The notes under the pieces: model-generated
The model's input: the letters and a program-made list of their open reading frames with translations, nothing else
The model's database searches: none
Told to the model about the DNA's origin: nothing
Program-made: the position numbers and the translations under genes
Source of the DNA: Acidobacteriota bacterium
Lineage (GTDB): Bacteria > Acidobacteriota > Thermoanaerobaculia > Gp7-AA8
DNA length: 64,000 nt
Reading direction: 5' to 3'
Assembly (NCBI GenBank): GCA_003223645.1
Contig: QHVT01000004.1
Location: forward strand, 123,334 to 187,333
Shown here: positions 1 to 64,000 of the stretch, in pieces
Position numbering within the stretch: the first letter of the stretch is position 1
Layout: the number at the start of each line of letters is the position of its first letter

Positions 1-450
1 GCGGATCGCGGTGCCGTGCGTGACGACGACCGGACGCGCGGAGTGGACAGCCGTGAACGCGCGCTGCATGCGGTGCAGCACGTCATTGTGCGACTCGCCG
101 GAAGGACACGGCAGATCGGGATCGGCGACCCAGCGGTGATAGAGATCGAGATCGTTGCGGCGGACGTCGAGAAACGACTGCCCTTCCCAATCGCCGTAGT
201 TCATCTCGCGCAGATCATCGAGCGTCTGCACTTCGAGACTCGTGGCTTCAGCGATGAACTGTGCGGTGGACATCGCGCGTCCGAGCGGCGACGAGAAGAT
301 CGCCGTCGGCGAATGCGTCGCGAGCCGTTCGGCAAGCGCGCGCACCTGGCGGCGCCCTTTGTCGGAGAGCTCGCTGTCGTTCCACCCCTGCGCGATGCCG
401 GCGACGTTGTGCAGCGTCTCGCCGTGGCGAACGAGGAAGAGCTGCTCCAT
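1..450 (-). CDS. Histidine phosphatase / phosphoglycerate mutase-like protein (C-terminus beyond window edge)
   Basis: The visible 150 residues form most of a histidine phosphatase domain (cofactor-dependent phosphoglycerate mutase, CobC and SixA superfamily). The phospho-acceptor motif RHGET is at residues 8-12, GWNDSELSDKG follows at about 27-37, then SSPLGRA, then the acid-containing REMNYGDWEGQ. The second catalytic histidine lies in VVVTHG near the window edge. The ATG at 450 places RHGE in its usual position near the N-terminus. Substrate cannot be told: this superfamily includes glycolytic mutases, alpha-ribazole phosphatases and broad-specificity phosphatases. It lies upstream of, and on the same strand as, the unrelated cofactor-independent mutase gpmI, with a palindromic repeat between them. 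Confidence 0.88.
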   Translation of the reverse strand, partial: MEQLFLVRHGETLHNVAGIAQGWNDSELSDKGRRQVRALAERLATHSPTAIFSSPLGRAMSTAQFIAEATSLEVQTLDDLREMNYGDWEGQSFLDVRRNDLDLYHRWVADPDLPCPSGESHNDVLHRMQRAFTAVHSARPVVVTHGTAIR

Positions 451-481
451 CACGCGAGCATCCCTTCACCATCGCGTACCC

Positions 482-536
482 AGGAGAGCGGGCGTCCCGC
501 CCGCCCCCGGGAGGCGGGCAGGATGCCCGCTCTCCT
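482..536. repeat. Palindromic element, family 1 (GAGAGCGGGC type)
   Basis: GC-rich imperfect inverted repeat. The outer arms read AGGAGAGCGGGC and GCCCGCTCTCCT, and the middle is a C-run/G-run. The two inner arms differ (GTCCCGCCC against GGCAGGATGCCC), so the element has an orientation. The same sequence recurs at 17832-17892, 21841-21890 and 56862-56915, in the opposite orientation. It fills the gap between the histidine phosphatase start and the gpmI stop. Confidence 0.93.
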
Positions 537-562
537 CGGCATGCAGTGAGGGGCCGTGCGCA

Positions 563-2080
563 TCACGCGAGCAGCGAGTCGGCCGTCATCTCTGCCGGCT
601 TCTCGATCCCGAGAATGTCGAGGATGGTGGGAGCGACGTTCGAGAGAACGCCGCCGCCGCGCAGCGCGCCGAACCGTTTCTGCGGATCGACGAGGATGAG
701 CGGCACGGGATTGGTCGTATGCGCTGTGTGCGGCTGGTTCGTCGCGCGATCGAACATCAACTCCGCGTTGCCATGATCGGCGGTGATGAGCGCGACGCCG
801 TCGACCGCGGCGGTTGCATCGAGAATTCGTCCGACCGCGAGGTCGGTGTCGTGTACCGCGGTCTTCGCCGCGTCCATCATGCCGGTGTGTCCGACCATGT
901 CGGGATTGGCGATGTTCATGATGATGACGTCGTACTTTTTCGACCGAATCGCGTCGACGACTTTGTCCGTCACCTCGAACACCGACATCTCGGGCTTCAA
1001 ATCGTACGTAGCGACTTTCGGCGACGGCACGAGGAGTCGCTCTTCGCCGGGGAACTGCGTGTCCGAGCCGCCGTTGAAGAAGAACGTGACGTGCGCGTAC
1101 TTTTCCGTCTCGGCGATGCGGAACTGTTTGAGGCCGGCACGCGAGAGCACTTCGCCAAGGTTGTTGCGGAGCTCCTGCGGCGGAAAGACGACCGGCAGAT
1201 CGAATTTCTCGTGATAGCGATTCATCGTCACGAGCTGAACCTTCGGATGCACGGCGCGCTCGAACGGCGTGAAGTGCTCGTCCTTGAACGCGATGACGAT
1301 CTGCCGCATCCGGTCCGCGCGGAAGTTGAAGAACAAGAGCGCGTCACCGTCTTCGAGGCGGCCGAGATGCGCGCCGTCGGGTGTGAGCACCGCGATCGGC
1401 TCCATGAACTCGTCCGTCACGTTCTGTTCGTAGAAGCGGCGGACGGTCTCGAGCGGATCTTTCGTCTGCGTCCCGACGCCGAGGGTCATCAGATCGTAGC
1501 CGCGCTGCACGCGCTCCCAGCGGTGATCGCGGTCCATCGTGTAGTAGCGGCCGATGATCGTCGACAGATGCGCGTTCGGTTTGTCTTTGATGTGGTCGAG
1601 CAGTTGTGCGAGATATGTCTCCGCCGACTTCGGCGGCGTGTCGCGACCGTCAAGAATCGCGTGCACGAATACATCCTTCGAGCCTGCGGCATCGATGAGC
1701 CTATGCAGATGCGACTGCAACGAATGCACGCCGCCGTCGGAGAGCAGCCCCGCGAAATGAATCGCCCGCGACTCCTTCACCGCGCGCCCAAACACGTCAT
1801 TCGACTCCAGCTCGTGATGCTCGATCGCCTTGCTGATGCGAATGATGTCCTGATCGACGACGCGTCCCGCGCCGATGTTCAAATGCCCGACTTCCGAATT
1901 GCCCATCTGCCCGTCCGGCAAGCCCACGGCGAGGCCGCTGGCCTCGAGCGTCGTCCACGGCGCGTCGCGAAACAGCTGATCGAACCGCGGCGTCTCCGCC
2001 TGCGCGATCGCATTGAACTCACGTTCCTTGCGGCAGCCGAAGCCGTCGAGAACGATGAGGATGAGAAAGGGACGCGGCAT
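563..2080 (-). CDS. gpmI: 2,3-bisphosphoglycerate-independent phosphoglycerate mutase
   Basis: Interconverts 3- and 2-phosphoglycerate in glycolysis and gluconeogenesis through a phosphoserine and two Mn ions. The 505-residue length is normal for the family. The alkaline-phosphatase-type metal site starts at VLDGFG (Asp12). The catalytic Ser62 is in QMGNSEVGHLN, and late metal ligands are in ADHGNAELM and HTAHTTNPVP. The middle domain includes ILDGRDTPP. It starts at ATG 2080. The preceding gene encodes a histidine phosphatase that could be the cofactor-dependent isoenzyme. gapA and pgk lie elsewhere in the window, so the glycolytic genes are split. Confidence 0.97.
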   Translation of the reverse strand: MPRPFLILIVLDGFGCRKEREFNAIAQAETPRFDQLFRDAPWTTLEASGLAVGLPDGQMGNSEVGHLNIGAGRVVDQDIIRISKAIEHHELESNDVFGRAVKESRAIHFAGLLSDGGVHSLQSHLHRLIDAAGSKDVFVHAILDGRDTPPKSAETYLAQLLDHIKDKPNAHLSTIIGRYYTMDRDHRWERVQRGYDLMTLGVGTQTKDPLETVRRFYEQNVTDEFMEPIAVLTPDGAHLGRLEDGDALLFFNFRADRMRQIVIAFKDEHFTPFERAVHPKVQLVTMNRYHEKFDLPVVFPPQELRNNLGEVLSRAGLKQFRIAETEKYAHVTFFFNGGSDTQFPGEERLLVPSPKVATYDLKPEMSVFEVTDKVVDAIRSKKYDVIIMNIANPDMVGHTGMMDAAKTAVHDTDLAVGRILDATAAVDGVALITADHGNAELMFDRATNQPHTAHTTNPVPLILVDPQKRFGALRGGGVLSNVAPTILDILGIEKPAEMTADSLLA

Positions 2081-2099
2081 GGGGCCGCGAAGATATCAA

Positions 2100-2170
2100 A
2101 TGGATGGCAGATGGCGGATAGCAGATGGCGTTTCCCGGTTCTGCCATCCGCGATCTGCCATCTGCCATCT
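2100..2170. repeat. Tandem-arm inverted repeat, GGCAGAT type
   Basis: The left arm is about four copies of a 7-bp unit (GGCAGAT and variants). A short spacer around TTTCCCGGTTCT follows, and then the reverse complement of the arm. It sits between gpmI and the downstream DUF4177-like gene and overlaps the stop of the latter. It is closely related to the element at 19521-19594. Confidence 0.9.
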
Positions 2171-2360
2171 AGGTTTGCGCCTTTTCCCTCTTGAACACCA
2201 TGCCGATGTGATCGGTCGCGCCGGTCTTGAAGTTGATGGACGTGATGCTGACGAGCTCCCACCCCTCATCGCCGAGTCGATTCAGCTCCTCGGCGCGGCG
2301 CGGATCCATCGAATAGTTCTCCGACCGGACGTTGATGATCTTGTATTCCCACATCTTCAT
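2169..2360 (-). CDS. DUF4177-like small protein
   Basis: A 63-residue protein beginning MKMWEYKIINV and carrying LNRLGDEGWELVSIT. The YK..... LN.LG.EGWELV pattern is typical of the DUF4177 family of small soluble proteins of unknown role. The ATG at 2360 is preferred over an in-frame ATG at 2381, because a purine-rich GGGAGGGAG lies about 7 nt upstream of the former and inside the longer version. It lies downstream of the glycerophosphodiesterase gene, separated by a long tandem-arm repeat. Function cannot be assigned. Confidence 0.72.
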   Translation of the reverse strand: MKMWEYKIINVRSENYSMDPRRAEELNRLGDEGWELVSITSINFKTGATDHIGMVFKREKAQT

Positions 2361-2418
2361 GTCCGCGCTCCCTCCCGGCATCCTGTTTTGGGGGACGGTA
2401 AGTGTAGCAAAGTCAGGG

Positions 2419-2541
2419 ATGAAGGCAGAAGGCAGAAGGCAGAAGGCAGAAGGCAGAAGGCAGAAGGCAGAATATAGAACGCAGAACGCAGAACGCCAGT
2501 CTTCTAACTTCTGCCTTCTGCCTTCTGCCTTCTGCCTTCAT
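2419..2541. repeat. Tandem-arm inverted repeat, GCAGAAG type
   Basis: Begins ATGAAGGC and ends GCCTTCAT. The left arm is about six copies of the 7-bp unit GCAGAAG followed by a variant run GAACGCA. The right arm is the reverse complement, CTTCTGC repeated. Relatives with the same terminal octamers lie at 14982-15079 and 16358-16446, and a longer one at 47948-48117. The stop codon and last ten or so codons of the glycerophosphodiesterase gene lie within the right arm. Confidence 0.95.
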
Positions 2542-3175
2542 CTCTCCACTCCACCGCCTCCCCCGCCAAATCCGTAATCACCCCATCACACCCCACCGCG
2601 CGCAATGCTTCCCACTCGCGAACGAGGTTCGGCGTGTAAGGCACCACCCGAACATCATGCGCGTGCAGCGACGCCACCATCTCCGCGTCGACGTAGTGAT
2701 AGTTCGGAAAGCACCATGTCGCGCCGAGGCTCGCGGCGTAGGCGCCGACGTTCACCATTGCGCCGTACATCGTGATGCCGAGCGGGACGGTCGGGTGATG
2801 TTCGCGCACGTTCGCGAGCACGTAGTGATCGAACGATGCGATGACGATTTGCGGCCAGTCGCGCACGATGTCGACGAGCACGCGTTCCCATCCGCGGCGC
2901 TTCACTTCGAGGATCATCGTCGTGCGTCCGGCGAAGCGCGCGAGGTCCCCGACACGCGCGAGGTCGGGGCATTCGTTGGACGTCAGTGTCTCGACGACGT
3001 CGTGATCGTGGAAGAGCACGGATGTCTCGTCGCAGAGCAGCCGGAGGTCGGTCTCGAAACCGTCCGCGCCGCTCGCCAGCGCGTCCTCAAACGACGCGAT
3101 CGTGTTCTCCGGAAAGCGCCCCGGACTGCCTCGATGACCGAAGATCAGAAATTGTGGTAGCTTGCTTGAAATCAC
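2504..3175 (-). CDS. Glycerophosphodiester phosphodiesterase family protein
   Basis: Hydrolyses glycerophosphodiesters to glycerol-3-phosphate and an alcohol (GDPD TIM-barrel family). The signature is clear: FGHRGSPGRFPENT near residues 12-25 gives the catalytic His-Arg and the Glu-Asn-Thr. GADGFETDLR gives the metal-binding Glu and Asp, and FHDHD gives the second catalytic His. The 223-residue length is at the short end of the family. No signal peptide is visible, so it is probably cytoplasmic. The start is GTG at 3175, only 14 bp from the divergent response regulator. The C-terminal tail (EGRRQKAEGRS) is encoded by the tandem repeat, so the native stop was probably displaced when the repeat arose. 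Confidence 0.9.
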   Translation of the reverse strand: MISSKLPQFLIFGHRGSPGRFPENTIASFEDALASGADGFETDLRLLCDETSVLFHDHDVVETLTSNECPDLARVGDLARFAGRTTMILEVKRRGWERVLVDIVRDWPQIVIASFDHYVLANVREHHPTVPLGITMYGAMVNVGAYAASLGATWCFPNYHYVDAEMVASLHAHDVRVVPYTPNLVREWEALRAVGCDGVITDLAGEAVEWRDEGRRQKAEGRS

Positions 3176-3189
3176 GGAGAGTTGGATCG

Positions 3190-4734
3190 ATGGCGAAGAA
3201 AATCCTCTTGGCTGATGACAGTATCACCATTCAAAAGGTCGTCGAACTGACGTTCTCGGACGCCGACTACGAAGTCACGGCGGTGAACAACGGCGCGAAA
3301 GCGATCGCGAAGCTCGCCGAGATGCGGCCGGACATCATCCTCTCCGACATCATCATGCCGGAGAAGAACGGCTACGAAGTCTGCGAGTACGTGAAGTCGC
3401 ATCCCGACTACCGCAACATTCCGGTAGTGCTGTTGACCGGCACGTTCGAGCCGTTCGATCCCGATCGCGCGGAAAAAGCCGGCTGCGACGCGGTCGTCAC
3501 GAAGCCGTTCGAGTCGCAGAGTCTCATCCAGAAAGTAGAAGAGCTGATCTCGCAGGCGATCACCGCACCGACTCCCGCACACGCGCCGGAGCCCGAACCG
3601 GAACCAGAGCCTGAGCCCGAGCCTGCGCCGCAGGCGTTGTGGACTGCGGACACCGAGGTGGTGCCGCTGCCGACGCACTCGCCGTTCTCGACGGAGAGCG
3701 GCTCGTATCCGACGCCGCAGGAGTTCCGCCACGAACCGGACATCTTCGGCGCCGCGCCCGCACCGGCCGGAACGACGGAGATGCCGTTCGAAACGCCCGA
3801 CGCCGACGCGTTCAGCGGAGAGACGCGCGCGTTCACGAAGATGAACTTCGACGAGATGCAGCAGATGGCGTCTGCCGCGCAACCCGCGCCGGAACCGGAG
3901 CCTCCACCCGCGCCGGAACCGTCGCCGTGGGATGAATCGCCGAGCGATGCCTTCGGCGGAGAGACGCGCGCATTTCCGAAGATGACGTTCGACGAGATGC
4001 TCGCCGCGGAATCCGCGTCGGCGACGCAGGCCGTGGAACCGGTCGCGCCGCCGCCGGAGCCGGAGCTCGAGAGCGAGTCGCCGTTCGGCGCGCCGCCACC
4101 CGCGGAAGAGTTCAGCGGCGAGACGCGCGCATTCACGAAGATGAGCTTCGACGAAATGCAGCAGCTCGCGTCCGGGCAAGCCGCGCCGGAACCGGAGCCG
4201 GAGCCTGTCGCGCCGCCTCCCGCACCCGAGCCTTCGCCGTGGGATGAACCGCCGAGCGAGGCCTTTGGCGGAGAAACGCGCGCGTTCCCGAAGATGACGT
4301 TCGACGAGATGATGGCCGCGACGCCGGCGGAGCCGGAGACGTTGCCGTGGGAAGCGCCGGCAGCGGAAGCCGAAGAAGAAGCGCCCGCGCCGAGTTACGC
4401 GGCCGAAGAAGCGACGCCGTTCGCCGCCGCCGCGGAGGAACCGTACGAAGTGCCGCAGCCGGAGGCGGAGCCGGCGTGGGCACCCGCGGCGGAAGCGGAA
4501 GCAGTTGCCGAAGCGGAAGAGCCGCCGATGCCATCGCCCGTGCTCGCGCCGGAGACGCCGAGCATTCCGATCGCGGCGCACGACCTCACCGACGAACAGA
4601 TCGAGCGGATCGCACAGCGCGTGGTCGAGTTGATGTCCGACCGCGTGGTGCGCAACATCGCGTGGGAAGTGATCCCCGATCTCGCGGAGATGGTGGTGAA
4701 GGAGCGCATTCGCCAGCTGGAGTCGGAAGCGTAA
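3190..4734 (+). CDS. Response regulator with acidic proline-rich linker and repeated GETRAF motifs
   Basis: Residues 1-125 form a receiver domain: acidic pair Asp9-Asp10, phospho-acceptor Asp53 (ILSDIIMP), Thr in LLTGTF and Lys in VTKPF. A long linker of Pro, Glu and Ala follows. It carries four copies of an approximately 14-residue motif, GETRAF(T/P)KM(N/T/S)FDEM, spaced 60-70 residues apart. The last 50 residues (LTDEQIERIAQRVVEL to the end) form a predicted helical domain found at the C-terminus of similar response regulators. There is no DNA-binding output domain, so a protein-interaction role is likely, perhaps in motility or polarity. ATG 3190 is preceded by GGAGAG. The family is known mostly from Acidobacteriota and deltaproteobacteria; partners cannot be named. 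Confidence 0.85.
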   Translation: MAKKILLADDSITIQKVVELTFSDADYEVTAVNNGAKAIAKLAEMRPDIILSDIIMPEKNGYEVCEYVKSHPDYRNIPVVLLTGTFEPFDPDRAEKAGCDAVVTKPFESQSLIQKVEELISQAITAPTPAHAPEPEPEPEPEPEPAPQALWTADTEVVPLPTHSPFSTESGSYPTPQEFRHEPDIFGAAPAPAGTTEMPFETPDADAFSGETRAFTKMNFDEMQQMASAAQPAPEPEPPPAPEPSPWDESPSDAFGGETRAFPKMTFDEMLAAESASATQAVEPVAPPPEPELESESPFGAPPPAEEFSGETRAFTKMSFDEMQQLASGQAAPEPEPEPVAPPPAPEPSPWDEPPSEAFGGETRAFPKMTFDEMMAATPAEPETLPWEAPAAEAEEEAPAPSYAAEEATPFAAAAEEPYEVPQPEAEPAWAPAAEAEAVAEAEEPPMPSPVLAPETPSIPIAAHDLTDEQIERIAQRVVELMSDRVVRNIAWEVIPDLAEMVVKERIRQLESEA

Positions 4735-4740
4735 GAGAGA

Positions 4741-4797
4741 GTGCTGAGTGCTGGGTGCTGAGTCAACCCAGCACGCGGCACCCTGCACCAGGCACCG
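4741..4797. repeat. Tandem-arm inverted repeat, GTGCTGA type
   Basis: The left arm is three copies of a 7-bp unit (GTGCTGA/GTGCTGG). The right arm is the complementary CAGCAC/GGCACC run ending immediately before the GTG start of the cobalamin adenosyltransferase gene. A relative lies at 14226-14290. Confidence 0.82.
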
Positions 4798-4799
4798 TC

Positions 4800-5321
4800 G
4801 TGAAGATCTACACGCGCACGGGCGATCACGGCGACACCTCTCTCTTCGGTGGCACCCGCGTTCCGAAAAACGATCCGCGCATCGAGGCCTACGGCACCGT
4901 CGACGAGTTGAACTCGTTCATCGGACTCGCACGCGCGCATTCGCTGCCGCAATCCGTCGACGACGTGTTGCATCAGGTGCAAATCGATCTCTTCGAGATC
5001 GGCGCGCGTCTCGCCGCGCCCAACACCGATCGCTTCGCGGGCGTCGATGACGCGCGCATCACCGAATTGGAACAAGCGATCGACGCGATGGAGCGCGAGC
5101 TCGCGCCGCTCACGAGCTTTATCCTTCCCGGCGGCGCGCCCGCGGCCGCGCAGTTGCACGTCGCACGCACGGTATGTCGCCGCGCGGAGCGCTGCGTCGT
5201 ACCGCTGCACGATGATGCAACGATCACGTATCTGAATCGCTTGTCCGATTACCTCTTCGTGGCAGCGCGGTTTGCAAATCTGCGTGCGGGGCGAGAAGAC
5301 GTTCCGTGGAAGCGCCTATAG
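4800..5321 (+). CDS. PduO-type corrinoid adenosyltransferase
   Basis: Transfers the adenosyl group of ATP to cob(I)alamin, giving adenosylcobalamin (EC 2.5.1.17, PduO/MMAB family). The 173-residue protein has the N-terminal ATP-binding segment YTRTGDHGDTSLFGG, then YGTVDELNSFIGLAR. The cobalamin-side helices include FILPGG, ARTVCRRAER and LNRLSDYLFVAAR. The GTG at 4800 is chosen because the conserved YTRTGD begins at residue 3. Its TAG stop is the first part of the following palindromic element. No B12-dependent enzyme gene is in the window. Confidence 0.95.
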   Translation: MKIYTRTGDHGDTSLFGGTRVPKNDPRIEAYGTVDELNSFIGLARAHSLPQSVDDVLHQVQIDLFEIGARLAAPNTDRFAGVDDARITELEQAIDAMERELAPLTSFILPGGAPAAAQLHVARTVCRRAERCVVPLHDDATITYLNRLSDYLFVAARFANLRAGREDVPWKRL

Positions 5322-5400
5322 GACGTATAGGACTTGTACGACGTCGTAGGACTTCCTAGGATGTCCTATACGTCCTGGAGCGTCCTACGATGTCCTATAG
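5317..5400. repeat. Tandem-arm inverted repeat, TAGGACGTA type
   Basis: The left arm is a degenerate run of TATAGGAC/GTAGGAC units and the right arm is its complement (GTCCTATA). The outer ends are CTATAGGAC and GTCCTATAG. It fills the convergent gap between the adenosyltransferase gene and tRNA-Pro and contains the stop codon of the former. In this setting it could act as a two-way terminator, although no T-run is present. Confidence 0.88.
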
Positions 5401-5405
5401 TCCAA

Positions 5406-5482
5406 TGGTCGGGGCAAGAGGACTTGAACCTCCGACCTCACGGTCCCGAACCGTGCGCTCTACCAGGCTGAGCTATGCCCCG
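5406..5482 (-). tRNA. tRNA-Pro (anticodon CGG)
   Basis: Read on the minus strand, the 77-nt cloverleaf has acceptor CGGGGCA pairing with TGCCCCG and a D arm with AGCCTGGTAGAGCG. The anticodon loop is TTCGGGA between CACGG-type stems, giving anticodon CGG. The T loop is GGTTCAAGTCC, and the CCA end is genomically encoded. Confidence 0.97.
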
Positions 5483-5674
5483 ATTGACGTGTCGCGAGTG
5501 AGTCTCGCGTTTTGAAGAGCGCGGATTCTAGGTGATTCGCGCCGCGCGGTCAAACGGCGCACGTAAGGCTTTCATTCCGCGAAACGTTCCGTGAACAGCG
5601 GATCGGCGCCACGTCCGCCGCGGAATCGCGTCATACACTCTGCCGTTGCGGATTCCGGATCAAAGGAGAGATTC

Positions 5675-6721
5675 ATGAGACGCTTTGCCATCGCCTGCGC
5701 CGCGCTCGTGTTTGCGCTTTCCGCTTTCGCGCAGGAGAAGCCGTTCGAGGAAAAGATCGACGTCAACGTCGTGCTCCTCGACGTCATCGTGACCGATGCC
5801 CGCGGCAATCAAATCCTCGGCCTCTCGAAAGACGACTTCATCGTCAAGGAAGACGGCGTCACCCAGCCGGTCGACTCCGTCGACTATTTCACCAACCGCA
5901 GGCTCCTCGACACGCGCGAAGAGAACGCGCCGTTCCAGGTCGAGAAGATCCGCAACGAGCGTTACTTCATTTTCTTTTTCGACAAGCCGAACGACGCCGG
6001 CGTGCTGTTCGACGAGCTGACGGTCGCGCGCGAGGCCGTGCGCAATTTCATCCGCAACGAGATGCTCGAAGGCGATCGCGTCGCCATCGCCGGACACGAC
6101 GTGCGACTCAAGATCTACAGCGACTTCACAAGCGACAAGAAGAAGCTCGAGAAGGCGCTCAACGACTCCGCACGCTTCGGACCGGGACTCGATCGTCCGA
6201 CCACGGACGACGGAGTCCTGCAGCACATCAGCCGCGGCGAGATGGTGAATCAGACCGGCCGCGTGTACGAGGCGCTGCGCGTGCTCGCCGACGCGACGAA
6301 GCCGATCCGCGCGCGCAAGAACCTCGTGCTCTTCTCGCCGGGAATCCTCGAAGACAGCGAGACGGTGCGCAACGGCGTGATCACGAACCGCAGCCGCTTC
6401 CTCGATCCGATGCTCGAGGCGTTCAACGGCGCGAACCTGTCGGTCTACGCGGTGCAGCTGCAGCGCGACGTCGACACGACGCCGCTCTTTCATCAGCGCC
6501 TCGAGGAGATGGCCAGCGCGACCGGCGGACAGTACTTCCGCTTCAACACCAGCTTCACGCAGCCGCTCAAGCGCATCGAGAACGTGAACAACGGCTACTA
6601 CCTCCTCACCTATCGCACGAAGCACGCACGCGGCGAGCACGGATATCAGCGCGTGAAAGTGTCGGTGAAGAATCCCGAGTTCAAAGTCGTCGCACGGCAG
6701 GGATATCAGTACGGGGGATAG
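5675..6721 (+). CDS. Secreted VWFA-related (Acidobacterial-type) protein
   Basis: A 348-residue protein with a Sec signal peptide (MRRFAIACAALVFALSAFA, cleavage after about residue 19). Residues 25-65 hold the pattern VxVxVVLLDVIVTDARG....GLSKDDFIVKEDG seen in the VWFA-related domain expanded in Acidobacteriota (TIGR03436). A Rossmann-like region follows (FIFFFDKPNDAG, VAIAGHD, LVLFSPG, LSVYAVQL). The canonical DxSxS metal site is replaced by DKPND, so metal-dependent adhesion is doubtful. The C-terminal segment YYLLTYRTKHARGEHGYQRVKVSV is also family-typical. AAAGGAGAG precedes the ATG. Cell-surface or periplasmic, function unknown. Confidence 0.85.
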   Translation: MRRFAIACAALVFALSAFAQEKPFEEKIDVNVVLLDVIVTDARGNQILGLSKDDFIVKEDGVTQPVDSVDYFTNRRLLDTREENAPFQVEKIRNERYFIFFFDKPNDAGVLFDELTVAREAVRNFIRNEMLEGDRVAIAGHDVRLKIYSDFTSDKKKLEKALNDSARFGPGLDRPTTDDGVLQHISRGEMVNQTGRVYEALRVLADATKPIRARKNLVLFSPGILEDSETVRNGVITNRSRFLDPMLEAFNGANLSVYAVQLQRDVDTTPLFHQRLEEMASATGGQYFRFNTSFTQPLKRIENVNNGYYLLTYRTKHARGEHGYQRVKVSVKNPEFKVVARQGYQYGG

Positions 6722-6725
6722 GCAG

Positions 6726-6820
6726 GCTCAAAGGCGCATGGGCTCATAGGCGCATAGAGACTCTGAGCCTATGAGCCTATGAGCCCATGCGCCTATGAGC
6801 CTATGAGCCCATGCGCCTGA
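6726..6820. repeat. Tandem-arm inverted repeat, GAGCCTAT type
   Basis: The left arm uses complementary units (GGGCTCATAGGCGCAT). The right arm is about seven 8-bp units GAGCCTAT/GAGCCCAT/GCGCCTAT. It fills the convergent gap after the VWFA-like gene and overlaps the 3' end of pxpBC, whose last nine or so codons and stop are made of repeat units. Confidence 0.9.
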
Positions 6821-8115
6821 TTCACGACGAACCGCATCCGCTCGCCCGGCGCCAGCTGGGCGAGCTTCCACCGCTCGTCCGACAACACCGTCAGCACCTG
6901 CAGATAGCCGCCCGTGACGGGATGATCGGGACCCATCGCGACGAGACTGCCGTCCGGATGAAGCTGCACGGTTCCGCACTGCATGCCGAATGACTTGAGG
7001 TCCGCGGGGATCTTCACGTCGATCGGACGCATTGGCCGGAGACGAATGCCGACGCGATCGATCGACGGCGTGACTTCGCAATCGATCGTGCCGATCTCGA
7101 CGTCGTGCGGCCCGCGCATCGCGCGAATCACGCGATGGTCTTCGCGCGCGAACTCCGTGACGACGCCTTTGCGATTTCCCACCGCGAGATAACCGCGCAG
7201 CCCGTCCGTCACCCGTCCAAACGCGATCTCGTCTCCCGCGCGCACGCCTCGCACTTGATTGCACCACGCAACGACGCAGTCGCGGCGAAAGCGCAACCGC
7301 GGCCCCGACATCGCGCACTCGAGGAGCGGCGCATCGGACGGATTGCCGACCGCGCGATTCGCGAGCGCCGCCGCGGCGTCATCGAACGGCCCGCCGGGCG
7401 CGACGCCGCGATCGATGCGGCTCCAGTCCGGCGCGCCGACCAGCGTCGCCAGCGGAGCGGAGAGAACGTCCGCGTAGTCGAGCTGCAGCGGCGCCTTCTT
7501 CGGCGCCGGCGCGACGTGCACTTCGTCGACCGGCTCGATCACGATCTCATCGCCCGGCGCGATCGCATGCTCGACATTCGCGTCCGTCAGGCCGAGGAGA
7601 TTCCAACCGCCGGGAGTGTCGATCGGATAGAAGCCGGCAACCGAGCCCGCGATCGCAAACGACCCGCGCGCAACAGGACGCGACGTGGAACGGCGCGGCA
7701 TCGCCCACTCCGCAGGCCAGCCATCGAGGTAGGCGAAGCCGCCGCGGAAGCCGAGGTAGCGAGCCGTGAGCGTGATGCCGCGAACGCGCGAGAGAAATTG
7801 CTCGCGCGTTTGGTTGGTGCGGGCGAGAAACTCGTCTAAATCCGCGCCGGCGAATGCAACAGGCATTGTGGAGCGGCGGCCGCCCTCGGCCGCCGGATTC
7901 TCGCGAGAAATCGGCGGCCGAAGCGGCCGCCGCTCCACTAGTGTCTCGAAATTGGGCGTGCCCGCCCAAATCACATAAAGCGATGAATGCCCCGGAATGC
8001 ACGCCACCACACCCGGCGCTGCGCGAGCGCTCGCTGCGAACGCGTGCAACTCGGAAGCGGAAACGTCGCCGAGCTCGACCAACACCGCGCGGTCGCCCGC
8101 TGGAGCGAGATGCAT
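6793..8115 (-). CDS. pxpBC: Fused 5-oxoprolinase subunit B and C (PxpB-PxpC / KipI-KipA), with in-frame palindromic insertion
   Basis: Fusion of the two allophanate-hydrolase-like subunits that, with PxpA, cleave 5-oxoproline to glutamate using ATP. The PxpB part (about residues 1-215) starts GDRAVLVELGD and has RVRGITLTARYLGFRGGFAYL and GFYPIDTPGGWNLLG. The PxpC part (about 230-440) has SRIDRGVAPGGPFDDAAAALANR and GMQCGTVQLHPDGSLV. Residues 60-83 (VERRP...GRRST) are encoded by a family 2 palindrome at 7868-7938, inserted in frame between the N-terminal and main PxpB lobes. The last residues (GLIGS) come from another repeat. No pxpA is visible, so either it lies elsewhere or the protein has another amidolyase role. 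ATG 8115 begins a good PxpB N-terminus. Confidence 0.87.
   Translation of the reverse strand: MHLAPAGDRAVLVELGDVSASELHAFAASARAAPGVVACIPGHSSLYVIWAGTPNFETLVERRPLRPPISRENPAAEGGRRSTMPVAFAGADLDEFLARTNQTREQFLSRVRGITLTARYLGFRGGFAYLDGWPAEWAMPRRSTSRPVARGSFAIAGSVAGFYPIDTPGGWNLLGLTDANVEHAIAPGDEIVIEPVDEVHVAPAPKKAPLQLDYADVLSAPLATLVGAPDWSRIDRGVAPGGPFDDAAAALANRAVGNPSDAPLLECAMSGPRLRFRRDCVVAWCNQVRGVRAGDEIAFGRVTDGLRGYLAVGNRKGVVTEFAREDHRVIRAMRGPHDVEIGTIDCEVTPSIDRVGIRLRPMRPIDVKIPADLKSFGMQCGTVQLHPDGSLVAMGPDHPVTGGYLQVLTVLSDERWKLAQLAPGERMRFVVNQAHGLIGS
7868..7938. repeat. Palindromic element, family 2 (GTGGAGCGGCGGCCGC), inside pxpBC
   Basis: A 71-bp inverted repeat with ends GTGGAGCGGCGGCCGC and GCGGCCGCCGCTCCAC and a central TCGCGAGA palindrome. 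Other copies are at 37390-37460, 46418-46489 and 47589-47659. Here it lies within a coding sequence and is read through in frame. Confidence 0.95.
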
Positions 8116-8139
8116 CGCATGGTGATAACGTCTGCGCTC

Positions 8140-9597
8140 ATGAATCGCAAGCAGGAACAGATTCTCGCGGAGATCGCGCACGACGCAATGATCGACAAAG
8201 GCCTCGAGCCGGAGTTCGGAAACGATGTGATGCAGCAGGTCAACAGCCTGCACGGGCCGGCGCGGGAGAACGATCCGGCGATCCGCGACATGCGCGACCT
8301 CGCCTGGTGCTCGATCGACAACGACGACTCGCGCGATCTCGATCAGCTCACGTGGGCGGAGAAGACGGACGACGGCAGCGTGAAGATCTACATCGCCGTC
8401 GCCGACGTCGACGCGCTGGTGAAGAAAGACTCGCCGGCCGACCGCCACGCGAACAAGAACACGACGTCGATCTACACCGCCGGGCGCATGTTCCCGATGC
8501 TGCCGGAGCGCCTCTCGACCGATCTCACGTCGCTCAACGAAAACGAAGACCGCATTGCGATGGTGATCGAGCTGACGGTGCGCGACGACGGCGAGGCGTC
8601 GCAGGGCGACGTCTATCGCGCGCTCGTGCGCAACCAGGCCAAGCTCGCGTACGACCGCGTCGCGGCGTGGCTCGACGGCAAAGACGACGCGCCGGACAAG
8701 GTGAAGAATGTGCGCGGACTCGACGAGACGCTGCGGCTGCAGGACAAGACTGCCGACGCGATGCGCGAGCTGCGGCACGAGCATGGCGCGCTCGACCTCG
8801 ACACGATCGAGGCGCGTCCGGTCATCCGCGACGGCCAGGTGGTGGACCTTCAGCAGGCGCACCGCAACAACGCGCGCATGCTCATCGAAGACTTCATGAT
8901 CGCCGCCAACGGCGTCACCGCGCGCTTCCTCTCGCGCAAGGAGCTCCCGAGCATCCGCCGCGTCGTGCGCTCACCGGAACGGTGGGATCGCATCGAAAAG
9001 ATCGCCGAAGAATTAGGCGAGCGCCTGCCGCCCGATCCCGACGCGAAAGCGCTCGAAGAATTTCTCGTGCGCCGCAGGAAAGCCGACCCGACGCGCTTTC
9101 CCGATCTGTCGCTCTCGATCGTGAAGGCGATGGGCGCGGGCGAGTACGTCGTCGAGCGTCCGGGACAGGAGCCGATCGGACACTTCGGCCTCGCGGTGAA
9201 GGACTACACGCACTCGACGGCGCCGAATCGCCGCTATCCCGATCTCATCACGCACCGTTTGCTCAAGGCCGCGCTGAAGAATGAGAAGCCGCCGTACAGC
9301 GTCGACGAGCTCGATCAGCTCGCGCAGCACTGCACCGAGCAGGAAGACGCCGCCAACAAGGTCGAGCGGCAGGTGCGCAAGTCCGCCGCCGCGTGCCTGC
9401 TGCAGAACCGCATCGGCGAGCGCTTCGACGGCATCGTCACCGGCGCATCGTCGAAGGGAACGTGGGTGCGGGTCTTCCATCCACCTGTCGAAGGAAAGCT
9501 CGTCCATGGCGAGAAGGGACTCGACATCGGCGACCGCGTGCACGTGAAGCTCGTCGAGGTCGACATCGAAAGAGGCTTTATCGATTTCGTGCGTTGA
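8140..9597 (+). CDS. RNase II/RNB-family 3'-5' exoribonuclease
   Basis: A 485-residue ribonuclease of the RNB superfamily, which degrades RNA processively 3' to 5'. The RNB catalytic core begins at about residue 60 with WCSIDNDDSRDLDQLTWA, supplying the clustered metal-binding aspartates, and continues with VKIYIAVADVDALV. NNARMLIEDFMIAANG and HFGLAVKDYTHSTAPNRRYPDL are RNB hallmark segments (HFG...YTHxTAPxRRYxDL). A C-terminal S1-like beta-barrel follows (FDGIVTGASSKGTWVRVFHPP). The N-terminal cold-shock domains of classical RNase II are short or missing, so this is the compact form. ATG 8140 is used; an in-frame ATG at 8119 would overlap the divergent pxpBC start region. Confidence 0.92.
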   Translation: MNRKQEQILAEIAHDAMIDKGLEPEFGNDVMQQVNSLHGPARENDPAIRDMRDLAWCSIDNDDSRDLDQLTWAEKTDDGSVKIYIAVADVDALVKKDSPADRHANKNTTSIYTAGRMFPMLPERLSTDLTSLNENEDRIAMVIELTVRDDGEASQGDVYRALVRNQAKLAYDRVAAWLDGKDDAPDKVKNVRGLDETLRLQDKTADAMRELRHEHGALDLDTIEARPVIRDGQVVDLQQAHRNNARMLIEDFMIAANGVTARFLSRKELPSIRRVVRSPERWDRIEKIAEELGERLPPDPDAKALEEFLVRRRKADPTRFPDLSLSIVKAMGAGEYVVERPGQEPIGHFGLAVKDYTHSTAPNRRYPDLITHRLLKAALKNEKPPYSVDELDQLAQHCTEQEDAANKVERQVRKSAAACLLQNRIGERFDGIVTGASSKGTWVRVFHPPVEGKLVHGEKGLDIGDRVHVKLVEVDIERGFIDFVR

Positions 9598-9600
9598 ATC

Positions 9601-9672
9601 CCTTTGGACTGCGGCAGCTACGCTGCCGCTTTCGTATACCGCTACGCGAAAGCGGCGGCGTAGGTCCAAAGG
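9601..9672. repeat. Palindromic element, family 5 (CCTTTGGACTGCGGCAGC)
   Basis: A 72-bp inverted repeat with ends CCTTTGGAC and GTCCAAAGG, and inner arms GCGGCAGC...GCTTTCG against CGAAAGCGGC. It fills the convergent gap between the RNase gene and the membrane glycosyltransferase gene almost exactly. It is the only copy in the window. Confidence 0.9.
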
Positions 9673-9675
9673 TGC

Positions 9676-10788
9676 TCAGGTCATCCCGATGTCATAGTGC
9701 ATTGCGTAAAGCACCGTGAGCGCGCCCAGCAAAACGGCGAACGCGCTCTGCAACAGCGCATGCGTGCGCTCGGACCAGCGGACCGCGGCCAGCGCGATGA
9801 AGACCGGAAACGTGCTGAGGACGTAGCGGCCGATCGACTGCAGCGATCCCGACACCAGCACGACGACGAACGAGGCCGCAACGAACGCGGCGAGCGCCGC
9901 TTGTCGCTGCCGAAGCAGAAGCACGATCGCAACGAGGAGGAACAGAAGCATCAGCATGTTCAGCGCACGGAAGTTCCATTCCGCGCTGACGATCGGCAGC
10001 TCGCGAAAGAACGTCGCGTACTGCGCGAAGCTCAGTCCCGCTCCGCGCTGCCACGCCCCCTGGATATCCGCGAACGCGAACGGGTTGCCGGTGATGCGCC
10101 AGAGGAACACGCAGAACGATGCGAGTCCGCACGGCGCGAGCAGGATCGAGTACCAGCCGCGCTTTCGCTTCCAGCACAACACGAGGAGAAACGCGACGAG
10201 CAACACGCCCTGCAGGCGCGTCGCGGAAGCGAGAGCGCCGAGGAGGCCGGCGAGAAGAAAGCGATCGGAGAGCGCGGCGACGCAGCAGCCGGCGGCGAGG
10301 AGGACGAACAGCGACTCCGCCATCGGCAGCGAGAAGAAATACGACGTCGGAAAAAACGCGGCGTAGCCGATCGCGCGACGTGCGATGTCGTCATCGCAAC
10401 CCGCGCGCTTGGCGAGCGCGTACAACATCCACAACGCGCCGATGAAGAAGAGCTGCGTGAGGATCGTCGCGTTCAGCGCATACGAAGGAAACACGCGGAG
10501 ATAGCGCGCCGCCATCGGAAACAGCGGAAAGAACGCCCAATTCTTTTGCACGCCCGCCGCGAACCGCGCCCGCGCATATCCATCCTCGGCCACGCTCCGG
10601 AACCATTCCGCATCGCCGCTGATGAACACGCTGACGAGAGGCGCGGACGCGAGCGTGATGCGCGTCTCCTTCACGATCCCGAAGCTGGTGCGCACGAGCG
10701 TGATGTTGCCGAAGAGGATGAGCAGTGCCAGGACGATCGCGCGCGACGCTAGGAACGGGCCGGCGACGGCTCGGAGATCTCGCCCCAT
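9676..10788 (-). CDS. Multi-pass membrane mannosyltransferase-like protein (PIG-V/GT-C type)
   Basis: A 370-residue polytopic membrane protein with about nine hydrophobic segments. After TM1 (LASRAIVLALLILFGNI) there is a luminal loop with SGDAEWFRSVAEDGYA and NWAFFPLFPMAARYLR, resembling the WD..WY...GY and FPLYP motifs of PIG-V-like (PF04188) polyprenol-dependent mannosyltransferases. AAFFPTSYFFSLPMAESLF is also family-typical. It is probably a GT-C glycosyltransferase using a lipid-linked sugar. ATG 10788 lies 40 nt inside the 3' end of the upstream gene, so translation is probably coupled. It is the last gene of the panB-panC operon; the substrate is unknown. Confidence 0.72.
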   Translation of the reverse strand: MGRDLRAVAGPFLASRAIVLALLILFGNITLVRTSFGIVKETRITLASAPLVSVFISGDAEWFRSVAEDGYARARFAAGVQKNWAFFPLFPMAARYLRVFPSYALNATILTQLFFIGALWMLYALAKRAGCDDDIARRAIGYAAFFPTSYFFSLPMAESLFVLLAAGCCVAALSDRFLLAGLLGALASATRLQGVLLVAFLLVLCWKRKRGWYSILLAPCGLASFCVFLWRITGNPFAFADIQGAWQRGAGLSFAQYATFFRELPIVSAEWNFRALNMLMLLFLLVAIVLLLRQRQAALAAFVAASFVVVLVSGSLQSIGRYVLSTFPVFIALAAVRWSERTHALLQSAFAVLLGALTVLYAMHYDIGMT

Positions 10789-12017
10789 CGCTTCGATTGT
10801 GTCACGTGCAGAGCGGCGGCGATGAGGAAGAGCGCCGGCGCAACGAAGTGCGACAACAGGCGCGTCGCCGTCACGCGCACCAGTTCCGCGATCGTCCAAT
10901 CCGTGACGACGTACGCGAGCGTGTACAGCGTCAGCATCGGAAGAATCGCGACGAGGCCGAAGACGAGCGGCCGCCATGCGCGTTTCACCACGAGCACCGC
11001 GATCGCAACCGCGACCGCAATCCACAGAAACCCGAACCTCGGCAGGAATTCGCGCAGCACTTCACCGATGCGTCCGATGTGTTGCGGCAGGCCGGGAAGT
11101 TGCCCGAGAAAATCCTGCTCGTCCGTCGGCGCGATGCGTGCGCGCCACGCGAACTGCGCGGCGATCGCGATCGCCAACGGAATCGCGGCAGCGATGATGC
11201 GGCGTCGGAAGACGAAGACGCCTGCAGCCAGGAACACGAGCGCGAACGGCACCCCTTCGTTTTTCGTCAGCACCAGACATGCGAGCCAGAGACCGAGGCG
11301 GAGCGGCGCGCGGGCTTCGATCAGTTCGAAGAATGCGCAGCCTACGAACGCGGCGAGCGGAACATCCGCGCCTGCCGAGCGCGCACCGCCGCCCGCGGTC
11401 TCGATCTGCGGGATCCAAAGCAGCAGCGTCGCCAGCCAGACGGCGGTCGACGGCGAGAACCATTCCGCGAAACGGCGGCGGACTTCGAACGCCAGCGCGA
11501 TCGCGAACATCGCGAAGAGCGCGCGTGCGTGGCGATCGTCGCCGTCGCGCGCGAACATCATCACGGTCGCGGCGTCGAGCGGCGCGAGCAGCGGATATTG
11601 ATTGCGCGGACTGTGCGTCGACTGCAGCTGAAAGAACGGCCCGTCGATCCGCTGCTCGTGCGCGATGGCTTTCGCTTTGAGCATCCAGAACGCGCGTCCG
11701 TCGTAGTCGTTCAGCGGCGTGATGACGGCACCGATGAGCAGGACGAACGCGGTGATCCAGAGCGGAAGTGCCGAGCGAACTTCAGAGGCGCGCGGGACGC
11801 GCGCACCACTCGACGGCGTCATCGCCATCACCGCGATCGCCGAGAGTCCGAGAACCGCGATCACCGGCTTGAGCGGAATGTGCAGTACGCCGGCGACGAA
11901 GAGCGCGAGCGCGTTCGCGCCCGCGCCGGCAAGGAACCACGACGTACGCCCCGCGAGGCGCGAGAACGCGGCGCCGAGGAGCGGGAACCAGAGCAGCGCG
12001 ATCACGAGGCCGGTCAT
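10749..12017 (-). CDS. Polytopic membrane protein, GT-C glycosyltransferase-like
   Basis: A 422-residue protein with around ten predicted TM helices (starting GLVIALLWFPLLGAAFSRL). A periplasmic loop carries LNDYDGRAFWMLKAKAI and SPRNQYPLLAPLDAA. The D-x-x-x-x-W-x-x-K-A arrangement and the Tyr-Pro-Leu segment resemble the first extracytoplasmic loop of GT39/GT83-type glycosyltransferases. It overlaps the preceding small gene by 4 nt (ATGA at 12014-12017) and the following PIG-V-like gene by 40 nt. It probably works with that neighbour in building a surface glycan or glycolipid. Confidence 0.68.
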   Translation of the reverse strand: MTGLVIALLWFPLLGAAFSRLAGRTSWFLAGAGANALALFVAGVLHIPLKPVIAVLGLSAIAVMAMTPSSGARVPRASEVRSALPLWITAFVLLIGAVITPLNDYDGRAFWMLKAKAIAHEQRIDGPFFQLQSTHSPRNQYPLLAPLDAATVMMFARDGDDRHARALFAMFAIALAFEVRRRFAEWFSPSTAVWLATLLLWIPQIETAGGGARSAGADVPLAAFVGCAFFELIEARAPLRLGLWLACLVLTKNEGVPFALVFLAAGVFVFRRRIIAAAIPLAIAIAAQFAWRARIAPTDEQDFLGQLPGLPQHIGRIGEVLREFLPRFGFLWIAVAVAIAVLVVKRAWRPLVFGLVAILPMLTLYTLAYVVTDWTIAELVRVTATRLLSHFVAPALFLIAAALHVTQSKRWGEISEPSPARS

Positions 12018-12427
12018 CGCGAGATCACTCGCATGTCACTGCCGTCGACCAGCACGATGACGCCGGTTCGCGTCATGGTGTGGGGCAGGCTTTCCAGCCT
12101 GCCGCCCGGGGGACAGGTTGGAAAACCTGCCCCACACCGAGAAGGCTCAGTGAAGTGCGTCGCGCGAGGATAGAGGTAGTAGTTGAGAAAAATGCCGCGA
12201 TCGATGTCGCGCGGCCGCCGCAGCACGATCGTCACGGAGGCATCGCGCGGAATCTCGCTCGCGAGGCGTTGCATGACGACGTAGTCGCCGCCGAGAACGC
12301 GCTCGCGCCGCTCTTCGTATCGCAGCGGCAGCAGCGCCAGCGAATCGCGCACGAGCTGCACGTATTCATGTCCGCTGAACCAGATCGCGCAGGCAAACAG
12401 AACGGCCAGCGCGGGTCGTCGCATCAT
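12014..12427 (-). CDS. Hypothetical N-terminally anchored protein with in-frame palindromic insertion
   Basis: A 137-residue protein with one N-terminal hydrophobic helix (PALAVLFACAIWFSGH), then a soluble part (YVVMQRLASEIPRDASVTIVL, IFLNYYLYPRATHF, VIVLVDGSDMRVISR) predicted to be extracytoplasmic. Residues about 97-117 (RCGAGFPTCPPGG...) are encoded by a family 3 palindrome and interrupt what looks like a continuous alpha/beta domain. Its start overlaps the panC stop and its stop overlaps the next membrane protein start, each by 4 nt. It is probably an accessory protein of the two membrane glycosyltransferases. No family recognised. Confidence 0.65.
   Translation of the reverse strand: MMRRPALAVLFACAIWFSGHEYVQLVRDSLALLPLRYEERRERVLGGDYVVMQRLASEIPRDASVTIVLRRPRDIDRGIFLNYYLYPRATHFTEPSRCGAGFPTCPPGGRLESLPHTMTRTGVIVLVDGSDMRVISR
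12077..12138. repeat. Palindromic element, family 3 (GGTGTGGGGCAGGC), inside a coding sequence
   Basis: A 62-bp inverted repeat: GGTGTGGGGCAGG / CCTGCCCCACACC outer arms and inner GGCTTTCCAGCC. Relatives are at 26643-26706 and 50354-50450. It is read through in frame by the 12014-12427 gene. Confidence 0.93.
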
Positions 12428-13308
12428 CTCGGGATGCGGATGTTATCAATCAGTCGCGTGCGTCCGATTTTTACCGCGCCCGCGACGAGCACCTCGCGAT
12501 CGAAATCGCGCGGCGCTTCGAACGTGAGCGGATCGACGACCGCGAGGTAGTCGACTTCGACGCCGCCTTCTTCCGCGACGACGCGATGCATCAGCTTCTC
12601 GATCCCTGCGACCTCGCGAATGCCGTGCGTGATCGCTTCTTCGCCCGCGCGCAGCGCGCGATGGAGCACCGGCGCCTTCGCGCGCTCGTCGGCCGACAGG
12701 TAACTGTTGCGCGACGACATCGCCAGCCCGTCATGCTCGCGCATGGTCTCGCCGAAAACGAGACGCAGCGGGATGTCGAGATCGCGCGTCATCCGCTCAA
12801 TCACCGCGCACTGCTGCGCGTCCTTGCGGCCGAACACCGCGACGTCGGGCTGCACGATGTTGAACAGCTTCGCCACCACCGTCGCGACACCTTCGAAGTG
12901 TCCCGGACGTCGCGCGCCTTCCAGCGGACGCGCGACCGCGCCCGCGTCGATGCGCGTCGTCGCGCCGGGCGGATACATCACGTCGACCTCCGGCAGGAAC
13001 AGCAGGTCGACGTTTTCGGACTCGAGCAGCGCGCGATCGCGCTCCTCATCGCGCGGATAGCGCGAGAAGTCTTCGGTCGGTCCGAACTGCGTCGGGTTCA
13101 CGAAGATCGACACGATGATGAACATGTGGGTGCCGCTGCCCTCAGCGGCACCGCGACCGCTGAGGGCAGCGGTCGCCACATTTCGGACCAGCGAGAGATG
13201 TCCTTCGTGCAGAAAGCCCATTGTCGGCACGAAGCCGATCACCGCACCGTGCGCTCTTGCATTCGCGACTGCTGCGCGAACTTCTTCGATCGTCCGCGCG
13301 ATCTTCAT
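12424..13308 (-). CDS. panC: Pantothenate synthetase with in-frame palindromic insertion
   Basis: Joins pantoate and beta-alanine with ATP to give pantothenate. The nucleotidyltransferase HxGH motif is in TMGFLHEGHLSLVRN (about residues 29-43). SIFVNPTQFGPTEDFSRYPR follows, then RPGHFEGVATVVAKLFNIV, FGRKDAQQ and the KMSKS-like MSSRNSYLS. The 294 residues are slightly longer than usual because residues about 43-62 (ATAALSGRGAAEGSGTH) are encoded by a palindrome at 13124-13181, placed between the HxGH helix and the strand leading to SIFVNP. It overlaps panB by 4 nt upstream and the small gene by 4 nt downstream. Confidence 0.96.
   Translation of the reverse strand: MKIARTIEEVRAAVANARAHGAVIGFVPTMGFLHEGHLSLVRNVATAALSGRGAAEGSGTHMFIIVSIFVNPTQFGPTEDFSRYPRDEERDRALLESENVDLLFLPEVDVMYPPGATTRIDAGAVARPLEGARRPGHFEGVATVVAKLFNIVQPDVAVFGRKDAQQCAVIERMTRDLDIPLRLVFGETMREHDGLAMSSRNSYLSADERAKAPVLHRALRAGEEAITHGIREVAGIEKLMHRVVAEEGGVEVDYLAVVDPLTFEAPRDFDREVLVAGAVKIGRTRLIDNIRIPR
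13124..13181. repeat. Palindromic element, family 4 (ATGTGGGTGCCGCTGCCCTC), inside panC
   Basis: A 58-bp inverted repeat with near-perfect arms: CCGCTGCCCTCAGCGG on the left, CCGCTGAGGGCAGCGG on the right, and outer ATGTGG/CCACAT. It is read in frame as about 20 extra residues near the panC active site. Only one copy is seen in the window. Confidence 0.93.
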
Positions 13309-14192
13309 CGCGGGAACGCGACGACGCCGCCGTCATCGCGCGTGGCGTAGAGCCGCTTCAGCTCTTCGTCGCTGGCCATGTGGAACGACTCCTTCTCTTC
13401 GTCGGGGAAGCTGCCGTCGCGGACGTCGTGGAGATACGACTCCAGCGCCTTCTGCATGTCCTGCGCGATGTGCGCGTACTGCCGCACGAACTTCGCGGTG
13501 TGGCCGTCGTAGATGCCGAGGACGTCGTGGAAGACGAGGACCTGCCCGTCGCAGTGCGGACCGGCGCCGATGCCGATCGTCGGAATCGTGATCTGTTCGG
13601 TGATGATCGCCGCGAGCTCGGTCGGCACGCATTCGAGGACGAGCGAGAAACATCCGACGCGCTCCAGCGCGACCGCTTCGTCGATCAATCGCTTCGCGTC
13701 GTCCGCATTTTTCCCTTGCAGCTTGAATCCGCCGAGCGCGTTCACCGACTGCGGCGTGAGGCCGATGTGTCCCATCACCGGGATCTCGGCGTCGAGGATC
13801 GCCTCGATCGTGCGGAGGCGGCTCGCCTTCGCGCCTTCGACTTTCACCGCCTGCGCGCCCGACTGAATGAACCGCCCCGCGTTGCGCACCGACTCTTCGA
13901 TCGACACGTGATACGAGAGGTACGGCATGTCGCCGACGAGGAGCGCCGACTTCGCGCCGCGCGCCGCCGCGCGCGTGTGATGCAGCATGTCGTCGACGGT
14001 CACGCTGAGCGTGTCGGGATAGCCGAGAACGACCATGCCGAGGGAATCGCCGACGAGGACGATGTCGGAGCCGGCGTCATCGGCGACCTTCGCGCTCGGA
14101 TAGTCGTACGCGGTGAGCATGCCGATGCGCGACTTCCCCTTCATCGCGCGAACCGCGGGAACGGTGACTTTTTTCCGTGGCTGACTATTCAT
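13305..14192 (-). CDS. panB: 3-methyl-2-oxobutanoate hydroxymethyltransferase
   Basis: Ketopantoate synthesis from alpha-ketoisovalerate and methylenetetrahydrofolate, the first step of pantothenate synthesis. The 295-residue (beta/alpha)8 protein has KGKSRIGMLTAYDYPSA, VLVGDSLGMVVLGY (Mg-binding Asp), GDMPYLSYH, VKVEGA, MGHIGLTPQS and the C-terminal CDGQVLVFHDVLGI. Start ATG at 14192. Four-nt overlap with panC gives a panBC coupled pair that continues into three membrane or exported genes. Confidence 0.97.
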   Translation of the reverse strand: MNSQPRKKVTVPAVRAMKGKSRIGMLTAYDYPSAKVADDAGSDIVLVGDSLGMVVLGYPDTLSVTVDDMLHHTRAAARGAKSALLVGDMPYLSYHVSIEESVRNAGRFIQSGAQAVKVEGAKASRLRTIEAILDAEIPVMGHIGLTPQSVNALGGFKLQGKNADDAKRLIDEAVALERVGCFSLVLECVPTELAAIITEQITIPTIGIGAGPHCDGQVLVFHDVLGIYDGHTAKFVRQYAHIAQDMQKALESYLHDVRDGSFPDEEKESFHMASDEELKRLYATRDDGGVVAFPR

Positions 14193-14225
14193 CTCATCCT
14201 CCCTGGGGCCGAGAGGACGGGGAAG

Positions 14226-14290
14226 GTGCTGCGTGCTGGGTGCTGCCTGCTGGGATTCGACTCAGCACGCAGTACTCAGCACTCAGCACA
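14226..14290. repeat. Tandem-arm inverted repeat, GTGCTGG type
   Basis: The left arm is four 7-bp units (GTGCTGC/GTGCTGG), the spacer is GATTCGA, and the right arm is CAGCACG/CAGTACT/CAGCACT. It occupies the gap between the deoxynucleoside kinase and panB. Related to 4741-4797. Confidence 0.88.
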
Positions 14291-14321
14291 TCTTCCTACG
14301 CCTTAGTCTCGGTCCGTGTAC

Positions 14322-14963
14322 TCAGGATCCAAGCGGCACGTAGTACTGGGTTCCCTTTTGCGCATTTCGCACCTGCTCGACGAGCTGTTCGAAATGCTCA
14401 GGCGTATGAACGAAATCGATCCCGTTCGTATTCACAACCAGGAGAGGCGTCTCTTCATACCGGTAAAAGTAGTGCGAGTACGCTTCGCTGAGCTCTTGCA
14501 AATACGAAGACGAGATCGCCTTTTCGTAGGCGCGCCCGCGCTTCTTGATGCGCTTCAAGAGTGTATCAAGATTCGCCTGGAGATAAATGACGAGATCCGG
14601 CCGCGGCACCTGATCGAGGAGCAAGTCGTACAGCCGGTTGTAGATCATCAGCTCGGAGTCGTCGAGCGTCAGATGCGCGAAGATCTTCGACTTCGCGAAC
14701 GAGTAGTCGGCGAGGATCAGCTCCGTGAAGAGATCGCGCTGCGCGATCTGCCGCTGCTGATCGAACCGCGAGAGCAGAAAAAACAGCTCCGTCCGAAACG
14801 CCGCGCCGCGCTTGTCTTTGTAAAAGTCGTCGAGAAACGGATTGTCCGCATCTTCGAGGACTTTCGTGCCGCGAAAGCGCTTGGCGAGAAGATTGGTGAG
14901 CGAGGTCTTGCCTACGCCGATGGGACCTTCGATGGCGATGTGGCGCCAGGGGAGATTGCTCAC
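14322..14963 (-). CDS. Deoxynucleoside kinase (dNK family)
   Basis: A 213-residue P-loop kinase that phosphorylates deoxynucleosides, probably deoxyadenosine or deoxyguanosine, in the salvage pathway. The Walker A motif is in AIEGPIGVGKTSLTN (about residues 8-22). The family's substrate-binding FFLLSRFDQQRQI and the LID region RIKKRGRAYE are present, together with DLVIYLQANLDTLLKR. The GTG at 14963 is used because the domain begins there; longer in-frame versions run into the adjacent repeat. It is divergent from the M16 peptidase gene and may lead the panBC operon. Confidence 0.88.
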   Translation of the reverse strand: MSNLPWRHIAIEGPIGVGKTSLTNLLAKRFRGTKVLEDADNPFLDDFYKDKRGAAFRTELFFLLSRFDQQRQIAQRDLFTELILADYSFAKSKIFAHLTLDDSELMIYNRLYDLLLDQVPRPDLVIYLQANLDTLLKRIKKRGRAYEKAISSSYLQELSEAYSHYFYRYEETPLLVVNTNGIDFVHTPEHFEQLVEQVRNAQKGTQYYVPLGS

Positions 14964-14981
14964 GTGCGGGAAGGATAAGGG

Positions 14982-15079
14982 ATGAAGGCAGAAGGCAGAA
15001 GGCAGAAAGCAGAAGTGAGAAAGGCAGCGCGACTCGCCACTTCTTACTTCTGCCTTCTGCCCTCTGCCTTCTGCCTTCA
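14982..15079. repeat. Tandem-arm inverted repeat, GCAGAAG type
   Basis: Begins ATGAAGGC, with arms of 7-bp GCAGAAG/GCAGAAA units and their complement, ending at GCCTTCA. It lies between divergent genes (deoxynucleoside kinase and M16 peptidase), so it sits where promoters should be and cannot be only a terminator. Confidence 0.93.
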
Positions 15080-15107
15080 CCGGTTCGTGATAAAACTCGC
15101 GCCCCAC

Positions 15108-16361
15108 ATGCTGTCCCTTGAGCAATACACGTTAGATAACGGGCTGAAGGTCGTCCTCAACGAGGACCATTCCGCCCCTCTCGTCGCGATCAATCTCTGG
15201 TACCACGTCGGCTCGAAGAATGAGCGGCCCGGCCGCACGGGGTTCGCGCATCTCTTCGAGCACATGCTGTTCTCCGGCTCGGAGCACGTCGGCAACAACG
15301 AGCATTTCCGCTACGTGCAGTCGGTCGGCGGTGTGCTCAACGGCACGACGTTCTTCGATCGCACGAATTACTTCGAGACGCTTCCCTCCAACTATCTCGC
15401 CCTCGGCCTCTGGCTCGAGTCCGACCGGATGGGCTTTTTTCTCCCCGCGCTGACGCAGGAGAAGCTCGACATCCAGCGGGAAGTCGTGAAGGAGGAGCGG
15501 CGCCAGCGCTACGACAACGTGCCGTACGGCACGGCGTTCGAGCGTTTACTGCGTCTCGGCTATCCGCCCGACTACTCGTATCACTGGCCGACGATCGGCT
15601 CGATGGAAGACCTCGGCGCCGCATCGCTCGACGACATCCGCGCGTTCTTCAGCACCTGGTATCGCCCCGACAACTGCACGCTGACGATCGTCGGCGACTT
15701 CTCGACGTCCGAGGCGAGGACGCTCGTCGAACAATACTTCGGCGACATCGAGCCGGGACGCTCGTTCCCGCCGTTCGATCTCCAGCGCACGCCCGCGTCC
15801 CACGAAGTGCGCGAGACGTTCGCGTCGCCCATCCAGCTGCCGCGCATCTATCGCCTCTATCACCTGCCGAAGATGGGCGAGGCGGAGTGGGTGCACGCGG
15901 ACTTGCTGACGACGATCGTCGCGTCGGACAAAGCGAGCCGTCTCGATCGCGCGCTCGTGCACGAACAGCAAATCGCGCAGGACGTGGCGATGTACGTGCT
16001 GCCGACCGAGTCGACCGGGATCGTGATGCTGCAGGCGACGGCGCGCGAAGGCGTGCAGATCGACGAGATCGAAGCAGCCATCGACGCCGAAGTCGCGCGC
16101 ATCGCGCTCGACGGCGTCACCGAAGACGAGCTCACGCGCGCGAAGAACCGCGCGGAGATCGAGTTTGCGCATCAGATCGAAACATTCGACGCGCGCGCGG
16201 ACCTGATTGGAATGATGTCGACGTACTTCGGCGATCCGACGATGGTCGATCGCTGGCTCGATCCGTATCGCGCCGCGTCCGCGGACAACCTCGCGCACAT
16301 CGCCAGGAAGTACCTGATTCCCGAGAATCGAGTGACTAGCCTGTTTGTACCGGAGATATGA
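15108..16361 (+). CDS. M16 zinc peptidase, catalytic subunit
   Basis: A 417-residue insulinase/pitrilysin-family (M16B-like) peptidase. The inverted zinc motif HLFEHM (HxxEH) is at about residues 48-52, within GRTGFAHLFEHMLFSGSEH. The downstream zinc Glu lies in the region VVKEERRQRYDN. The second half-domain (PRIYRLYHLPKMGEAEW, ADLLTTIVASDKASRL) is complete. No signal peptide follows ATG 15108. The next gene encodes the non-catalytic partner, so the pair probably forms a heterodimer, as in mitochondrial processing peptidase and Sphingomonas A1 enzymes. Confidence 0.93.
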   Translation: MLSLEQYTLDNGLKVVLNEDHSAPLVAINLWYHVGSKNERPGRTGFAHLFEHMLFSGSEHVGNNEHFRYVQSVGGVLNGTTFFDRTNYFETLPSNYLALGLWLESDRMGFFLPALTQEKLDIQREVVKEERRQRYDNVPYGTAFERLLRLGYPPDYSYHWPTIGSMEDLGAASLDDIRAFFSTWYRPDNCTLTIVGDFSTSEARTLVEQYFGDIEPGRSFPPFDLQRTPASHEVRETFASPIQLPRIYRLYHLPKMGEAEWVHADLLTTIVASDKASRLDRALVHEQQIAQDVAMYVLPTESTGIVMLQATAREGVQIDEIEAAIDAEVARIALDGVTEDELTRAKNRAEIEFAHQIETFDARADLIGMMSTYFGDPTMVDRWLDPYRAASADNLAHIARKYLIPENRVTSLFVPEI

Positions 16362-16446
16362 AGGCAGAAGGCAGAAGGCAGAAAGCAGAAGGAAGAAGTG
16401 ATTCGTTTCTCACTTCTGCTTTCTGCCTTCTGCCTTCTGCCTTCAT
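16358..16446. repeat. Tandem-arm inverted repeat, GCAGAAG type
   Basis: Perfect terminal octamers ATGAAGGC and GCCTTCAT enclose arms of GCAGAAG/GCAGAAA units. Its first four bases contain the TGA stop of the upstream peptidase gene. It separates the two M16 subunit genes. Confidence 0.95.
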
Positions 16447-16455
16447 CTAACTGCT

Positions 16456-17829
16456 ATGCCCATCGACCGCACCTCCGCACCTTCGCCCGCGCCGCCGCGC
16501 CCGTATCACTTCCCGCACGTCACGCGGAAAACGCTGCCCAACGGATTGCGCGTGCTCGTCGCGGAGAACCACAACGCTCCGCTGCTGTCGCTGCGCGCGC
16601 TCGTGCGCTCCGGGGCGGATCACGACACGCTGGAGACCGCGGGACTCGCCTCGATCGTCGCCGACATGCTCGATGAAGGCGCGGGCTCGCGCGACGCGAT
16701 CCGGCTCGCCGAGGACGTCGGACTCCTCGGCGGCGCCCTCGGCACGGGCGCAGATTGGGACGCGTCCTACATCACTCTCGATGTGCTGAGCCGCAACGGC
16801 GTCGATGCGGCGGCGATTTTCGGCGACGTCACCGCGCGCGCGACGCTGCCCGCGGACGGACTCGAGCGCGTGCGCGCGGAGCGGCTCAACGAAATCCTCC
16901 AGCAGCGCAACGAGCCGGCGGCAATCGCCGGCAAGCGATTCGCGAATTTGTTGTACGGCACCGGCGCGTACGGCAACTCGATCATCGGCAACGCCGACAG
17001 CGTCTCGCGACTGACGCTCGATCACGTGCAGCGCTTTTATCGAGAGCACTACCTGCCGAACAACAGCGCGATCGTCGTCTCGGGCGACATCGACTCCAAT
17101 GATGCGCTGACGCTCGTCGAACGCGCCCTCGGCGACTGGGCGCGCGCCGAAGAACCGCCGCGACCGAACGTCGCCTCCCGCGCGATCGATCGCTCGCGCA
17201 TCTACGTCATCGATCGCCCGCAAGCCGTTCAGTCGGAGATCCGCGTCGGCCACATCGGCGTCGCGCGATCGTCCGAGGACTACTTCCCGCTGTCCGTGAT
17301 GAACGCCATCTTCGGCGGTGTCTTCAACTCGCGCATCAATCTCAACCTGCGCGAGCGCCACGGCTACACCTACGGAGCAAGATCGCAGTTCGCGTTCCGC
17401 CGGCAGGCCGGCCCCTTCGTTATCGCCGCGCCCGTGCGCAACGAAGTCACGCGCGAGTCAGTCGAAGAAATGCTCATCGAGCTCCGCCGCATCCGCACCG
17501 GCGACATCGAAGACCCCGAGCTCGACGACACGAAGTCCTACCTGATGGGCGTCTTCCCCGCGACGGTGCAAACGGCGTCCGACATCGCCAGCCGCCTCGT
17601 CGACATGGAACTGTACGGACTCCCCGAGGACTACTTCGACCGCTACCGCGAGAACATCGCCGCGGTATCGAAAGACGACATCGCGCGCGTCGCGAACAAA
17701 TACCTCGACCCCGATCGAGTGCTGATCGTGATCGTCGGCAACGCACAGGAAATCCGCGAGCCGTTAGGCGCGCTGGGGTTGCCGCTGCACGAGCTGGATA
17801 TCGAGGGGAATCAGTTAGCGGTGGGGTGA
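16456..17829 (+). CDS. M16 peptidase, non-catalytic partner subunit
   Basis: 457 residues with the M16 fold. The zinc motif is lost: where HxxEH is expected the sequence reads ASIVADMLDEG. The substrate-clamping Arg-Tyr pair of the other half is kept in LRERHGYTYGARS (about residues 300-312), the usual division of labour in two-subunit M16 enzymes. NGLRVLVAENHNAP near residue 30 and NAIFGGVFNSRINL are family-typical. It lies downstream of the catalytic subunit gene, separated by a repeat, and ends against another palindrome. Confidence 0.92.
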   Translation: MPIDRTSAPSPAPPRPYHFPHVTRKTLPNGLRVLVAENHNAPLLSLRALVRSGADHDTLETAGLASIVADMLDEGAGSRDAIRLAEDVGLLGGALGTGADWDASYITLDVLSRNGVDAAAIFGDVTARATLPADGLERVRAERLNEILQQRNEPAAIAGKRFANLLYGTGAYGNSIIGNADSVSRLTLDHVQRFYREHYLPNNSAIVVSGDIDSNDALTLVERALGDWARAEEPPRPNVASRAIDRSRIYVIDRPQAVQSEIRVGHIGVARSSEDYFPLSVMNAIFGGVFNSRINLNLRERHGYTYGARSQFAFRRQAGPFVIAAPVRNEVTRESVEEMLIELRRIRTGDIEDPELDDTKSYLMGVFPATVQTASDIASRLVDMELYGLPEDYFDRYRENIAAVSKDDIARVANKYLDPDRVLIVIVGNAQEIREPLGALGLPLHELDIEGNQLAVG

Positions 17830-17831
17830 AC

Positions 17832-17892
17832 CCGAGGAGAGCGGGCATCCTGCCTGCCTCCGGGGGGCGGGCGGGACGCCCGCTCTCCTCGG
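17832..17892. repeat. Palindromic element, family 1 (GAGAGCGGGC type)
   Basis: A 61-bp copy with ends CCGAGGAGAGCGGGC and GCCCGCTCTCCTCGG. It exactly fills the convergent gap between the M16 partner gene (stop at 17829) and the MbtH-domain gene (stop at 17893). Confidence 0.95.
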
Positions 17893-18498
17893 TTACGGCC
17901 CGCCCCCGCTCGTGTTGGGACGCATGTCGGTCCAGATCTCCTCGATCCTGGCCAGGCATTCTTCCTTCGGGCCGCTGAAACCGTAGTCGTTCCAGCCGGG
18001 CGCGTTTTCGCGATCCGCGGGCCAAATCGAGTACTGCCCTTCGTGATTGACGACGATTTTGTAGATCGCGGTGTCTTCGGTCATGACGCGTCGTTCTCCC
18101 TCTCTCGGTTTCGCCGCAACCACGGTAACCGCGGCGATGGTCTGCAACAGGAGCAGCATCATCGAGACGCCGTGCAGAGCGCCGAATCGTTTGCGCAGTG
18201 GATCGGAGCGATCGAGCTCGGAGATCGGCGTGATCGACTGTCTGCGGATCGCGCGAATGCGCAGATCGGCCAGCGACTGCGCGGCCGCGATGATGATGGC
18301 GATGAATACGACGATCAATACGAGCTTGCGTGCGTGACGCAGCTCGAGCGCGAAGAGCGCCAGCGGCGCGCCGAGGGCGATGTAGTGCCAGCGCGCGAGC
18401 ATCGCGCCGACCACGTCCGCGGCGACGGTGGCGTTCGGCGAGGAGCGGAACGCGGCTGACGCGGCGAGCATGAGGAACACCGCGCTGCCGAGCCACAC
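17893..18498 (-). CDS. DUF4149-like membrane domain joined in frame to an MbtH-like domain
   Basis: The first 137 or so residues are a four-helix membrane domain beginning VWLGSAVFLMLAASAAF, like DUF4149 proteins. The last 63 residues are an MbtH-like domain (VNHEGQYSIWPADRE, WNDYGFSGPKEECLARI, WTDMRP). MbtH proteins are small activators of NRPS adenylation domains. An internal ATG at 18084 with GAGAGAGGGAGAA upstream could start a free-standing MbtH of normal size, so this may be two nested products rather than one fusion. The GTG at 18498 lies 8 nt after the mtnA stop. No NRPS is in the window. Confidence 0.78.
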   Translation of the reverse strand: MWLGSAVFLMLAASAAFRSSPNATVAADVVGAMLARWHYIALGAPLALFALELRHARKLVLIVVFIAIIIAAAQSLADLRIRAIRRQSITPISELDRSDPLRKRFGALHGVSMMLLLLQTIAAVTVVAAKPREGERRVMTEDTAIYKIVVNHEGQYSIWPADRENAPGWNDYGFSGPKEECLARIEEIWTDMRPNTSGGGP

Positions 18499-18506
18499 CG
18501 CGGCGA

Positions 18507-19505
<999 letters not shown>

Positions 19506-19511
19506 GTCGAT

Positions 19512-19517
19512 ATACTA
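19512..19517 (-). promoter_or_regulatory. Possible -10 element of leaderless mtnA
   Basis: On the minus strand TAGTAT lies 6 nt before the GTG of mtnA, the spacing expected if transcription starts at the start codon. No Shine-Dalgarno sequence is present. An overlapping TATACT on the plus strand could serve gapA, in which case the gapA leader would contain the 19521-19594 repeat. Confidence 0.4.
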
Positions 19518-19520
19518 ACG

Positions 19521-19594
19521 ATGGCGGATGGCAGATGGCAGATGGCGAGCAACACGCTTCTGCCATTCGCCATCTGCCATCTGCCATCCGCCAT
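19521..19594. repeat. Tandem-arm inverted repeat, GGCAGAT type
   Basis: Ends ATGGCGGATGG and CCATCCGCCAT. Each arm holds three or four 7-bp units GGCAGAT or ATCTGCC around the spacer AACACGCTTC. It lies between divergent mtnA and gapA, 17 nt upstream of the gapA ribosome-binding region, so it is probably transcribed in the gapA leader. Relative at 2100-2170. Confidence 0.95.
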
Positions 19595-19617
19595 CTGTTT
19601 CCAGGAGGTCTGCTGCC

Positions 19618-20658
19618 ATGGTGAAAGTCGGTGTCAACGGTTTCGGTCGCATCGGGCGCAACGTGTTGCGCGCGGCGCTGGAACGGAAAGACCTCGACAT
19701 CGAGTTCGTCGCCGTCAACGATCTCACCGGCGCGGAGACGCTCGCCTACCTTTTGAAATACGACTCCGTGCATCGCACGATCCCGAACACGGTCAGGCAC
19801 GGCGCGAACAGCATCGTCATCGACGGCAAAGAGCTGCGCGTGTTTTCGTCTCCCGATCCCGCCGACATTCCGTGGGACGAGCTGGGCGTGGAGATCGTCG
19901 TCGAGTCCTCGGGCCGCTTCACCGACAAGGCGAAAGCGGAGCGGCATCTGAAGAAAACGGTCGAGACGGTCGTGATCTCCGCGCCGTCGAAAGACGCGGA
20001 CGCGACGTTCTGCATCGGCGTGAACGAGAACGACTACGACCCGGCCAAGCACAAGATCATCTCGAACGCGTCGTGCACGACGAACTGCCTCGCGCCGGTT
20101 GCGAAGATCCTGCACAACAAGTTCGGCATCACGATGGGGATCATGACGACCGTGCATTCGTACACGAACGATCAGGAGATCCTCGACCTGCCGCACAAAG
20201 ACCTGCGGCGCGGACGCGCGGCCGCGCTGTCGATGATCCCGACGACGACCGGGGCGGCGAAGGCCGTCGGCCTCGTGCTGCCGGAGCTGAAAGGAAAATT
20301 CGACGGCATCTCCGTCCGCGTGCCGACGCCGAACGTCTCGCTCGTCGACCTCACGTTCCACACCGAGAAGCCAACGAACGAGGACGAGATCAATCAGACG
20401 ATCCGCGACGCGGCGACCGGCGAGCTGAAAGGAATTCTCGATTACTCCGACGAACAGCTCGTCTCCGTCGACTTCAATCACAACCCGCACTCGTCGATCC
20501 TCGACACGACCTTCACGCGGTCGGTCGACCCGCACATGCACAAGATCCTGGCGTGGTACGACAACGAGTGGGGCTATTCGAATCGCATCATTGATTTGAT
20601 CGCGCACGTCGCACGTGTGAAGTCGGAATCCCTTGCTGCGAGAGAATCGGCGCGATGA
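19618..20658 (+). CDS. gapA: Type I glyceraldehyde-3-phosphate dehydrogenase
   Basis: Converts glyceraldehyde-3-phosphate to 1,3-bisphosphoglycerate with NAD(P). 346 residues: the Rossmann start VGVNGFGRIGRNVLRAAL, the catalytic Cys in SNASCTTNCLAPVAKIL (about residue 155), HSYTNDQ, and the C-terminal WYDNEWGYSNRIIDL. AGGAGGT lies 7-8 nt before the ATG, one of the strongest ribosome-binding sites in the window. It overlaps pgk by 4 nt (ATGA), so the two glycolytic enzymes are translationally coupled. Confidence 0.98.
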   Translation: MVKVGVNGFGRIGRNVLRAALERKDLDIEFVAVNDLTGAETLAYLLKYDSVHRTIPNTVRHGANSIVIDGKELRVFSSPDPADIPWDELGVEIVVESSGRFTDKAKAERHLKKTVETVVISAPSKDADATFCIGVNENDYDPAKHKIISNASCTTNCLAPVAKILHNKFGITMGIMTTVHSYTNDQEILDLPHKDLRRGRAAALSMIPTTTGAAKAVGLVLPELKGKFDGISVRVPTPNVSLVDLTFHTEKPTNEDEINQTIRDAATGELKGILDYSDEQLVSVDFNHNPHSSILDTTFTRSVDPHMHKILAWYDNEWGYSNRIIDLIAHVARVKSESLAARESAR

Positions 20659-21815
20659 TCGAGATCCGAACGCTCGATCAACTCTCGATTCCATCCGGTG
20701 CGCGCGTGTTCTATCGCGTCGACTACAACGTGCCGCTCGAAGGCACGCGCATCACCGACGCCACGCGCATCGAGGAGACGCTGCCGACGATTCGCATGCT
20801 GCGCGATCGCGGCGCCGCGCTCGTCCTGGCTTCGCATCTCGGACGTCCGAAAGGCGAGCGCAAGTCGAAGTACTCGCTCGCGCCCGTCCGCGAGAAGCTC
20901 GCCGAACTGCTCGGCGCGGATGTGCAGTGGGCCGACGACTGCGTCGGCGTCGACACGTCGCAGCTCAAGGCCGGCGAGTTGATGCTGCTCGAGAACCTTC
21001 GCTTCCACGCGGGCGAGGAAAAGAACGACGCGCAATTCGCATCCGAGCTGCGCAAGCTCGCCGACTTCTACGTCAACGACGCCTTCGGCGCGTGCCATCG
21101 CGCGCACGCATCGATCGACGCACTGCCGCGTCTCTTTCCGAACGATCACACCGCCGGCGGCCTGCTGCTCGCGAAAGAGATCGAGTTTCTGCAGAAGATC
21201 ACCAACGTTTCCGAGCGTCCGTTCGTCGCGCTCCTCGGCGGCGCGAAGATCGCCGGTAAGATCGAGCCGCTCGAAGCGCTCGTCAAACTCGCCGACAAAG
21301 TGCTGATCGGCGGCGGCATGGCCAACACGTTCCTCGCCGCGCGCGGCATCGCGATGGGCGGCTCGCTCGTCGATACCGACTCGATCGAAGTCGCGAATCG
21401 AATCACGAATGTCGTTCTCCCCGACGATCTCGTCGTCGCCGACTCGCTCGATGCGCCGGCGAACATCGAAGTCGTCGACGTCGGCAACGGTCTTTCCGAA
21501 AATCAAAAAGCGTTCGATATCGGGCCGAAAACCGTCGCGCGCTACGCGGACGAGTTGAAAACCGCGAAGATCGTTTTCTGGAACGGACCGATGGGCGTGT
21601 TCGAGCGCGAGCAGTTCGCGAAAGGCACGATCGCGATGGCGCGCGCCGTCGCGGAAGCGGACGCGATCACGGTCGTCGGCGGCGGCGAGTCGGTCGAGGC
21701 CGTCAAAGCGTCGGGCTTCGCCGATCGCATCACGCACATCTCCACCGGCGGCGGCGCGTCGCTGGAGTTCATCTCGGGCGCTACACTGCCGGGTGTGGAG
21801 GTTCTCCGTGCGTAG
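20655..21815 (+). CDS. pgk: Phosphoglycerate kinase
   Basis: Transfers phosphate from 1,3-bisphosphoglycerate to ADP. The 386-residue protein has YRVDYNVPLEGTRITDATRI, LASHLGRPKG, LLENLRFHAGEEKND, FVNDAFGACHRAHAS-like YVNDAFGACHRAHAS, ALLGGAKIAGKIE, FWNGPMGVFE and the nucleotide-binding VVGGGESVEAV and STGGGASLEF. It is slightly shorter than average and complete. Coupled to gapA. Its 3' flank carries nested palindromes. Confidence 0.98.
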   Translation: MIEIRTLDQLSIPSGARVFYRVDYNVPLEGTRITDATRIEETLPTIRMLRDRGAALVLASHLGRPKGERKSKYSLAPVREKLAELLGADVQWADDCVGVDTSQLKAGELMLLENLRFHAGEEKNDAQFASELRKLADFYVNDAFGACHRAHASIDALPRLFPNDHTAGGLLLAKEIEFLQKITNVSERPFVALLGGAKIAGKIEPLEALVKLADKVLIGGGMANTFLAARGIAMGGSLVDTDSIEVANRITNVVLPDDLVVADSLDAPANIEVVDVGNGLSENQKAFDIGPKTVARYADELKTAKIVFWNGPMGVFEREQFAKGTIAMARAVAEADAITVVGGGESVEAVKASGFADRITHISTGGGASLEFISGATLPGVEVLRA

Positions 21816-21823
21816 TGGCTCGA

Positions 21824-21923
21824 CCCCTCACCCGGCACGCCGAGGAGAGCGGGCATCCTGCCCGCCTCCGGGGGGGCGGGCGGGACGCCCGGGGGAGAAG
21901 GTGCCCGAAGGGCGGATGAGGGG
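21824..21923. repeat. Nested palindrome: outer CCCCTCACCCGG element enclosing a family 1 element
   Basis: The outer arms CCCCTCACCCGG and CCGAAGGGCGGATGAGGGG (partly complementary) enclose a family 1 copy at 21841-21890, whose distal arm is cut short. The outer right end (GAGGGG) lies 4 nt before the ATG of the CYTH gene and forms its ribosome-binding site. A fuller version of the same nesting is at 56763-57033. Confidence 0.85.
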
Positions 21924-21926
21924 CTG

Positions 21927-22493
21927 ATGGCGCAGGAAATCGAGGTCAAGTTCGCTCTCCGCGACCGGAACGCGCTCGTGCACAAGCTCGACGAGATCGG
22001 CGCGCAGCGCCTCTATCCCGAAACGTTCGAGGACAACATCGTGCTCGACAAACGCGGGGAGCTGCGCACGCGCGGATCGATGCTGCGGGTGCGGAAGTTC
22101 GGGCGTTACGCGCTGGCGACGTACAAGGGTCCGGTCTCGTACGAGGGCAACGTGAAGTCGCGCGAAGAAGTGCAGACCGGCGTCGAGTCGTTCGAGCTCG
22201 CCATCAAAATCTTCGACGCGCTCGGATTCAAGCCGACCTTTCGCTATCAGAAGTTCCGCGAGGTCTGGCGCGTGCGCGACGTCGAAGTCGTCATCGACCG
22301 CACGCCGATCGGCCACTACTTCGAGATCGAAGGCGCGATCGACGTGATTCGCTCGCTGGCCGACGAGCTGGGGATGGACATGGACCACGCGATCCGGCAG
22401 AGCTACGCCGACCTCTACAAACAGGCGCGGCGCACGCGCGGCGATCTGCCGGAGCACATGGTGTTTCCGCCGGAGCAACTGCCGGTGCCATGA
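21927..22493 (+). CDS. CYTH-domain phosphohydrolase/cyclase (CyaB-like)
   Basis: A 188-residue single-domain CYTH protein. The defining EIEVK (ExExK) motif is at residues 4-8. The tunnel-lining charged residues appear in MLRVRKFG, YALATYKGP, VKSREEVQ, YQKFREVWR, VVIDRTPIGHYFEIEG. Members are class IV adenylate cyclases, thiamine triphosphatases or inorganic tripolyphosphatases; activity cannot be chosen from sequence. GAGGGG, part of the upstream repeat, is its Shine-Dalgarno. It is followed by a nucleotidyltransferase gene after a short tandem-arm repeat. Confidence 0.88.
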   Translation: MAQEIEVKFALRDRNALVHKLDEIGAQRLYPETFEDNIVLDKRGELRTRGSMLRVRKFGRYALATYKGPVSYEGNVKSREEVQTGVESFELAIKIFDALGFKPTFRYQKFREVWRVRDVEVVIDRTPIGHYFEIEGAIDVIRSLADELGMDMDHAIRQSYADLYKQARRTRGDLPEHMVFPPEQLPVP

Positions 22494-22496
22494 GGG

Positions 22497-22561
22497 GTTG
22501 CGCAGTTACGCGGTCGCGCGGCAAACCACCGAGCGACTGCGCAAACGCGTAACCGCGCAAC
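22497..22561. repeat. Tandem-arm inverted repeat, GTTGCGCAG/CGCGCAAC type
   Basis: Ends GTTGCGC and GCGCAAC, with inner GTTACGCGG against CGCGTAAC. It fills the gap between the CYTH and nucleotidyltransferase genes. Related to the CCGCGCAA array at 51893-51984, which shares the GCAGTTACGCGGTCGC start. Confidence 0.85.
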
Positions 22562-22564
22562 TGA

Positions 22565-23599
22565 ATGATGAAGGCGATGATCCTCGCGGCGGGCTACGGC
22601 ACGCGCTTCAGGCCCGTGACGTACACGCTGCCGAAACCGCTCGTGCCGCTCTGCAACCGGCCGCTGATCGGGTGGGCGGTGGAGTCGCTGCTCGTCGCCG
22701 GCATCCGCGATCTGATCGTGAACGTGCATCATCTCGCGGAGGCGATCGAAGGGCATCTGCGCGCGCACTACCTCGCGCGCGCCGAGATCGCGTTCTCGTT
22801 CGAAAAGGAAATCCTCGGCACCGGCGGCGGCGTGCGCCGCGTGCGCGCGCAACTCGAGCCCGGGCAGGACTTCCTGCTCGTCAACGGCGATACCGTGCAG
22901 TTTCCGCCCTACGAGGAATTGATCGCGGCGCGACGCGCACACGACTCGCTCGCCGCGCTCACACTGCGCCATCCGCCGGAGAACGATCGCTTCACCGCGG
23001 TGTGGCTCGAGAATGGATTCATCACCCGGTTCGGCAGAGGCCCCGGCCAAAGCACGGCTGAGCCGTTGATGTTCTCCGGCTCGCACGCGATCAGCTCGAA
23101 GATTTTTCAGTACCTGCCGGACAAAGAATTCTCCGGCATCGTCGACGAGGTCTACCAGCCGCTCCTCAACGCGAAACGCGAGACGATCGCCGCGGTCGTG
23201 AGCGACGGCCTCTGGTTCGACATCGGCACGCCGCAGCGTTACCTCTCCGCATCGCGCACGCTGCTCGACGCGATCGTGCGCGGCGACGTGCCGCCGCCCG
23301 CCGACTCGCGCGTGCGCGGCGACTCGCTCGTCGATCGCAGCTCCGCCGCCGGCGGAACGCTCGTCCGCTCGACCATCGGCGCGCGCAGCGTCGTGCGCGG
23401 CGAACTGCACGACACGAACGTGTGGGACGACTGCGCGATCGGCGGCAACGCGCGCCTCGAGCGCTGCATCGTTGCGCACGGCGTCGAGCTCTCCGGCCAC
23501 ATCGAATTGCAGGACGCGCTCGTCTGCTGCGACCATCCGGCGATCCCGCAAGACCCGATGTACGAGCGGCGCGAAGGCCTCGTGATCGTGCGCGTATAG
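22565..23599 (+). CDS. Sugar-1-phosphate nucleotidyltransferase with C-terminal beta-helix
   Basis: A 344-residue NTP_transferase protein. The signature GYGTRFRPVTYTLPKPLVP (about residues 9-27) binds NTP, NGDT provides the metal-binding Asp, and the GLWFDIGTPQRYL segment closes the catalytic domain at about residue 220. The remaining 100 residues form a left-handed beta-helix (SSAAGGTLVRSTIGARSVVRG, VWDDCAIGGNARLERCIVAHGV). Similar to mannose-1-phosphate guanylyltransferases and glucose-1-phosphate thymidylyl/uridylyltransferases; the base and sugar are not certain. It could supply NDP-sugars to the glycosyltransferases in the window. Confidence 0.9.
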   Translation: MMKAMILAAGYGTRFRPVTYTLPKPLVPLCNRPLIGWAVESLLVAGIRDLIVNVHHLAEAIEGHLRAHYLARAEIAFSFEKEILGTGGGVRRVRAQLEPGQDFLLVNGDTVQFPPYEELIAARRAHDSLAALTLRHPPENDRFTAVWLENGFITRFGRGPGQSTAEPLMFSGSHAISSKIFQYLPDKEFSGIVDEVYQPLLNAKRETIAAVVSDGLWFDIGTPQRYLSASRTLLDAIVRGDVPPPADSRVRGDSLVDRSSAAGGTLVRSTIGARSVVRGELHDTNVWDDCAIGGNARLERCIVAHGVELSGHIELQDALVCCDHPAIPQDPMYERREGLVIVRV

Positions 23600-24103
23600 C
23601 CTCCAAGCCACCAAGCCTCCTGGCCTCCTGGTCCTCACCGCCTGGTAGATCGATTTAATGGACCATGGTCCCGATTTGATCGAGCATGGTGTTGATTTGA
23701 TGGACCACGGTGTTGATTTGATGAACCACGGTGTTGATTTGACGGACCATGGTGTTGATTTGATGGACCCGTAGTGATGATTTGATGGACCCACGTGTTG
23801 ACTGGATAGACCACTAGTGATGATTTGATGGACCACGGTGTTGATTTGACGGACCATGGTGTTGATTTGATGGACCAGTAGTGATGATTTGATGGACCCA
23901 CGTGTGGATTGGATAGACCACTAGTGATGATTTGATGGACCCACGTGTTGATTGGATATACCACTAGTGATGATTTGATGGCTCACGTGTTGATTGGATA
24001 GACCACCAGTCGTGATTTGATGGACCACGGTGTTAAATGGACCACGGTGTTAATTGAATAGACCATCAGTCGTGATTTGATGGAGGCTGGGAGGCTCGGA
24101 GGC
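23599..24103. repeat. Minisatellite of about twenty 21-22 bp units within inverted-repeat arms
   Basis: From about 23651 to 24084 the DNA is a tandem array of units such as GATTTGATGGACCACGGTG plus TT, alternating with variants ending CCACGTGTT and CCACTAGTGAT (often starting GATTGGATAGACC). In the second half the variants alternate to give a 43-bp higher-order period. The array is more AT-rich than its surroundings. It is framed by complementary arms: GCCTCCAAGCCACC... at 23599-23631 and GGAGGCTGGGAGGCTCGGAGG at 24082-24103. No spacers are unique, so it is not CRISPR. No convincing gene lies in this 529-bp stretch. Confidence 0.92.
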
Positions 24104-24112
24104 CGGCTCCGT

Positions 24113-24118
24113 TAGAAT
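24113..24118 (+). promoter_or_regulatory. Possible -10 element of the histidine kinase gene
   Basis: TAGAAT ends 10 nt before the ATG at 24129. No Shine-Dalgarno is present in the intervening CAGCATCCCC, suggesting a leaderless or near-leaderless message. No clear -35. Confidence 0.4.
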
Positions 24119-24128
24119 CAGCATCCCC

Positions 24129-26267
<2,139 letters not shown>

Positions 26268-26642
26268 GGGAAATTTCGGGAAAATCATCAGCCGCCTCGA
26301 GGACGAAGGCTTCCGCGTCCTCGGCCTGAAAAAAGTCAGCCTCTCGCGCACGCAGGCCGAGGGTTTCTACGCGGTGCATCGCGAGCGTCCGTTCTTTCCC
26401 GGACTCGTCGACTACATGACTTCGGGACCCGTCTACGCCGCCGCGCTCGAGCGCAGCGAGGCCGTGCCGCACCTGCGCAAAGTGATGGGCGCGACCGATC
26501 CCGCGAAAGCCGACGCCGGAACAATTCGCAAAGACTTCGGCGAGTCGATCGAGCAGAACGCCATCCACGGATCGGACTCGGATGAGAACGCGAAGATCGA
26601 GATCAGCTTCTTCTTCGCGGAGAGCGAGCTGCTGTAGGCCCC

Positions 26643-26706
26643 GGTGTGGGACAGGCTTTCCAGCCGGTCCTCCGGGGGGCGCAGGCTGGAAAGCCTGCGC
26701 TACACC
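26643..26706. repeat. Palindromic element, family 3 (GGTGTGGGACAGGC)
   Basis: A 64-bp inverted repeat with GGTGTGGGACAGGCTTTCC and GGCTGGAAAGCCTGCGCT arms ending TACACC. It fills the convergent gap between ndk and rlpA. Confidence 0.93.
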
Positions 26707-26710
26707 AAAG

Positions 26711-27613
26711 TCATTCGGCGACGATGATCGCCGAGATTCCGTTCGCCTCGAGCGCGGTCCGCGTTTGCATCGCGAGATCGCGCGTGGCGAACGGGCCGAT
26801 GCGGACGCGATAGAGATCCTGTCGATCGATCCACGCGCGCTGTCCGATCGTCGTCAACCTCTCCTGCAGCAGCTTCGCGTTCGCCTCGACCGAGAATGCG
26901 CCGACCTGCACGATGAACTGCCTTTCATGTGGGGCGGCGACGGCTTCGGGCGCCGGAACGCGATCGATCGCGGCCGCGGTTGGTGTTGCTCCACCGCTGA
27001 TCGGCACGTCCGTGATCGTCGTCCCATTCGGCGCCACCTGCTTGCGCGTGATCACGCCGCCGTGCTGTTCTTCGACCGTGATCTTGTCGACGACGACCGG
27101 CTCGGGCGGCGCGCTTTTCGCCGGCAGCGGGAAGTCGACTTTCGGCGGCTCGCTGGACGCCACCGCGCTCACGGTTTTCGGCGCCTCGCCGATCGTCACT
27201 TCCATCGGCGCCGGCGGCTCGCGCTCGCCGCTGCCGAGGTGCACGATCTTGATGTCGACTTCCCCGATGCCCGGCTCGATGAGGCCGATCTGCTGCGCGG
27301 CCGCGTACGACAGATCGATCACGCGGCTGCCGATGTACGGCCCGCGATCGTTCACGCGCACGCGCACGGTCCTCGTGGTCTTCGGATTCGTGATGTCGAG
27401 CACCGTGCCGAACGGCAGCGTGCGATGCGCGGCGGTGAGCAGCAGCGGATCGAAAATCTCGCCGTTCGCGGTCGTGCGTCCCGCGAATTCCTCTCCGTAC
27501 CAGCTCGCGATCCCGTGCAGATTTTCGGCGGGCTGCGGCGCCAGCGGCGCGCTCGTCGCGCAGCCGTAGACGATGATGGCGAGCGCCGCGAGCGCGATGA
27601 CGCGCGGCTTCAT
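26711..27613 (-). CDS. rlpA: RlpA-like septal ring lipoprotein with SPOR domain
   Basis: A 300-residue lipoprotein (IIVYGC lipobox, Cys18). The double-psi beta-barrel (about residues 33-125) has GIASWYGEEFAGRTTANGE, LPFGTVLDITN and the catalytic-type NDRGPYIGSRVIDLSYAA. After a Pro-rich linker of about 100 residues comes a C-terminal SPOR domain (FIVQVGAFSVEANAKLL), which binds denuded septal peptidoglycan. RlpA enzymes cleave glycan strands at the division site. It overlaps purB by 4 nt and faces ftsB, so several cell-division genes cluster here. Confidence 0.93.
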   Translation of the reverse strand: MKPRVIALAALAIIVYGCATSAPLAPQPAENLHGIASWYGEEFAGRTTANGEIFDPLLLTAAHRTLPFGTVLDITNPKTTRTVRVRVNDRGPYIGSRVIDLSYAAAQQIGLIEPGIGEVDIKIVHLGSGEREPPAPMEVTIGEAPKTVSAVASSEPPKVDFPLPAKSAPPEPVVVDKITVEEQHGGVITRKQVAPNGTTITDVPISGGATPTAAAIDRVPAPEAVAAPHERQFIVQVGAFSVEANAKLLQERLTTIGQRAWIDRQDLYRVRIGPFATRDLAMQTRTALEANGISAIIVAE

Positions 27614-29037
27614 ACGCGCAGCTCCTCGGTCGCCTGCACCTGCACTTCCGCGATCAGCGGATCGATCTCTTCCGCGAGGAAGCGCTCCGTCTGCTGCTTC
27701 GACAGCCCGACGTAATCCTCCGCGCGCGCGATCGCTTCGATCGACGCGCGGTCGATGCTGAACAGCGGATCGGCGGCGATGCGGTCGAAGAGATCGTTCT
27801 CGCGCGCGCCCGACTTCATCGCGTCGGCCGCGGCCTGCGAATGGATGCGCACGCGCTCGTGCAGCACCTGGCGGTCGCCGCCGCGCCGCGTGCCCTCCAT
27901 CATCAGGTTCTCGGTCATCAGGAACGGCAGCTCGCGCCGCACGTTCGTCGCGATCACTTCTTCGTGCACGACGATGCCGCCGAGGATGTTGTCGTAGATC
28001 AACGCGATCGCGTCGGCGGCGAGGAACGCCTCGGGGATCGCGATGCGGCGATTCGCGGAGTCGTCGAGCGTCCGCTCGAACCACTGCGTCGCCGCCGTGA
28101 ATGCGGGATTCAGCGCGTTGACGATGAGGTGCCGCGCGATCGCGTCGATCCGTTCCGCACGCATCGGGTTGCGCTTGTACGCCATCGCCGACGAGCCGAC
28201 CTGCTCTTCTTCGAACGGCTCTTCGATCTCGCGGAGATGCTGCAGCAGGCGCATGTCGTACGCGAACTTCGACGCCGACTGCGCGAAACCGGACAGCACG
28301 TTGACGACCTGCGAGTCGACTTTGCGCGAGTACGTCTGCCCGGACACGGGATAGCTGCGCCGCATCCCGAGCTTCTCCGCGACGAGCTGTTCGAGGCGAT
28401 GCACTTTCGATTCGTCGCCGTCGAACAAACTCAGGAACGACGCCTGCGTGCCGGTCGCGCCCTTCACGCCGAGGAGGGCGAGCTGCGAGGAGCGGAACTC
28501 GAGATCGCGAAAGTCGAGCAGAAGATCGTGCAACCAGAGGGCTGCGCGTTTCCCGACCGTCGTCAGCTGCGCCGGCTGGAAGTGCGTGAACGCCAGCGCG
28601 GGCGTCGCGCGCCACTTCCACGCGAAGTCGCGCAGCTTGGCCATCACGTTGAGGATGCGGCGTCGAAGGACCGCGAGCCCTTCGCGCATTTGCAGGATGT
28701 CGGTGTTGTCCGTGACGAACGCGGACGTCGCGCCGAGGTGGATGATCCCCTTCGCCGACGGCGCCTGCAGCCCGAACGCGTAAATGTGCGACATCACGTC
28801 ATGCCGGATCTCACGCTCGCGCCGCTCCGCGTCGTCGTAATTGATGTCGTCGGCGTGCGCCTTCAGCTCCGCGATCTGCTGGTCCGTGATGTTGAGGCCC
28901 AGCTCCCGCTCCGCCTCGGCCAGCGCAATCCAGAGCTTCCGCCACGTTTTGAATTTGAAGTCGGGGGAGAAGAGGTAGGACATCTCCCGCGACGCGTAAC
29001 GCTCGGTCAGCGGGTTCGACGCGGAATCGCGCTTCAC
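27610..29037 (-). CDS. purB: Adenylosuccinate lyase
   Basis: Cleaves SAICAR and adenylosuccinate, releasing fumarate, in purine synthesis. The 475-residue protein has NPLTERYASREMSYLFSP at the N-terminus, TSAFVTDNTDIL, the GAPDH-unrelated His loop around LAFTHFQPAQLTTVGKR, and the superfamily signature SSAMAYKRNPMRAERI. Length and arrangement match the PurB class lacking the extra C-terminal domain. The GTG at 29037 is chosen: a perfect TATAAT lies 6 nt upstream and there is no Shine-Dalgarno, so the message is probably leaderless. Confidence 0.96.
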   Translation of the reverse strand: MKRDSASNPLTERYASREMSYLFSPDFKFKTWRKLWIALAEAERELGLNITDQQIAELKAHADDINYDDAERREREIRHDVMSHIYAFGLQAPSAKGIIHLGATSAFVTDNTDILQMREGLAVLRRRILNVMAKLRDFAWKWRATPALAFTHFQPAQLTTVGKRAALWLHDLLLDFRDLEFRSSQLALLGVKGATGTQASFLSLFDGDESKVHRLEQLVAEKLGMRRSYPVSGQTYSRKVDSQVVNVLSGFAQSASKFAYDMRLLQHLREIEEPFEEEQVGSSAMAYKRNPMRAERIDAIARHLIVNALNPAFTAATQWFERTLDDSANRRIAIPEAFLAADAIALIYDNILGGIVVHEEVIATNVRRELPFLMTENLMMEGTRRGGDRQVLHERVRIHSQAAADAMKSGARENDLFDRIAADPLFSIDRASIEAIARAEDYVGLSKQQTERFLAEEIDPLIAEVQVQATEELRV

Positions 29038-29043
29038 GGACGA

Positions 29044-29049
29044 ATTATA
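29044..29049 (-). promoter_or_regulatory. -10 element of leaderless purB
   Basis: A perfect TATAAT on the minus strand, 6 nt before the GTG start. Transcription would start at or next to the G of GTG. No recognisable -35 at 16-18 nt. Confidence 0.55.
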
Positions 29050-29054
29050 TTCGC

Positions 29055-29060
29055 TAAACT
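29055..29060 (+). promoter_or_regulatory. Possible -10 element of ftsB
   Basis: TAAACT lies 8 nt before the ATG at 29069 and no Shine-Dalgarno is present. The two divergent promoters share the 31-bp gap. An alternative is TATATT at 29047-29052. Confidence 0.35.
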
Positions 29061-29068
29061 AGTTCCAC

Positions 29069-29392
29069 ATGCTCCCGTCCGTCTCCACGCACGATTCGCG
29101 TCGCGCCACGCAGGTGACGCTCAAGGCGGTCGCGCTGTTGTCGGGGGCGCTGACGCTGGTCTTCTTCATCTCGTTCGTCTTCAGCGACCGCGGCCTGCCG
29201 GAACTGCAGCACGCGCGTTCCCGCGCGGCGACGCTGCGCGCCAACATCGCGAAGCTCGATGCCGACAACGCACGCCTCCGCGCGGAGATCGAGAGCGTGA
29301 AGAAGTCGTCCTACGCGATCGAGCGCATCGCCCGCGAAGACCTCGGCATGTCGAAGAAGGGCGAGACGGTCTACATGCTGCCGAAGAAGTGA
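29069..29392 (+). CDS. ftsB: FtsB/DivIC-like septum formation protein
   Basis: A 107-residue bitopic protein: a short cytoplasmic tail, one TM helix (VALLSGALTLVFFISFVF, about residues 25-42), then a coiled coil (LRANIAKLDADNARLRAEIESVK) and the short terminal motif YAIERIAREDLGMSKKGETVY typical of FtsB/DivIC. It acts in the FtsQLB divisome complex. Divergent from purB-rlpA, convergent and nearly touching the M28 peptidase gene. Confidence 0.87.
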   Translation: MLPSVSTHDSRRATQVTLKAVALLSGALTLVFFISFVFSDRGLPELQHARSRAATLRANIAKLDADNARLRAEIESVKKSSYAIERIAREDLGMSKKGETVYMLPKK

Positions 29393-29393
29393 C

Positions 29394-31586
29394 TCAACGG
29401 CTTCCGCCGTCCTCCAGCATCTTCGCGTACCGCTCCAGCACCCCCGCCAAAATGACGATCTGGTCGTTGGCGTCTTTCCACTTGCGCTGTTCGATCGCTT
29501 CGCGAACTCCCGGCAAGGTCTTGACGCCGTAGCCGGTGTAGTAGCCGGGCGCGTAGACGTGGTGCCGGTACCAAGGGCGCATCGGAAGTCCCTGATCGCG
29601 CGTCAGGGCGTGTTCGAGATGCATGAGGATGCGGTCGTCGTGTGACGGCGCGGCATCGAATGTGCGCGCCGCCGTCTTCAATCGCGCGACGGCGTTTTGC
29701 AGCGGCGAAAGATCGAGATACGGCACGGGCTCCGCCGCCTTCGGTGCGACGAACGGCTTCGTCGGATCGGCGGCGATCTCCATCGTGTGCTCGCGAAGCT
29801 CGCGGTTCTGCTCCTCGGTCTCCTCGCGCATGTCTTTCGCGAGGTTCTCGACCTCGGTTTCGTAGCGCGCGACGGTGTCGGCGAAGGTCGTCACTTCGAG
29901 CGGAAGGAAGTCCGCGTTCAACAGTCGCAGGCTCATTCGTCCCGTCGTCTCGGCCTGCGCGATCTCGTAGTCGAACTTCGGATCGCCGAAGCGGATGAAG
30001 TGATCGAACGAGTCGTAGGCGGAGTGATAGACGCCGTACTCCCCTTCGCCGCCGTAGCCGACGTTGAGCGATGCGATGCCGGCGTGTTGGAGGAACGGCG
30101 TGTAGTCCGATCCTGATCCGAGGGCGTCCAGGCGCATCAGCTTGCGATCGCGAAACTCTTTTTGTTTTTCGGGCGACGTCAGCTCGGTAATGGCCAGCGC
30201 GTTGAGTCGCTCGAGCACGGAGACGTTGCGCTGCGGATCTTCGACGTCCCGCGCCACTTCGGTCACGAGCCGCTCGAGCGTGTGCGATCCGGCGACGTCG
30301 AGGAAGCCGCGCGAAGTCGAGTCGGAGTTGATGTAGACCGCGGCGTGCTCCTGCAACTCCGCGAGATGCGTTTCGACCCATTCCGTCGACCCGAGGAGTC
30401 CGGGCTCTTCGGCGTCCCAGGCGCAGTAAATCATCGTGCGGCGCGGACGCCATCCGCTCTTCGCGAGCTCCGCGACGCCGCGAGCTTCTTCGAGCATCGC
30501 CACCTGTCCGCTCAGCGGATCGCGCGCGCCGTGGACCCAGCCGTCGTGATGATTGCCGCGCACGATCCATTGATCGGCGAGGTCGGTGCCTTTCAGCCGC
30601 GCGATCACGTCGTATGCGGGCACGAGGTTCCAGTTGAACTCGAGCTTCAGATGCACGCGCGCGGGACCGGCGCCGAGGTGATAGGTGATGGGTAGAGCGC
30701 CACGCCAGTCCGGAGGTGCGACCGGGCCGGACATCGCGCGAAGCAGCGGCAATGCATCCGCGTACGCGATCGGCAACACGGGGATCTTCGTGATCGTCGC
30801 CGCTTCGCTGCGATTCAATCGCTTCGCGTCGGCGGTCGCACCGACGCCGGGCGTCAGCGGATCGCCCGGGTACGTCGGCATGTCGGCGACCGAGCCGCGC
30901 TGCGCGCTGTAGTCGCTGCGATACGCGCCTTTCGGATACGCGTCGCCCTGGAAATATCCGTCGTCGCGCGGATCGGAGTAGATGAGACATCCGATCGCGC
31001 CATGCTCCGCGGCGACTTTCGGCTTGATGCCGCGCCACGATCCGCCGTAGCGCGCGATCACGATCTTGCCGCGCACGTCGATGCCGTTGCGCTCCAGCAC
31101 CTCGTAGTCCTTCGGCACGCCGTAGTTCACGTAGACGAGATCGCCGGTGACGTCGCCGTCGACGGAGTAGGCGTTGAACGGCGGCAGGATCTCGCTGACC
31201 TGATTCGAAGTCGCGTCTTCCGGCAGCGGCGGCTCCATCAACTTCGCGGTGAAGCGCGTCGGCGCCACCAATTCGACGACGCGCGTCTTCGGCGTCGGGA
31301 AGAGCACGTCGAAGCGCTCGATCGCCGTGTCATAGCCCCACGAGCGGAAGAGCGACGCGATGAACTCCGCGTTTTCTTTTCCGTACGGCGAGCCGACGTG
31401 ATGCGGCCTCGCGGAGAGACGCTTGAGCCACGCGCGCATCTCGTCGCGATTGAGCGCGGCGTCGAAGCGCGCTTCGAGCGCATGTTCTTTCGCGGGATCG
31501 CTGAAGCCGAGAATCGGCTTCGGTGCGGGCGTGTCGGCGGCAAGCGCGGTCGTGAGAGTGAGGGCGACGATCAGCGTGCGGCGCAT
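29394..31586 (-). CDS. Secreted M28 metallopeptidase (glutamate carboxypeptidase II-like)
   Basis: 730 residues with a Sec signal peptide (MRRTLIVALTLTTALAA). The arrangement matches PSMA/GCPII-like proteins. A protease-associated domain spans about 130-260 (VRGKIVIARYGGSWRGIK, GCLIYSDPRDDG). The M28 domain has zinc ligands in RGNHHDGWVHGARDPLSG (His, Asp), AWDAEEPGLLGSTEW (Glu pair) and YINSDS. A C-terminal helical dimerisation domain covers about 600-720. It probably trims peptides outside the cytoplasm. The stop is 1 nt from the convergent ftsB stop. Confidence 0.93.
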   Translation of the reverse strand: MRRTLIVALTLTTALAADTPAPKPILGFSDPAKEHALEARFDAALNRDEMRAWLKRLSARPHHVGSPYGKENAEFIASLFRSWGYDTAIERFDVLFPTPKTRVVELVAPTRFTAKLMEPPLPEDATSNQVSEILPPFNAYSVDGDVTGDLVYVNYGVPKDYEVLERNGIDVRGKIVIARYGGSWRGIKPKVAAEHGAIGCLIYSDPRDDGYFQGDAYPKGAYRSDYSAQRGSVADMPTYPGDPLTPGVGATADAKRLNRSEAATITKIPVLPIAYADALPLLRAMSGPVAPPDWRGALPITYHLGAGPARVHLKLEFNWNLVPAYDVIARLKGTDLADQWIVRGNHHDGWVHGARDPLSGQVAMLEEARGVAELAKSGWRPRRTMIYCAWDAEEPGLLGSTEWVETHLAELQEHAAVYINSDSTSRGFLDVAGSHTLERLVTEVARDVEDPQRNVSVLERLNALAITELTSPEKQKEFRDRKLMRLDALGSGSDYTPFLQHAGIASLNVGYGGEGEYGVYHSAYDSFDHFIRFGDPKFDYEIAQAETTGRMSLRLLNADFLPLEVTTFADTVARYETEVENLAKDMREETEEQNRELREHTMEIAADPTKPFVAPKAAEPVPYLDLSPLQNAVARLKTAARTFDAAPSHDDRILMHLEHALTRDQGLPMRPWYRHHVYAPGYYTGYGVKTLPGVREAIEQRKWKDANDQIVILAGVLERYAKMLEDGGSR

Positions 31587-31597
31587 GGGCGCGGATT

Positions 31598-31957
31598 TTA
31601 CGCGTCCGGAGGCGGCCAGCGAGCGCGAATCTTTTCGGGCGTCACGATGACGATTCCCCCGGCGGCCAGATTTGCCTCATGTTCACGAATAGCACGGAAA
31701 CACGCGGCGGCATGTTCTTCAGCGCGTACTTGATACAAGACGATGATGCCGGCACTCTCCAGTCGGAGCCGAACCGCCAACTCTCCAAAGCCGCGATCAG
31801 CGGTCACGAGTACACGTTGGGCGGCAACTGCAGCTGCAAGAATCGCGCGGTCGCCGGGGTCGGATGGCCACGACCGAACGCTGTCGACATCGTACCCGGC
31901 GGCCGCGAGCTCATTCGCAACTGTCGACGACAGACAGCTATCGATTAGGAACTTCAC
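31598..31957 (-). CDS. DUF5615 PIN-like protein (probable toxin of a DUF433 pair)
   Basis: A 119-residue PIN-like protein. It begins MKFLIDSCLS and has AAGYDVDSVRSWPSDPGDRAI and LVTADRGFGELAV; the acidic residues match the DUF5615 nuclease-like fold. It overlaps the upstream DUF433 gene by 20 bp, the standard arrangement of these putative toxin-antitoxin pairs. Nuclease activity is inferred from the fold only. Confidence 0.85.
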   Translation of the reverse strand: MKFLIDSCLSSTVANELAAAGYDVDSVRSWPSDPGDRAILAAAVAAQRVLVTADRGFGELAVRLRLESAGIIVLYQVRAEEHAAACFRAIREHEANLAAGGIVIVTPEKIRARWPPPDA

Positions 31958-32198
31958 TCGTTACCAACAACGGTGCGAAATGTTCGTTGCCCACTACGCG
32001 AGCCGCATACAACAAGCACGCTTGAATGTCTTCACGCTCCAACCAGTCGAAATGCTCGATCAGCTCGTCCATGGTGGAACCTGCAGCCATCATCGATAGT
32101 ACGTGCTCCACCGCCAGCCTCCGCCCACGGATGATCGCTTTGCCGCCGAAAATCTCCGGGTTGTATGTAATCCGCTCCAGTAGTTGCCACTCGCCCAT
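31938..32198 (-). CDS. DUF433 protein (probable antitoxin)
   Basis: An 86-residue winged-helix-like protein: ITYNPEIFGGKAIIRGRRLAVEHVL, then MAAGSTMDELIEHFDWLEREDIQACLLYA. The DUF433 pattern is ....P...GG.P.I.G.R..V..... . It is translated just before the DUF5615 gene, which overlaps its 3' end by 20 bp. It probably binds the partner and its own promoter. Confidence 0.87.
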   Translation of the reverse strand: MGEWQLLERITYNPEIFGGKAIIRGRRLAVEHVLSMMAAGSTMDELIEHFDWLEREDIQACLLYAARVVGNEHFAPLLVTSEVPNR

Positions 32199-32218
32199 GT
32201 AGCAATTCTACGCCCCGC

Positions 32219-32224
32219 TATACT
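32219..32224 (+). promoter_or_regulatory. Possible -10 element of asnB
   Basis: TATACT ends 11 nt before the ATG at 32236. The intervening CG-alternating stretch has no Shine-Dalgarno, so a near-leaderless transcript is likely. Confidence 0.4.
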
Positions 32225-32235
32225 CGCGCGCGCCA

Positions 32236-34047
32236 ATGTGCGGGATCAACGCAATCTTCGCGTATCGCGCCGACGCGCAGTGCGTCGACGCGGACGAGTT
32301 GATCGCGTCGCGCGAATGCATGCGCTCGCGCGGGCCGGATGCGGCGGATCAGTGGGGCTCGGACGATCGCCGCGTGGGACTCGGACATCGACGACTCGCG
32401 ATCATCGATCTCTCGGAGGGCGGCCGGCAGCCGATGCGGCGCGGCGCGTTGACGATCATCTTCAATGGCGAGATCTACAACTATCGCGAGTTGCGCGCGG
32501 GGCTCGAAGCGCGCGGCGTCACGTTCACGTCGCACTCCGACACCGAGGTGATGCTGCGCCTGTTCGAAGAACAAGGCACGGCGATGGTGAGCGAGCTGCG
32601 CGGGATGTTTGCGATTGCGTTGTGGGACGACGCGAAGAAGCGGCTCTTCCTCGCGCGCGATCCGTACGGCATCAAGCCGCTGTATTACGCGGATGAAGGC
32701 GGAACGGTGCGCGTCGCTTCGCAGGTGAAGGCGCTTATCGCGGGCGGAAAGGTGTCGAAGCAATTCGATCCCGCGGCGGCGGCTGGATTTTTTCTGCGTG
32801 GCACGGTGCCGGAGCCGTTCACGATGTATCGCGCGATTCGCGCGCTGCCGGCGGGCTCGTACTGTTTCGTCGATGCGAACGGCGTCGGCGAGCCGCAGTC
32901 GTACTTCTCGATCGCCGCGACGTGGCGCGATGCGGTCGAGCATGCGCGCGATGTGAGCGAAGACGAACGTCTCGCCGCGGTGCACGATGCGCTGCTCGAA
33001 TCCGTGCGCTATCACATGGTCGCGGACGTTCCGGTCGGTGCGTTTTTGTCGGCGGGCATCGACTCGACTGCCGTCGTCGCGCTCGCGCGAGAAACGGGCG
33101 CGACCGATCTGCAGACGATGACGCTGCGCTTCGAGGAGTATCGCGGACGCGTCAACGACGAGGCGCCGCTCGCCGCGCTGGTTGCGCGGCAGTACGGAGT
33201 GCCGCACACGATCCGCGATCTCGCGCTTGCCGATTTCAAAGCGGAGCTGCCGCGCATTTTCGCGGCGATGGATCAGCCGTCCGTCGATGGGCTCAACAGC
33301 TATTTCATCAGCAAGGCGGCGGCGGAAGTGGGATTGAAGGTCGCATTGTCCGGCGCGGGAGGCGACGAGTTGTTCGGCGGATACACATCGTTCCGCGACA
33401 TCCCGCGATGGATACCCGTGACGTCGCGACTCGCGCGCGTGCCCGGTTTGTCGAACGGAGTCGCGCGGCTCAACGCATCGCTGGCGAAGATGAGCCGTCA
33501 CGTCAGTCCGAAGATGGGCGAGATTCTTCGTCATGGATCGTCCTATGCCGGCGCGTATCTCGTGAAGCGCGGCCGCTTCCTCTCCTCCGAATTGCCCGAC
33601 GTCCTCGGCAATGACATCGCCGAGGAAGGACTGCGGCGCCTGAACATCCTCGGTCTCATCGAGCGCGCGGTCACGCCCGATCCCGGACATCCGTTCGCGC
33701 GCGTCGCCGCGCTCGAGTCGTCGCTCTACCTGCGCAATCAACTGCTGCGCGACATGGATTGGGCGAGCATGGCGCATTCGCTCGAAGTGCGCGTGCCGCT
33801 CGTCGACGCGTTTCTGCTGCGCAAGCTCGCGCCCGTGCTCGTCACGCGCAAAGAGCGCGGCAAACAAATTCTCGCCAACACGCCGCGTCCGCCGCTGCCC
33901 GAAGACGTGCGCAGGCGGAGGAAGACCGGCTTCACGCTGCCGATCAAAGAATGGCTCGGACAGGAAGGGCGCGTCGAGTTCGGCAAGCGCAGCTGGGCGC
34001 GCAAGGTGTACGAGGTGATGTTCTCGAGCGAGAACGGATCGTGGTGA
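32236..34047 (+). CDS. asnB: Glutamine-hydrolysing asparagine synthetase
   Basis: 603 residues. The nucleophile Cys2 follows the initiator Met (MCGINAIFAY), which fixes the start. The glutaminase domain has RGPDAADQWG, GHRRLAIIDLSEGGRQP and FNGEIYNYRELR. The synthetase domain has the PP-loop FLSAGIDSTAVVALA and LSGAGGDELFGGY. Besides asparagine biosynthesis, AsnB-family proteins often amidate precursors in surface polysaccharide loci. The following one-base-overlapping GT39-like gene hints at such a role. Confidence 0.92.
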   Translation: MCGINAIFAYRADAQCVDADELIASRECMRSRGPDAADQWGSDDRRVGLGHRRLAIIDLSEGGRQPMRRGALTIIFNGEIYNYRELRAGLEARGVTFTSHSDTEVMLRLFEEQGTAMVSELRGMFAIALWDDAKKRLFLARDPYGIKPLYYADEGGTVRVASQVKALIAGGKVSKQFDPAAAAGFFLRGTVPEPFTMYRAIRALPAGSYCFVDANGVGEPQSYFSIAATWRDAVEHARDVSEDERLAAVHDALLESVRYHMVADVPVGAFLSAGIDSTAVVALARETGATDLQTMTLRFEEYRGRVNDEAPLAALVARQYGVPHTIRDLALADFKAELPRIFAAMDQPSVDGLNSYFISKAAAEVGLKVALSGAGGDELFGGYTSFRDIPRWIPVTSRLARVPGLSNGVARLNASLAKMSRHVSPKMGEILRHGSSYAGAYLVKRGRFLSSELPDVLGNDIAEEGLRRLNILGLIERAVTPDPGHPFARVAALESSLYLRNQLLRDMDWASMAHSLEVRVPLVDAFLLRKLAPVLVTRKERGKQILANTPRPPLPEDVRRRRKTGFTLPIKEWLGQEGRVEFGKRSWARKVYEVMFSSENGSW

Positions 34048-35513
34048 TGCGCGGGCGCGCCGACCTCGCGGCAATCGCGCTGATCGCCCTTTCGCTGATT
34101 CGCATCGCCGCGACATTTACGATTTACTCGGCGACCGTGGACGAGCCGATGCACGTCTCGGCCGCGCTGCAGCTCTACACACAGCATGACTACACCTATC
34201 AGCCGGTGAATCCACCCTTGCCGCGACTCGTGTTCGGACTGGCGCCATGGATCGGCGGGATGCAGTTCGACCCGAAGAACACGATGGAAGATCAGTTGCT
34301 GCATGTGTTCCATTCGAACCATCGCTACAAGACCAATCTCGTTCTCGCGCGCAGCGGCAATCTGCTGTTTTTTGTCATCGCCGCGATCGCGGTGTGGTGG
34401 TGGGCGCGACGTGAGCTCGGCGCAAACGGCGGCCTCGTCGCCGTGGCGCTGTTCGCGCTGCAGCCAGTCGTCGCCGGCTATGCCGGCCTCGTGACGCACG
34501 ACATCTCAGCCACGGCGGGAGTTGCCGTCTCGCTGCTCGCGTTTGCGCGCTGGCTCGACGTGCCGTCGGCGCGGCACGCGATGGTCTTCGGCGCGGCATT
34601 CGCGTTCGCGGTTCTCTGCAAGTTCAGCGACATCGGATACGTGCCCGCCGCCTGCCTGGCGATGTACTTGGTGCGCGCGTCACGCGATGCGCAAACGCGG
34701 GGTGCGTGGCGGCACATCGCGCCAAGCTTCGGCACGGCGCTGGCGACCTGTGTCGTGTTGATCTGGGCGGGCTACGGATTCAAAACCCACTGGTTTTTTG
34801 CCGGCATCCACGATCTCATCTGGTTCGACCGGATGGATTTCTTCGGCTATGCATTTGGCCACATCAAGCCGCGCGGCTGGTGGTGGTACTTTCCGGCCGC
34901 GGTTGCGCTGAAGTCGACGATTGCCGCGCTCGTTCTCGGCTTGTGCGCATTCTTCGTACGACAGACGCGCGTCGCCGGCGAGGCGCTCGCGGCGGCACTG
35001 GCAATCCTGGCTGTCTCGCTGACCAGCCATCTCGACCTCGGCGTGCGCTACGTACTGCCGCTCTATGCGCCGCTGAGCGTCGCCGGCGCGGCTGCCGCGT
35101 TGGCGATGTTCCAACATCATCGCTTGCGCATTGCCGCTGCTGTTCTCTTGGCGTGGCACGCGGTCGCCTCGATCATCGCGATTCCCGACGCATTTCCGTA
35201 CTTCAACGAATTCGCCGCACGCCGGCCCTGGCTCTATCTCCTCGACAGCAATCTCGATTGGGGGCAGGATATCCTCCGCCTCAAGCGCGCGGTGCGTGCG
35301 AAAAAGATCGACCGGCTCGCCGTCGTTGCCATGGGCGGGCACGACTACGACTCGCTCGGATTTCCTCCGACGTCTCTACTCAGTCGCGACATTCCGACAC
35401 AGGGATGGGCGGCGGTCAGCGAGCACGCCTATCGGTTCGTCGGCTATCAGTGGCTGCACGGCCGCCCATACGAACGCATCGGCAAGTCGATCCGGCTGTA
35501 CTACATTCCGTAG
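34047..35513 (+). CDS. GT39-like membrane glycosyltransferase (paralogue 1)
   Basis: A 488-residue polytopic protein (about ten TM helices). The first loop, YSATVDEPMHVSAALQLY and YQPVNPPLPRLVF, matches the D-E plus N-P-P-L motif of ArnT/PMT-like GT-C enzymes that use polyprenyl-phosphate sugars. The C-terminal periplasmic part has LLDSNLDWGQDILRLKR and ends IGKSIRLYYIP. It starts one base inside the asnB stop (TGATG). A paralogue, about 35% similar by eye in motif regions, lies at 35878-37386, and both end in the same RLYYIP sequence. Confidence 0.82.
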   Translation: MRGRADLAAIALIALSLIRIAATFTIYSATVDEPMHVSAALQLYTQHDYTYQPVNPPLPRLVFGLAPWIGGMQFDPKNTMEDQLLHVFHSNHRYKTNLVLARSGNLLFFVIAAIAVWWWARRELGANGGLVAVALFALQPVVAGYAGLVTHDISATAGVAVSLLAFARWLDVPSARHAMVFGAAFAFAVLCKFSDIGYVPAACLAMYLVRASRDAQTRGAWRHIAPSFGTALATCVVLIWAGYGFKTHWFFAGIHDLIWFDRMDFFGYAFGHIKPRGWWWYFPAAVALKSTIAALVLGLCAFFVRQTRVAGEALAAALAILAVSLTSHLDLGVRYVLPLYAPLSVAGAAAALAMFQHHRLRIAAAVLLAWHAVASIIAIPDAFPYFNEFAARRPWLYLLDSNLDWGQDILRLKRAVRAKKIDRLAVVAMGGHDYDSLGFPPTSLLSRDIPTQGWAAVSEHAYRFVGYQWLHGRPYERIGKSIRLYYIP

Positions 35514-35532
35514 CGGGATGCGCCGGTGGTGA

Positions 35533-35829
35533 TCAGTGCTTGCGTGTCGTCGTCGCGACGGTGGCGCTGGTCTCGGTCGGCGTGGTGACCGAGGCCGTGG
35601 TCGTCGTGGGAGTGACGATCGTGGAACTGGTGCCGGTCGGGGTGACGACATCGGTTCCGCTCGCCGCGATCGGCGCGGTCGAGGACGTGCCGGTGGTCTC
35701 GACGGTCGCGGCTTGCGCGGCCGTATCGGTCGCGGTCGCCGATTCCGGTGGATTGTTTTCTTCGACTTTGTCGCGATTGCAGCCGGCGACGAGCACAAGA
35801 GCGAGGAACATCACGGACAACGTGCGCAT
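35533..35829 (-). CDS. Small Thr-rich lipoprotein
   Basis: A 98-residue protein with a lipoprotein signal (MRTLSVMFLALVLVAGC, Cys17). The mature part is low-complexity and Thr/Ala/Val-rich (TGTSSTIVTPTTTTASVTTP) with acidic residues near the start. AAGGAG lies about 7 nt before the ATG. It lies convergent between the two GT39-like paralogues. No family recognised; it may be a surface spacer or a glycosylation substrate, since Thr-rich segments are typical O-glycosylation targets. Confidence 0.65.
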   Translation of the reverse strand: MRTLSVMFLALVLVAGCNRDKVEENNPPESATATDTAAQAATVETTGTSSTAPIAASGTDVVTPTGTSSTIVTPTTTTASVTTPTETSATVATTTRKH

Positions 35830-35862
35830 CAACAACTCCTTCGCCGGGCGATACAGGCAAAA

Positions 35863-35868
35863 TACATT
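35863..35868 (+). promoter_or_regulatory. Possible -10 element of the second GT39-like gene
   Basis: TACATT ends 9 nt before the ATG at 35878, again without a Shine-Dalgarno. It lies between divergent starts. Confidence 0.3.
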
Positions 35869-35877
35869 CCGCCGCCC

Positions 35878-37386
35878 ATGACCAGACGAAGTCTTCTCGC
35901 GATCGCCGCCCTCACGCTCATCGCGGCGATCCGCGTGGCGTCGACGCATCGCGTGTTCAGCGCGACCGTCGATGAGCCCGTGCATCTCGCCGCCGGCTAC
36001 GAATGGTTCGACGGCACGTACCGCATCGATCCGACGCATCCGCCGCTCGCGCGCATCCTCTTCGCGCTGCCGCTGCGCGGACAGCCGGAGCCGGCGAGTC
36101 CGAACATGATCGGGCGCGGCAACGAGCTCTTGTACGCGGGCAATCACTACGAAGGAAATCTCGCGCGCGGACGGATGGGCAATCTCGTGTTCCTGATCGT
36201 CGCGTGCATCGCCGTCGCCGCGTGGGCCAAGCGCGCCTACAACGATACCGTCGCTGTCATCGCGGTTGCGCTCTTCACGAATGTGCCTGCGGTTCTGGGA
36301 CACGCGGGACTGATGACGACCGACTTGTCCGTCACCGCAACCTTGCCGCTCGCGCTGTACGCGCTCGATCTCGTGATCGAGTCGTGGACCCCGCGCCGCG
36401 CGCTCTTCCTTGGCGTCGCCATCGGACTCGGCGTGCTGTCGAAGTTTTCGTTTCTCGTCTACTTCCCCGCGTGCGCGATCGTCCTGCTTGCGGTGCGACT
36501 GCGATCGCGTCCGCGCGTCGTCGCAATCGCGATCGCGTTCGCCGCCGCGTTCATCGTGGCGTGGGGCGGCTATCGCTTCGATTTCCGCGCGCCCGCCGAT
36601 GTCGATCCCGACGCGCCCGCGTACTTCGAAGGTGCGAACCTCCCCCGCTCGCTCGCGCTCATGCGCATGCCCGCGCCGGCGATGCCGCTCGGCTTCGTCC
36701 GCGTGCGCCTCCACGACCAACTCGGCCACACCGCCTTCCTCCTCGGCAAACAGAGCCGCACCGGCTGGTGGTATTACTTCCCGGTCGTCTTCTTCTTCAA
36801 GACGCCGTTGCCGCTGTTGATTCTGTTCATCGCCGGCTTGTTCTACGTCGGCCGTCGCGGGCTTCCGTACGCACTGTGCACGCTCGCGATCATGCTCGTG
36901 TCGATGACCGCGTCGCTGAACATCGGACTGCGGCACATCCTCCCGATCTACGCGCCGTTTTGCATCGTCGCCGCGGTTGCGGTCCTGCGATTGAAGACCA
37001 TCGTCTCAGCCGCACTGATGGCGTGGCTCGTCATCGGCGTCGCGATTGCGCATCCCGATTACATGGCGTGGTTCAACGAGGCCGCGGGATCGAATCCCGC
37101 GCACGTCGCCGTCGACAGTAATCTCGATTGGGGACAGGACGTCCTGCGGCTCGCACGCGTCGTGAAGAAGCGGCGCATCGATCACCTCTGGATCGTGATG
37201 AACAACAGCACATGGCTGCCGGTGCACGGGATCAACGCGGAGTGGCTGCCGCCGCGCACGAAAGTCAGCGGCTGGGTGGCGGCCGGCGAGAATTGGACCG
37301 CCTTCACCAATGACTACGACTGGTTGAAGATGTATCGACCTGCCCAACGCGTGGGCAGGTCGATACGGTTGTATTACATCCCGTAA
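35878..37386 (+). CDS. GT39-like membrane glycosyltransferase (paralogue 2)
   Basis: 502 residues, polytopic. It shares with paralogue 1 the first-loop motif VFSATVDEPVHLAAGYEWF and DPTHPPLARILF, the mid-protein GWWYYFPVVFFFKTPLP and the terminal VDSNLDWGQDVLRLARVVKK and RSIRLYYIP. Probably transfers a lipid-linked sugar on the outer face of the inner membrane. The last codons contain a perfect 14-bp inverted repeat (37333-37365). Confidence 0.82.
   Translation: MTRRSLLAIAALTLIAAIRVASTHRVFSATVDEPVHLAAGYEWFDGTYRIDPTHPPLARILFALPLRGQPEPASPNMIGRGNELLYAGNHYEGNLARGRMGNLVFLIVACIAVAAWAKRAYNDTVAVIAVALFTNVPAVLGHAGLMTTDLSVTATLPLALYALDLVIESWTPRRALFLGVAIGLGVLSKFSFLVYFPACAIVLLAVRLRSRPRVVAIAIAFAAAFIVAWGGYRFDFRAPADVDPDAPAYFEGANLPRSLALMRMPAPAMPLGFVRVRLHDQLGHTAFLLGKQSRTGWWYYFPVVFFFKTPLPLLILFIAGLFYVGRRGLPYALCTLAIMLVSMTASLNIGLRHILPIYAPFCIVAAVAVLRLKTIVSAALMAWLVIGVAIAHPDYMAWFNEAAGSNPAHVAVDSNLDWGQDVLRLARVVKKRRIDHLWIVMNNSTWLPVHGINAEWLPPRTKVSGWVAAGENWTAFTNDYDWLKMYRPAQRVGRSIRLYYIP
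37333..37365. repeat. Perfect 14-bp inverted repeat within the 3' end of the GT39-like gene
   Basis: TATCGACCTGCCCA, spacer ACGCG, then TGGGCAGGTCGATA. It encodes the residues around YRPAQRVGRSI, where paralogue 1 has an ungapped similar sequence. This is therefore either a hairpin that arose in place or a small palindrome acquired with compensation. Confidence 0.85.
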
Positions 37387-37389
37387 CCT

Positions 37390-37460
37390 GTGGAGCGGCG
37401 GCCGCCCTCGGCCGCCGACCACTCGCGAGATCCCGGCGGCCGAAGCGGCCGCCGCTCCAC
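37390..37460. repeat. Palindromic element, family 2
   Basis: A 71-bp copy with central TCGCGAGA. It spans the whole convergent gap between the GT39-like gene (stop 37386) and clpB (stop 37461). Confidence 0.95.
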
Positions 37461-40067
37461 TCAATTCACGCTGATCGCTTCCGGTTCCAACGACAGCTCG
37501 ATCTTGCCATTCGCCGTGCCGTTCACGAACACGGTGTCGCCGGGCTTGAACTGCCCTTCGAGCAATCTGATCGCGAGCGGGTCGATGATCTCGCGCTGCA
37601 GCGCGCGCTTGAGCGGCCGCGCGCCGAACGCGGGATCGAATCCTTCTTGCGCCAGCACTTCTTTCGCGTGGTCGCTGATGTCGATCGTCAATCCGCGCTC
37701 CTCGATTCGCTTCGCCAGCCGCTTGAGCTGGATGCCGATGATCTGCTTGATCTGACTCAGATCGAGCGAGTGGAACACGATCACGTCGTCGATGCGGTTG
37801 AGGAACTCGGGACGAAACCGCTGGTGCAACTCCTGCTCGACCAGCTTGCGCATCTCGTCTTCCGGCATCCCGCCCTTCGACGCCTCGTGGATGTATTGCG
37901 ATCCGACGTTCGACGTCATGATGATGACGGTGTTCTTGAAATCGACGACGCGTCCCTTCGAGTCCGTCAGTCGTCCGTCGTCGAGGATCTGCAGGAAGAT
38001 GTTGAACACTTCCGGATGCGCCTTCTCGATTTCGTCGAACAGCAGGACCGCGTACGGCCGGCGGCGAATCGCTTCGGTGAGCTGTCCGCCTTCTTCGTAG
38101 CCGACGTAGCCCGGAGGCGCTCCGATGAGACGCGCGACGGCGTGACGCTCCATGTACTCCGACATGTCGATGCGCGTCATCGCGTTCTCGTCATCGAAGA
38201 GGAACTCCGCGAGTGCGCGCGCGAGCTCGGTCTTGCCGACGCCGGTCGGCCCCATGAAGATGAACGAGCCGATCGGACGATTCGGATCCTGCAGTCCCGC
38301 GCGTGAGCGTCGCACCGCGTTCGCGACCGCCCGTACGGCGTCATCCTGTCCGACGACGCGCTTGCGGAGGTTGTCTTCCATCCGAACGAGCTTCTGCATC
38401 TCCGACTCGAGCATCCGCGTCACCGGCACGCCGGTCCACTTCGCGACGATCTCGGCGATGTCTTCCTCCGTCACTTCCTCGCGCAGGAGCGCGCCGCTCT
38501 TCTGCATCTCCGCGAGCTGCGCGGTCTTCTCTTCGATCTGCCGCTGAATCTGCGGAATCGATCCGTAGCGCAACTCCGCCGCGCGACTCAGATCGCCTTC
38601 GCGCTCGGCGCGGTTCGCCCCCTCGCGCTCATCCTCGAGCTTGTTCTTCAGATCGTTGATCTCGGTGATGACGCGCTTCTCGCTTTCCCACTGCGCTTTC
38701 AATCCGGAGATCTTTTCCTGCAGCTCGGCGATCTCCGCGCGCACGCCGCGCAGACGTTCCTTCGTGACCGGATTGCCTTCCTCCTTCTGCAGCGCCTGCT
38801 CTTCGATCTGCAGGTGCGTGAGCCTCCGCGTCATGTCGTCGATCTCCTGCGGCATCGACGTCAGCTCGATGCGCAGACGCGACGCGGCTTCGTCGATGAG
38901 ATCGATCGCCTTATCGGGAAGAAAACGATCGGTGATGTAGCGATTCGACAGCGTCGCCGCGGCGACGATCGCGGAGTCGCGGATCGTCACCTTGTGATGC
39001 ACTTCGTAGCGCTCCTTCAGTCCGCGCAGAATCGCGATCGTGTCCTCGACCGTCGGCTCGCCGACGTACACCGGCTGGAAGCGCCGCTCCAGCGCCGCGT
39101 CTTTCTCGATATGCTTCTGATATTCGTTGAGCGTCGTCGCGCCGATCGCGCGCAGCTCGCCGCGCGCGAGCGCCGGCTTGAGCATGTTCGAAGCGTCCAT
39201 CGCGCCCTCGGCCGCACCCGCTCCGACGAGCGTGTGCAGCTCGTCGATGAACAGAATCACTTCGCCTTCGCTCTCTTCGACTTCCTTGATGACGGCCTTC
39301 AAGCGATCTTCGAACTCGCCGCGATACTTCGCGCCGGCGATCATTGCGCCGAGGTCGAGCCCGACCACGCGCTTGTTCTTCAGGCCCTCGGGGACATCGC
39401 CCGCGATAACGCGCCGCGCGAGTCCTTCCACGATCGCGGTCTTGCCGACGCCCGGCTCGCCGATGAGCACGGGATTGTTCTTCGTGCGGCGCGACAGCAC
39501 CTGGATCACGCGGCGGATTTCCTCGTCGCGTCCGATGACCGGATCGAGCTTTCCGCGACGCGCGAGCGCGGTGAGATCGCGAGCGTAGCGCTCGAGCGCC
39601 TGATACTTGTCTTCCGGATTCTGGTCCGTCACGCGCTGCGTTCCGCGCACCGACTGCAGCGCCTTCAGCACCGCATCGCGCACCACACCGTGACGTTTGA
39701 GGATCCCGTTCTTCGTTTCGGCGAGACCGAGAAGCAGATGTTCCGTCGACACGTATTCGTCGTTGAACTGCTCCGCCGCTGCGAACGCTGCATCGAATAC
39801 TTTGCGCAACGCCGGCGAAGTCATCGGCTCCGCCGACGCACCGCCGACCTTCGACAGCTTCGCCAGCTCCGCCGCGGTCTCCGCCTCGATCGCCGCGGGC
39901 ACGACTCCGAGCTTGTTCAGAATCGGCGTAACGATCCCGCCCTCCTGCCGCACGAGCGCGAGCAGAAGATGATCCGGCGTAAATTCAGCGTTCCCGGCGC
40001 CCCGCGCAAGGTTCTGCGCGTCAACGACCGATTCCTGCGCCTTGACCGTAAGCTTATTGAAGTTCAT
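37461..40067 (-). CDS. clpB: ClpB disaggregase
   Basis: An 868-residue Hsp100 ATPase that, with DnaK, rescues aggregated proteins. The N-terminal Clp repeats begin [22 protein letters not shown]1 Walker A is [15 protein letters not shown], with Walker [16 protein letters not shown]. The middle coiled-coil domain (about 395-525) identifies ClpB rather than ClpA or ClpC. NBD2 has [15 protein letters not shown] and [18 protein letters not shown] 40067 is preceded by GAGGT. A HAIR-type inverted repeat lies 13 bp upstream, indicating HspR control. Confidence 0.98.
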
Positions 40068-40080
40068 TGGTTTACCTCAC

Positions 40081-40101
40081 ATTGAGTCTAATTGACTCAA
40101 G
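40081..40101 (-). promoter_or_regulatory. HAIR-type HspR operator upstream of clpB
   Basis: On the minus strand the sequence reads CTTGAGT, seven bases CAATTAG, then ACTCAAT, matching the HspR-associated inverted repeat CTTGAGT-N7-ACTCAAG at 13 of 14 positions. It is centred about 23 bp upstream of the clpB ATG and probably overlaps the promoter (TTGCCG followed 17 bp later by AATTAG is the best candidate). Confidence 0.82.
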
Positions 40102-40178
40102 TCAGTTAACCGGCAAATGTTACCGCTCATTCCGGAGCGTGCAAGAAGCGGGCGTTCCGAGGTATTGTTGGTGATGCT

Positions 40179-40403
40179 ATGGGCAAGACACTCAAGGCCG
40201 AATACGACGCATCAGCAAACGTGCTTCGTCTTGTCGAACCACTGGAGGGTGTGAAGGATCACGAGCAGGTGGAGTTGACGCTCAACGAAAAACCGCCTGT
40301 CGATCCCGAACGCCCATGGCTCGCGCTCAGCGGCTCGTTGTCGAAAGAAGCGGGCGATTCATTAGCGCGCGCCCACGAAGAGCTGTTTCCGCCCTGGAAA
40401 TGA
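40179..40403 (+). CDS. Small antitoxin-like protein (AF2212/DUF104-like)
   Basis: A 74-residue protein beginning KTLKAEYDASANVLRLVEPL with EGVKDHEQVELTLNE, resembling the short beta-barrel of AF2212-like antitoxins. The C-terminal 30 residues are an acidic tail (LARAHEELFPPW) suited to cover the toxin active site. Its TGA overlaps the ATG of the PIN-domain toxin (ATGA at 40400-40403). Confidence 0.75.
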   Translation: MGKTLKAEYDASANVLRLVEPLEGVKDHEQVELTLNEKPPVDPERPWLALSGSLSKEAGDSLARAHEELFPPWK

Positions 40404-40786
40404 TTGATCGCCTTGCGGTCGACGCGAACGTGGCGATCGATTTCATGCGCCCGAATCGTCCCGATCCTCCACCGTTGCATGATGCACGTGCGGTTGTTTT
40501 GCCGTTGCCGGCTGTCGGTGAGCTGTTCGCGGGAGCAGAGCAGTCGAATAGAAATGCGGAGAATCTCGCGAAAGTTGAAGAGCTGCTCGATTGGTGGAAG
40601 GTATTGAATCCTGACACTGAGACTGCGCGCGTCTACGGCCGGCTACGCAGATCCGAAGCATTGGCAGGCGCAGCCCGCGTCAATGACCTATGGATCGCCG
40701 CCCTCTGCATTCGTTATGACATCCCCCTCCTCACCGGGGACTACGGTTTCGACGTCATCGCTGAACTAAAAGTCATCCATTGGTGA
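40400..40786 (+). CDS. PIN-domain ribonuclease toxin (VapC-like)
   Basis: A 128-residue PIN domain. The metal-binding acids appear in LAVDANVAIDFM (first Asp), AVGELFAGA (Glu), ARVNDLWIAA (Asp) and LLTGDYGFD (last Asp). VapC-type toxins cut tRNA or rRNA. Translationally coupled to the small upstream antitoxin-like gene. A second toxin-antitoxin-like pair, DUF433/DUF5615, lies 8 kb away. Confidence 0.9.
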   Translation: MIDRLAVDANVAIDFMRPNRPDPPPLHDARAVVLPLPAVGELFAGAEQSNRNAENLAKVEELLDWWKVLNPDTETARVYGRLRRSEALAGAARVNDLWIAALCIRYDIPLLTGDYGFDVIAELKVIHW

Positions 40787-40792
40787 GTTGCA

Positions 40793-40798
40793 TATACT
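40793..40798 (+). promoter_or_regulatory. Possible -10 element of leaderless fumarase alpha gene
   Basis: TATACT lies exactly 6 nt before the ATG at 40805 and no Shine-Dalgarno is present, the same geometry as purB. Confidence 0.5.
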
Positions 40799-40804
40799 CG
40801 AACC

Positions 40805-41713
40805 ATGACCGCCCAGCCCCTCCACGAAGTTCGTTCCCAGTCGCAGTTGTTCGAAAGCATCCTCGAGCTCATCCGCCGCACGTCCACCCAACTGCCGGAC
40901 GATGTCGTGCACGCGGTGAATGCGGCTCGCGGCGTGGAGAAAGAAGGCTCGAATGCGGCGGTTGCGTTGAATGTGATCGGCTGCAACATCGGGCTTGCGC
41001 GCGAAAGCTCGCTGCCGCTTTGTCAGGACACGGGAACCATTCTTTTCTTCGTGCACACGCCGGTCGGGTATGACCAGCTCGAGCTCGAAGAAGCGGCAAC
41101 CGATGCGGTGCGCGAGGCGACGCGGAAGGGGTATTTGCGGCAGAACAGCGTCGACAGCGTCACCGGAAAAAATACGGGAGACAACACCGGGCCGGGATCG
41201 CCGGTGTTTCATTTCGAGCAGTGGCGCGAGCCGCATGTGGAAGTGAAGCTGATGTTGAAGGGCGGCGGGTGCGAGAACATGAACGCGCAGTATTCGCTGC
41301 CGCACCCGGACCTCGGCGGACGCGATTTGAAGGGCGTCGAGAACGCGATTCTCGACTGCGTGCTGCAGGCGCAGGGACAAGGATGCGGTCCGGGGATTCT
41401 CGGCGTTTGCATCGGTGGCGATCGCGGCACGGGTTACGCCTTTGCGAAAGAACAACTGCTGCGCACGATGGACAACGTGAATGACGATCCGCAGCTCGCG
41501 GAGCTCGAAGAGCGCATCGTCCAGAAGGCGAATCAGTCGGGCATCGGGCCGATGGGCTTCGGCGGAAAGACGACGCTCCTCGGCTGCAAGATCGGCAAGC
41601 TGAATCGCCTGCCGGCTTCGTTCTTTGTCTCCATCGCGTACATGTGCTGGGCCTTTCGGCGCCGAGGTTTTACGCTCGATTTACAGGGCGCGGTGATGAA
41701 CTGGCTGTATTGA
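40805..41713 (+). CDS. Class I fumarate hydratase, alpha subunit
   Basis: The 302-residue N-terminal half of the oxygen-sensitive [4Fe-4S] fumarase/tartrate dehydratase family. Iron-sulfur Cys ligands appear in SLPLCQDTGTILFF, LKGGGCENMNAQ and GILGVCIGGDRGTGYA. Fumarase is preferred over tartrate dehydratase from the aspartase context, but this is inference. The beta subunit is encoded at 42050, separated by a short gene. It catalyses hydration of fumarate to malate. Confidence 0.9.
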   Translation: MTAQPLHEVRSQSQLFESILELIRRTSTQLPDDVVHAVNAARGVEKEGSNAAVALNVIGCNIGLARESSLPLCQDTGTILFFVHTPVGYDQLELEEAATDAVREATRKGYLRQNSVDSVTGKNTGDNTGPGSPVFHFEQWREPHVEVKLMLKGGGCENMNAQYSLPHPDLGGRDLKGVENAILDCVLQAQGQGCGPGILGVCIGGDRGTGYAFAKEQLLRTMDNVNDDPQLAELEERIVQKANQSGIGPMGFGGKTTLLGCKIGKLNRLPASFFVSIAYMCWAFRRRGFTLDLQGAVMNWLY

Positions 41714-41727
41714 GCGTCTAATGAGGC

Positions 41728-41952
41728 ATGGTGCGATTGTTTCGCCTCATGCTGTTCGTGATGCTCGCGGCCGTCGGCGTCAACGACGACATTGCGGTGC
41801 TGCAGGCGCTAAAACCGCCGAACATCGCGCCGAACGTGCTGCACTCCGTGATGGAGCCGCCGCCGATTCCCGACGTTCCGCCGCCGGCGCCATCGAGCGA
41901 GCCGTACGTGATCAAGGAGGCGGCGCTCATCAGCAGCGGCGCCTCGCCCTGA
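41728..41952 (+). CDS. Small proline-rich exported protein, hypothetical
   Basis: A 74-residue reading frame between the two fumarase subunit genes. It has a signal-like N-terminus (VRLFRLMLFVMLAAVGV) and a Pro-rich body (MEPPPIPDVPPPAPSS). There is no recognised family. The codon use resembles neighbours and it is on the operon strand, but coding status is not certain. Confidence 0.42.
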   Translation: MVRLFRLMLFVMLAAVGVNDDIAVLQALKPPNIAPNVLHSVMEPPPIPDVPPPAPSSEPYVIKEAALISSGASP

Positions 41953-42049
41953 GCGCTCCTCGTCTCACCGGTCAGTTCGACCGAAGGGCTCAGACAGGCA
42001 TGTACCTCGTGTCATCGCGGCAGCGTTCCGAACGCGATACGATCGCCGC

Positions 42050-42622
42050 ATGGCGCTCGTAAAGCTGAACACCCCGATTGACGAAGCGACGATCCGCTCG
42101 CTGCACGTCGGCGACTCGGTCTCGATCAGCGGCCGCCTCTATACCGGCCGCGACGCGGTCCATCATCGCCTCCACACCGGCGTGAAGCCGCCGGTCGATC
42201 TCGAAGGGCAGATCATCTATCACTGCGGTCCGGTGATGGTGAAAGAAGGCGACCAGTGGGTGTGCAAGGCCGCCGGACCGACGACGTCGTCGCGCGAAGA
42301 GCCTTATCAGTGGGAAGTGATCCGCGACTACAAAATCCGCGGCGTGATCGGCAAGGGCGGGATGGGCGAGAAGACGCTCGCCGCCTGCAAGGAGTACGGC
42401 GCCGTGTACATGCACGCGATCGGCGGCGCCGCGCAAGTCTGCGCCGCCTCGATCAAACGCGTCGACGGCGTCGACTGGATGGACCTCGGATCGCCGGAAG
42501 CGATCTGGCATCTCTGGGTCGAAGACTTCATGGCCATCGTCACCATGGACGCGCATGGACAGTCTTTGCATAAGCAGGTCTTCGAGGAGTCGAAGGAGCG
42601 GCTTTCGCATCTGAAGGCGTAA
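42050..42622 (+). CDS. Class I fumarate hydratase, beta subunit
   Basis: A 190-residue swivel domain equivalent to the C-terminal part of FumA: LHVGDSVSISGRLYTGRDAVHH, IIYHCGPVMVKEG, IGKGGMGEKTLAACKEYGAVYMH. It pairs with the alpha subunit upstream to complete the active site. Its TAA stop overlaps the ATG of the next gene by one base (TAATG). Confidence 0.93.
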   Translation: MALVKLNTPIDEATIRSLHVGDSVSISGRLYTGRDAVHHRLHTGVKPPVDLEGQIIYHCGPVMVKEGDQWVCKAAGPTTSSREEPYQWEVIRDYKIRGVIGKGGMGEKTLAACKEYGAVYMHAIGGAAQVCAASIKRVDGVDWMDLGSPEAIWHLWVEDFMAIVTMDAHGQSLHKQVFEESKERLSHLKA

Positions 42623-44001
42623 TGCGAATCGAAAAAGACACCCTCGGCGAAGTGGGCGTGCCGGACGACGCGCTGTACGGCGCGCAAACGCAGCGCGCGG
42701 TCGAGAACTACCCGATCAGCGGACTGCGCGAGCACCCCGAGCTCATCCGCGCGTTCATCTTCCTCAAGCGCGCGGCCGCGGTCGCGAATCACGAGCTCGG
42801 CGTGATGGACGAGCATCTCGCGAACGCGATCGTCGCCGCCTGCGATCAGATCCTCGGCGACTTCGAGAGTCACCGCCAACACTTCGTCGTCGACGTCTTC
42901 CAGGCCGGCGCCGGCACGTCGTTCAACATGAATTGCAACGAGGTGATCGCGAACCTCGCGAACCTCTCTCTCGGCGGGAAGCTCGGCGAGTACAAGCCGA
43001 TTCATCCGAACGATCACGTGAACATGTCGCAGTCGACGAATGACGTGGTCCCGACGGCGACGCGCATGATGACCGCCGTTCTGCTCGATCAACTGGTCCC
43101 CGAGCTCGACCAGCTCGCGAACGCGCTCGACAAAAAAGGCGACGAGTTCGCGGACGTGATCAAGTCCGGCCGCACGCATCTGCAGGACGCGGTGCCGGTC
43201 ACGCTCGGACAGGAATTCAAAGCGTACGCGGCGGCGACGAAACGTGCGACCGACGGCTTGCGCAGAGCCGCGGACGAAGTGCGCGAGCTCGGCATCGGCG
43301 GCACCGCCACCGGCACCGGCATCAACACGCCGCCCGGCTATCGATTCGCGGTCGTGAAACATCTCGGGCCGCAGTTCCGCACTGCGCCCGATCTGCGCGA
43401 GGCAATGCAATCGCAGCTTCCCGTCGTCGCGGTCTCCGCCGCGCTGCGCACCCTCGCACTCGAGCTGACGCGCATCACGAATGACTTGCGTCTGCTCTCG
43501 TCGGGACCGATGACCGGCCTCGCGGAAATCTTTCTTCCGTCCGTGCAGCCCGGCTCTTCGATCATGCCGGGCAAAGTGAATCCGTCGCTGCTCGAGTGCA
43601 TGAACCAGGTGCTGTTCCACATCATCGGCTCGGCAACGGCGATCGACTACGCGTCGCAGGCGGGACAGCTCGAGCTGAACGTGATGATGCCGCTCGTAGC
43701 ATTCGAGATCTCGTTCTCGATCGAGATCCTCAAGAACTTCCTGCCCGTGCTGATCGACAAATGCATCCACGGCATCGAAGCGAATCGCGAGCGCTGCGAG
43801 GCCTACTACATCAGCTCTCCGTCGCTCGCGACCGCGCTGAATCCGATCATCGGCTACGCCGCGGCGGCCGAAGTCGCGAAAGAGGCCGTGAAGAGCGGAA
43901 AAACGATTCCCGATCTTTTGCGCGAGAAGAAAATGCTCTCCGAGGAACGGATTCGCGAGATTTTCACCCCGGAGTTCCTCGCCGGACAGGCCGACCGGTA
44001 G
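42622..44001 (+). CDS. aspA: Aspartate ammonia-lyase (or class II fumarase-like)
   Basis: A 459-residue member of the aspartase/fumarase superfamily. RIEKDTLGEVGVPDDALYG and RAVENYPISGLREHPELIRA at the N-terminus, SGRTHLQDAVPVTLGQEF, and GSSIMPGKVNPSLLECMNQV (the catalytic SS loop) are present. The HLQDAVP and PISG patterns look more like aspartase than FumC. Aspartase makes fumarate from aspartate, which the co-transcribed fumarase would turn into malate. FumC remains possible. Confidence 0.8.
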   Translation: MRIEKDTLGEVGVPDDALYGAQTQRAVENYPISGLREHPELIRAFIFLKRAAAVANHELGVMDEHLANAIVAACDQILGDFESHRQHFVVDVFQAGAGTSFNMNCNEVIANLANLSLGGKLGEYKPIHPNDHVNMSQSTNDVVPTATRMMTAVLLDQLVPELDQLANALDKKGDEFADVIKSGRTHLQDAVPVTLGQEFKAYAAATKRATDGLRRAADEVRELGIGGTATGTGINTPPGYRFAVVKHLGPQFRTAPDLREAMQSQLPVVAVSAALRTLALELTRITNDLRLLSSGPMTGLAEIFLPSVQPGSSIMPGKVNPSLLECMNQVLFHIIGSATAIDYASQAGQLELNVMMPLVAFEISFSIEILKNFLPVLIDKCIHGIEANRERCEAYYISSPSLATALNPIIGYAAAAEVAKEAVKSGKTIPDLLREKKMLSEERIREIFTPEFLAGQADR

Positions 44002-44051
44002 CCGGGCTCGCGGCGGGAGGCTACAATCCCCCCAAGCCGCTACCGGTCCCA

Positions 44052-44606
44052 ATGCGACTTTTCATCGCCACGAGCTTCCCCGCGGAGGTCATCGACGACC
44101 TCAACGCGCGCATTGCGCGTATGAAGCCGCGTCTGCCGGCGGCGTCGTGGGTGCGGCCGGAGACGCAGCATCTGACGTTCGCGTTCCTCGCCGAACAGCC
44201 GGAGACGCTGGTCGAGAAAATCGCGCCGCCACTCGCCGCGACGCTGAGCTCGATCGCGCGTTTCGAAGCGCAACTGCACGGTTGCGGATTTTTTCCCAAC
44301 CCGCGGCACGCGCGCGTCGGCTGGAGCGGACTGCAGCCGGAAGAGAAATTCGTAATGATCGCGACCGCCGTGCGGGACGTCGTGAAAAAGCACGGTGTGG
44401 AGCTCGACGCCGCCGATTTCCGGCCGCATCTCACGCTGATGCGCATTCGCGACCGCTGGCCGCCGTCATCGATCGATCTCTTCTGCTCGACGCTGCGCGA
44501 CTACCGTTCGGCTCCGTTCGAAGTGAAGGACGTGACGCTGTATTCGAGCCAGCTCAACCCCAACGGCGCGATTCACACGCCGCTGAAGACGTTTCCTCTG
44601 ACGTGA
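44052..44606 (+). CDS. thpR: RNA 2',3'-cyclic phosphodiesterase (2H superfamily)
   Basis: A 184-residue protein of the LigT/ThpR family. The two catalytic HxT motifs are HLTFAFL (about residue 41) and HLTLMRI (about residue 126), symmetrically placed in the two lobes; MRLFIATSFP is the usual start. It opens 2',3'-cyclic phosphates in RNA; ligase activity is seen only in vitro. It overlaps the next gene by 4 nt (GTGA). Confidence 0.94.
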   Translation: MRLFIATSFPAEVIDDLNARIARMKPRLPAASWVRPETQHLTFAFLAEQPETLVEKIAPPLAATLSSIARFEAQLHGCGFFPNPRHARVGWSGLQPEEKFVMIATAVRDVVKKHGVELDAADFRPHLTLMRIRDRWPPSSIDLFCSTLRDYRSAPFEVKDVTLYSSQLNPNGAIHTPLKTFPLT

Positions 44607-45373
44607 AACTCGACGCCGTTTTCGCCGACCTCGTCTACGACGAGCTGTCGTTCTGGAGCTCGCGTTTTGGCGCGATGATCTTCGACAACCTCGAGCTGCG
44701 CCGCGGCGTCCGCGGCCTCGACGTCGCGTGCGGCGCGGGCTTTCCGCTCTTCGAGCTCGCGTTCGTGCACGGTCCGTCGTCGCACTTCACCGGACTCGAT
44801 CTCTGGCGCGAGGCGCTCAATCGTGCGCGGCGCAAGATCGAGGTGTACGGCCTCGCGAACGTCGATCTCGTCGAAGCCGATGCCTCCTCGATGCCGTTCG
44901 CCAACGAGTCCTTCGATCTCATCACCTCGAACCTCGGCATCAACAACTTTGACGATCCTTCCGCCGTGATCGCCGAATGTCATCGCGTCGCGCGTCCCGG
45001 CGCACGCATCGTCGTCACCACAAACCTCACCGGTCACATGGCCGAGTTCTATCAGCTGTTCCGCGAGACCGCGCCGCAACTCACCGCCGCCATCAACGCG
45101 CAGGAAGCGCATCGCGGCGCGCGCGCCGGTGTGCAGCAGCTCCTCGAACGAAACGGGTTCGAGATCGCGCGCGTGGTCGAAGACGAGTTCTTCCTCCGCT
45201 TCGCCGACGGCACGGCGATGTTCCAGCATCACCTCGTGCAGTTTTTCCTCTATGGCTGGCGCAGCGTGACGGACGATTCCGCGATCTACGCCGCGCTGGA
45301 GGAAACGCTCAACGCCGCGAGGCCGTTGGAGATGCGGGTTCCGATGCTTTACGCAGAGGCTGTTCGCGTGTAG
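44603..45373 (+). CDS. Class I SAM-dependent methyltransferase
   Basis: 256 residues. Motif I is GLDVACGAGFPLFELA (about residues 37-52), followed by the acidic FTGLDLWREAL, the motif IV-like SFDLITSNLGINNFDD, and a post-motif (ARPGARIVVTTN). It resembles small-molecule methyltransferases of the UbiE/Methyltransf_11 type. The substrate is unknown. The GTG start overlaps the thpR stop. Its last 65 bp overlap the convergent rlmN gene. Confidence 0.87.
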   Translation: MKLDAVFADLVYDELSFWSSRFGAMIFDNLELRRGVRGLDVACGAGFPLFELAFVHGPSSHFTGLDLWREALNRARRKIEVYGLANVDLVEADASSMPFANESFDLITSNLGINNFDDPSAVIAECHRVARPGARIVVTTNLTGHMAEFYQLFRETAPQLTAAINAQEAHRGARAGVQQLLERNGFEIARVVEDEFFLRFADGTAMFQHHLVQFFLYGWRSVTDDSAIYAALEETLNAARPLEMRVPMLYAEAVRV

Positions 45374-46403
45374 CGCGCGACTTCGCGATCTCTTTTCCGC
45401 GCAACTGTCCGCACGCCGCCGCGATGTCGCGTCCCTTCGAGCGCCGCACCGTGACGCGCACGTTGTGCTGCACGAGCGTGTCGACGAAGCGATCGATCGC
45501 CGTGTCGTTCGGGCGCTTCATCCATTCCGGCAGATTCGGATCAGCATTGAACGGAATCGCGTTGACCTTCGCGTGCAAGCCGCGAATCAACTTCGCCAGC
45601 GCGACCGCGTCGCTCTTCGAATCGTTGTAGCCCGCGAGCAGCACGTACTCGATCGTGATGTCGCGCCCCTTCTCCAGCGGGAAACGCCGCAGCGACGCCA
45701 TCAGCTCATCGAGCGGATACTTCGCCGTGATCGGCATGATCTCCTCACGCCGCTTGCGATCGGGCGCGTTGATCGACACCGCGAGATTGGGCCGCTTCTC
45801 GAGACGCGCGAGATCATCGATGCCGGGGATGATCCCCGACGTCGACACGGTCACGCGCCGCGGCGACATGTTGCGATAGAGCACGTCGAGCGTCGTGACG
45901 AGGTTCTCGAGATTCAACAGCGGCTCGCCCATCCCCATGAACACGACGTTCATCTGCTCCGCCGGAATCTGCTTCTCGTGCTGAATCGTGTAGAACTGCC
46001 CGAGCATCTCCGACGGCACGATGTTGCGTCCCGGTCCGAAGAAGCCGGTCACGCAGAACGTGCAACCGACCGCGCATCCCGCCTGCGACGACAAACAAAT
46101 GCTCGTGCGATCACTCATCGGCATGTACACCGACTCGATGCGCTGTCCGTCGTGCAATCGGAACAAATACTTCTGGCTGCCGTCCGACGCCGGCACCGTT
46201 CGCGTGAGCACCTTGGGGAATGCCAGCGTGAACCGCGACTCGAGCTCCGCGCGCACGTCTTTCGGCACGTTCGTCATCGCGCCGAACGCGTCGACGCCGC
46301 GGACATGCATCCATTCTTCAATCTGCTTGACGCGGAACGATGGGGAAACGATCTCGCCGAGAGTTGCTTCGAGTTGTGCAGGGCCGAGGTCGTAGAGGTT
46401 CAT
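45309..46403 (-). CDS. rlmN: Dual-specificity 23S rRNA/tRNA adenine C2-methyltransferase
   Basis: A 364-residue radical-SAM enzyme methylating A2503 of 23S rRNA and A37 of some tRNAs. Its CxxxCxxC cluster is in QAGCAVGCTFCVTG (about residues 107-120). MGMGEPLLN, VSTSGIIPGI and the late Cys-containing SKGRDIAAACGQL are present. The normal protein would end near that Cys; about 25 additional basic residues extend over the 3' end of the convergent methyltransferase gene. Confidence 0.96.
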   Translation of the reverse strand: MNLYDLGPAQLEATLGEIVSPSFRVKQIEEWMHVRGVDAFGAMTNVPKDVRAELESRFTLAFPKVLTRTVPASDGSQKYLFRLHDGQRIESVYMPMSDRTSICLSSQAGCAVGCTFCVTGFFGPGRNIVPSEMLGQFYTIQHEKQIPAEQMNVVFMGMGEPLLNLENLVTTLDVLYRNMSPRRVTVSTSGIIPGIDDLARLEKRPNLAVSINAPDRKRREEIMPITAKYPLDELMASLRRFPLEKGRDITIEYVLLAGYNDSKSDAVALAKLIRGLHAKVNAIPFNADPNLPEWMKRPNDTAIDRFVDTLVQHNVRVTVRRSKGRDIAAACGQLRGKEIAKSRATREQPLRKASEPASPTASRR

Positions 46404-46417
46404 CGCTGGTTCATTCA

Positions 46418-46489
46418 GTGGAGCGGCGGCCGCCCTCGGCCGCCGATTTCTTGCGAGAGGCCGGCGGCCGAGGGCGGCCGCCGCTCCAC
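46418..46489. repeat. Palindromic element, family 2
   Basis: A 72-bp copy between rlmN and the 112-residue orphan gene, with central TTGCGAGA (one change from the common TCGCGAGA). It fills nearly all of the 89-bp gap. Confidence 0.95.
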
Positions 46490-46492
46490 TAG

Positions 46493-46831
46493 CTACTCGT
46501 CGCTGGTTTGCGCTAGCGGCTCCACGCGGCGCGCCGTTCTCACTTTGCGCGTCGGATCGATGCCGAGGGAACGGAGCAGCGCGAGGTCGTTGATGTTGAT
46601 GCGGAACTGGATGTCTTTCGGCGACTTCGCGGGCGTCGCGGGGACGATCGCCGTCTCTGTCGATTCTTCGTCCTGCTTGTTCAGACCGATCGTCGCGTCG
46701 AGGACAACGTAGAGGTCGTAGCCTTCATCGCGGATTTTCTGGATGTGGCGATTCACATCGTCGGAGCAAGAGATGCTCTCATTGATGGCGGTGCCGAGGT
46801 CTTGCAGGAGCTGCTTGATCTTTTCGTCCAC
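46493..46831 (-). CDS. Conserved-looking hypothetical protein, soluble and acidic
   Basis: A 112-residue protein. Helical N-terminus IKQLLQDLGTAINESISCSD, then HIQKIRDEGYDLYVVLDATIGL, a low-complexity acidic linker, and a C-terminal strand-rich part (DIQFRININDLALLRSLGI) ending in basic residues. No family recognised. The GTG at 46831 has GGGAGGGAG about 8 nt upstream and, unusually for this window, a clear vegetative promoter farther upstream, so it is probably a well-expressed single-gene unit. Confidence 0.72.
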   Translation of the reverse strand: MDEKIKQLLQDLGTAINESISCSDDVNRHIQKIRDEGYDLYVVLDATIGLNKQDEESTETAIVPATPAKSPKDIQFRININDLALLRSLGIDPTRKVRTARRVEPLAQTSDE

Positions 46832-46908
46832 GCACTCTCCCTCCCGAGCCGTAAACGATTCGTAAACTATTGCAAAATCAGCAGCTTACCTTTACGCGCT
46901 CTGAAGTC

Positions 46909-46937
46909 ATTATCCTAACGACGCTGCCCGTGGTCAA
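46909..46937 (-). promoter_or_regulatory. Sigma-70-type promoter of the 112-residue orphan gene
   Basis: On the minus strand TTGACC (46932-46937), a 17-bp spacer, then GATAAT (46909-46914): five of six matches at each hexamer. It gives a leader of about 70 nt with a Shine-Dalgarno. It is the best -35/-10 pair I see in the window. Confidence 0.68.
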
Positions 46938-46966
46938 TATTTCAGAATTGACGCGCGGAGAGTACA

Positions 46967-47817
46967 CTACTTGTTCTCGCCCGAGACCGCTCTCTTCCAC
47001 GATTCGGACCAATACGCCAGGTACTTCCACTTGCCCCACTTCCGGTAGCGGCGGAGCATCGTCGCGTCGCTGACGCGGCGGCCGCCGTGATAGCGGTTGC
47101 GGACGAAGCTGCGGAACTCCGTGTCGACGGCGATGAAGTCGTGACGGCCGTCCATCGCCAGGAGGTGGGCCGCGCCGTACGGACCGATGCCGGGCAGGGA
47201 AAGATAGAACTTGTAGCGGTCTTCGGTGCTGGCGGGAAGCGTCGAGAGGTCGCACGATGCGAGCGCGTGGATCGACTTCGCGCGATAGCCGAGGCGGCAG
47301 TCGGACTGCAGCTCGTCGACGGTGAAGCGCGCGACTTCTTCCTGCGTCGGAAAGACGCCGCCGCATTTCGCGACGAGGAGCTCGATCATGCGGACGGTCT
47401 GTCGCCAGGTCGTGTTCGTCGTGGCGATGATCTTGACCGCGTCTTCCCACAACGTCGCGCCGCAGAGGAGACGTCCGAAGCCGGCGCGCGCGACCCACGC
47501 ATGCGCGGGCGAGTCGCGCGAGAGCTCGACGAACCCGGCAATGTCGACGTCGAGCTGGAACATACGCCTGATGCGCTCGCGAAGCTCTGTGGAGCGGCGG
47601 CCGCTTCGGCCGCCGGAATCTCGCGAGAGAGCGGCGGCCGAGAGCGGCCGCCGCTCCACAAGAAGCGCACCGTCAACGCACGAAATCTCCAGCTCCCCAT
47701 CCCGCTCGCGGCGTCGCAGCACGCCTTCTTCGCGCGACCAGCGGAACGGCGCGAGCCTGTACCAGCCATGCGACTCGACGGTCGTGGCGAAGACGAAGTC
47801 GTTGGGAACGGGAAAGT

Positions 47818-47818
<1 letters not shown>
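46967..47818 (-). CDS. HhH-GPD DNA glycosylase, start unclear, with in-frame palindromic insertion
   Basis: About 284 residues. The C-terminal two thirds is a helix-hairpin-helix glycosylase: LGYRAKSIHALA, the hairpin LPGIGPYGAAHLLA and the catalytic Asp in FIAVDTEFRSFVRN, as in AlkA/Ogg-type base-excision enzymes. The N-terminal part (FVFATTVESHGWYRLAPF) is a typical beta-domain start. Residues 54-77 (VERRP...GRRST) are a family 2 palindrome read in frame. The reading frame touches the 3' end of tRNA-Cys at 47818, and no ATG, GTG or TTG occurs between the tRNA and the conserved domain; the only in-frame canonical starts lie within or before the tRNA. Confidence 0.78.
47589..47659. repeat. 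Palindromic element, family 2, inside the DNA glycosylase gene
   Basis: A 71-bp copy with central TCTCGCGAGA. It is read through in the same frame relative to its ends as the copy within pxpBC (VERRP at one end, GRRST at the other). Confidence 0.95.
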
Positions 47819-47892
<74 letters not shown>

Positions 47893-47947
47893 CCATCCAC
47901 GGCGGGGAAGCGAGTGTAGTGAACGCACCTGGGAGCGTCAATATTCG

Positions 47948-48117
47948 GAAAGCAGAAGGCAGAAGGCAGAACGCAGAACGCAGAACGCAGAACGCAGAAC
48001 GCAGAAATGAGAACCGAGAACTTCAGCAATCGTAACTTCTAACTCCTGCCTTCTGCTTTCTGCCTTCTGCCTTCTGCTTTCTGCCTTCTGCTTTCTGCCT
48101 TCTGCCTTCTGGCTTCA
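47948..48117. repeat. Long tandem-arm inverted repeat, GCAGAAG/GCAGAAC type
   Basis: A 170-bp element. The left arm holds 7-bp units GCAGAAG, then five GAACGCA units. The right arm is a longer run of CTTCTGC/TTTCTGC units ending GGCTTCAT. It sits between divergent tRNA-Cys and the HEAT-repeat gene. The largest member of this family in the window; the arms differ in length. Confidence 0.93.
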
Positions 48118-48187
48118 TTCGAATTCACGCCTTTCTCCCGAAAGTCTGCCCAACGACCGACACGGCCCCCATGCCACAATGCATTCG

Positions 48188-50362
48188 ATGCAGGAGGTCA
48201 CCGACTTCACCGCGGCGCTGCATCTGGCAGCGAAGGCGCTGCAGTTCTACACCGCCGAGCATCCGCGCGGCGCGGAGGCATTGGCCGCGCTCGACCGCGC
48301 GGCGAACGCGCTCGTCGCGCAGCGGCCGCGCGTCTCGATCGTCGCCACCAAAGGCGCGCTCCTCGTCGACGGCGCGCCGCTGGCGAGCGAGGCCGCCCGT
48401 AACAAGGCGCATGTGACCGCGTTTGCGCGCGAGCTCGAAGCGCGCGACTTCGGGGGAATCATCCTCATGCAGGGCGTCACGTATCGCGAGCTCGTCGAGC
48501 TCGTACGCCTCTTCGTGATGAGACCACAGCAGGTTCGCAACGCGGGAGGACCGGACGAGATCTTCCGCCACGCGGACGTCATTCACGTCCGCATCAGTCA
48601 CGTCCGCTATGAGGCGATCACCGAAGGCGAAGAAGTCGTCTGGTCGGAGACCGCGCGGCGCGCGGAGCAGTTGGCGGGATTCGAAGGCGCCGACGGGCTG
48701 CCCGCGCTTCTCAAGAAATTTCTGCTTCTTCAGAACGTCGACACGCGCGAAGCCGGCGATCAACTTCCCGAGACCGAGCTCGAAGGACTCGGCGAGAAAG
48801 CCGACGAGATCGCGGCGAAGATGCCGGACAAAGTACGCGACGCGCTCAAGCAGGCCATCGAAGGCGTCGAGCCGGAAGTGCAGCTCGCGTTGCTCCTCAA
48901 CATCGCTTCCCTCCCCGAAGGCGCGCTGCGCAGCGCGTTGCAGCCCGCCGCGCGCGAAGTGATGGCGACGGCCGAGAGTGACACCGACGCGCTCGCGCAT
49001 CTTCTCGGCCAGACCTCGCTCGACGCCGCCGGCATCGAGCTCCTCCGCGCACGTCTCTCGAACCTCGGCATCTCGCGCGAACAGCTCGACGAGCTGATCG
49101 GCGTCATCGGCTGGGACAAGCTCTCGACCGCCGAGAAGATCGAGAAGCTGCTGACCGGCGGCCGCATCTTCAGCTTCCCGCGCGAAAAACTGGTGGTCTT
49201 CATCCGCGATCTCATCGAGCAGGGCCGCCTCGACGACGCGTTTCGTCTCCTCGACGCCTACGCGCGCGGACTCGAACAGGACACGTTCACCGTCCGTCAG
49301 AACGTGATCGACACGTTCGGACAAGTCGCGCCGCTGATCGAGAGTCCCGGCGTCAACCCGCAGATCGAACAACTGCTGTCGCGCGCGATCCTCAATCACT
49401 TCGTGAAAGAGAGCGACGCGCGGATGCGCGCGACCGTCGCAAACGCGGTGGCGAGCCTCTGCACCGCGCTCGCGTCCGCCGGACGCGCGGACGTCGCGCT
49501 GCGCACTCTCACGCGACTCGAAGCCGCGGTCAACGTGGCCGCACCCGACGCTGCGGTGCGCCAGTCGTACGCAGCGCTCGGTTCCGCATTCGCCGAGCCG
49601 CGCCGCGCGGCGAAGCTCGTCGCGCAGATCTTCGCGTCCGATGCGGAGACGTTCGGAAAAGCGGTCGCGCCGATGGTCGCGCAGCTCGGCGGCGCGCTCG
49701 TGCCCGCGCTGATCGAGACGCTCACGAACGAAGAAGACCGCAACCGCCGCGGACGCCTCGTGCGCACGATCAAGTCGATCGGCCGGCCGGCGTATCCCTC
49801 GCTGCTCGAGGCGCTGCACGCGCCCGCGTGGTATGTCGTTCGGAACACGCTCAACATCCTCGGCGACATCGGCGAGCACGATCACGCCGGCGCGATCGGC
49901 AAAAAGATGGAGCACAGCGACGCGCGTGTGCGCCGCGCGGCCGCGCGCTCGCTCGGAAAAATCGGCGGACCCGAAAGCGAGATGCTGCTCGTCGAAGCGC
50001 TGGGCGAGCGCGACAGCGAGACGTTGACCGAGGTACTGCTCGCGCTGGCGTCGATGAAAGCGCAGCGCGCGGCGCCGGCGCTGAGCGACATGGCGCGCTC
50101 GCGCTCGCTGCCCGCCGACGTGCGCGAGACCGTGATCACCACACTCGGATCGATCGGCTCCGACATCGCCGTCCCCGCACTCGGCGACGTCATGCGTCCG
50201 CGCGGACTCTTCGTACGCGAGCCGCTGCAGATTCGCGTCGCCGCCGCACGCGCGCTCGCCGCGATCGCGACGCCGGAGGCGCTCACGACATTGCGCAACG
50301 CGATCGCCGCCGAGTCGGACCGAAACGTGCGGGCCACGTTCGCCGGGATCGCGCCGGTGTAG
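48188..50362 (+). CDS. HEAT-repeat protein, large, function unknown
   Basis: About 724 residues, nearly all helical. Residues 1-170 are a distinct domain (FTAALHLAAKALQFYTAEHP, VDGAPLASEAARNKAHVTAF, LRLFVMRPQQV-like segment). The C-terminal 250 residues hold clear HEAT/PBS-lyase-like repeats: PAYPSLLEALHAPAWYVVRN, DARVRRAAARSLGKIGGPES, LPADVRETVITTLGSIGSD. This suggests a scaffold for protein interaction. No signal peptide or TM helix. ATG 48188 or the in-frame ATG at 48179 are both possible. The stop TAG lies in the following palindrome. Confidence 0.82.
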   Translation: MQEVTDFTAALHLAAKALQFYTAEHPRGAEALAALDRAANALVAQRPRVSIVATKGALLVDGAPLASEAARNKAHVTAFARELEARDFGGIILMQGVTYRELVELVRLFVMRPQQVRNAGGPDEIFRHADVIHVRISHVRYEAITEGEEVVWSETARRAEQLAGFEGADGLPALLKKFLLLQNVDTREAGDQLPETELEGLGEKADEIAAKMPDKVRDALKQAIEGVEPEVQLALLLNIASLPEGALRSALQPAAREVMATAESDTDALAHLLGQTSLDAAGIELLRARLSNLGISREQLDELIGVIGWDKLSTAEKIEKLLTGGRIFSFPREKLVVFIRDLIEQGRLDDAFRLLDAYARGLEQDTFTVRQNVIDTFGQVAPLIESPGVNPQIEQLLSRAILNHFVKESDARMRATVANAVASLCTALASAGRADVALRTLTRLEAAVNVAAPDAAVRQSYAALGSAFAEPRRAAKLVAQIFASDAETFGKAVAPMVAQLGGALVPALIETLTNEEDRNRRGRLVRTIKSIGRPAYPSLLEALHAPAWYVVRNTLNILGDIGEHDHAGAIGKKMEHSDARVRRAAARSLGKIGGPESEMLLVEALGERDSETLTEVLLALASMKAQRAAPALSDMARSRSLPADVRETVITTLGSIGSDIAVPALGDVMRPRGLFVREPLQIRVAAARALAAIATPEALTTLRNAIAAESDRNVRATFAGIAPV

Positions 50363-50450
50363 CGCAGCCTTTCCAGCCGCACCCCGGTGTAGCGCAGGCT
50401 TTCCAGCCTGCGCCCCGGGCGGGAGGCAGGCCAGAAACCCTGCCCCCACG
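50354..50450. repeat. Palindromic element, family 3, partly duplicated
   Basis: Two tandem copies of the left arm (GGTGTAGCGCAGCCTTTCCAG and GGTGTAGCGCAGGCTTTCC) followed by one right arm ending CCTGCCCCCAC. It contains the HEAT gene stop codon and fills the convergent gap. Confidence 0.88.
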
Positions 50451-50452
50451 AG

Positions 50453-50713
50453 CTACTCGCGAATACGCCGGTAGCTGTCGCTGCCCGGCAAAAGTTGCAA
50501 CGTAAACACGGAAGTGCCGGTTTTTGCCTTCGCGAAAGCGTGGAATCCGGGAAATCTTTCGATCGATCCGACCAGCGTCGCGTCGCTGCGGCGCAGAAAA
50601 TCACCGAGCGCCGAATCGACGCTTTCCGCCTCGACGAGATGGAATTCGACGCGATGCGGTGCCGGCCGTCCCTCGTCGTCCGTGAGATAAATCTGCTCGA
50701 TGGTGAATCGCAC
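50453..50713 (-). CDS. Hypothetical small protein
   Basis: 86 residues when started at GTG 50713: RFTIEQIYLTDDEGRPAPHR, HLVEAESVDSALGDFLRR, ERFPGFHAFAKAKTGTSVFT. It reads like a compact alpha/beta protein with normal composition. A longer in-frame start (GTG 50788) would add a Cys/Arg-rich stretch that looks non-coding. GGGAG lies about 10 nt upstream of the chosen start. Convergent with the HEAT-repeat gene, divergent from the diguanylate cyclase. No family recognised. Confidence 0.55.
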   Translation of the reverse strand: MRFTIEQIYLTDDEGRPAPHRVEFHLVEAESVDSALGDFLRRSDATLVGSIERFPGFHAFAKAKTGTSVFTLQLLPGSDSYRRIRE

Positions 50714-50835
50714 GCCGCGCACGCTCCCGCCACTCGCCGGGATGCGCGTGCAAAGTTCGGGCACGCGCCGGCATGTGACGCGCGTCACGCACCACTCGCC
50801 CTTTGGCTTGAACGTTGAACGCGGAGAAGACTCTG

Positions 50836-51888
50836 GTGAAACCTGGCCCGGATCGCCGCCGCGCAGTAGCAGGAAATGAAGTCGACTCCGAATCGCTGAC
50901 GTTGCTTGTCGTCGAAGACGAACCTTCCTACAGCGCCTACATCGCCACACTGACGCGGCGGCTGGGGTTCCGCGTCGAGAAAGCCTCCGACGGTGCCGCC
51001 GCGCTCGAGCAGCTCGCGCAGAAACACTTCGACGTCGCGATCATCGACCAGAACATGCCGAGGATGACCGGCATGGAGCTGATCGCGAAAATCCGCGCCG
51101 ACCGCAATCTCAAGTCGGTCTACGCGATGATGCTCACCGCCAACGAGGACGTCGACACCAAGCTCGCCGCGCTCAACTCCGGCTTCGACGACTTCCTCAC
51201 CAAGGCCTCGTCGGAGCTCGAGATCGCCGCAAAGTTCGTCGCCGCGCGGCGCATCGCGGCGCGGCAGCGAACGCTCGACACGACCATTCGCGAGCTGTAC
51301 GGCCTCGCCACGCGTGACGAGCTCACCGGCGTCTTCAATCGCCGCTTTCTTCTCTCCGAGGGGGAGCGGCTGTTGAAAAGCGGCACGGTGCTCAACCTCA
51401 TCCTCTTCGATCTCGATGGCTTCAAGAACATCAACGACACGTTCGGACATCTCGCCGGAGACCGCGTGCTGCACGACGTCGGCGCGCTCTTCGATCGACA
51501 TACAAGACCGCAGGATCTCATCGCGCGCTACGGCGGCGACGAGTTCGTGATGGTCGTCTCCGACCTGCCGCAGGGCGACGTCGAGCGCGTCGCGCAGCGT
51601 TTGTGCGCGGCCGTTCACGCGCTGCGCTGGATCGCCGGCGCGGAATCGTTCTCCATCACCGTCACGCCCGGCGTCGCTTCGTCGAGCACGCTGCCGAAGC
51701 CGACGATGACGCAACTCCTCAGCGCCGCCGACAACGATCTCTATCGCAACAAGTCGCTGCGCAATCATCCCGATGGCAGCACCGTCGGTTATGTACAACA
51801 GCCTCCGGCATTGCTCGAGAGCGACTTCGACCCGCAAGCCGAAGACTGGCCGTGGCGGCTCGACTCGAATCAATCGCCGACGGACTGA
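50836..51888 (+). CDS. Response regulator-diguanylate cyclase
   Basis: A 350-residue PleD/WspR-like protein making cyclic di-GMP. Receiver domain: acidic VVEDE, phospho-acceptor in VAIIDQNMPRMTG, and Thr in MMLTANE, with Lys in LTKASSE. The GGDEF domain has DELTGVFNRR, LILFDLDGFKNINDTFGH and the intact RYGGDEFVMV. An RPQD (RxxD) inhibitory site sits five residues before GGDEF, so product feedback is expected. GTG 50836 is preferred (GGAGA eight nt upstream); an in-frame TTG at 50815 is an alternative. Confidence 0.93.
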   Translation: MKPGPDRRRAVAGNEVDSESLTLLVVEDEPSYSAYIATLTRRLGFRVEKASDGAAALEQLAQKHFDVAIIDQNMPRMTGMELIAKIRADRNLKSVYAMMLTANEDVDTKLAALNSGFDDFLTKASSELEIAAKFVAARRIAARQRTLDTTIRELYGLATRDELTGVFNRRFLLSEGERLLKSGTVLNLILFDLDGFKNINDTFGHLAGDRVLHDVGALFDRHTRPQDLIARYGGDEFVMVVSDLPQGDVERVAQRLCAAVHALRWIAGAESFSITVTPGVASSSTLPKPTMTQLLSAADNDLYRNKSLRNHPDGSTVGYVQQPPALLESDFDPQAEDWPWRLDSNQSPTD

Positions 51889-51892
51889 ATGG

Positions 51893-51984
51893 GCAGTTAC
51901 GCGGTCGCTCGGAACTGCGGAACTGCACACCGCGCAACCGCGCAACCGCGCAACCGCGCAACCGCGCAACCGCGCAACCGCGGA
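51893..51984. repeat. Tandem repeat of 8-bp CCGCGCAA units with inverted start
   Basis: Starts GCAGTTACGCGGTCGC, as in the element at 22497-22561, then at least seven perfect CCGCGCAA units. The left part is complementary to the right units (GTTACGCGG against CCGCGCAAC). It fills the convergent gap and ends at the stop of the V4R-like gene. Confidence 0.92.
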
Positions 51985-52575
51985 TTAATGCCAGCGCAGC
52001 TCGAACACGCAGTGATCGTCGTTCGCGCACTGACACGCGGACTCGCTCACGTGCGCTGACGTGCCGCCGTGCGTGGCGATCACTTCCTCGAGGTATCCCG
52101 CTTCGCTCGAGCAGTACGTCGGGCTGAAGCACTTCGCGCCGCGGATGCTCATGCGTCCGCTGGCCGGGCCGAGCTGCTCGTAGACGCAGTCGCCGAAATC
52201 CTGAAACTGGCGATGCAGCGTCGCGCTGTGGCGGAAAAACTCGTGGATGTCGTCGCGGTGGAACGCGCGGTAGAGCGTGGAGAGATTGATCTGCGCGGAG
52301 TGGCGTCCCAGCTCCCGCATCACCATGTGCGGCTCGCGTCCGGAAACGCGCGCGATCGTTTGATCGAGCACGACCAGGCTTTCGAACTTGCACCACGACG
52401 ACACCAGGATCCCGTTGACCTCCGCGGCGACGCTCTCCGGGATCGCCGCGAGCGTGCGCTCCAGCGCCGCCTCGCCGATGCGGTCGCGCACGAACTGCAG
52501 ATGCGCGCGCACCATCGCGCCCTTCACGCGCCCGCCGGCCAATGCTTCGCGAGTGGGGTTCGTGATCGCCGTCAT
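51985..52575 (-). CDS. V4R-like / DUF2378-like sensory protein
   Basis: A 196-residue soluble protein. The N-terminal helical half (VKGAMVRAHLQFVRDRIGEA, LAAIPESVAAEVNGILVSSWC) resembles the DUF2378 (TIGR02265) proteins of Myxococcus. The C-terminal part ends with Cys-rich SESACQCANDDHCVFELRW, reminiscent of the E..C.A.GD..C.F end of V4R domains that bind small ligands or metals. Function not assigned. Confidence 0.62.
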   Translation of the reverse strand: MTAITNPTREALAGGRVKGAMVRAHLQFVRDRIGEAALERTLAAIPESVAAEVNGILVSSWCKFESLVVLDQTIARVSGREPHMVMRELGRHSAQINLSTLYRAFHRDDIHEFFRHSATLHRQFQDFGDCVYEQLGPASGRMSIRGAKCFSPTYCSSEAGYLEEVIATHGGTSAHVSESACQCANDDHCVFELRWH

Positions 52576-52658
52576 GACGGCGGATTCTACGCGGAATGCG
52601 GCATGGATGGAAAGAAGGGGACGCGGCTTCAGGGTAGGGAAACGTCCTCCGGCTTACA

Positions 52659-52673
52659 CTCCGTGAAACGGAG
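52659..52673 (+). promoter_or_regulatory. Hairpin overlapping the Shine-Dalgarno of the copper-protein operon
   Basis: CTCCGT-GAA-ACGGAG directly before the cupredoxin ribosome-binding sequence GGAGGGAG. A second complementary stretch, CCTCCG at 52647-52652, could pair with the same CGGAGG. TACACT at 52655-52660 resembles a -10; if used, only the right arm would be transcribed. Regulation is inference. Confidence 0.4.
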
Positions 52674-52685
52674 GGAGACACATCC

Positions 52686-53000
52686 ATGGCGGCAAATGCG
52701 TGGTCGATCAATATCGTCGACGGGAACCCCTGCAAGTTCGAGCCTGACGTCTACGTTCCACCCGGCACGCCGCCGCCGACCGTCCTGACGGCGGAGACCA
52801 ACGATTCGATTTCCTGGAACAACCAGACCAGTCTGGAGCACCGGATCTATACCGAGTCCGGCGGCGCAGAGGTTCATCTCACCGGGCTCATTCCGGCATA
52901 CGGCTCGTCGAATGCGTTCTCGCCTCAAGCCGTCCAGACCATCGACTACTTCTGTTGCCTGCATCCGGACGAGAAGGGCACGATCGAGGTGAAGTCGTGA
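52686..53000 (+). CDS. Cupredoxin-like protein without obvious signal peptide
   Basis: A 104-residue beta-sandwich protein: NAWSINIVDGNPCKFEPDVY, NDSISWNNQTSLEHRIYT, YFCCLHPDEKGTIEV. The Cys-x-x-His-Pro-x-x-x-Gly arrangement matches the type 1 copper loop of amicyanin/plastocyanin-like proteins, and His in SLEHRI would be the other ligand. The usual axial Met position is Glu (HPDE). No export signal is visible, odd for a cupredoxin next to exported oxidases. It overlaps the multicopper oxidase gene by 4 nt (GTGA), so they are coupled. Confidence 0.75.
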   Translation: MAANAWSINIVDGNPCKFEPDVYVPPGTPPPTVLTAETNDSISWNNQTSLEHRIYTESGGAEVHLTGLIPAYGSSNAFSPQAVQTIDYFCCLHPDEKGTIEVKS

Positions 53001-55471
53001 GGCGCGCGATCCTGCTCATTCTTCTCATCCCCGCCGTTGCATTGCCGCTCGCCGCCCAAGGCACGAATCAGTTCAACTGCAAGGAGCTCGCGGGGAAAGA
53101 ACTGCAGAAGATTCCGGAGATCGAATCCGTGGACGGCGTGCTGCACGGCACGCTCTACACCGTCTCGGAAATGCAGAAGCAGCCGGCGCCCACCGCGACC
53201 ACGAGCGCGCCGAACTGCGTCGCGCAGTGGGTGCGCGCCTATCGCGTCGATGCGCCGAAGAACTGGAATCCGTCCGCGAAGGACATCCAGGATCCGCTGC
53301 CCGGACCGACGCTCCGCGCGAAGGTCGGCGACGTCATCCAGTTGACGTTCCTCAACGTCATCGACGCGAACAAGTTCCCCGGCGCCGACGACAACAAGTG
53401 CGACGAGACCATCAACCAGCAGGGACAGAACATCTACCCCGGCACCTTCGACAAATACCCCGACTGCTTCGCCGGCTCGGTCTACACGAACGTGCACTAC
53501 CACGGCACGCACACGACTCCGAACACGACCGGCGACAACGTCTTCCTGCAGATCAAACCGTCGCCGCGGAAAAACGACGCAACGCGTCAGCCGGTCATTG
53601 ACGAGAGCACGGTGCACGCCGCGTTCGACGACTTCTTCACGCTGTGCAAGACGAAGCTCCTGAACGTCTCCGGTCCGACGGAGTGGCCGCGCCTCTGGCG
53701 CGATCTCCCGACATCGACGCAGAACGCTCTCCTCGGTCCGGTGCAAACGTACATGCCCGAGTGGTACGCAATCGATCAGAAGCTGATCGCGCAGGGAAGC
53801 TGGCCGCAGTACTTCGTCGGCGGGTATCCGTACTGCTTCAAGCTGCCGAAATACAACGACGCCTCGAACGCGACGACCGCATCGGCCGACGCACGCACGC
53901 CGCACACGCACGGCATGGGCACGGCTGAAGTCGATGAGGCGGCGGCACCCACGCGGCCGCTGCTCATGGGACAGGCGCCCGGCACGCACTGGTATCACGC
54001 GCACAAGCACGGCTCGACGACGATCAACGTGTCCAATGGCATGACCGGCGCGTTCATCATCGAGGGGCAGTACGACAAGGACCTCAACGATTTCTACGGC
54101 GACGGTTTCACGCGCAGGGTTCCGCCGATCGTCGTCAATCAGCTCGGCAGCGTCCCCGGTCTCAGCGTCGGCGCCTTCCTCGGGCCGGGACCAAACTTCT
54201 CCGTCAACGGCCGCATTCAACCGACGATCAAAATGGCCGGCAAATCGGTGGCGATGTGGCGCATCGTCAACTCCGCGAGTCGCGCCGGCATGTACTTCCT
54301 GCCGCCCACGAGCCTGCAGTGGAAACAGATCGCGCAGGACGGCGTGCAATTCAAGGAAGAGAACTACCAGGCGAACACGAGTCAGACGTTCACGTTGATG
54401 TCCGGCAACCGCGCCGACCTCCTCGTCAAGGCGCCGGCATACAACGAGAAGGACAAGAGCAAGAACGTGTATCCGGTGCTCGTCTACAACACCGTCGATC
54501 CGAGTGACCGGCCGCCCGCGCGTCCTTTCTTCCCCACCGCGACGCTGATGAACGTCGAGGTCACCAAGGACGGCCAGGAAATGCAGTTCATGCCGCAGGC
54601 GCCGGCGTTTCCGCCGTTCCTCAAGGACATCAAAGACAGCGACATCACCGGCACGAAGATCATCAAGTTCGCGACGAAGCCGGGCACGCCGTCCGCGCAG
54701 CAGCAGACGATCGACGGCAAGCAGTTCGACGGCGAAGTCGGCGCGGTCGTGCTGCTGAATCGCTCCGAAGAGTGGAAGATCGTCAACGAAACCTATCCGC
54801 CGTCGACGGGACCGCAGATCTCGCATCCCTTCCACATCCACATCAACCCCTTCCAGGTCACCGAGCTGTTCGATCCGAACGAAGTGCTGTCGTCACCCAA
54901 TGGCGCGGGGACCGTGACGATCAATTCGGTGACGGACGCGCAAGGTGTCACGACCACGACGGTGACGGGCAGCGCGGAGACCAACTTCACGCGCGACTTC
55001 CACATTGGCGATTGGATCTGGACGAACGGCCAGGCGGCCACCGGTCCACCCGCTGCACCTCCCGGCATCGTGCAGAAGATCGTCGACGAGCACACGCTGC
55101 TGATCGATACGAACAAGTCGGTGAATGCCGCGTCGCCCTACCAGATTGCCGTGCCGCTCTACACGATCGACGCGAACAACGTGCGGGCCGGGCAATGCCT
55201 CATCGATCCGAACAATCCGAAGCCGTGCACGAAGCCGCCGGCGACGAATCTCATCTGGTGGGACACGTTCGCGATTCCGTCAGGCAACAACTTCTACAAC
55301 GCGGCCACGAACACCTGGACGCAGGTGCCCGGCCACTTCCGGATGCGCAGCAACTTCGTCGACTACGCCGGCTACTACGTCATCCACTGCCACATCCTCG
55401 CGCATGAAGACCGCGGAATGATGACGGTAGTGGAAGTCGCGCCGCTGCAGTCGCCGTACTCGCACCACTGA
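52997..55471 (+). CDS. Exported multicopper oxidase
   Basis: An 824-residue oxidase with a Sec signal (RRAILLILLIPAVALPLAAQ). All four copper motifs are visible: VHYHGTHT (about 164-170), HWYHAHKHG (about 331), HPFHIHINPF (about 610) and HCHILAHEDRGMM (about 796), the last supplying the type 1 Cys and Met. It oxidises a substrate by one-electron steps and reduces oxygen to water. It is larger than usual: domain 3 has an insertion of about 100 residues after HPFHIHINPF, rich in Thr (VTDAQGVTTTTVTG). GTG 52997 is coupled to the cupredoxin stop. Confidence 0.93.
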   Translation: MRRAILLILLIPAVALPLAAQGTNQFNCKELAGKELQKIPEIESVDGVLHGTLYTVSEMQKQPAPTATTSAPNCVAQWVRAYRVDAPKNWNPSAKDIQDPLPGPTLRAKVGDVIQLTFLNVIDANKFPGADDNKCDETINQQGQNIYPGTFDKYPDCFAGSVYTNVHYHGTHTTPNTTGDNVFLQIKPSPRKNDATRQPVIDESTVHAAFDDFFTLCKTKLLNVSGPTEWPRLWRDLPTSTQNALLGPVQTYMPEWYAIDQKLIAQGSWPQYFVGGYPYCFKLPKYNDASNATTASADARTPHTHGMGTAEVDEAAAPTRPLLMGQAPGTHWYHAHKHGSTTINVSNGMTGAFIIEGQYDKDLNDFYGDGFTRRVPPIVVNQLGSVPGLSVGAFLGPGPNFSVNGRIQPTIKMAGKSVAMWRIVNSASRAGMYFLPPTSLQWKQIAQDGVQFKEENYQANTSQTFTLMSGNRADLLVKAPAYNEKDKSKNVYPVLVYNTVDPSDRPPARPFFPTATLMNVEVTKDGQEMQFMPQAPAFPPFLKDIKDSDITGTKIIKFATKPGTPSAQQQTIDGKQFDGEVGAVVLLNRSEEWKIVNETYPPSTGPQISHPFHIHINPFQVTELFDPNEVLSSPNGAGTVTINSVTDAQGVTTTTVTGSAETNFTRDFHIGDWIWTNGQAATGPPAAPPGIVQKIVDEHTLLIDTNKSVNAASPYQIAVPLYTIDANNVRAGQCLIDPNNPKPCTKPPATNLIWWDTFAIPSGNNFYNAATNTWTQVPGHFRMRSNFVDYAGYYVIHCHILAHEDRGMMTVVEVAPLQSPYSHH

Positions 55472-55486
55472 CGATAGGAGGAGAGT

Positions 55487-56659
55487 ATGGCCCGTTCCGT
55501 ACTGCCGTTCCCCGTTTCCCGCCGCAAGTTCCTTGCAAGCACCGCCGCGGCAACGGCGGGCCTGGCTCTCGCTCCGCTCGCTGCCGCCGCCGAGTCACCG
55601 GGCTGCAAACGCCTGCGCGAGATCAGCGAAGGATGGGACACCGCGGTGCGTCCCATGCTCGCCAGCCGCTACCATCGCCTGCAACACGTCTTCTTCCACT
55701 ACATCCGGAACAACTGGGACCGGCTGACCGCTGCGCAACAACGCGCGCTCACCGATCTGAAATGGGCTGCGCCGCGCGCCTCACTCTTCGCGCCGACGTG
55801 GAGCAAGCGCCCCAATCCCGACGACAACACCGTCGTCTGGGCGACGCACAACGGCTCGGGCATCGACTTTCTCTACTTCCATCGCTGGATGATCGCGATG
55901 GTCAACAAGCTGCTGAGCGACGCAGGAAAACCGACGCTCGCGGCGTGGTCCGACACCGATACGATCCCCGCGCCGAAACGCGGCTGTCCCGACGAATCGG
56001 TTCCCGACTTCACTCCGTGGTTCGAGGATCCGTCCGGCCCGCCGATTCGCGTCGAGTGGCTGCAGCTGCGCGTCAAAGAGATGAAGAGCGATTCGTTCTA
56101 CTGGGACCGGATGAACTGGTGGGGCATCGAGTTCCGCGACTTCGGCGCGCTGCGCAACATGACGCTGGGGGAGCTCGGATCGCGGCTCGAGTTCAGCGTT
56201 CACAATCAGATGCACATCCGCTGGTCCGCCTTTCCGTCGAACGGATCGCTCACCATCCGCGACGAGCCCGACTTCCGCGCAAAGTGGGACGACCCCGGCT
56301 ACGACACACTGTTCGACGAATACTCGTCGCACGTCACCCCGATCTTCTTCCGCCTCCACAAATGGATCGACAACCGCATCGAGGATTGGGCCGAGGCGCA
56401 GCGAGAGCGCTTGACGCGCTACGACACCGGCCTGGGATTCGACTGGTTCAAAGGATCATCGCAGTGGATCGAAGTCGACCAGCCATGGTCCAGTCCGTAC
56501 GGCATGCACCATCCGACTCCCGAGGAGCAGAAGCTCCGCATCGCGACGATGGAAAAGATCGGACCGATCCTCTTCCCGCCGAAGGCCCTCGGAAAACGCA
56601 CGCCGGAGGAACAGGAACAGGACGAGAGACGCATCCTGAGCATTCGCGACCTGGCGTAA
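55487..56659 (+). CDS. Tat-exported tyrosinase-like type 3 copper protein
   Basis: 390 residues with a twin-arginine signal (SRRKFLASTAAATAG). A possible CuA site: His in LQHVFFHYIRNNW (66/70), HNGSGIDFLYFHRWM (His121, His131). A possible CuB site: VHNQMHIRW (His240, His244) and FFRLHKWIDNRIEDW (His290). This matches the tyrosinase/polyphenol-oxidase pattern, although divergent. Tat export fits a folded, cofactor-bearing enzyme. AGGAGGAGAG precedes the ATG. Third gene of the copper operon; the partner oxidases suggest oxidation of phenolics or polymer precursors outside the cell. Confidence 0.82.
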   Translation: MARSVLPFPVSRRKFLASTAAATAGLALAPLAAAAESPGCKRLREISEGWDTAVRPMLASRYHRLQHVFFHYIRNNWDRLTAAQQRALTDLKWAAPRASLFAPTWSKRPNPDDNTVVWATHNGSGIDFLYFHRWMIAMVNKLLSDAGKPTLAAWSDTDTIPAPKRGCPDESVPDFTPWFEDPSGPPIRVEWLQLRVKEMKSDSFYWDRMNWWGIEFRDFGALRNMTLGELGSRLEFSVHNQMHIRWSAFPSNGSLTIRDEPDFRAKWDDPGYDTLFDEYSSHVTPIFFRLHKWIDNRIEDWAEAQRERLTRYDTGLGFDWFKGSSQWIEVDQPWSSPYGMHHPTPEEQKLRIATMEKIGPILFPPKALGKRTPEEQEQDERRILSIRDLA

Positions 56660-56762
56660 AGGTCAGAGATTCTTCGCTACCAGCGACCACCGGATGAACA
56701 ACGCCGATGGTCCGGTTTGGGGGAGATTCAGTGGCAGGCGCTATCCTGCATTTCTCACACCT

Positions 56763-57033
56763 TGCGTCATCTTGAGCGGAGGCACTGCGCGATGCGCATT
56801 TGTCGAGCAAAATGACAGCCCCTCACCCGGCGCTTCGCGCCACCCTCTCCCGCAAGGAGGAGAGCGGGCATCCTGCCCGCCTCCCGGGGGGCGGGCGGGA
56901 CGCCCGCTCTCCTCCTTGCGGGGGTGGCCGAAGGCCGGATGGGGGCTGTCATTAGAAGTCGCGTAGACGGCGAAAGATCTCAATCTACGTAACCTGAGAT
57001 CCTTCGCCGCGCTTCGCCGGCTCAGGATGACGT
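56763..57033. repeat. Three-layer nested palindrome
   Basis: Outer layer: GCGTCATCTTGAGCGG near 56764 against CCGGCTCAGGATGACG near 57016-57031. Middle layer: GACAGCCCCTCACCCGGC (56815) with CCACCCTCTCCCGCAAGG, against CCTTGCGGGGGTGG...CCGGATGGGGGCTGTC (to 56950). Inner layer: a family 1 copy (56862-56915). The 489-bp convergent gap between the tyrosinase-like gene and chrB holds nothing else I can recognise. Confidence 0.88.
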
Positions 57034-57148
57034 TTGAGACTTGCTCCACGCCTTTTCAGAAGCTGTGAGAAATGCGCGCTATGAGCGGAGCGCGTCCCTG
57101 TCGCTTCGCCCATCTGATCGCGTGTGGCGGCGCAACTGCCCGCCGACG

Positions 57149-58102
57149 TCAGCCTTTGCGAGCGCGTTTGGTCCGGCTGCCGAGGGCCTCGTGGAGATCG
57201 TCGAAGATGACCAGCGCGCGCTCGATGCGCTCCTCGTCGCTCTCGGTGCGAGACATCAAGCCGTCGAGCATCATGCGTACGCCGGCGGCTTCGGCACGTC
57301 CGTACTTGCCGTCCTTGAGGTCGAGGTCGTGCACGATCTCCGCGATCGCGCGCACGCCCTTATCCGGCAATCCCACGCGGCCGATCAGCGTCTCGAACGT
57401 GCAGCGGTCTTCTTCGTGTGTGAAATCGCCGCCGACCATATCGAAGCGCAGCTCGCCGTCTTTGTTCGGGGCGGCGGGATCGGCGAAGCGGAATCGCGCT
57501 TTCGGATCGACGAAGCGGCGGATGAACCATGCCGACGCCATCCGATCGATCTTCACGCCGGGACGTGTAACCCACGTCTTTCCTCGCAGCTCCGGCTTTG
57601 TCTTCAGCATCCGAGTCTCCTCCTTCCGGTCCTTCTGCAGGCGGGTTTCGATCGCGGCCAGCGCTTCTTCGGCCGCCGCGCGCCGGTCGGCATCGAAGAA
57701 GTCGATCCTCCGGACCTCCTCGAGGCGGCGCAGCAGGCGTCCGTGTGCCGTCGCAAGCTCGGCCACCGCGGCCGCGCTTCGCGCTGCTTTCATCGCGGCG
57801 TGCGCGTCTGCGGCGATCGTGTCGTAGTCGGTGTTCCGCGCTTCGCGGAACTGTGCCACGGCGGCATCGCTCGCATCGCCATCGACGAAGTCACCGGCAA
57901 ACAGATGCGCGTCGCCGCCGCCGGTCACGATCTCCTGCGCAATCCATTGCAGGTCTTCCAGCGCATCGGAGCCCTGCGGCAGGAGGTAGACGGAGTTCTT
58001 CACCGCCACCGCGCCGACTTCGGCGAGCCGTTGACGCATCTTCGCGCGCAGATAAAGCGGACGGGGAGGGATGCGATGCACGAGAATCAGCCAGCGCGGC
58101 AC
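57149..58102 (-). CDS. chrB: ChrB chromate-resistance protein
   Basis: A 317-residue protein with both known parts of ChrB: an N-terminal half (about 1-150, WLILVHRIPPRPLYLRAKMRQRL and LEDLQWIAQEIVTGGG) and the C-terminal ChrB domain (TWVTRPGVKIDRMASAWFIRRFVDP, FTHEEDRCTFETLI). In other bacteria ChrB is a chromate-sensing regulator of chrA. The basic C-terminus (SRTKRARKG) is consistent with nucleic-acid contact. It is divergent from the ArsC-like/chrA genes, with an 11-bp inverted repeat between. Confidence 0.93.
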   Translation of the reverse strand: MPRWLILVHRIPPRPLYLRAKMRQRLAEVGAVAVKNSVYLLPQGSDALEDLQWIAQEIVTGGGDAHLFAGDFVDGDASDAAVAQFREARNTDYDTIAADAHAAMKAARSAAAVAELATAHGRLLRRLEEVRRIDFFDADRRAAAEEALAAIETRLQKDRKEETRMLKTKPELRGKTWVTRPGVKIDRMASAWFIRRFVDPKARFRFADPAAPNKDGELRFDMVGGDFTHEEDRCTFETLIGRVGLPDKGVRAIAEIVHDLDLKDGKYGRAEAAGVRMMLDGLMSRTESDEERIERALVIFDDLHEALGSRTKRARKG

Positions 58103-58111
58103 GGGTTGATA

Positions 58112-58145
58112 CTAGCAGTTGCACATCGTATCTAGCAACTGCTAG
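58112..58145. promoter_or_regulatory. Perfect 11-bp inverted repeat, probable operator between chrB and chrA operons
   Basis: CTAGCAGTTGC, a 12-bp spacer, then GCAACTGCTAG. It begins 10 bp from the chrB start and ends 10 bp from the start of the divergent gene, so it could control both. The half sites also form a near direct repeat (CTAGCAGTTGC and CTAGCAACTGC). Confidence 0.75.
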
Positions 58146-58154
58146 AGTCACGCT

Positions 58155-58538
58155 GTGAAAGAAATCCTGTTCCTCTGTCAGCATGGGGGCGCGAAGAGCG
58201 TCATCGCGGCGTCTCACTTCAATCGCGTTGCGGCCGAACGCGGCCTGCCGTTCGTCGCCACCGCGGCGGCAGCAGAAGACCCGTATGACACGGTTCCCGC
58301 ACCGGTCGCCGACTATCTGCACCGCGAAGGGACGGACGTTCGCGAGCTCACGCCGCATCACGTCGCGCCGGAGGAGATCGAGACAGCGGCGAGGATCATC
58401 ACCATCGGTTGCGACCTCTCCGGCGCCCACGAACGTTGGGACGACGTGCCGGCGGCGAGCGAGGATCTCGAAGGCTCCGTCGTCGCGATTCGACGGCACG
58501 TGGAACGATTGGCCGAGGATCTCGATGGCGACCGTTGA
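58155..58538 (+). CDS. LMW-phosphatase/ArsC-fold protein with variant P-loop
   Basis: 127 residues. ILFLCQHGGAKSVIAASHF gives the P-loop Cys-x5-Lys-Ser, where classical enzymes have Cys-x5-Arg-Ser. The expected general-acid region appears as ERWDDVPAASED. A second Cys lies in IITIGCDL, but the third Cys of thioredoxin-coupled arsenate reductases is missing. The Arg-to-Lys change and Cys pattern make an ordinary arsenate reductase unlikely. It heads the chrA operon, so a role in chromate or another oxyanion stress is inferred. GTG start at 58155. Confidence 0.78.
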   Translation: MKEILFLCQHGGAKSVIAASHFNRVAAERGLPFVATAAAAEDPYDTVPAPVADYLHREGTDVRELTPHHVAPEEIETAARIITIGCDLSGAHERWDDVPAASEDLEGSVVAIRRHVERLAEDLDGDR

Positions 58539-59685
58539 TGCCGGGGGGACGATGGTGCCCGCTCCGTCGCTTGCTGCCTTTGTTGCGTACTTCCTGCGGC
58601 TCGGCACCTTCGGTTTCGGCGGGCCGATCGCGCTCGCCGGCTACATGCAACGTGATCTCGTCGAGGAGCGCGGATGGGTGACGAAGGACGAATACGTGAA
58701 AGGGCTCGCGCTCGCGCAGCTCGCTCCCGGTCCGCTCGCCGCGCAGCTCGCGATCTACCTCGGATGGGCGAGGGCGGGGGTCTTCGGCGCAACGCTCGTC
58801 GCACTTGCGTTCGTGCTGCCGTCGTTTCTGATGGTGATCGCGATCTCGGTTGCGTACGTGCGCTTCGGCGGTCTGGCCTGGATGCAGTCCGCCTTCTATG
58901 GCATCGGCGCGGCGGTCATCGCCATCATCCTACGCAGCGCGTACAAGCTCGTGCGGCTGACGCTCGGCCGCGATTGGCTCCTGTGGACGATCTTCGTTGC
59001 GAACGCCGTCGCGACGGCCGCCATGCAGGCGGAAGTGGTCTCGCTCATTCTCGCCGGCGGCGTCGCGACGCTGGCCGTGCAGCTCTGGAAGTCGCGTACG
59101 ACAGCAGCGCTCTCGATCGTGCCGCCGTTGGCGCTCGCTGTATCCGGCAGCGCGACCCCCGCCACCGGCGGGACGCTGTTCTGGTTTTTCGCCAAAGCGG
59201 GCGCGTTCGTGTTCGGCAGCGGCCTCGCGATCGTGCCGTTTCTTTACGGCGGCGTCGTGCGCGAGCACGGTTGGCTCACCGACCAGCAGTTTCTCGACGC
59301 CGTCGCGGTCGCGATGATCACGCCCGGTCCCGTCGTCATCACGGTGGCGTTCATCGGCTATCTCGTGCACGGTCTCGGCGGCGCGTCGCTGGCCGCCCTC
59401 GGTGTATTCCTCCCGTGCTATCTCTTCGTCGTGATCCCCGCGCCGTTCTACGCGCGCTTTGCCGGCAACCCGCGGCTGAAGGCGTTTGTGGACGGGGTCA
59501 CCGCGGCGGCGACGGGAGCAATCGCCGGCGCGGTTTACGTGCTTGCGCGCCGGGCAATCATCGATGTTCCAACGATCCTGATCTTCGCCGGCACGCTCGC
59601 GTGTCTGGTGTGGCTCAAGCGCGTGCCCGAGCCGGTCGTCATCGCGATCGTCGGCATTGCTTCAGTGCTGTTTCGCGCCGCCTGA
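58525..59685 (+). CDS. chrA: Chromate transporter, long-chain form
   Basis: A 386-residue membrane exporter of the CHR superfamily, which pumps chromate out using the proton gradient. It is the two-domain (LCHR) form. The N-half carries FLRLGTFGFGGPIALAGYMQ and LAQLAPGPLAAQLAIYLGW. The C-half repeats the pattern with FFAKAGAFVFGSGLAIVPFL and VAMITPGPVVITVAFIGYL. About ten TM helices. ATG 58525 overlaps the ArsC-like gene by 14 nt; an in-frame ATG at 58552 is possible. Confidence 0.95.
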   Translation: MATVDAGGTMVPAPSLAAFVAYFLRLGTFGFGGPIALAGYMQRDLVEERGWVTKDEYVKGLALAQLAPGPLAAQLAIYLGWARAGVFGATLVALAFVLPSFLMVIAISVAYVRFGGLAWMQSAFYGIGAAVIAIILRSAYKLVRLTLGRDWLLWTIFVANAVATAAMQAEVVSLILAGGVATLAVQLWKSRTTAALSIVPPLALAVSGSATPATGGTLFWFFAKAGAFVFGSGLAIVPFLYGGVVREHGWLTDQQFLDAVAVAMITPGPVVITVAFIGYLVHGLGGASLAALGVFLPCYLFVVIPAPFYARFAGNPRLKAFVDGVTAAATGAIAGAVYVLARRAIIDVPTILIFAGTLACLVWLKRVPEPVVIAIVGIASVLFRAA

Positions 59686-59702
59686 GCGGCGGGAGGAAAC
59701 GT

Positions 59703-60515
59703 ATGACCGTCCTGCTCTCCAGCCAGAATCGCGTCCTGCTGTTAATCATCGGTTGTGCCGTTCTGTGGTCGCTCGAATCGGTCATGCCGTTGTACCGCTT
59801 TCGCGACCATCGTCTGCGTCGTACGCTGCCGAATGTCGGTTTGACCGTGCTCGTGCTACTCACGAATCTCGTGCTGTCGTTCGCCGCCGCGTCGGTCGCC
59901 GGCTTCGTCGTCTCGCATCGCATCGGGCTGCTCTTTCTGACGCGTCTGCCGCTTTGGATTGAGGTCATCATCGGTGTCGCCGCGCTCGACCTCTTCGCGT
60001 ACGTTGCACACGTACTGCTGCACAAGATGCCGCTCGCGTGGCGCTTCCATCGCGTTCATCATTCCGAGGAGGAGGTCGACGTGACCACGGCGTTCCGGCA
60101 GCATCCGGGCGAGTCGATCTGGCGTGTGCTTTGGCAACTGCCTGCCATCGCCCTGTTCGGACTGCCGTTATGGCTCGTGGTCGTCTATCTCACGGTCTCG
60201 GCCGTCAACGCGCAGCTCGAGCACGCAAACGTTCGGCTCCGTGAGCCACTGGACCGGCTGGTGCGTGCTCTCTTCGTCACACCGAACATGCACAAGACCC
60301 ATCACTCCCGCCGGCAGACGGAGACCGACTCGAACTATTCGAATATCTTTTCGCTTTGGGACAGAGTCTTCGGCACGTACACCGCGCATGTCGCATTCCC
60401 GACGCTGCGCTACGGACTCGATGACCTCGACGAACGGGAGACGCAACGGCTCCGCGGGCTGCTGGCGATGCCATTCGCCAGTCACGGTGCGCCACTCCTG
60501 GCGAAAGGACGATGA
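59703..60515 (+). CDS. Fatty acid hydroxylase / sterol desaturase family membrane enzyme
   Basis: A 270-residue di-iron membrane hydroxylase. Histidine clusters: YVAHVLLHKM (HxxxH), WRFHRVHHSEEE (HxxHH), FRQHPGE, NAQLEHANVRL and NMHKTHHSRR. Four or five TM helices. It could hydroxylate a lipid, carotenoid or other hydrophobic substrate. GGGAGGAAAC precedes the ATG. Same operon as chrA, with a 4-nt overlap into the next gene. Confidence 0.9.
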   Translation: MTVLLSSQNRVLLLIIGCAVLWSLESVMPLYRFRDHRLRRTLPNVGLTVLVLLTNLVLSFAAASVAGFVVSHRIGLLFLTRLPLWIEVIIGVAALDLFAYVAHVLLHKMPLAWRFHRVHHSEEEVDVTTAFRQHPGESIWRVLWQLPAIALFGLPLWLVVVYLTVSAVNAQLEHANVRLREPLDRLVRALFVTPNMHKTHHSRRQTETDSNYSNIFSLWDRVFGTYTAHVAFPTLRYGLDDLDERETQRLRGLLAMPFASHGAPLLAKGR

Positions 60516-61540
60516 ACATGCCCCGCATCTGCCATGTCTTTGCAGTGGCGATGTTCCTCACCGCGGCTGCCGCTTGCGCGCAGCCGTTCAAGGGCCAGTC
60601 GATTGCGATTGCCGACGACGGAAAGGGGATCGGCTTCGACGACCTTCGCTATTCGCCTTCGCTGCATCGGGTCCTGGTGCCGGCGGGCCGCACAGGAACG
60701 CTCGTGCTGATCGATCCTTCCACGCACCAGCGCACGGCCGTCACGAAGTTGAGTCGCGAGGCCGCGTACGGCGGCGGGCATGGGGAGGGAACGACCTCGG
60801 TCGATGAGGGCGAGGGCGCGCTGTATGCGATCGATCGCACATCGAAGGAGGTCGTGATCATCGATCCGGCCGCGCGTCGAGTGACGGCGCGCGCGAAGCT
60901 CGGCGGCAGCCCCGATTACGTTCGCTACGTTGCGCCGACACGCGAGCTTTGGGTCACGGAGCCGGACTCGGACCGCATCGAGATTTTCAACATTTCACCG
61001 AAGCGAGACGCGCTCGCAAGCGTTGCGGCGATCGCCGTTCCGGGCGGTCCCGAGTCGCTGGTGATCGATGCCGCGGGCGGTCGTGCGTACACACACCTGT
61101 GGACGGGAACGACGGTGGCGATCGATCTCCGCTCCCGCGCGATCGCTGCGAAATGGCCGAACGCATGCGAAGGCTCGCGCGGCATCGCCTACGACGAGCG
61201 ATCCCATTTTCTCTTCGCCGGATGCGCGGAGGGAAAGGCGGTGGTGATGGACGCGGCGCACGGCGGCAAGGTGCTGGCGACGGCATCGAGCGGAGCCGGC
61301 GTCGACATCATCGACTACGATCCGATGCGCCGGCATCTCTATGTGCCCGGAGGCCGCAGCGCGACGATGACGATCTTCTCCGTCGCCACGACTGGCACGC
61401 TCACGCCACTGGCCACGACTCCCACGGCACGCGGCGCGCATTGCGTCACGACAGACGGGAAAGACGCGTACGTCTGCGATCCCGATGGCGGACGGATTCT
61501 CATCGTCCGCGACTCGTTCCCGGCAGCAAAACCGAAGTAG
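60512..61540 (+). CDS. Exported beta-propeller (YVTN-like) protein
   Basis: A 342-residue protein with a Sec signal (VFAVAMFLTAAAACA; a lipobox AAAC is also possible). Repeated blades: HRVLVPAGRTGTLVLIDPST, GALYAIDRTSKEVVIIDPAA, ELWVTEPDSDRIEIFNIS, HLYVPGGRSATMTIFSVA, AYVCDPDGGRILIV. This is typical of YVTN/NHL-type six- or seven-blade propellers in the periplasm. It overlaps the hydroxylase gene by 4 nt. Binding or redox function unknown. Confidence 0.85.
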   Translation: MNMPRICHVFAVAMFLTAAAACAQPFKGQSIAIADDGKGIGFDDLRYSPSLHRVLVPAGRTGTLVLIDPSTHQRTAVTKLSREAAYGGGHGEGTTSVDEGEGALYAIDRTSKEVVIIDPAARRVTARAKLGGSPDYVRYVAPTRELWVTEPDSDRIEIFNISPKRDALASVAAIAVPGGPESLVIDAAGGRAYTHLWTGTTVAIDLRSRAIAAKWPNACEGSRGIAYDERSHFLFAGCAEGKAVVMDAAHGGKVLATASSGAGVDIIDYDPMRRHLYVPGGRSATMTIFSVATTGTLTPLATTPTARGAHCVTTDGKDAYVCDPDGGRILIVRDSFPAAKPK

Positions 61541-61554
61541 CGAAGGAGCGTCCC

Positions 61555-62454
61555 ATGCGGCGCAAGATACTGGTGGTTCTCTCGTCCATTGCTCTGCTCG
61601 TTGCTGCGACACCGAAAACGTCGACCACACCGCGAGCCGGCTGGAAAGATGTGGAGCAGGCGATCGGCCGCGCCGGAACGATGCAGCCGGGCGATGTCTA
61701 CAAGGTGAGCTTCCCGCGCGGCGACCTGGCGGTGACGTTGGACGGTGTAGCGATCAAGCCTGCGCTGGCACTCGGATCGTGGGTGGCGTTCAAAGAGATC
61801 GGCGGCGGTCACGTGATGACCATGGGCGATCTCGTTCTGCTGGAATCCGAAGTCACGCCGGTGATGGACGCGTTGCAGAAAGGCGGTATCGAGCAAAGCG
61901 CGCTGCACAACCATCTGCTCGGCGAGTCGCCGCACGTGATGTACATGCACTTCGATGGTCACGGTGACGCCACGAAGCTCGCGCGCACACTACATGACGC
62001 GCTCGCACTGACGAAGACGCCGATGGGGCCGATGCCAGCACCTCCCGCCACGCCTCCCGCGATCGATCTTCCCACCGCGGACCTCGATCGCATGATCGGC
62101 CGGCCGGGGAAGATCGCGGGCGGGACGTATCAGTTCGCCGTGCCGCGAGCGGAGAAGATCATGGAGCATGGAGCCGAGGTCCCGCCGTCGATGGGGATGG
62201 CCATCGCGATCAACTTCCAGCCGACCGGTGACGGCCGCGCGGCAATCACGGGCGACTTCGTTCTGCTGGCGTCGGAAGTCAATCCGGTGATCCGCATTCT
62301 CCGCAACGGCGGCATTGCCGTGACCGCGCTGCATAGCCACATGCTCGAAGAAACTCCGCGGCTCTTCTTCATGCACTTCTGGGCGAACGACGATGCGAAG
62401 AAGCTGGCGACGACGCTACGTGCGGCGCTCGATGCGATGCACGTGAAGAAGTAG
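61555..62454 (+). CDS. DUF1259 (LppY/LpqO-like) exported protein
   Basis: 299 residues with a Sec-like signal (KILVVLSSIALLVAAT). Two copies of a DUF1259 domain: the first with VYKVSFPRGDLAVTLDG, EVTPVMDALQKGGIEQSALHNHLL and VMYMHFDGHGD, the second with YQFAVPRAEKIMEHG, EVNPVIRILRNGGIAVTALHSHML and FMHFWANDD. The repeated ALH(N/S)H(L/M)L and MHF could bind a metal. GAAGGAG precedes the ATG. Last gene of the chromate-locus operon; biochemical role unknown. Confidence 0.88.
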   Translation: MRRKILVVLSSIALLVAATPKTSTTPRAGWKDVEQAIGRAGTMQPGDVYKVSFPRGDLAVTLDGVAIKPALALGSWVAFKEIGGGHVMTMGDLVLLESEVTPVMDALQKGGIEQSALHNHLLGESPHVMYMHFDGHGDATKLARTLHDALALTKTPMGPMPAPPATPPAIDLPTADLDRMIGRPGKIAGGTYQFAVPRAEKIMEHGAEVPPSMGMAIAINFQPTGDGRAAITGDFVLLASEVNPVIRILRNGGIAVTALHSHMLEETPRLFFMHFWANDDAKKLATTLRAALDAMHVKK

Positions 62455-62561
62455 CGGCACCCGAACTTCCGCCGTCATCCCGTGTCAGCGGGGAATTGTC
62501 GTCATTGGACGACTGCTCGCGGCTACGCCCATTCATCTGAAGAAATCGGGACAGGTTCCTT

Positions 62562-64000
62562 TCATGACGGGGGAGGCACCGGCGGAAGGGCGTGGATGAT
62601 GTTGTCGGAGATGCGCAGCGCGAGCGCGGTGATGGTCAATGAGGGATTGACACCGAGGGCAGCGGGGATGATCGCCGCGTCGCTCACATAGAGACCGGGA
62701 TACCCGAATGCGCGGCCGTATTCGTCCACTACTCCGTCCGCGGCGGTTTTCCCCATGCGGCAGCCGCCGAGGGGGTGACTCGTGCCGATCGACGTCGGCG
62801 CGACCTCACCGATCGACTTCTCGATCAGCGGGTTCGTGAAATCGGCGCCCGGCGTTGCATCGAAATGCGGCGCCATGCGCTTCAGGCTCGCTCGAATGTG
62901 ATCGTAGATCGGATCTTCCCAGAATTCCTTCCCGTCATCGCGCTTGACGCGCAGCGGCGTATCGCGATTTCCGCTCCCGAGCCGGAACTGTCCCACCGAA
63001 CGCTCCCGCCCCTGGGCGACCACGCACATCATGCGGCCGATCAGCTCCTCCTCGCCGCGGAAGAAGTCCTGCTGCTCCCGCGCGTTCTTGAAGATGCTGA
63101 GCAATCGCTGGACGGCGACGCGCAGGATCTTCATCGCGATGAAAAAGAAACTCCTGCGGCCTCGGCCCAGTGAGCGAATCAGCGAGACGCCGGCGCCGGT
63201 GATCGCGCCGAACGGTTGCGGGATGCCTTGGTCCTCGACAGTGTGAAAAAACTCCGGCTTCCCGCCGGTGCCCGGGTCTTCGGTATGGAAGTGGGCGTAG
63301 GAGGTCGTGACCGGCCCGCGAGAGAGAGAGATCCACTGTCTGGTCTTCTCGATGAACCCCACCCAGTCGCCATTCGTGGAGAACCCGTATCCGACGCGGT
63401 CGCTGAGGTTCGGCAACCCGCCCTTGGCCTTGGAGCGCAGCAGGATCTCGCTGGTGCCGAGAGAGCCCGCGGCGACGATCACCTGCCGCGCTTTGACGCT
63501 GTGGGCCGTGGTTTTCGAGTTGTTCTTTGCATCGCGGACGATGTAGAGGACTTCGTAGCCGCCACCGGACAGCGCGCGGATGTGATCCACCTCGGCGAGC
63601 GCTTCGATCTTCAACTGCTCGCCGAGAACGGCCGGCTTGTCCGGCTCCTTCGGAAGGCCGAGGGCCGCGTTCATCAGCTGCTTGTTGAGCGTATGCCTCG
63701 CTCCGGGCAGACAGCCGACATTGCAGCGCCCTTCGCGCTGGCAGAAGTTTTTCGCCGAGCCTTTGGCGTCGTAGACCTGGCCGGGAGGAAGATCATTGAT
63801 CGACGAATCGACGGTGCCCCATTCCGTCGTCACTTTACTGGCGGAAATCTGAAACTCCCGCGCGCGGTCGAGCCACAGATCGTGGTTGTAGTCCTTCAGA
63901 AGAGCGCCGGGAGGAGGGACCGCGGGACGGATCTTCAGCCTCTTCGTGTCCTTTTCGAATTCCGGATCGAGACCGGCGATGCGCGTGGCGATGTTGCTCA
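62562..64000 (-). CDS. GMC-family oxidoreductase, cholesterol-oxidase-like (5' end beyond window)
   Basis: At least 479 residues, open to the window edge. The FAD-enzyme middle and C-terminal regions are present: KNFCQREGRCNVGCLPGARH (Cys-rich segment of the cholesterol oxidase branch), VIVAAGSLGTSEILLRS, the active-site TSHPLGGCRMG and the C-terminal GLYVSDAAIIPAALGVNPSL with TITALALR. The reading frame stays open upstream of an internal GTG at 63833, so the true start lies outside. It oxidises an alcohol with FAD; the substrate is not predictable. It is convergent with the chromate operon. Confidence 0.9.
   Translation of the reverse strand, partial: SNIATRIAGLDPEFEKDTKRLKIRPAVPPPGALLKDYNHDLWLDRAREFQISASKVTTEWGTVDSSINDLPPGQVYDAKGSAKNFCQREGRCNVGCLPGARHTLNKQLMNAALGLPKEPDKPAVLGEQLKIEALAEVDHIRALSGGGYEVLYIVRDAKNNSKTTAHSVKARQVIVAAGSLGTSEILLRSKAKGGLPNLSDRVGYGFSTNGDWVGFIEKTRQWISLSRGPVTTSYAHFHTEDPGTGGKPEFFHTVEDQGIPQPFGAITGAGVSLIRSLGRGRRSFFFIAMKILRVAVQRLLSIFKNAREQQDFFRGEEELIGRMMCVVAQGRERSVGQFRLGSGNRDTPLRVKRDDGKEFWEDPIYDHIRASLKRMAPHFDATPGADFTNPLIEKSIGEVAPTSIGTSHPLGGCRMGKTAADGVVDEYGRAFGYPGLYVSDAAIIPAALGVNPSLTITALALRISDNIIHALPPVPPPS

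Follow-up and report, generated by a model that had tools for sequence, protein, structure and literature searches.

Dispersed intergenic hairpins with arms of tandem heptads in an acidobacterial genome and its sister species

Heptameric intergenic repeats are already known from cyanobacteria, Xanthomonas and Beggiatoaceae, and there is no accepted account of their origin. Elhai and colleagues are said to have described in 2008 a cyanobacterial class, the small dispersed repeats (SDR), which are very small, apparently mobile and situated near heptameric repeats. The heptamers of Xanthomonas have the form GGGAATC or GGGANTN, with GGGGA(C/T)T as the form in Nostoc (Rehm et al., 2015; PMC4692102). 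About 90% of the Xanthomonas repeats are intergenic, mostly between co-oriented genes, they differ in length and sequence from one sister species to the other, and 70 and 75 inverted pairs of GGGANTN, termed convergent, were counted per genome (PMC4692102). The P6b element of the Nostoc trnL(UAA) group I intron carries heptads of Class I (TDNGATT) or Class II (NNTGAGT) (PMC4476775). The TAACTGA repeats of Beggiatoaceae are direct, with a single inverted case reported (PMC4679880). A search of the literature by motif strings yielded nothing relevant.

In the present case a dozen families occur in one genome that has a syntenic sister species. The sister species helps to separate the making of the hairpins, seen in presence or absence, orientation and ends, from their upkeep, seen in unit number and mirrored changes, and the origin and paired upkeep of such stems become directly testable in a bacterial lineage. 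The limits of the comparison are home-made gene calls, few orthologous pairs, two species without an outgroup, and stretches of the sister genome that were in part selected for hairpins.

Hairpins of the window

The window is a stretch of 64 kb within the genome of a soil bacterium, 6.38 Mb in 51 contigs (G000); the sister species (G001) belongs to the same genus. A first-pass annotation of the window had claimed an inverted repeat of tandem units at 2419-2541, which was confirmed and located at 2418-2542. Its left arm consists of 10 GGCAGAA units and its right arm of 5 TTCTGCC units, with ATGAAGGC and GCCTTCAT at the ends. The arms (2415-2459 and 2501-2545) are 93% complementary, and the DNA folding energy is -49.7 kcal/mol compared to a mean of -18.6 for shuffled sequence (z = -12.1). 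The 3' end of a GDPD gene falls in this hairpin, whose right arm encodes, at 2504-2542, the predicted C-terminus of the protein (DEGRRQKAEGRS) and the stop codon. At the matching site of G001 there is a hairpin with different units (C23rc 1618-1745).

Three further loci have arms of the same kind. At 14983-15079 there are five GGCAGAA units per arm, and the G001 site holds a hairpin in which both arms are changed. The hairpin at 16358-16446 separates two peptidase M16 genes, which abut in G001, where the site is empty. The TGA within its ATGAAGGC end seems to provide the upstream M16 gene with a new stop codon. At this locus (16344-16456) the hairpin also separates a GGAG from the next start codon, the two being adjacent in G001, and the stem, if folded, could restore the spacing between them. 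The hairpin at 47953-48111 has unlike arms, with five CGC units (CGCAGAA) on the left and alternating GGC and AGC units on the right. Terminal octamers had been reported as common to four loci; of the four GGCAGAA loci, only two (2418 and 16358) carry them exactly at both ends, and a third (14982) does so at the left end.

Other families are represented as well. GGCAGAT hairpins lie at 2103-2169 and at 19520-19595, the latter upstream of a GAPDH gene and replaced in G001 by a short gap. A weak GTGCTGA hairpin is found at 4739-4796 and a second one at 14226-14289, where the matching G001 site is occupied by a GATGAAC hairpin of an unrelated family. A TAGGAC-type hairpin with units of 9-10 nt and a variable spacer (5315-5400) corresponds to 12 bp in G001. 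Arms of 8-mers are seen at 6724-6818 (AGGCTCAT/AGGCGCAT), at 22497-22561 (GTTGCGCG, 6 bp in G001) and at about 51893-51982 (GTTGCGCG, with some 2 units on the left and some 7 perfect units, ACCGCGCA, on the right). There are about a dozen such hairpins in the window. The units named earlier were thus recovered, GGCAGAA, GGCAGAT, GTGCTGA and TAGGAC as such, GAGCCTAT as AGGCTCAT and CCGCGCAA as GTTGCGCG. The statement that unit numbers vary but the arms remain complementary needs qualifying: the numbers are often strongly unequal (10 and 5 at 2418, about 2 and 7 at 51893), and the arms at 47953 use different unit types.

The window holds other repeats. Palindromes of GTGGAGCGGCGGCCGC occur at 7868-7938, 37390-37460, 46417-46490 and 47588-47660, and also at the locus L100 elsewhere in the genome. 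Two dispersed, REP-like families are formed by GGAGAGCGGGCGTCCCGCCCG palindromes (479-539, 17832-17892 and 56844-56927, the site at 479-539 being short in the sister genome) and by GCAGGCTTTCCAGCCTGC palindromes (12077-12138 and 26643-26706). Between the apparent arms of a CAGCCTCC 8-mer hairpin, units of 21 bp (GATTTGATGGACCATGGTGTT) form an array of 430 bp (23600-24110).

Dispersal, orientation and proposed spread

A scan of 1.22 Mb of G000 gave 370 inverted repeats, of which 137 have periodic arms, with a period of 7 nt in 81, 8 nt in 40 and 9 nt in 16. Hairpins are far more abundant than expected by chance: in 344 kb of contig, 111 inverted repeats scored at least 14 compared to 6 in a first-order Markov copy. 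The units fall into about a dozen families of 7-9 nt, the main ones being GGCAGAA, CGCAGAA, AAGCAGA, GGCAGAT/GGCGGAT, GTGCTGA, GAATTGA, GGATGAA, AGGCTCAT, GTTGCGCG, CAGCCTCC and TAGGACNNA; the GATGAAC family was seen in G001. According to home-made gene calls, periodic hairpins are intergenic in 86 of 97 cases (about 89%), and 37 of the 97 lie within 30 nt of both neighboring genes. The 86 are divided among co-oriented, divergent and convergent gene pairs in the proportions of all gene pairs (61, 15 and 10, compared to 522, 113 and 112), with no preference for gene 3' ends. Non-periodic palindromes, unlike periodic ones, favor convergent pairs.

The two genomes share long collinear stretches, with nucleotide identities of about 70-85% in matched blocks. 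For 53 hairpins of G000 both flanks could be matched in G001; the G001 site held a hairpin in 6, was unclear in 6 and was empty in 41. In this two-species comparison the empty sites may reflect either insertion in G000 or loss from G001. Many of the empty sites are clean stop-to-start codon junctions. Conversely, G001 has hairpins that are missing from G000. A hairpin was found at the G000 site for five of nine G001 hairpins (six with a looser partner criterion); for five or more of nine, P = 0.003 if independence and 0.13 hairpin per junction are assumed. This excess indicates that the sites in common were either inherited from the ancestor or preferred. The density in G001, 21.5 per Mb, is if anything an overestimate, since some stretches were chosen for hairpin matches. 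Within the family, G000, G007 and G014 are rich in hairpins, and G001 and others are poor in them. At three shared sites (2418, 14983 and C21 90946) the boundaries match within a few bases and the two species have different units in both arms, for example GGC GGC GGC AGC GTG compared to TGA CGC CGC TGA TTG, with right arms that match.

The orientation of the arms is fixed. The unit precedes its reverse complement in 147 of 149 paired arrays, a count that includes some overlap between related families, the exceptions being one AAGCAGA pair and one GAATTGA pair. By family the counts are 34/34, 40/40, 9/9, 14/14 and 17/17, and GGCAGAA is the 5' arm in every case. The reverse order of GGCAGAA was not found in 54 genomes, 41 from relatives and 13 from other groups; the normal order gave 29, 37, 12, 2, 1 and 1 overlapping matches in six relatives and is also carried by the 13 genomes from other groups. 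For GTGCTGA, no reverse order was found in eight genomes. The order of unit and reverse complement in a hairpin is unchanged by the direction of insertion. A fixed order is what is expected of copies that descend from one hairpin, and it argues against recurrent fold-back at array ends, which should yield both orders. A universal rule placing purines in the 5' arm was considered and dropped because two genomes, L056 and L052, have the GAAACCA unit in opposite orders; the order thus seems to be inherited within lineages rather than dictated by sequence. The ends recur as well: ATGAA precedes GGCAGAA in G000, at 15 of the 25 arm starts listed from the wider genome, and TGAATGAAGAA precedes CGCAGAA in G001.

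Insertion is supported by hairpins nested in the loops of others (g0R 229896, g0R 243164 and C21 160065). The palindrome in the loop of the GGCAGAA hairpin at G000:C29:353229-353409 (g0R 229896-230076) reads GTCATCCTGAGC...GCTCAGGATGAC. There is no target duplication, matches of at least 4 nt being found in 9.5% compared to 8.1% with shuffled partners, which rules out a MITE of a DDE transposase. Two G001 copies at different sites have loops that are 92% identical. Loops are mostly unique, which speaks for a small number of recent copies, and similar pairs (23, compared to 8 by shuffling) were judged weak as proof of recent copying. A mobilizing enzyme was sought and none was found; a search of G001 for a Y1 transposase gave no match.

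The reading we favor on balance, with modest confidence, is that the hairpins are non-coding palindromic elements, small and dispersed, that resemble REPs or SDRs, have heptad arms and spread as whole hairpins, after which the arms drift independently, with occasional template switching. Whole hairpins would enter intergenic gaps without target duplication, presumably as single-stranded hairpin DNA handled by some enzyme, although replication errors could also be the means of copying. Spreading is likely limited to copies that still fold, so that the palindromic consensus of a family would be kept even as its units change. Once a hairpin is in place, each of its arms would gain, lose and mutate units separately by slippage, and a template switch inside the hairpin could now and then mirror a change into the second arm.

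Thermoanaerobaculia and Acidobacteria gp7 are among the labels given to related genomes, and GGCAGAA hairpins occur in assemblies labeled Acidobacteria, Chloroflexi, Bacteroidetes, Nostoc, Kuenenia and others. Near the GGCAGAA and GTGCTGA loci of other genomes further heptad units are abundant, with a period that is nearly always 7. GGCAGAA in several phyla was not accepted as proof of horizontal transfer, since with many heptad families and many genomes some coincidence is expected. The one suggestive case is the Chloroflexi-labeled JACQUR assembly (L044, L255 and L257), in which GGCAGAA hairpins and 36 GTGCTGA hairpin matches are found together; GTCGACA, GAATGAT and GGTTGGA heptad hairpins were also noted in it. 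A doubtful extension is that heptad-arm hairpins form cross-phylum mobile DNA moved by a hairpin-handling system, with both arms rewritten together at orthologous sites such as 14226 and genomes drifting jointly from unit to unit.

Correspondence between the arms and the alternatives

Each family has a consensus that is palindromic and specific to the species. Written as the triplets of the NNNAGAA units, it is ATGAA-GGC-GGC-GGC-GGC-GTG in both arms in G000 and TGAA-TGA-CGC-CGC-TGA-TTG in both arms in G001, and the species-specific order of units recurs at many unlinked loci. The numbers of units in the two arms are uncorrelated: they are equal in 7 of 21 hairpins of G000, compared to 5.9 by shuffling, and in 11 of 21 of G001, compared to 10.6. 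Departures from the consensus in the NNNAGAA arms of both species are mostly one-sided. In G000 the variable triplets of the two arms agree well at units 1-4, counted from the outside, and in 1 of 15 cases at unit 5 next to the loop; in G001 unit 3 shows high agreement, unit 5 low agreement, and the remaining units (1, 2 and 4) agree in about one half of cases. An arm agrees with its own partner more often than with a shuffled one (0.527 compared to 0.324, and 0.515 compared to 0.445, the value of 0.515 being reached in 20 of 2000 shuffles), and this excess is due in part to subfamilies (GGC, CGC and AGC). In the GTGCTGA, AGGCTCAT and GTTGCGCG families, tested with arrays detected on each strand separately rather than by complementarity, the two arms of a hairpin resemble each other no more than arms taken from different loci do.

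The first-pass annotation had attributed the paired arms to hairpin-templated copying, on the ground that slippage alone would break complementarity. This ground was mistaken: slippage duplicates a unit that already pairs, so complementarity can survive without copying from arm to arm, and complementary arms of tandem units need not imply such copying. The mechanism itself is well known. Quasipalindromes are mutated by template switching (PMC8794818; PMC8604942; PMC7202029), which has been established elsewhere as both a maker and a keeper of hairpins (PMC8794818; PMC8604942). In its general form, the nascent strand folds back onto an array and copies it, and template switching makes and equalizes the arms at each locus. 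Several changes are of the kind it predicts: the differences in both arms at the three shared sites, the TGC and GGA variants mirrored in both arms of C23rc 1618 and missing from the copy with the 92% identical loop, a GGCACAA unit mirrored in both arms of L081 2044, and the agreement of own arms above shuffled ones. As a general cause it is nevertheless unlikely, in view of the fixed orientation, the uncorrelated unit numbers, the unlike arms at 47953-48111 and the three families whose own arms are no closer than foreign ones.

Comparison of orthologous loci for mirrored or one-sided changes, proposed earlier as a check, was made with the sister species and a few orthologous pairs; some changes are mirrored and most are one-sided. 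Two orthologous pairs of hairpins from other genera, L078/L038 and L079/L080, are about 82% identical. In the first, the loop is remodeled and the arms are about 98% kept, a sign of constraint or correction; in the second, one copy has gained units in its left arm. The differences between arms in both pairs are almost all one-sided, which again argues against fold-back copying as the rule. Correction by template switching within the hairpin probably takes place at times.

The kept arms of L078/L038 and the position of many hairpins at gene ends would also suit a second explanation, that these are RNA or DNA hairpins selected as mRNA stabilizers, terminators or ribosome spacers, with pairing kept by compensatory mutation. 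We consider it quite improbable because the sites are mostly empty in the sister species, unrelated units can occupy one site (14226) and, unlike terminators, the hairpins show no preference for gene orientation. Intrinsic terminators in particular were rejected on gene orientation and because no T run follows the stems in G000. Intrastrand triplex motifs (PMC4666352) were set aside by description alone, as the units are not homopurine.

An explanation as ordinary REPs or REPINs mobilized by a RAYT (Y1) transposase is very improbable. The hairpins too are small intergenic palindromes without target duplication, and several RAYTs occur in related genera; however, the GTAG/CGTC tag is absent (4 and 2 of the 137 hairpins, with a median of 3 over all tetramers), and the only RAYT gene of G000 (L100) has on both sides several copies of an unrelated GTGGAGCGGC REP, of the family found in the window at 7868, 37390, 46417 and 47588. 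These two findings led us to reject the explanation, and G001, with no Y1 match, has many CGCAGAA hairpins. An assembly artefact, which repetitive inverted DNA in a 51-contig draft might suggest, is hardly credible, since most hairpins span 60-160 bp within unique flanks, the class was found independently in many assemblies and some sites are common to G001.

Comparison with known systems

The TAACTGA repeats of Beggiatoaceae resemble the present units as intergenic 7-nt repeats common to distant phyla, and differ in being direct. REPs and REPINs with their RAYTs (PMC3116915; PMC3733652) are likewise small, dispersed extragenic palindromes with family-specific stems; the present hairpins differ in their tandem-unit arms, in the absence of the GTAG/CGTC tag and in that no associated RAYT was found. 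Closer in construction is the Nostoc P6b stem, which is made of mutually complementary 7-nt repeats, in which unit numbers change on one or both sides and the unit class of the whole stem can switch at one orthologous site (PMC4476775). That stem is a single locus in a self-splicing intron, whereas here there are hundreds of intergenic loci.

With the Xanthomonas heptads the hairpins share tandem, degenerate, intergenic 7-nt units (here a period of 7 in 81 of 137, including the NNNAGAA units) and the pairing of two arrays in convergent orientation only. Xanthomonas has one G-rich unit capable of forming quadruplexes; the present genome has about a dozen families side by side, with units of 7, 8 and 9 nt, and GGCAGAA, GTGCTGA, GAATTGA and similar units have no tracts of three Gs. 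The Xanthomonas repeats lie mostly between the same genes in both species, whereas most sites here are empty in the sister species, and the hairpins described here, unlike the Xanthomonas heptads, have recurring ends.

Follow-up and report, generated by a model that had tools for sequence, protein, structure and literature searches.

The window analysed here, a stretch of 64,000 nucleotides, carries two overlapping genes on its minus strand: panB (13305..14192), encoding ketopantoate hydroxymethyltransferase and intact, lies upstream of panC (12424..13308), encoding the vitamin B5 enzyme pantoate--beta-alanine ligase, with an overlap of 4 bp. The frame of the 294-aa PanC is open throughout, and the protein scores 329.2 bits against Pfam PF02569 (cut-off 20.7) and 299.7 bits against NCBIfam TIGR00018 (cut-off 212.75); all 50 columns that are invariant across 40 PanCs are kept, including H34, H37, Q74, K162 and S198-R200. 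A repeat search of the window finds a palindrome in this gene at 13124-13181, with arms of 25 nt each (13124-13148 and 13157-13181) that are 88% complementary and separated by a gap of 8 nt. The preliminary description of this DNA had reported such a palindrome, read in frame as an Ala/Gly/Ser-rich insertion in an otherwise intact panC and panBC pair, and was right on both counts. A second intact panC, which it had named as a point that would speak against it, was looked for, and PF02569 has a single match in a profile search of the genome (6.38 Mb in 51 contigs, 96.67% complete). A separate palindrome at 12077-12138 (GGTGTGGGGCAGGCTTTCCAGCCTGCC...) lies within an open frame at 12014-12427 (minus strand) that has no NCBIfam match, and is possibly a member of a second family read in frame.

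The panC palindrome contains an exact match to a 54-mer (13126..13179, minus strand, in orientation A with respect to panC), which covers PanC residues 44-61; on the panC strand it reads GTG GCG ... ACC CAC and translates to VATAALSGRGAAEGSGTH, 18 residues. With a flanking T and A it makes up a 56-bp unit (13125..13180) that reads T + GTGGCGACCGCTGCCCTCAGCGGTCGC + GGTGCCGCTGAGGGCAGCGGCACCCAC + A, an inverted pair of hairpins that both have GTGG as the foot and CCCT as the loop. The arm on the gene strand (13153..13179, minus) consists of the foot and the hairpin CGACCGCTG CCCT CAGCGGTCG, and the inverted arm (13126..13152, plus) of the foot and the hairpin GTGCCGCTG CCCT CAGCGGCAC. Judged by sequence, this is the architecture of a REP doublet (REPIN), the unit being, as in REPINs, an inverted REP pair with a spacer that is able to fold into a single hairpin. 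With its GTGG foot it falls outside the GTAG super-family, which is defined by an unpaired GTAG foot.

Although the preliminary description treated the palindrome as an oddity of panC, it is one of the 41 short-form copies that this genome has of a mobile REP doublet, here designated F1. The 16-bp core of F1 occurs 265 times genome-wide at up to one mismatch, versus 3 times for a reversed control pattern, and is therefore not a product of chance. The short form has a fixed length of 54 bp (GTGG...CCAC) and is present in 41 copies at up to three mismatches (control 0), 18 of them identical and 14 with one change; where pairs of exact cores were sought with spacers of 0-30, all 21 have an 8-bp spacer, equal to a 24-bp pitch and a 54-bp unit. 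With 265 cores and 41 short doublets, F1 shows the high genomic copy number of a REPIN. The 54-mer is preceded by T and followed by A in 41/41 copies, A or T predominates one step further out, and no target-site duplication was seen at the 41 short copies. There is also a long form of 87-97 bp, with a GC-rich and variable middle. In 59 relatives the core counts are 0-3, close to the control level, with 0 in the same-genus genome G001, and the unit is found in one of 148 genomes of the class, namely the source genome, being absent from G001 and 146 others; viral contigs gave 0 matches. A recent spread of the short form through a single genome is the best explanation. The nearest named PanC records come from Acidobacteria and Thermoanaerobaculia assemblies, and the host lineage is close to Thermoanaerobaculia, in the Acidobacteriota.

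The long form lies mainly between genes and the short form mainly inside them, so that the short form departs from the extragenic placement of REPINs. By a strict test, which asks for an open frame and a coding score on both sides under a simple codon model self-trained on sequence fetched from the genome, 26 of the 41 short copies are coding, all 26 in the phase that starts with GTG (phase 0), versus 1 of 20 for the long form (Fisher p = 9e-6). Control palindromes of the same genome partly pass this test (7/25 for family F2 and 2/13 for the GTCATCC family, phases mixed), and some false positives are therefore possible in it. A loose count, which adds copies near gene ends and those supported by homology, makes 37 of the 41 genic (15 in orientation A and 22 in B); it leaves out L208, L218, L229 and L234, and takes in L204 and L227, with codon scores near zero, which were classed as genic after inspection of the N-terminus. 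All but one (L207, in frame 2) of the 37 are in frame 1, which in both orientations gives an Ala/Gly/Ser/Thr-rich peptide (VATAALSGRGAAEGSGTH in A, VGAAALSGTATAEGSGRH in B); frame 2 gives a peptide containing Trp and Pro. Since a TGA closes frame 3 in the consensus, the loose phase count compares only frames 1 and 2, both of which are open in both orientations, and a division of 36 versus 1 has p = 6e-10 at equal odds. In the related genome G010, taken as a control, none of the 15 GTAG REPINs with loci looks in-frame genic; in four of the 15 the flank is cut short by the end of a contig.

Three further observations concern individual loci. One 93-bp long-form element (L252:3458-3550), missed by the long-form pattern search, is apparently in frame in a gene with coding on both sides, an exception to the intergenic rule. 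Loci L215 and L220 encode similar membrane proteins with the insert at an identical place (position 3501-3554) and in the same orientation; they look paralogous, the duplication probably having come after the insertion, so the number of independent insertions is at most 40. G010 (L322-L336) contains 65 exact GTAG REPINs, mostly of 62 bp and often located between converging genes.

The proteins that carry the short form are mutually unrelated in function and place, and they include PanC, PurL, ATP-dependent DNA ligase, phosphoglucose isomerase (PGI) and an AMP-binding enzyme. Without reliance on codon scores, 12 of 38 scanned proteins have the insert lying within one Pfam domain that scores above cut-off: PanC, OCD/mu-crystallin, VanZ, Rce1-like, DNA ligase, saccharopine dehydrogenase, FecR, SAM methyltransferase, the AMP-binding enzyme, TonB-dependent barrel, HATPase_c and phosphodiesterase; in PurL the insert is spanned by an NCBIfam equivalog model. 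Substitutions among the genic copies number 31 (9 synonymous, 22 nonsynonymous), and as the synonymous share of 29% compares with 28% expected without constraint, no purifying selection on the peptide is seen. On the simplest reading of these sequences, the insert would be tolerated filler in its host proteins.

When 34 genes were queried in G001, 16 gave orthologues or close homologues whose alignment covers the insertion, and 16/16 are without the unit. Ancestral loop lengths were judged with G001, G002, G009 and G011 (leaving out L317 and L321, further matches for L206) and are stable in five genes. The PanC loop has 26 residues in 4/4 relatives versus 38 in the insert-bearing protein, a net gain of 12; the figures are 26 residues in 4/4 relatives (net +12) for the SAM methyltransferase, 22 in 4/4 (net +16) for PGI, 22-23 (net +15 or +16) for the saccharopine-dehydrogenase-like protein and 24-25 (net +13 or +14) for the histidine kinase. 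No gene of stable length stands at +18, so the 54-bp unit there replaces about 2 to 6 native codons; none of the five shows a plain insertion of 54 or 57 bp that left the target whole. PanC gains only 12 residues because the unit took the place of about 6 native codons, and the preliminary figure of some 20 added residues has to be amended to 18 encoded and 12 gained. Since the unit's ends are complete in the 41 copies, the loss lies on the target side. In 15 pairs with G001 the net gain is below 18 in 13 and above it in two, which gain 19 and 20 at an identity of 42-44%. These pairs leave out L235, possibly a paralogous kinase, with net 14; L278, which at net 18 is a second match for L206; and L291, whose alignment stops before the insert. 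Hosts other than PanC gain 7-20 residues. The aligned sequences are compatible with replaced target codons whether the codons were lost during the insertion step or later.

An AlphaFold2 model of PanC, built on an alignment of 40 PanCs, has a pLDDT of 94.2 and is closest among solved structures to the PanC of T. maritima (2ejc, TM 0.90). The insert makes the helix that starts with the HxGH motif longer in the model; because this helix spans residues 35-51, the first eight inserted residues are absorbed by it. Residues 52-61 are predicted to be mostly loop and partly disordered (mean pLDDT 55 over the block 51-60). The loop had been placed at the ATP site in the preliminary description, which the model does not bear out, its low-confidence loop (52-61) beginning 15 residues past His37. 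A helix rises 1.5 A per residue, so the loop would lie about 20 A off, an estimate taken from the helix rise and not from model coordinates, and "next to the active site" would be truer in sequence than in space.

The source genome has one match to the Y1 transposase family (PF01797), a REP-associated tyrosine transposase (RAYT) by NF047646 (103.5 bits, cut-off 80); both F1 and a PF01797 match are lacking in G001, the one relative in the genus. The RAYT gene (L155:1301-2195) is flanked on both sides by related REPINs of family F2 (TGTGGAGCGGCG...CCACA), with one before the gene and three, about 125 bp apart, into which its 3' end runs, the first overlapping the coding frame. The F1 core is absent from this 3.3-kb locus, where the flanking family is F2 (GTGGAGCGGCG...). 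The GTGG foot is common to F1 and F2, and the CCCT loop is also found in some F2 copies. According to the part of PMC8266576 drawn on here, TnpAREP proteins cleave single strands of DNA next to a hairpin, at CT or CA, the choice being guided in at least one system by the foot tetranucleotide; we infer that the invariant CA at the F1 ends would fit a cut of this type. F1 was probably moved by a RAYT transposase. Within the window, F2, the family flanking the RAYT gene, has copies (GTGGAGCGGCGGCCGC...) at 7868-7938, 37390-37460, 46417-46490 and 47588-47660, and a third palindrome family (GGAGAGCGGGCATCCTGCCCGCC...) is present at 474-544, 17832-17892 and 56849-56922. Facing short tandem units (GGCAGAA, GGCAGAT) form palindromes at 2418-2542, 14983-15079, 16358-16446 and 19520-19595, two of them at the ends of a frame at 14982-16361.

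The reading that we consider quite probable is that F1 is a short-form REPIN, recently spread in a single genome, that persists mainly inside genes as a translated neutral loop, having been mobilised by the RAYT and swapped for target codons. The parts read directly from sequence are the 41 copies of fixed length, the one phase in both orientations, the empty orthologue sites and the net gains mostly below 18 codons. The genome's RAYT would cut at the CA adjoining the GTGG-guided hairpin and yield a single-strand intermediate, integration would put the unit in place of a few codons of the target, and the ribosome would translate it as a soft Ala/Gly/Ser/Thr loop; selection would purge copies in other phases or at places intolerant of a loop, so that PanC and some 35 other proteins would keep working with an identical neutral insert. 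Against this, survivors of random insertion followed by selection should be mostly intergenic, but no more than 4 of the 41 short copies are; the scarcity of intergenic short copies could be due either to insertion that favours genes, or to conversion or loss of intergenic copies, or to selection of the short form in genes. Also weighing against it are the RAYT gene's flanks, which belong to F2 and not to F1, and the lack of purifying selection on the peptide. It is possible, if rather doubtful, that the short form is a REPIN sub-family specialised on gene interiors, with codon-swapping integration, a single phase because both strands encode a soft linker, and the life of a near-neutral coding replicator in essential enzymes, its long sibling being intergenic.

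Other explanations have less in their favour. The panC mRNA hairpin is very stable (-62.7 kcal/mol, z -6.4 across 118 nt) and the gene-strand sequence almost self-complementary, as might be expected if the ribosome or an RNA process skipped the hairpin and gave a protein without the loop; programmed bypassing occurs in T4 gene 60 and with the mitochondrial byps. However, bypassing requires no open frame, no multiple of three and no single phase, and the F1 short form shows all three; as the unit replaces target codons, skipping would leave PanC about 6 residues shorter than its relatives, and we regard it as very unlikely. That some 36 proteins carry the same peptide in a single phase, with few short copies outside genes, could also point to a functional linker or tag selected in common by many proteins, but the missing purifying selection, the unrelatedness of the hosts and the lack of the insert in the same-genus genome make that very improbable. 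An inactivated panC, whether a pseudogene or one with a backup elsewhere, is conceivable in so far as the insert comes after the HxGH helix, where the sequence is conserved; it is most unlikely in view of the open frame and confident predicted fold, and a second panC or a pseudogene was rejected on the one PF02569 match, the kept invariant columns and a TIGR00018 score far above cut-off. That the copies are artefacts of a fragmented, repeat-bearing assembly (51 contigs) is extremely improbable, as they occupy 41 sites with differing flanks, exact ends and one phase, and 54 bp is less than the usual sequencing read length.

If the preferred reading of F1 as a tolerated, translated REPIN holds, some three dozen proteins with the same 18-residue insert, several of them central enzymes and many matched by a congener's orthologue that lacks the insert, form a natural library, in which the tolerance of loop insertions and the entry of REP doublets into DNA are directly testable. 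The distribution suggests that residence inside genes can be the rule for a REP sub-family and not a rare accident.

In-frame palindromes and REP dimers inside genes are of a kind already known. In Rickettsia and Wolbachia, palindromic repeats are described, in the parts of PMC2229807 and PMC3767692 consulted, as lying in frame in unrelated conserved genes, solvent-exposed and tolerated by the enzymes. F1 resembles these elements (RPE-1 and others, and the Wolbachia WPE) in being palindromic and in frame in conserved genes, but RPEs are rickettsial and measure about 100-150 bp, whereas F1 is a 54-bp REP doublet with GTGG feet from a lineage near Thermoanaerobaculia, in a single phase in both orientations and with target codons replaced; the two are set apart here by host and description. 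The GTAG/CGTC REP dimers, in the portion of PMC3733652 used, encode 20-30 residues when inside genes; more than one species has such genic copies, Opitutus terrae the most, with DNA ligase and repair genes among the hosts. F1 is likewise a genic REP dimer with a DNA ligase host, but those REPs are mostly intergenic, with a GTAG or CGTC foot, and neither a gene-confined sub-form nor a single phase, both seen in F1, is described for them in that portion. F1 also agrees with the REPIN/RAYT system, as far as PMC3116915 is drawn on, in being an inverted REP doublet that serves as a mobile unit in high copy, a tie to RAYT being described for REPINs; that paper describes REPINs as extragenic, its main text not using the word "intragenic", whereas the F1 short form is genic. 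The division by length has a parallel in the 107-bp and 155-bp Correia elements of Neisseria, the short form, in the same part of PMC2229807, having open frames in genes and the long form being intergenic, much as the F1 long form mostly is, although Correia elements differ in sequence and ends (TIR with TA) and in the phylum of their host. Our literature search found no account of the F1 element, nor of REPs inside genes of Acidobacteriota. Set beside these known systems, F1 stands out by its GTGG foot, and new in it are the placing of short copies in genes and of long ones mostly between them, the reading in one phase, the replaced target codons and the host lineage.

Follow-up and report, generated by a model that had tools for sequence, protein, structure and literature searches.

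What do three copper-protein genes that lie back to back in an acidobacterial genome do together, and do they belong together at all? The sequence-only reading of the window (the whole 64,000-nucleotide stretch of DNA that was analyzed) had proposed one dedicated, exported oxidation pathway built from a cupredoxin (CUP), a multicopper oxidase (MCO), and a tyrosinase-like protein (TYR).

Three adjacent genes and their products

The three adjacent open reading frames were confirmed, all on the plus strand (Table 1), and they do form the operon-like array that had been claimed. The MCO gene starts with a GTG that lies within the CUP stop (GTGA), giving a 4-nt overlap, and 15 nt separate the MCO end from the TYR start on the same strand. 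The composition of TYR resembles that of neighboring genes (GC3 of 0.83) and thus gives no sign of a very recent arrival. Promoter and terminator scans of the locus stayed near chance level, and folding of the CUP/MCO junction in search of a CutF-like RNA stem found none beyond chance (z of 0.17). The metal-related neighbor identified beside the operon was a ChrB-like chromate gene.

Table 1. Positions in the window of the three genes and of their sequence features
Feature	Position	Strand	Description	Basis
CUP	52686..53000	+	104-aa cupredoxin without signal peptide	ORF, family profile
CUP H52	52839..52841	+	putative first copper ligand	invariant in 11 relatives
CUP C90-C-L-H93-P-D-E96-K-G	52953..52979	+	copper motif	C90, H93, E96 invariant; amicyanin alignment
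MCO	52997..55471	+	824-aa laccase-type multicopper oxidase	Pfam Cu-oxidase_2 and Cu-oxidase_3, PDB laccases
MCO signal	52997..53062	+	Sec-type, ~22 residues, end estimated by eye	hydrophobic N-terminus
MCO HYHGTH	53495..53512	+	copper motif, residues 167-172	alignment
MCO HWYHAHKH	53987..54010	+	copper motif, residues 331-338	alignment
MCO HPFHIH	54824..54841	+	copper motif, residues 610-615	alignment
MCO HCHILAHEDRGM	55385..55420	+	copper motif, residues 797-808, axial Met	alignment
TYR	55487..56659	+	390-aa PvdP-type tyrosinase, catalytic part only	NCBIfam PvdP, PDB 6rrp
TYR SRRKFL	55517..55534	+	twin-arginine motif	sequence; TAT models matched under their cut-offs
TYR H63, H67, H71	55673..55699	+	presumed CuA side	homologue and PvdP alignments; H67, H71 in all homologues
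TYR H132	55880..55882	+	presumed CuA side, FHR motif	homologue alignment
TYR H239, H243	56201..56215	+	presumed CuB side, HxxxH	homologue alignment
TYR H282, H291	56330..56359	+	presumed CuB side, SSH...LHKWID	homologue alignment

The MCO protein was recognized earlier as a four-site oxidase, and this held: its four motifs supply the ten histidines and one cysteine of a three-domain laccase-type enzyme with type 1, type 2, and type 3 copper, and these ligands are invariant in 11 relatives. The MCO proteins of the related loci carry a Sec-like segment or a Tat-like motif near the N-terminus, except for the one at locus L069, whose start is uncertain.

The description of TYR as a Tat-exported, tyrosinase-like type 3 protein stands as far as the twin-arginine motif and the relation to PvdP go, but it does not extend to the tyrosinases of Pfam PF00264, to which there was no match at E values up to 1. 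TYR matched the NCBIfam PvdP model with an E value of 3.7e-37, scoring 128 bits where the equivalog cut-off is 625, and the PvdP structure 6rrp in the PDB with an E value of 8.9e-30. The match begins at about position 199 to 207 of PvdP, and the N-terminal domain is missing. Seven histidines are common to the TYR homologues and PvdP in alignment, as in a type 3 copper site, and would act as its ligands; a structure prediction from two sequences (pLDDT of 32) has a confidence too low for judging the sites.

CUP departed most from what had been claimed. A single-sequence search gave a weak match to amicyanin (E value of 3e-4), and the family profile identified a cupredoxin by matches to nitrite reductase, plastocyanin, and amicyanin chains (best E value of 6.5e-9). 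The putative copper set is His-Cys-His-Glu, with all four residues invariant in 11 sequences, and E96 aligns with the axial residue 98 of amicyanin, where glutamate replaces methionine. No hydrophobic N-terminus was found in CUP at any locus with a complete start. The claim of an exported type 1 protein therefore fails for CUP, whose lack of a signal peptide and axial glutamate set it apart from the usual exported blue-copper carriers; export signals on MCO and TYR are supported. Normally, type 1 proteins receive their copper outside the cytoplasm. The distant CUP proteins of loci L036 and L072 have lost the Cys/His ligands, so copper binding appears to be dispensable in some members. The single-sequence structure prediction for CUP (pLDDT of 47) has too little confidence for judging the copper site.

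A conserved pair and an occasional tyrosinase

The conserved unit is CUP plus MCO, always paired. All 17 of the related MCO loci for which upstream sequence was available (families f1, f33, and f76) have CUP directly upstream of MCO and on the same strand, with gaps of -4 to 193 nt, and in two genomes the proteins are fused. A PvdP-type TYR, on the other hand, was found in 1 of the 18 family genomes and in 2 of 396 genomes of the phylum, and among the CUP-MCO loci compared it joins the pair only in the window. Even a genome of the same genus (G407) has CUP-MCO and no TYR, and 14 of the 17 loci lacked a tyrosinase in the stretch that was read, some of them lying near contig ends. These absences indicate that CUP-MCO can work without a tyrosinase, and a fixed three-gene system is not supported; the strict conserved trio was rejected on the absence of the PvdP-type TYR from the other loci.

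A looser co-occurrence did emerge from the comparison. At two loci, L037 and L069, CUP-MCO is accompanied on the same strand by a PF00264 tyrosinase, unrelated to TYR. Gene order at L037, from the same taxonomic family as the window genome, is tyrosinase-LodA-small protein-LodB-CUP-MCO, and at L069 (family f33) it is CUP-MCO-tyrosinase-LodA-small protein-LodB. By chance, tyrosinases would turn up at 3 of the 17 loci with a probability of roughly 1e-4, or about 4e-3 for 2 of 16 with the window left out. That two unrelated tyrosinase families occur next to CUP-MCO suggests that the association with a tyrosinase is under selection. Tyrosinase and MCO genes beside lodA and lodB were published in 2015 as the LodA group ID operons, with function given as unknown (Campillo-Brocal et al., PMC4417212), and the view that the system had not been described is therefore not supported in full.

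The small protein of the lodA clusters offers a further connection. It gave no match in the PDB by itself, but PvdP-like tyrosinases have an N-terminal domain homologous to it, the link running via a PvdP-like protein of Mesorhizobium whose gene adjoins GoxA-like and LodB-like genes. This homology is a first structural lead for the pathway, and because MCO is found grouped with LodA and with tyrosinases of two unrelated families, the 2015 clusters become testable as one phenol/quinone pathway. No small gene was found in genome G000 at an E value of 1e-8. On rhizobial plasmids the order is MCO-tyrosinase-LodA-small protein-LodB, and plasmid searches with MCO and CUP gave no matches.

A tentative phenol-oxidizing module and its rivals

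We tentatively favor reading the locus as an exported phenol- or catechol-oxidizing module on the conserved CUP-MCO core, with a copper-binding protein, probably in the cytosol, dedicated to the MCO. Outside the cytoplasm TYR would hydroxylate a tyrosine-like phenol, free or peptide bound, yielding a catechol or o-quinone; MCO would then oxidize the catechol or couple radicals, with O2 as the electron acceptor. The dedicated copper-binding partner would be CUP, working on the cytoplasmic side; it may gauge cytosolic copper such that MCO is made only when there is copper to fill it, with the 4-nt translational overlap as an aid, or it may hold copper for MCO maturation. It is possible, if on the whole doubtful, that the CUP proteins form a family of cupredoxins that truly reside in the cytoplasm and have a natural His-Cys-His-Glu copper site, each of them serving a single secreted MCO as a copper gauge or as a loading partner across the membrane; in the fused forms the two would be physically linked via a hydrophobic segment. 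If true, a conserved signal-less, Glu-axial cupredoxin that always accompanies a secreted MCO would be a new way of tying copper supply to oxidase production.

Somewhat less probable than the module, though the strongest of its competitors, is that CUP-MCO is a conserved unit with a task of its own and that the PvdP-type tyrosinase behind it is an independent acquisition that merely sits there. The rarity of TYR and its absence from the other genome of the genus fit such an acquisition, as do its relatives (30 to 39% identity), which occur here and there among actinobacteria, Paenibacillus, and rhizobia with gene surroundings that have nothing in common; a contig scan with TYR gave one relative, from Planomonospora, near which no MCO or CUP was recognized. 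The tight spacing on one strand, the neighbor-like composition, and the unrelated tyrosinases that join CUP-MCO at L037 and L069 argue against it. Those same loci, with LodA and tyrosinase as partners, also weigh against copper tolerance, an improbable account in which MCO would oxidize Cu(I) as CueO does, CUP would buffer copper in the cytosol, and TYR would be there incidentally. CueO was indeed the best NCBIfam match of MCO (E value of 4e-12), and CUP retains copper-type ligands without a signal peptide. However, the CueO score was 45.7 bits against an equivalog cut-off of 525, and no copper ATPase or copper regulator was recognized beside the operon, where the metal-related neighbor is the ChrB-like gene.

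CUP could also be a true redox carrier, reaching the periplasm by an unrecognized route and bringing electrons from TYR or a substrate to MCO. Its type 1-like His-Cys-His set, its cupredoxin profile, and the constant pairing with MCO, including the two fusions, would suit that role, which we nevertheless consider quite unlikely given the missing signal peptides, the axial glutamate, the ligands lost in two relatives, and a hydrophobic segment after CUP in the fusions that would keep CUP on the cytoplasmic side. Least likely is that the module oxidizes residues of partner proteins, for example in maturing oxidases of the LodA/GoxA kind, which bear a quinone. The presence of LodA and LodB in the clusters of L037 and L069, the Mesorhizobium gene neighborhood, and two GoxA-like genes in the host genome point that way. 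Yet the host genes are on other contigs, the LodA-like proteins here, unlike MCO and TYR, lack an obvious signal for export, and LodB-type flavoproteins already serve this maturation (PMC4417212).

Comparison with known systems

CUP shares the cupredoxin profile and the His-Cys-His ligands with amicyanin and plastocyanin and differs in its axial glutamate, its lack of a signal peptide, and its MCO partner. CupA of Streptococcus pneumoniae (PMC5646241), compared by description, is similar in having a cupredoxin fold and handling intracellular copper, but it works for the CopA exporter and carries a membrane leader. In Rhodobacter capsulatus, CutF-CutO (PMC8456105, PMC9973294) likewise places a small copper-motif protein directly upstream of a multicopper oxidase. 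However, CutF is exported and acts via a stem-loop and a proline-rich end, whereas CUP is a signal-less cupredoxin with no stem at its junction, and the locus is thus not of the CutF-CutO type.

MCO resembles CueO and bacterial laccases in its four copper motifs and its export, but at 824 aa, with ~160 residues between motifs 1 and 2, an obligate upstream cupredoxin, and scores far under the family cut-offs, it stands apart from them. PvdP, a periplasmic tyrosinase whose substrate is peptide-bound tyrosine (PMC6206403) and which acts in pyoverdine maturation in Pseudomonas, is like TYR in its catalytic part, conserved histidines, and export, and unlike it in having the N-terminal domain; TYR is far under the NCBIfam cut-off, and no pyoverdine genes were recognized beside it.

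From the LodA group ID operons (PMC4417212) the window locus differs in that no lodA, small (138- to 142-aa) gene, or lodB lies alongside, so it is not itself of group ID, and in that its tyrosinase is of the PvdP type rather than PF00264. In the rhizobial examples the MCO is only distantly related, and no CUP was found. Both nonetheless bring MCO and tyrosinase together, and CUP-MCO sits in just such clusters at L037 and L069. Most likely, the module is akin to, but not identical with, the gene clusters of 2015.

Three copper genes and a conserved cupredoxin-oxidase pair

The sequence-only reading had described a three-gene copper operon for a cupredoxin, a multicopper oxidase and a Tat tyrosinase-like protein. 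The products are called here CUP (a 104-aa cupredoxin), MCO (an 824-aa laccase-type multicopper oxidase) and TYR (a 390-aa PvdP-type tyrosinase). An ORF check found its coordinates correct for all three genes, and the 4-nt overlap that it placed between the first two is borne out by the sequence, GTGA. CUP matched no Pfam family and, as a single sequence, gave a weak amicyanin match; a profile of 11 CUP relatives matched nitrite reductase, plastocyanin and amicyanin chains with E values of 6.5e-9 to about 1e-7. In MCO the four classical copper motifs open at residues 167, 331, 610 and 797, and there is a Sec-type signal. TYR has an SRRKFL motif and matches PvdP in NCBIfam (3.7e-37) and in a PDB sequence search (6rrp, 8.9e-30), with no match to PF00264 in the Pfam search. 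On the 3' side of the operon (57149-59685) lie a ChrB-like gene on the minus strand and, on the plus strand, a gene that weakly matches low-molecular-weight phosphatase, together with a reading frame resembling a chromate transporter.

Coordinates of the window genes, fused genes and small-protein genes (L-numbers, related loci whose DNA was read; G-numbers, genomes)
Feature	Position	Strand	Basis
CUP	52686-53000	+	ORF
MCO	52997-55471	+	ORF, GTG start
TYR	55487-56659	+	ORF
In-frame CUP-MCO fusion	L018:6158-8848		
In-frame CUP-MCO fusion	L034:8053-10581		
Small protein	L037:6709-7137		
Small protein	L069:2515-2952		
Small protein	L082:291-698 (G380)		

The search for CUP and MCO covered one phylum and a plasmid collection; for MCO relatives, the genomes scanned numbered 396 from the phylum, 18 from the family and 162 from a second class, and the flanking DNA was then read. 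A small cupredoxin gene lies directly 5' of the MCO gene, on the same strand, in all 17 loci having upstream DNA (a contig end cuts off two others, L035 and L066); the two genes overlap by 4 nt at the closest and lie 193 nt apart at the most. In two different genera the pair forms a single reading frame, in which a signal-less cupredoxin part is followed by a hydrophobic segment mid-protein. With gene starts in the related loci called by a simple script rather than taken from curated annotation, none of the CUPs whose start is complete begins with a hydrophobic segment, and MCO N-termini are Sec-like or Tat-like, the exception being L069, for which no start could be settled.

The MCO alignment shows invariant copper ligands, and H52, C90, H93 and E96 of CUP are likewise invariant among 11 sequences. 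E96 aligns with the axial residue of amicyanin; few cupredoxins have Glu in the axial position, and one known example of a protein with Glu as a ligand is nitrosocyanin. The Cys/His pair is gone from two distant CUPs (L036 and L072), so that CUP may have a structural role in those lineages. The CUPs of G025 (L022:8061-8477) and G497 (L070:6976-7371) end, after the copper motif, in a lysine-rich tail of three to four tandem KTKKGAFGG-like repeats, and in another (L071:4847-5494) that motif is followed by about 85 further residues forming an extra C-terminal domain.

Tyrosinases and LodA group ID clusters

The PvdP-type TYR is present in 1 of 18 family genomes and 2 of 396 phylum genomes; G407, of the same genus, has CUP-MCO and no TYR. 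A tyrosinase of any type lies in the cluster at 3 of the 17 CUP-MCO loci, for which the chance is about 1e-4 under a model in which a 6 Mb genome holds about three tyrosinases (0 to 4 matches per genome were seen), and, with the window left out because it was chosen for its tyrosinase, at 2 of 16, about 4e-3 (same formula, by hand); both figures are rough, owing to relatedness among the loci.

The gene order is tyrosinase-LodA-small gene-LodB-CUP-MCO in L037 (G401) and CUP-MCO-tyrosinase-LodA-small gene-LodB in L069 (G509). LodA and LodB of L037 were named by NCBIfam and its tyrosinase by a PF00264 match at that place; in L069, LodA and the tyrosinase were named by Pfam and LodB by BLAST. Rhizobial plasmids carry MCO-tyrosinase-LodA-small gene-LodB with a distant MCO, and CUP was not found in these clusters. 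A 2015 paper described this organization under the name LodA group ID; it noted the tyrosinase, the multicopper oxidase and a small protein lacking a conserved domain (PMC4417212).

Sequence comparison makes this small protein a homologue of the N-terminal domain found in PvdP-like tyrosinases: it matches the N-terminal part of a Mesorhizobium PvdP-like tyrosinase (E 8e-16 to 1e-19). That tyrosinase in turn aligns with the PvdP model starting at position 55, so neighborhoods of this type contain both halves of PvdP-like proteins, the N-terminal half as the group ID small gene and the catalytic half as the window TYR. The small protein of G380 lies near a contig end, with no LodA recognized alongside.

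Related arrangements were seen elsewhere. On a Mesorhizobium onobrychidis plasmid (L005:5506-10163), a PvdP-like tyrosinase with the N-terminal domain adjoins genes for a GoxA-like CTQ oxidase and a LodB-like flavoprotein, and no pyoverdine genes are annotated near it. On G392 contig 86 (L054:6726-12683), a long gene matching tyrosinase PF00264 has a GoxA-like and a LodB-like gene immediately behind it. Two long genes for GoxA-like CTQ oxidases are present in the host genome, on contigs 25 (L052) and 15 (L053), with products of about 1270 to 1310 aa, roughly double the usual length; only beside the one in L053 was a LodB-like gene recognized.

Proposed pathway and precedents

Gene order, protein families, ligand conservation and export signals of CUP-MCO-TYR are established at the level of sequence. 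TYR would act outside the cytoplasm, producing catechols or o-quinones; MCO would use O2 to oxidize catechols or couple phenoxyl radicals, and CUP would bind copper on the cytoplasmic side, dedicated to MCO.

The binuclear site of TYR looks intact, since H67, H71, H132, H239, H243, H282 and H291 are common, in alignment, to its homologues from rhizobia, Paenibacillus, an actinobacterium and another phylum member, and are also kept by PvdP. In pyoverdine maturation PvdP oxidizes a peptide-bound tyrosine (PMC6206403); the window TYR lacks the N-terminal domain of PvdP, so it should not be taken for granted that the two share a substrate. A CutF-like RNA stem was looked for at CUP-MCO and was not supported. 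For a small copper-motif protein encoded upstream of a multicopper oxidase, CutF-CutO offers a precedent (PMC8456105, PMC9973294), as does CupA for the handling of intracellular copper by a cupredoxin (PMC5646241); CUP differs from both in fitting neither definition.

Follow-up and report, generated by a model that had tools for sequence, protein, structure and literature searches.

Four stacked palindromes between two convergent genes

The window, which is the whole stretch of 64,000 nt of DNA that was analyzed, corresponds to C29:123334-187333 in a draft genome of 6.38 Mb and 51 contigs. Within it, a putative tyrosinase-like reading frame (55487-56659, plus strand), for which a Pfam search gave no match, and a ChrB gene (57149-58102, minus strand; Pfam ChrB_C) converge, and in the gap between them four distinct mobile palindromes are stacked inside about 340 bases. 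These are designated, from the outermost inward, T1, A, B, and C, and each is a multi-copy family within the host genome. The three inner layers were found at the coordinates that an earlier note on this DNA had given for them, while the fourth, outermost layer, T1, had been overlooked. When folded as single-stranded DNA, 56763-57034 reaches −112 kcal/mol, compared with −58.7 ± 3.9 kcal/mol for 200 shuffled sequences (z = −13.8), and a BLAST search of the host's own genome with the composite as query gave 73 matches.

Read from the left, the nest begins with a putative 4-bp target duplication of T1, CTAT (56741-56744), located by sequence, with CTAA/CTAA, TTAG/TTAG, and TTAA/TTAA at this offset in other T1 copies, followed by the left terminal part of T1, CCTGCATTTCTCACACCTTGC (56745-56765; this and all following layers are on the plus strand). 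The 5′ end of A, GTCATCTTGAGC (56766-56777), opens a 51-nt GTCAT..ATGAC block (56766-56816), the left edge of the A/B composite, which is common to nine copies in the genome. The CACCC-side arm of B, CCCCTCACCCGGCGCTTCGCGCCACCCTCTCCCGCAAG, occupies 56819-56856, with CCCCTCACCC starting at 56819, and is followed by C, the "family 1" of the earlier note, a REPIN-like 58-nt palindrome of two hairpins (56857-56914), and then by the CATCC-side arm of B (56915-56945); by comparison with spacer-bearing B copies, the central spacer of B is absent here. The next segment, CTGTCATTAGAAG (56946-56958), is the invariant right-hand junction of B with A; every one of the nine composites has it, as do two loci of another genus. 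The remainder of A (56959-57031), ending with GCTCAGGATGAC at 57031, is about 95-97% identical to T1+A copies that lack B. The right terminal part of T1, ending in TGTGAGAAATGCGCG (57032-57078), and a putative right target duplication, CTAT (57079-57082, from sequence), complete the arrangement.

The reduced version reported earlier at 21824-21923 (plus strand) is also present, with B arms flanking a C copy that has lost its 3′ end and with neither A nor a shell. Two further C copies lie in the window, one with degenerate B-like flanks (482-537) and one with no recognizable B (17833-17891). The earlier claim that the layers are separate repeat families is supported, since A, B, and C each occur elsewhere in the genome in less nested form; the absence of free-standing outer layers, which was to count against the claim, was thus not what was found.

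T1 is a MITE-like shell

T1 spans 56745-57078 and has terminal repeats GCATTTCTCACA/TGTGAGAAATGC between the matching CTAT tetranucleotides. Its inverted repeat is 16 nt long (GCATTTCTCACACCTT at 56748-56763, with its partner at 57060-57075; the arms are 94% matched), and CTAT is found on both sides three bases beyond the core of this repeat. T1 ends occur at about 11 other loci, usually 145-148 nt apart, and these copies, eight of them paired and several one-ended, all have A inside, such that none of the T1 copies found is without A. Exact 4-bp repeats at the T1 offset are present in four of about ten copies (CTAT, CTAA, TTAG, and TTAA), where about 0.2 would be expected by chance from a hand count of left versus right tetranucleotides across different copies. 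Two features of a MITE, terminal inverted repeats and target site duplication, are thus found in T1, which is a MITE-like shell. IS5-type enzymes prefer 4-bp targets of this YTAR-like type. Judged from its target duplications, T1 is probably moved in trans by a cut-and-paste transposase, presumably a DDE enzyme, and no pair of T1 ends at IS length was among the matches listed in a terminal inverted repeat scan of the draft assembly (two mismatches at most). T1 resembles MITEs with 3-4 bp target duplications (MITE review, PMC10969869) in its terminal repeats of about 15 nt, its size of about 148 nt, and its YTAR-like 4-bp duplications, but it differs in that its interior is another repeat family and in that no parent IS was located in the draft assembly.

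Further shells around A were seen at C21:474791, C21:483162, C44:208039, C4:18461, and C29:299912. The other shell families are T2 (GTACTNCATTCGC, with TAA-like 3-bp flanks), T3 (GAACCTCTGAACAAGT), and T4 (GCCTGTGAAAAAAT), and three of the A/B composites are in T4-like shells and one is in T2. No empty T1-T4 shell was seen.

A and B form a unit with fixed junctions

A is a REP-like element, GTCATCYTGAGC..GCTCAGGATGAC, that starts (C)GTCAT and has 203 exact end sites in the genome. It occurs without B within T1 shells (loci L012-L023) and also elsewhere, for example at C21:44266, and it occurs with B at nine loci, the window and eight others. Junction mapping, as the earlier note had proposed, gave identical A/B junctions in all nine copies (GTCATCYTGA^GC on the left and GTCATTAGAA^GC on the right); the left 90 nt are nearly identical among them and the A bodies further right diverge. 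In another genus, one locus has the same A/B arrangement and a second has the right half of it. B is not located at the tip of A, where it had been placed, but enters on the loop side of the first small hairpin of A, about 10-12 nt in from A's 5′ base, which leaves nearly the whole A palindrome on B's right.

Since nine copies share identical junctions and the same arrangement recurs in another genus, A-with-B is an established unit that spreads whole. The T1+A shell probably preceded B at the window locus, because about 11 other T1+A copies lack B. As A-with-B and B-with-C would move ready-made, however, the nesting order gives the order in which the modules were assembled and not necessarily a series of separate insertions at this site. 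The earlier reading of nesting as relative age is thus supported in part.

With genes called by a simple composition rule, A is found in convergent versus divergent gaps at a ratio of 17:5, the two gap classes being equal in DNA. This bias away from divergent (promoter) gaps is compatible with selection against harm rather than with A having a job.

C inside B and palindromes inside palindromes

B is a double-hairpin repeat, CCCCTCAYCC, that also stands without A, both with and without C. C starts GGAGAG, has 108 exact half sites genome-wide, and also stands alone, often in genes. The 61 whole C copies that were extracted came from 1.70 Mb of the genome, a sample partly centered on C sites and therefore usable for ratios and not for density. 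Twenty-two of the 61 lie within B arms. The C subtypes are defined by the two arms, and subtype AT/GT accounts for 21 of the 22 copies in B versus 9 of the 39 elsewhere (Fisher p = 2e-8), while the orientation of C relative to B is 18:2 among the 20 scorable copies (p = 4e-4). The B/C junction sequences vary, and by more than a single unmodified ancestor would yield. One or a few nestings of C in B followed by copying of B+C would explain both the subtype and the orientation skew, which could also result if one C subtype had a built-in preference and always entered on the same strand. The excess of C in B does not clearly indicate a standing preference for palindrome tips. When the flanks of all C copies together were tested for inverted pairing, p was 0.0008, but this result was discarded because the test mixed B-nested copies with the others.

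When a flank-pairing score was calculated for each A, C, and R element (R is a further repeat family, see below) with the B-nested copies set aside, A was inside another palindrome in 9 of 38 cases versus about 1.4 expected, and strongly pairing flanks were found for 3 of 39 C copies outside B (0.08 expected) and for 3 of 62 R copies (0.12 expected). The palindrome-nested A copies involve several outer shell families (T1 to T4) and a 7-bp repeat palindrome. These data support a mild general tendency of palindromes to be found within palindromes.

C inside genes, empty sites, and distribution

Among C copies with both flanks clearly coding on the same strand, 17 are in frame and two are frame-shifted. 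Genes that carry C include those for PurH, histidinol dehydrogenase, pyruvate phosphate dikinase, an aminotransferase, a penicillin-binding protein, and NRPS adenylation domains, and examples of in-frame copies are those in purH (L142:9059-10624; C26:31886), in a pyruvate phosphate dikinase-type gene (L144:10699-12333; C29:397201), and in hisD (L141:4122-5324; C25:20080). C reads open on either strand in the frames used and gives peptides such as EESGRPARPREAGRMPALL. Some B copies are inside genes as well. The alignment of PurH with its relatives breaks at residues 271-295, and the insert is missing in the ten family relatives read at this site, which have four residues there versus 31 in the host. 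C in purH is flanked by 9-bp inverted arms, GTGGTGCGC/GCGCACCAC, also missing in the ten relatives, and these arms may be another shell or a product of the insertion.

In a same-genus species, empty sites correspond to a pair of C copies in a gene at C21:669493 and to the A element at C21:44266. A clean empty site was sought for a copy in a histidine kinase gene and none was obtained, and the stretch read from the same-genus species contained no orthologous tyrosinase/ChrB gap, the flanking genes not being syntenic. Counts of end motifs in 858 kb of the host versus 848 kb of the same-genus species were 36 versus 0 for A, 14 versus 1 for B, 23 versus 0 for C, and 4 versus 0 for T1. Among 60 genomes, C is present in only four, and A shows bursts in some and is nearly absent from others. 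G021, a 3.1-Mb genome of the same class, has 371 exact GTCATCCTGAGC A sites and no Y1 transposase match.

Candidate mobilizing enzymes

The host genome encodes a single Y1/RAYT-type transposase (L031:1300-2200; G000:C4:53122-53433), and it is bounded by copies of family R (GTGGAGCGGC; GTGGAGCGGCGCCCGC.. palindrome), one upstream and three downstream. Hence the sole Y1 enzyme of the genome adjoins R, and no cognate RAYT flanked by A or C was found, nor was any enzyme linked to A, B, C, or T1 in the assembly. The abundance of A correlates with Y1 counts over all 60 genomes (Spearman rho = 0.41) but not within the family (rho = −0.02), and RAYT was not favored as the mobilizer of A since there is no such tracking within the family; the class-wide correlation probably reflects relatedness. 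Abutting direct repeats beside A, C, and R do not exceed chance, and the target duplications that the earlier note had proposed to map were thus found, as 4-bp repeats, at T1 and not at A or C. The absence of target duplication at A and C fits single-strand or replication-based copying, and we infer that A, B, and C are copied by one of these routes, the former being RAYT-like; RAYT movement of the three is possible. R itself has 88 end motifs in 858 kb and four pairs within the window (7868-7938, 37390-37460, 46418-46490, and 47589-47660), and the copy at 46418-46490 (C29:169751) is cleanly missing from its site in the same-genus species.

How the nest arose

The nest is likely a composite of non-autonomous mobile palindromes that was built stepwise and copied as units. 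In this scheme the MITE-like T1, with its 4-bp target duplications, would carry the REP-like A, A would carry the double-hairpin B in its left arm, and one of the hairpin loops of B would carry the REPIN-like C. Composites would arise stepwise as one palindrome lands in or next to another, and each new composite would then be copied elsewhere as one unit, such that the same junctions recur. Several parts of this are direct observations, namely the multi-copy families at each level, the recurring junctions, the presence and absence between species, and the T1 target duplications. Most likely, the host merely tolerates these elements, which would be selfish DNA.

It is possible, though we consider it less than even, that hairpin tips are instead a standing preferred target and that the nests record many independent insertions into extruded or single-stranded palindrome tips, as the earlier note had proposed. 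The small but significant excess of A, C, and R at the centers of other palindromes, which for A extends over several shell families and a 7-bp repeat palindrome, and the varied B/C junctions are in keeping with this, and that much of the tip claim stands. The excess of C in B, however, is one subtype in one orientation and is confounded by unit copying, A and B join at one fixed point, in the arm of A near its base and not at the tip, and T1-T4, never seen empty, may have spread already holding A. An excess of palindromes in palindromes proves tip preference only once copying of nested units is excluded. A related and rather doubtful suggestion is that a hairpin-specific route, by single-strand transposition or stalled-fork copying, keeps adding palindromes at centers, with copies of the results being made; if true, this would define a recursive class of mobile DNA that gains one layer after another and includes unrelated repeat families.

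The 9-bp arms around C in purH, lacking in the ten relatives, could also mean that outer arms are created by the insertion itself, with fold-back synthesis copying adjacent host DNA in inverted form, in which case the nesting would be partly illusory. This is improbable, as purH is a single case whose arms are equally explicable as another shell arriving with C, and the arms of A, B, and T1 are common to many loci and so are mobile rather than local host sequence. It is very improbable that the nest is a functional RNA or DNA device that has been kept, such as a bidirectional terminator for the tyrosinase-like and ChrB genes that converge on it. Its strong fold, its position in a convergent gap, and the avoidance of divergent gaps by A would suit such a role, but C and some B copies are inside genes, copies vary in their layers, the families are all but absent from the same-genus species, and Rfam gave no family above its gathering score and only GC-rich hairpin look-alikes, the miRNA hairpin matches being far below their gathering scores. 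Even for a 51-contig draft, assembly error or chance similarity has a negligible probability, given identical junctions on different contigs and in another genus and a fold with z = −13.8.

Relation to known repeats

Many paired inverted hairpin copies, the mark of REP/REPIN sequences, are found for both A and C. Like the REP/REPIN and BIME elements of Escherichia and Pseudomonas (PMC3116915), A, B, and C consist of short hairpins that form inverted pairs and occur in many copies, with no target duplication seen at A and C, but they differ in being stacked, inside a target-duplicating shell, with no RAYT beside them. In 2013, REP dimers were reported to occur regularly within larger palindromes, as in A. 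variabilis GTAG-15, T. roseum GTAG-23, and H. neapolitanus CGTC-1, and in two of these three cases the outer palindrome was never empty (PMC3733652). The nest belongs with these cases, sharing with them a palindrome built around a REP-like dimer and an outer palindrome that is never found empty, and is a deep example of known repetitive DNA and not a new kind. It goes beyond them in its depth of up to four layers, in the several shell families that surround one core, and in the evidence for whole-unit copying of nested palindromes, and it also adds REP-like cores enclosed by a MITE shell that has target duplications. In-frame REPs in genes were reported in the same study (PMC3733652), and C shares with these and with the Rickettsia palindromic elements (PMC10969869) in-frame insertion into genes, adding about 19 codons to ordinary metabolic genes, although C is 53-58 nt versus about 150 bp for the Rickettsia elements. 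A literature search by motif letters matched only primers. Cyanobacterial small dispersed repeats provide another example of short repeats nested in each other.

Fixed junctions at several levels allow both the assembly order and the copying unit to be read from one genome, which is rare for REP-like repeats. The conserved enzymes with C in frame, for their part, provide a natural set of examples in which an extra stretch of about 19 codons has been tolerated.

Other repeats in the window

The window also contains palindromes of tandem 7-bp units (GCAGAAG/CTTCTGC) with arms of up to 76 nt, at 2415-2545, 14982-15079, 16358-16446, and 47948-48116, the last of which resembles many places in the same-genus species; elsewhere in the host genome, C and A copies are centered in such palindromes (C5:200392 and C21:160116). 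At 19520-19595 and 6724-6802, short tandem units (GATGGCAGATGGC; AGGCTCAAAGGCGCATGGGCTCATAGG) make up palindromes that are perfect or nearly so. A tandem array of about nine copies of a unit of about 21 bp (TCCATCAAATCA..) occupies 23688-24085, and an 8-bp tandem repeat, ACCGCGCA, is found at 51929-51980. The motif of this repeat recurs, with 46 matches to GCGCAACCGC in 858 kb of the host and, in the same-genus species, 14 in 848 kb.
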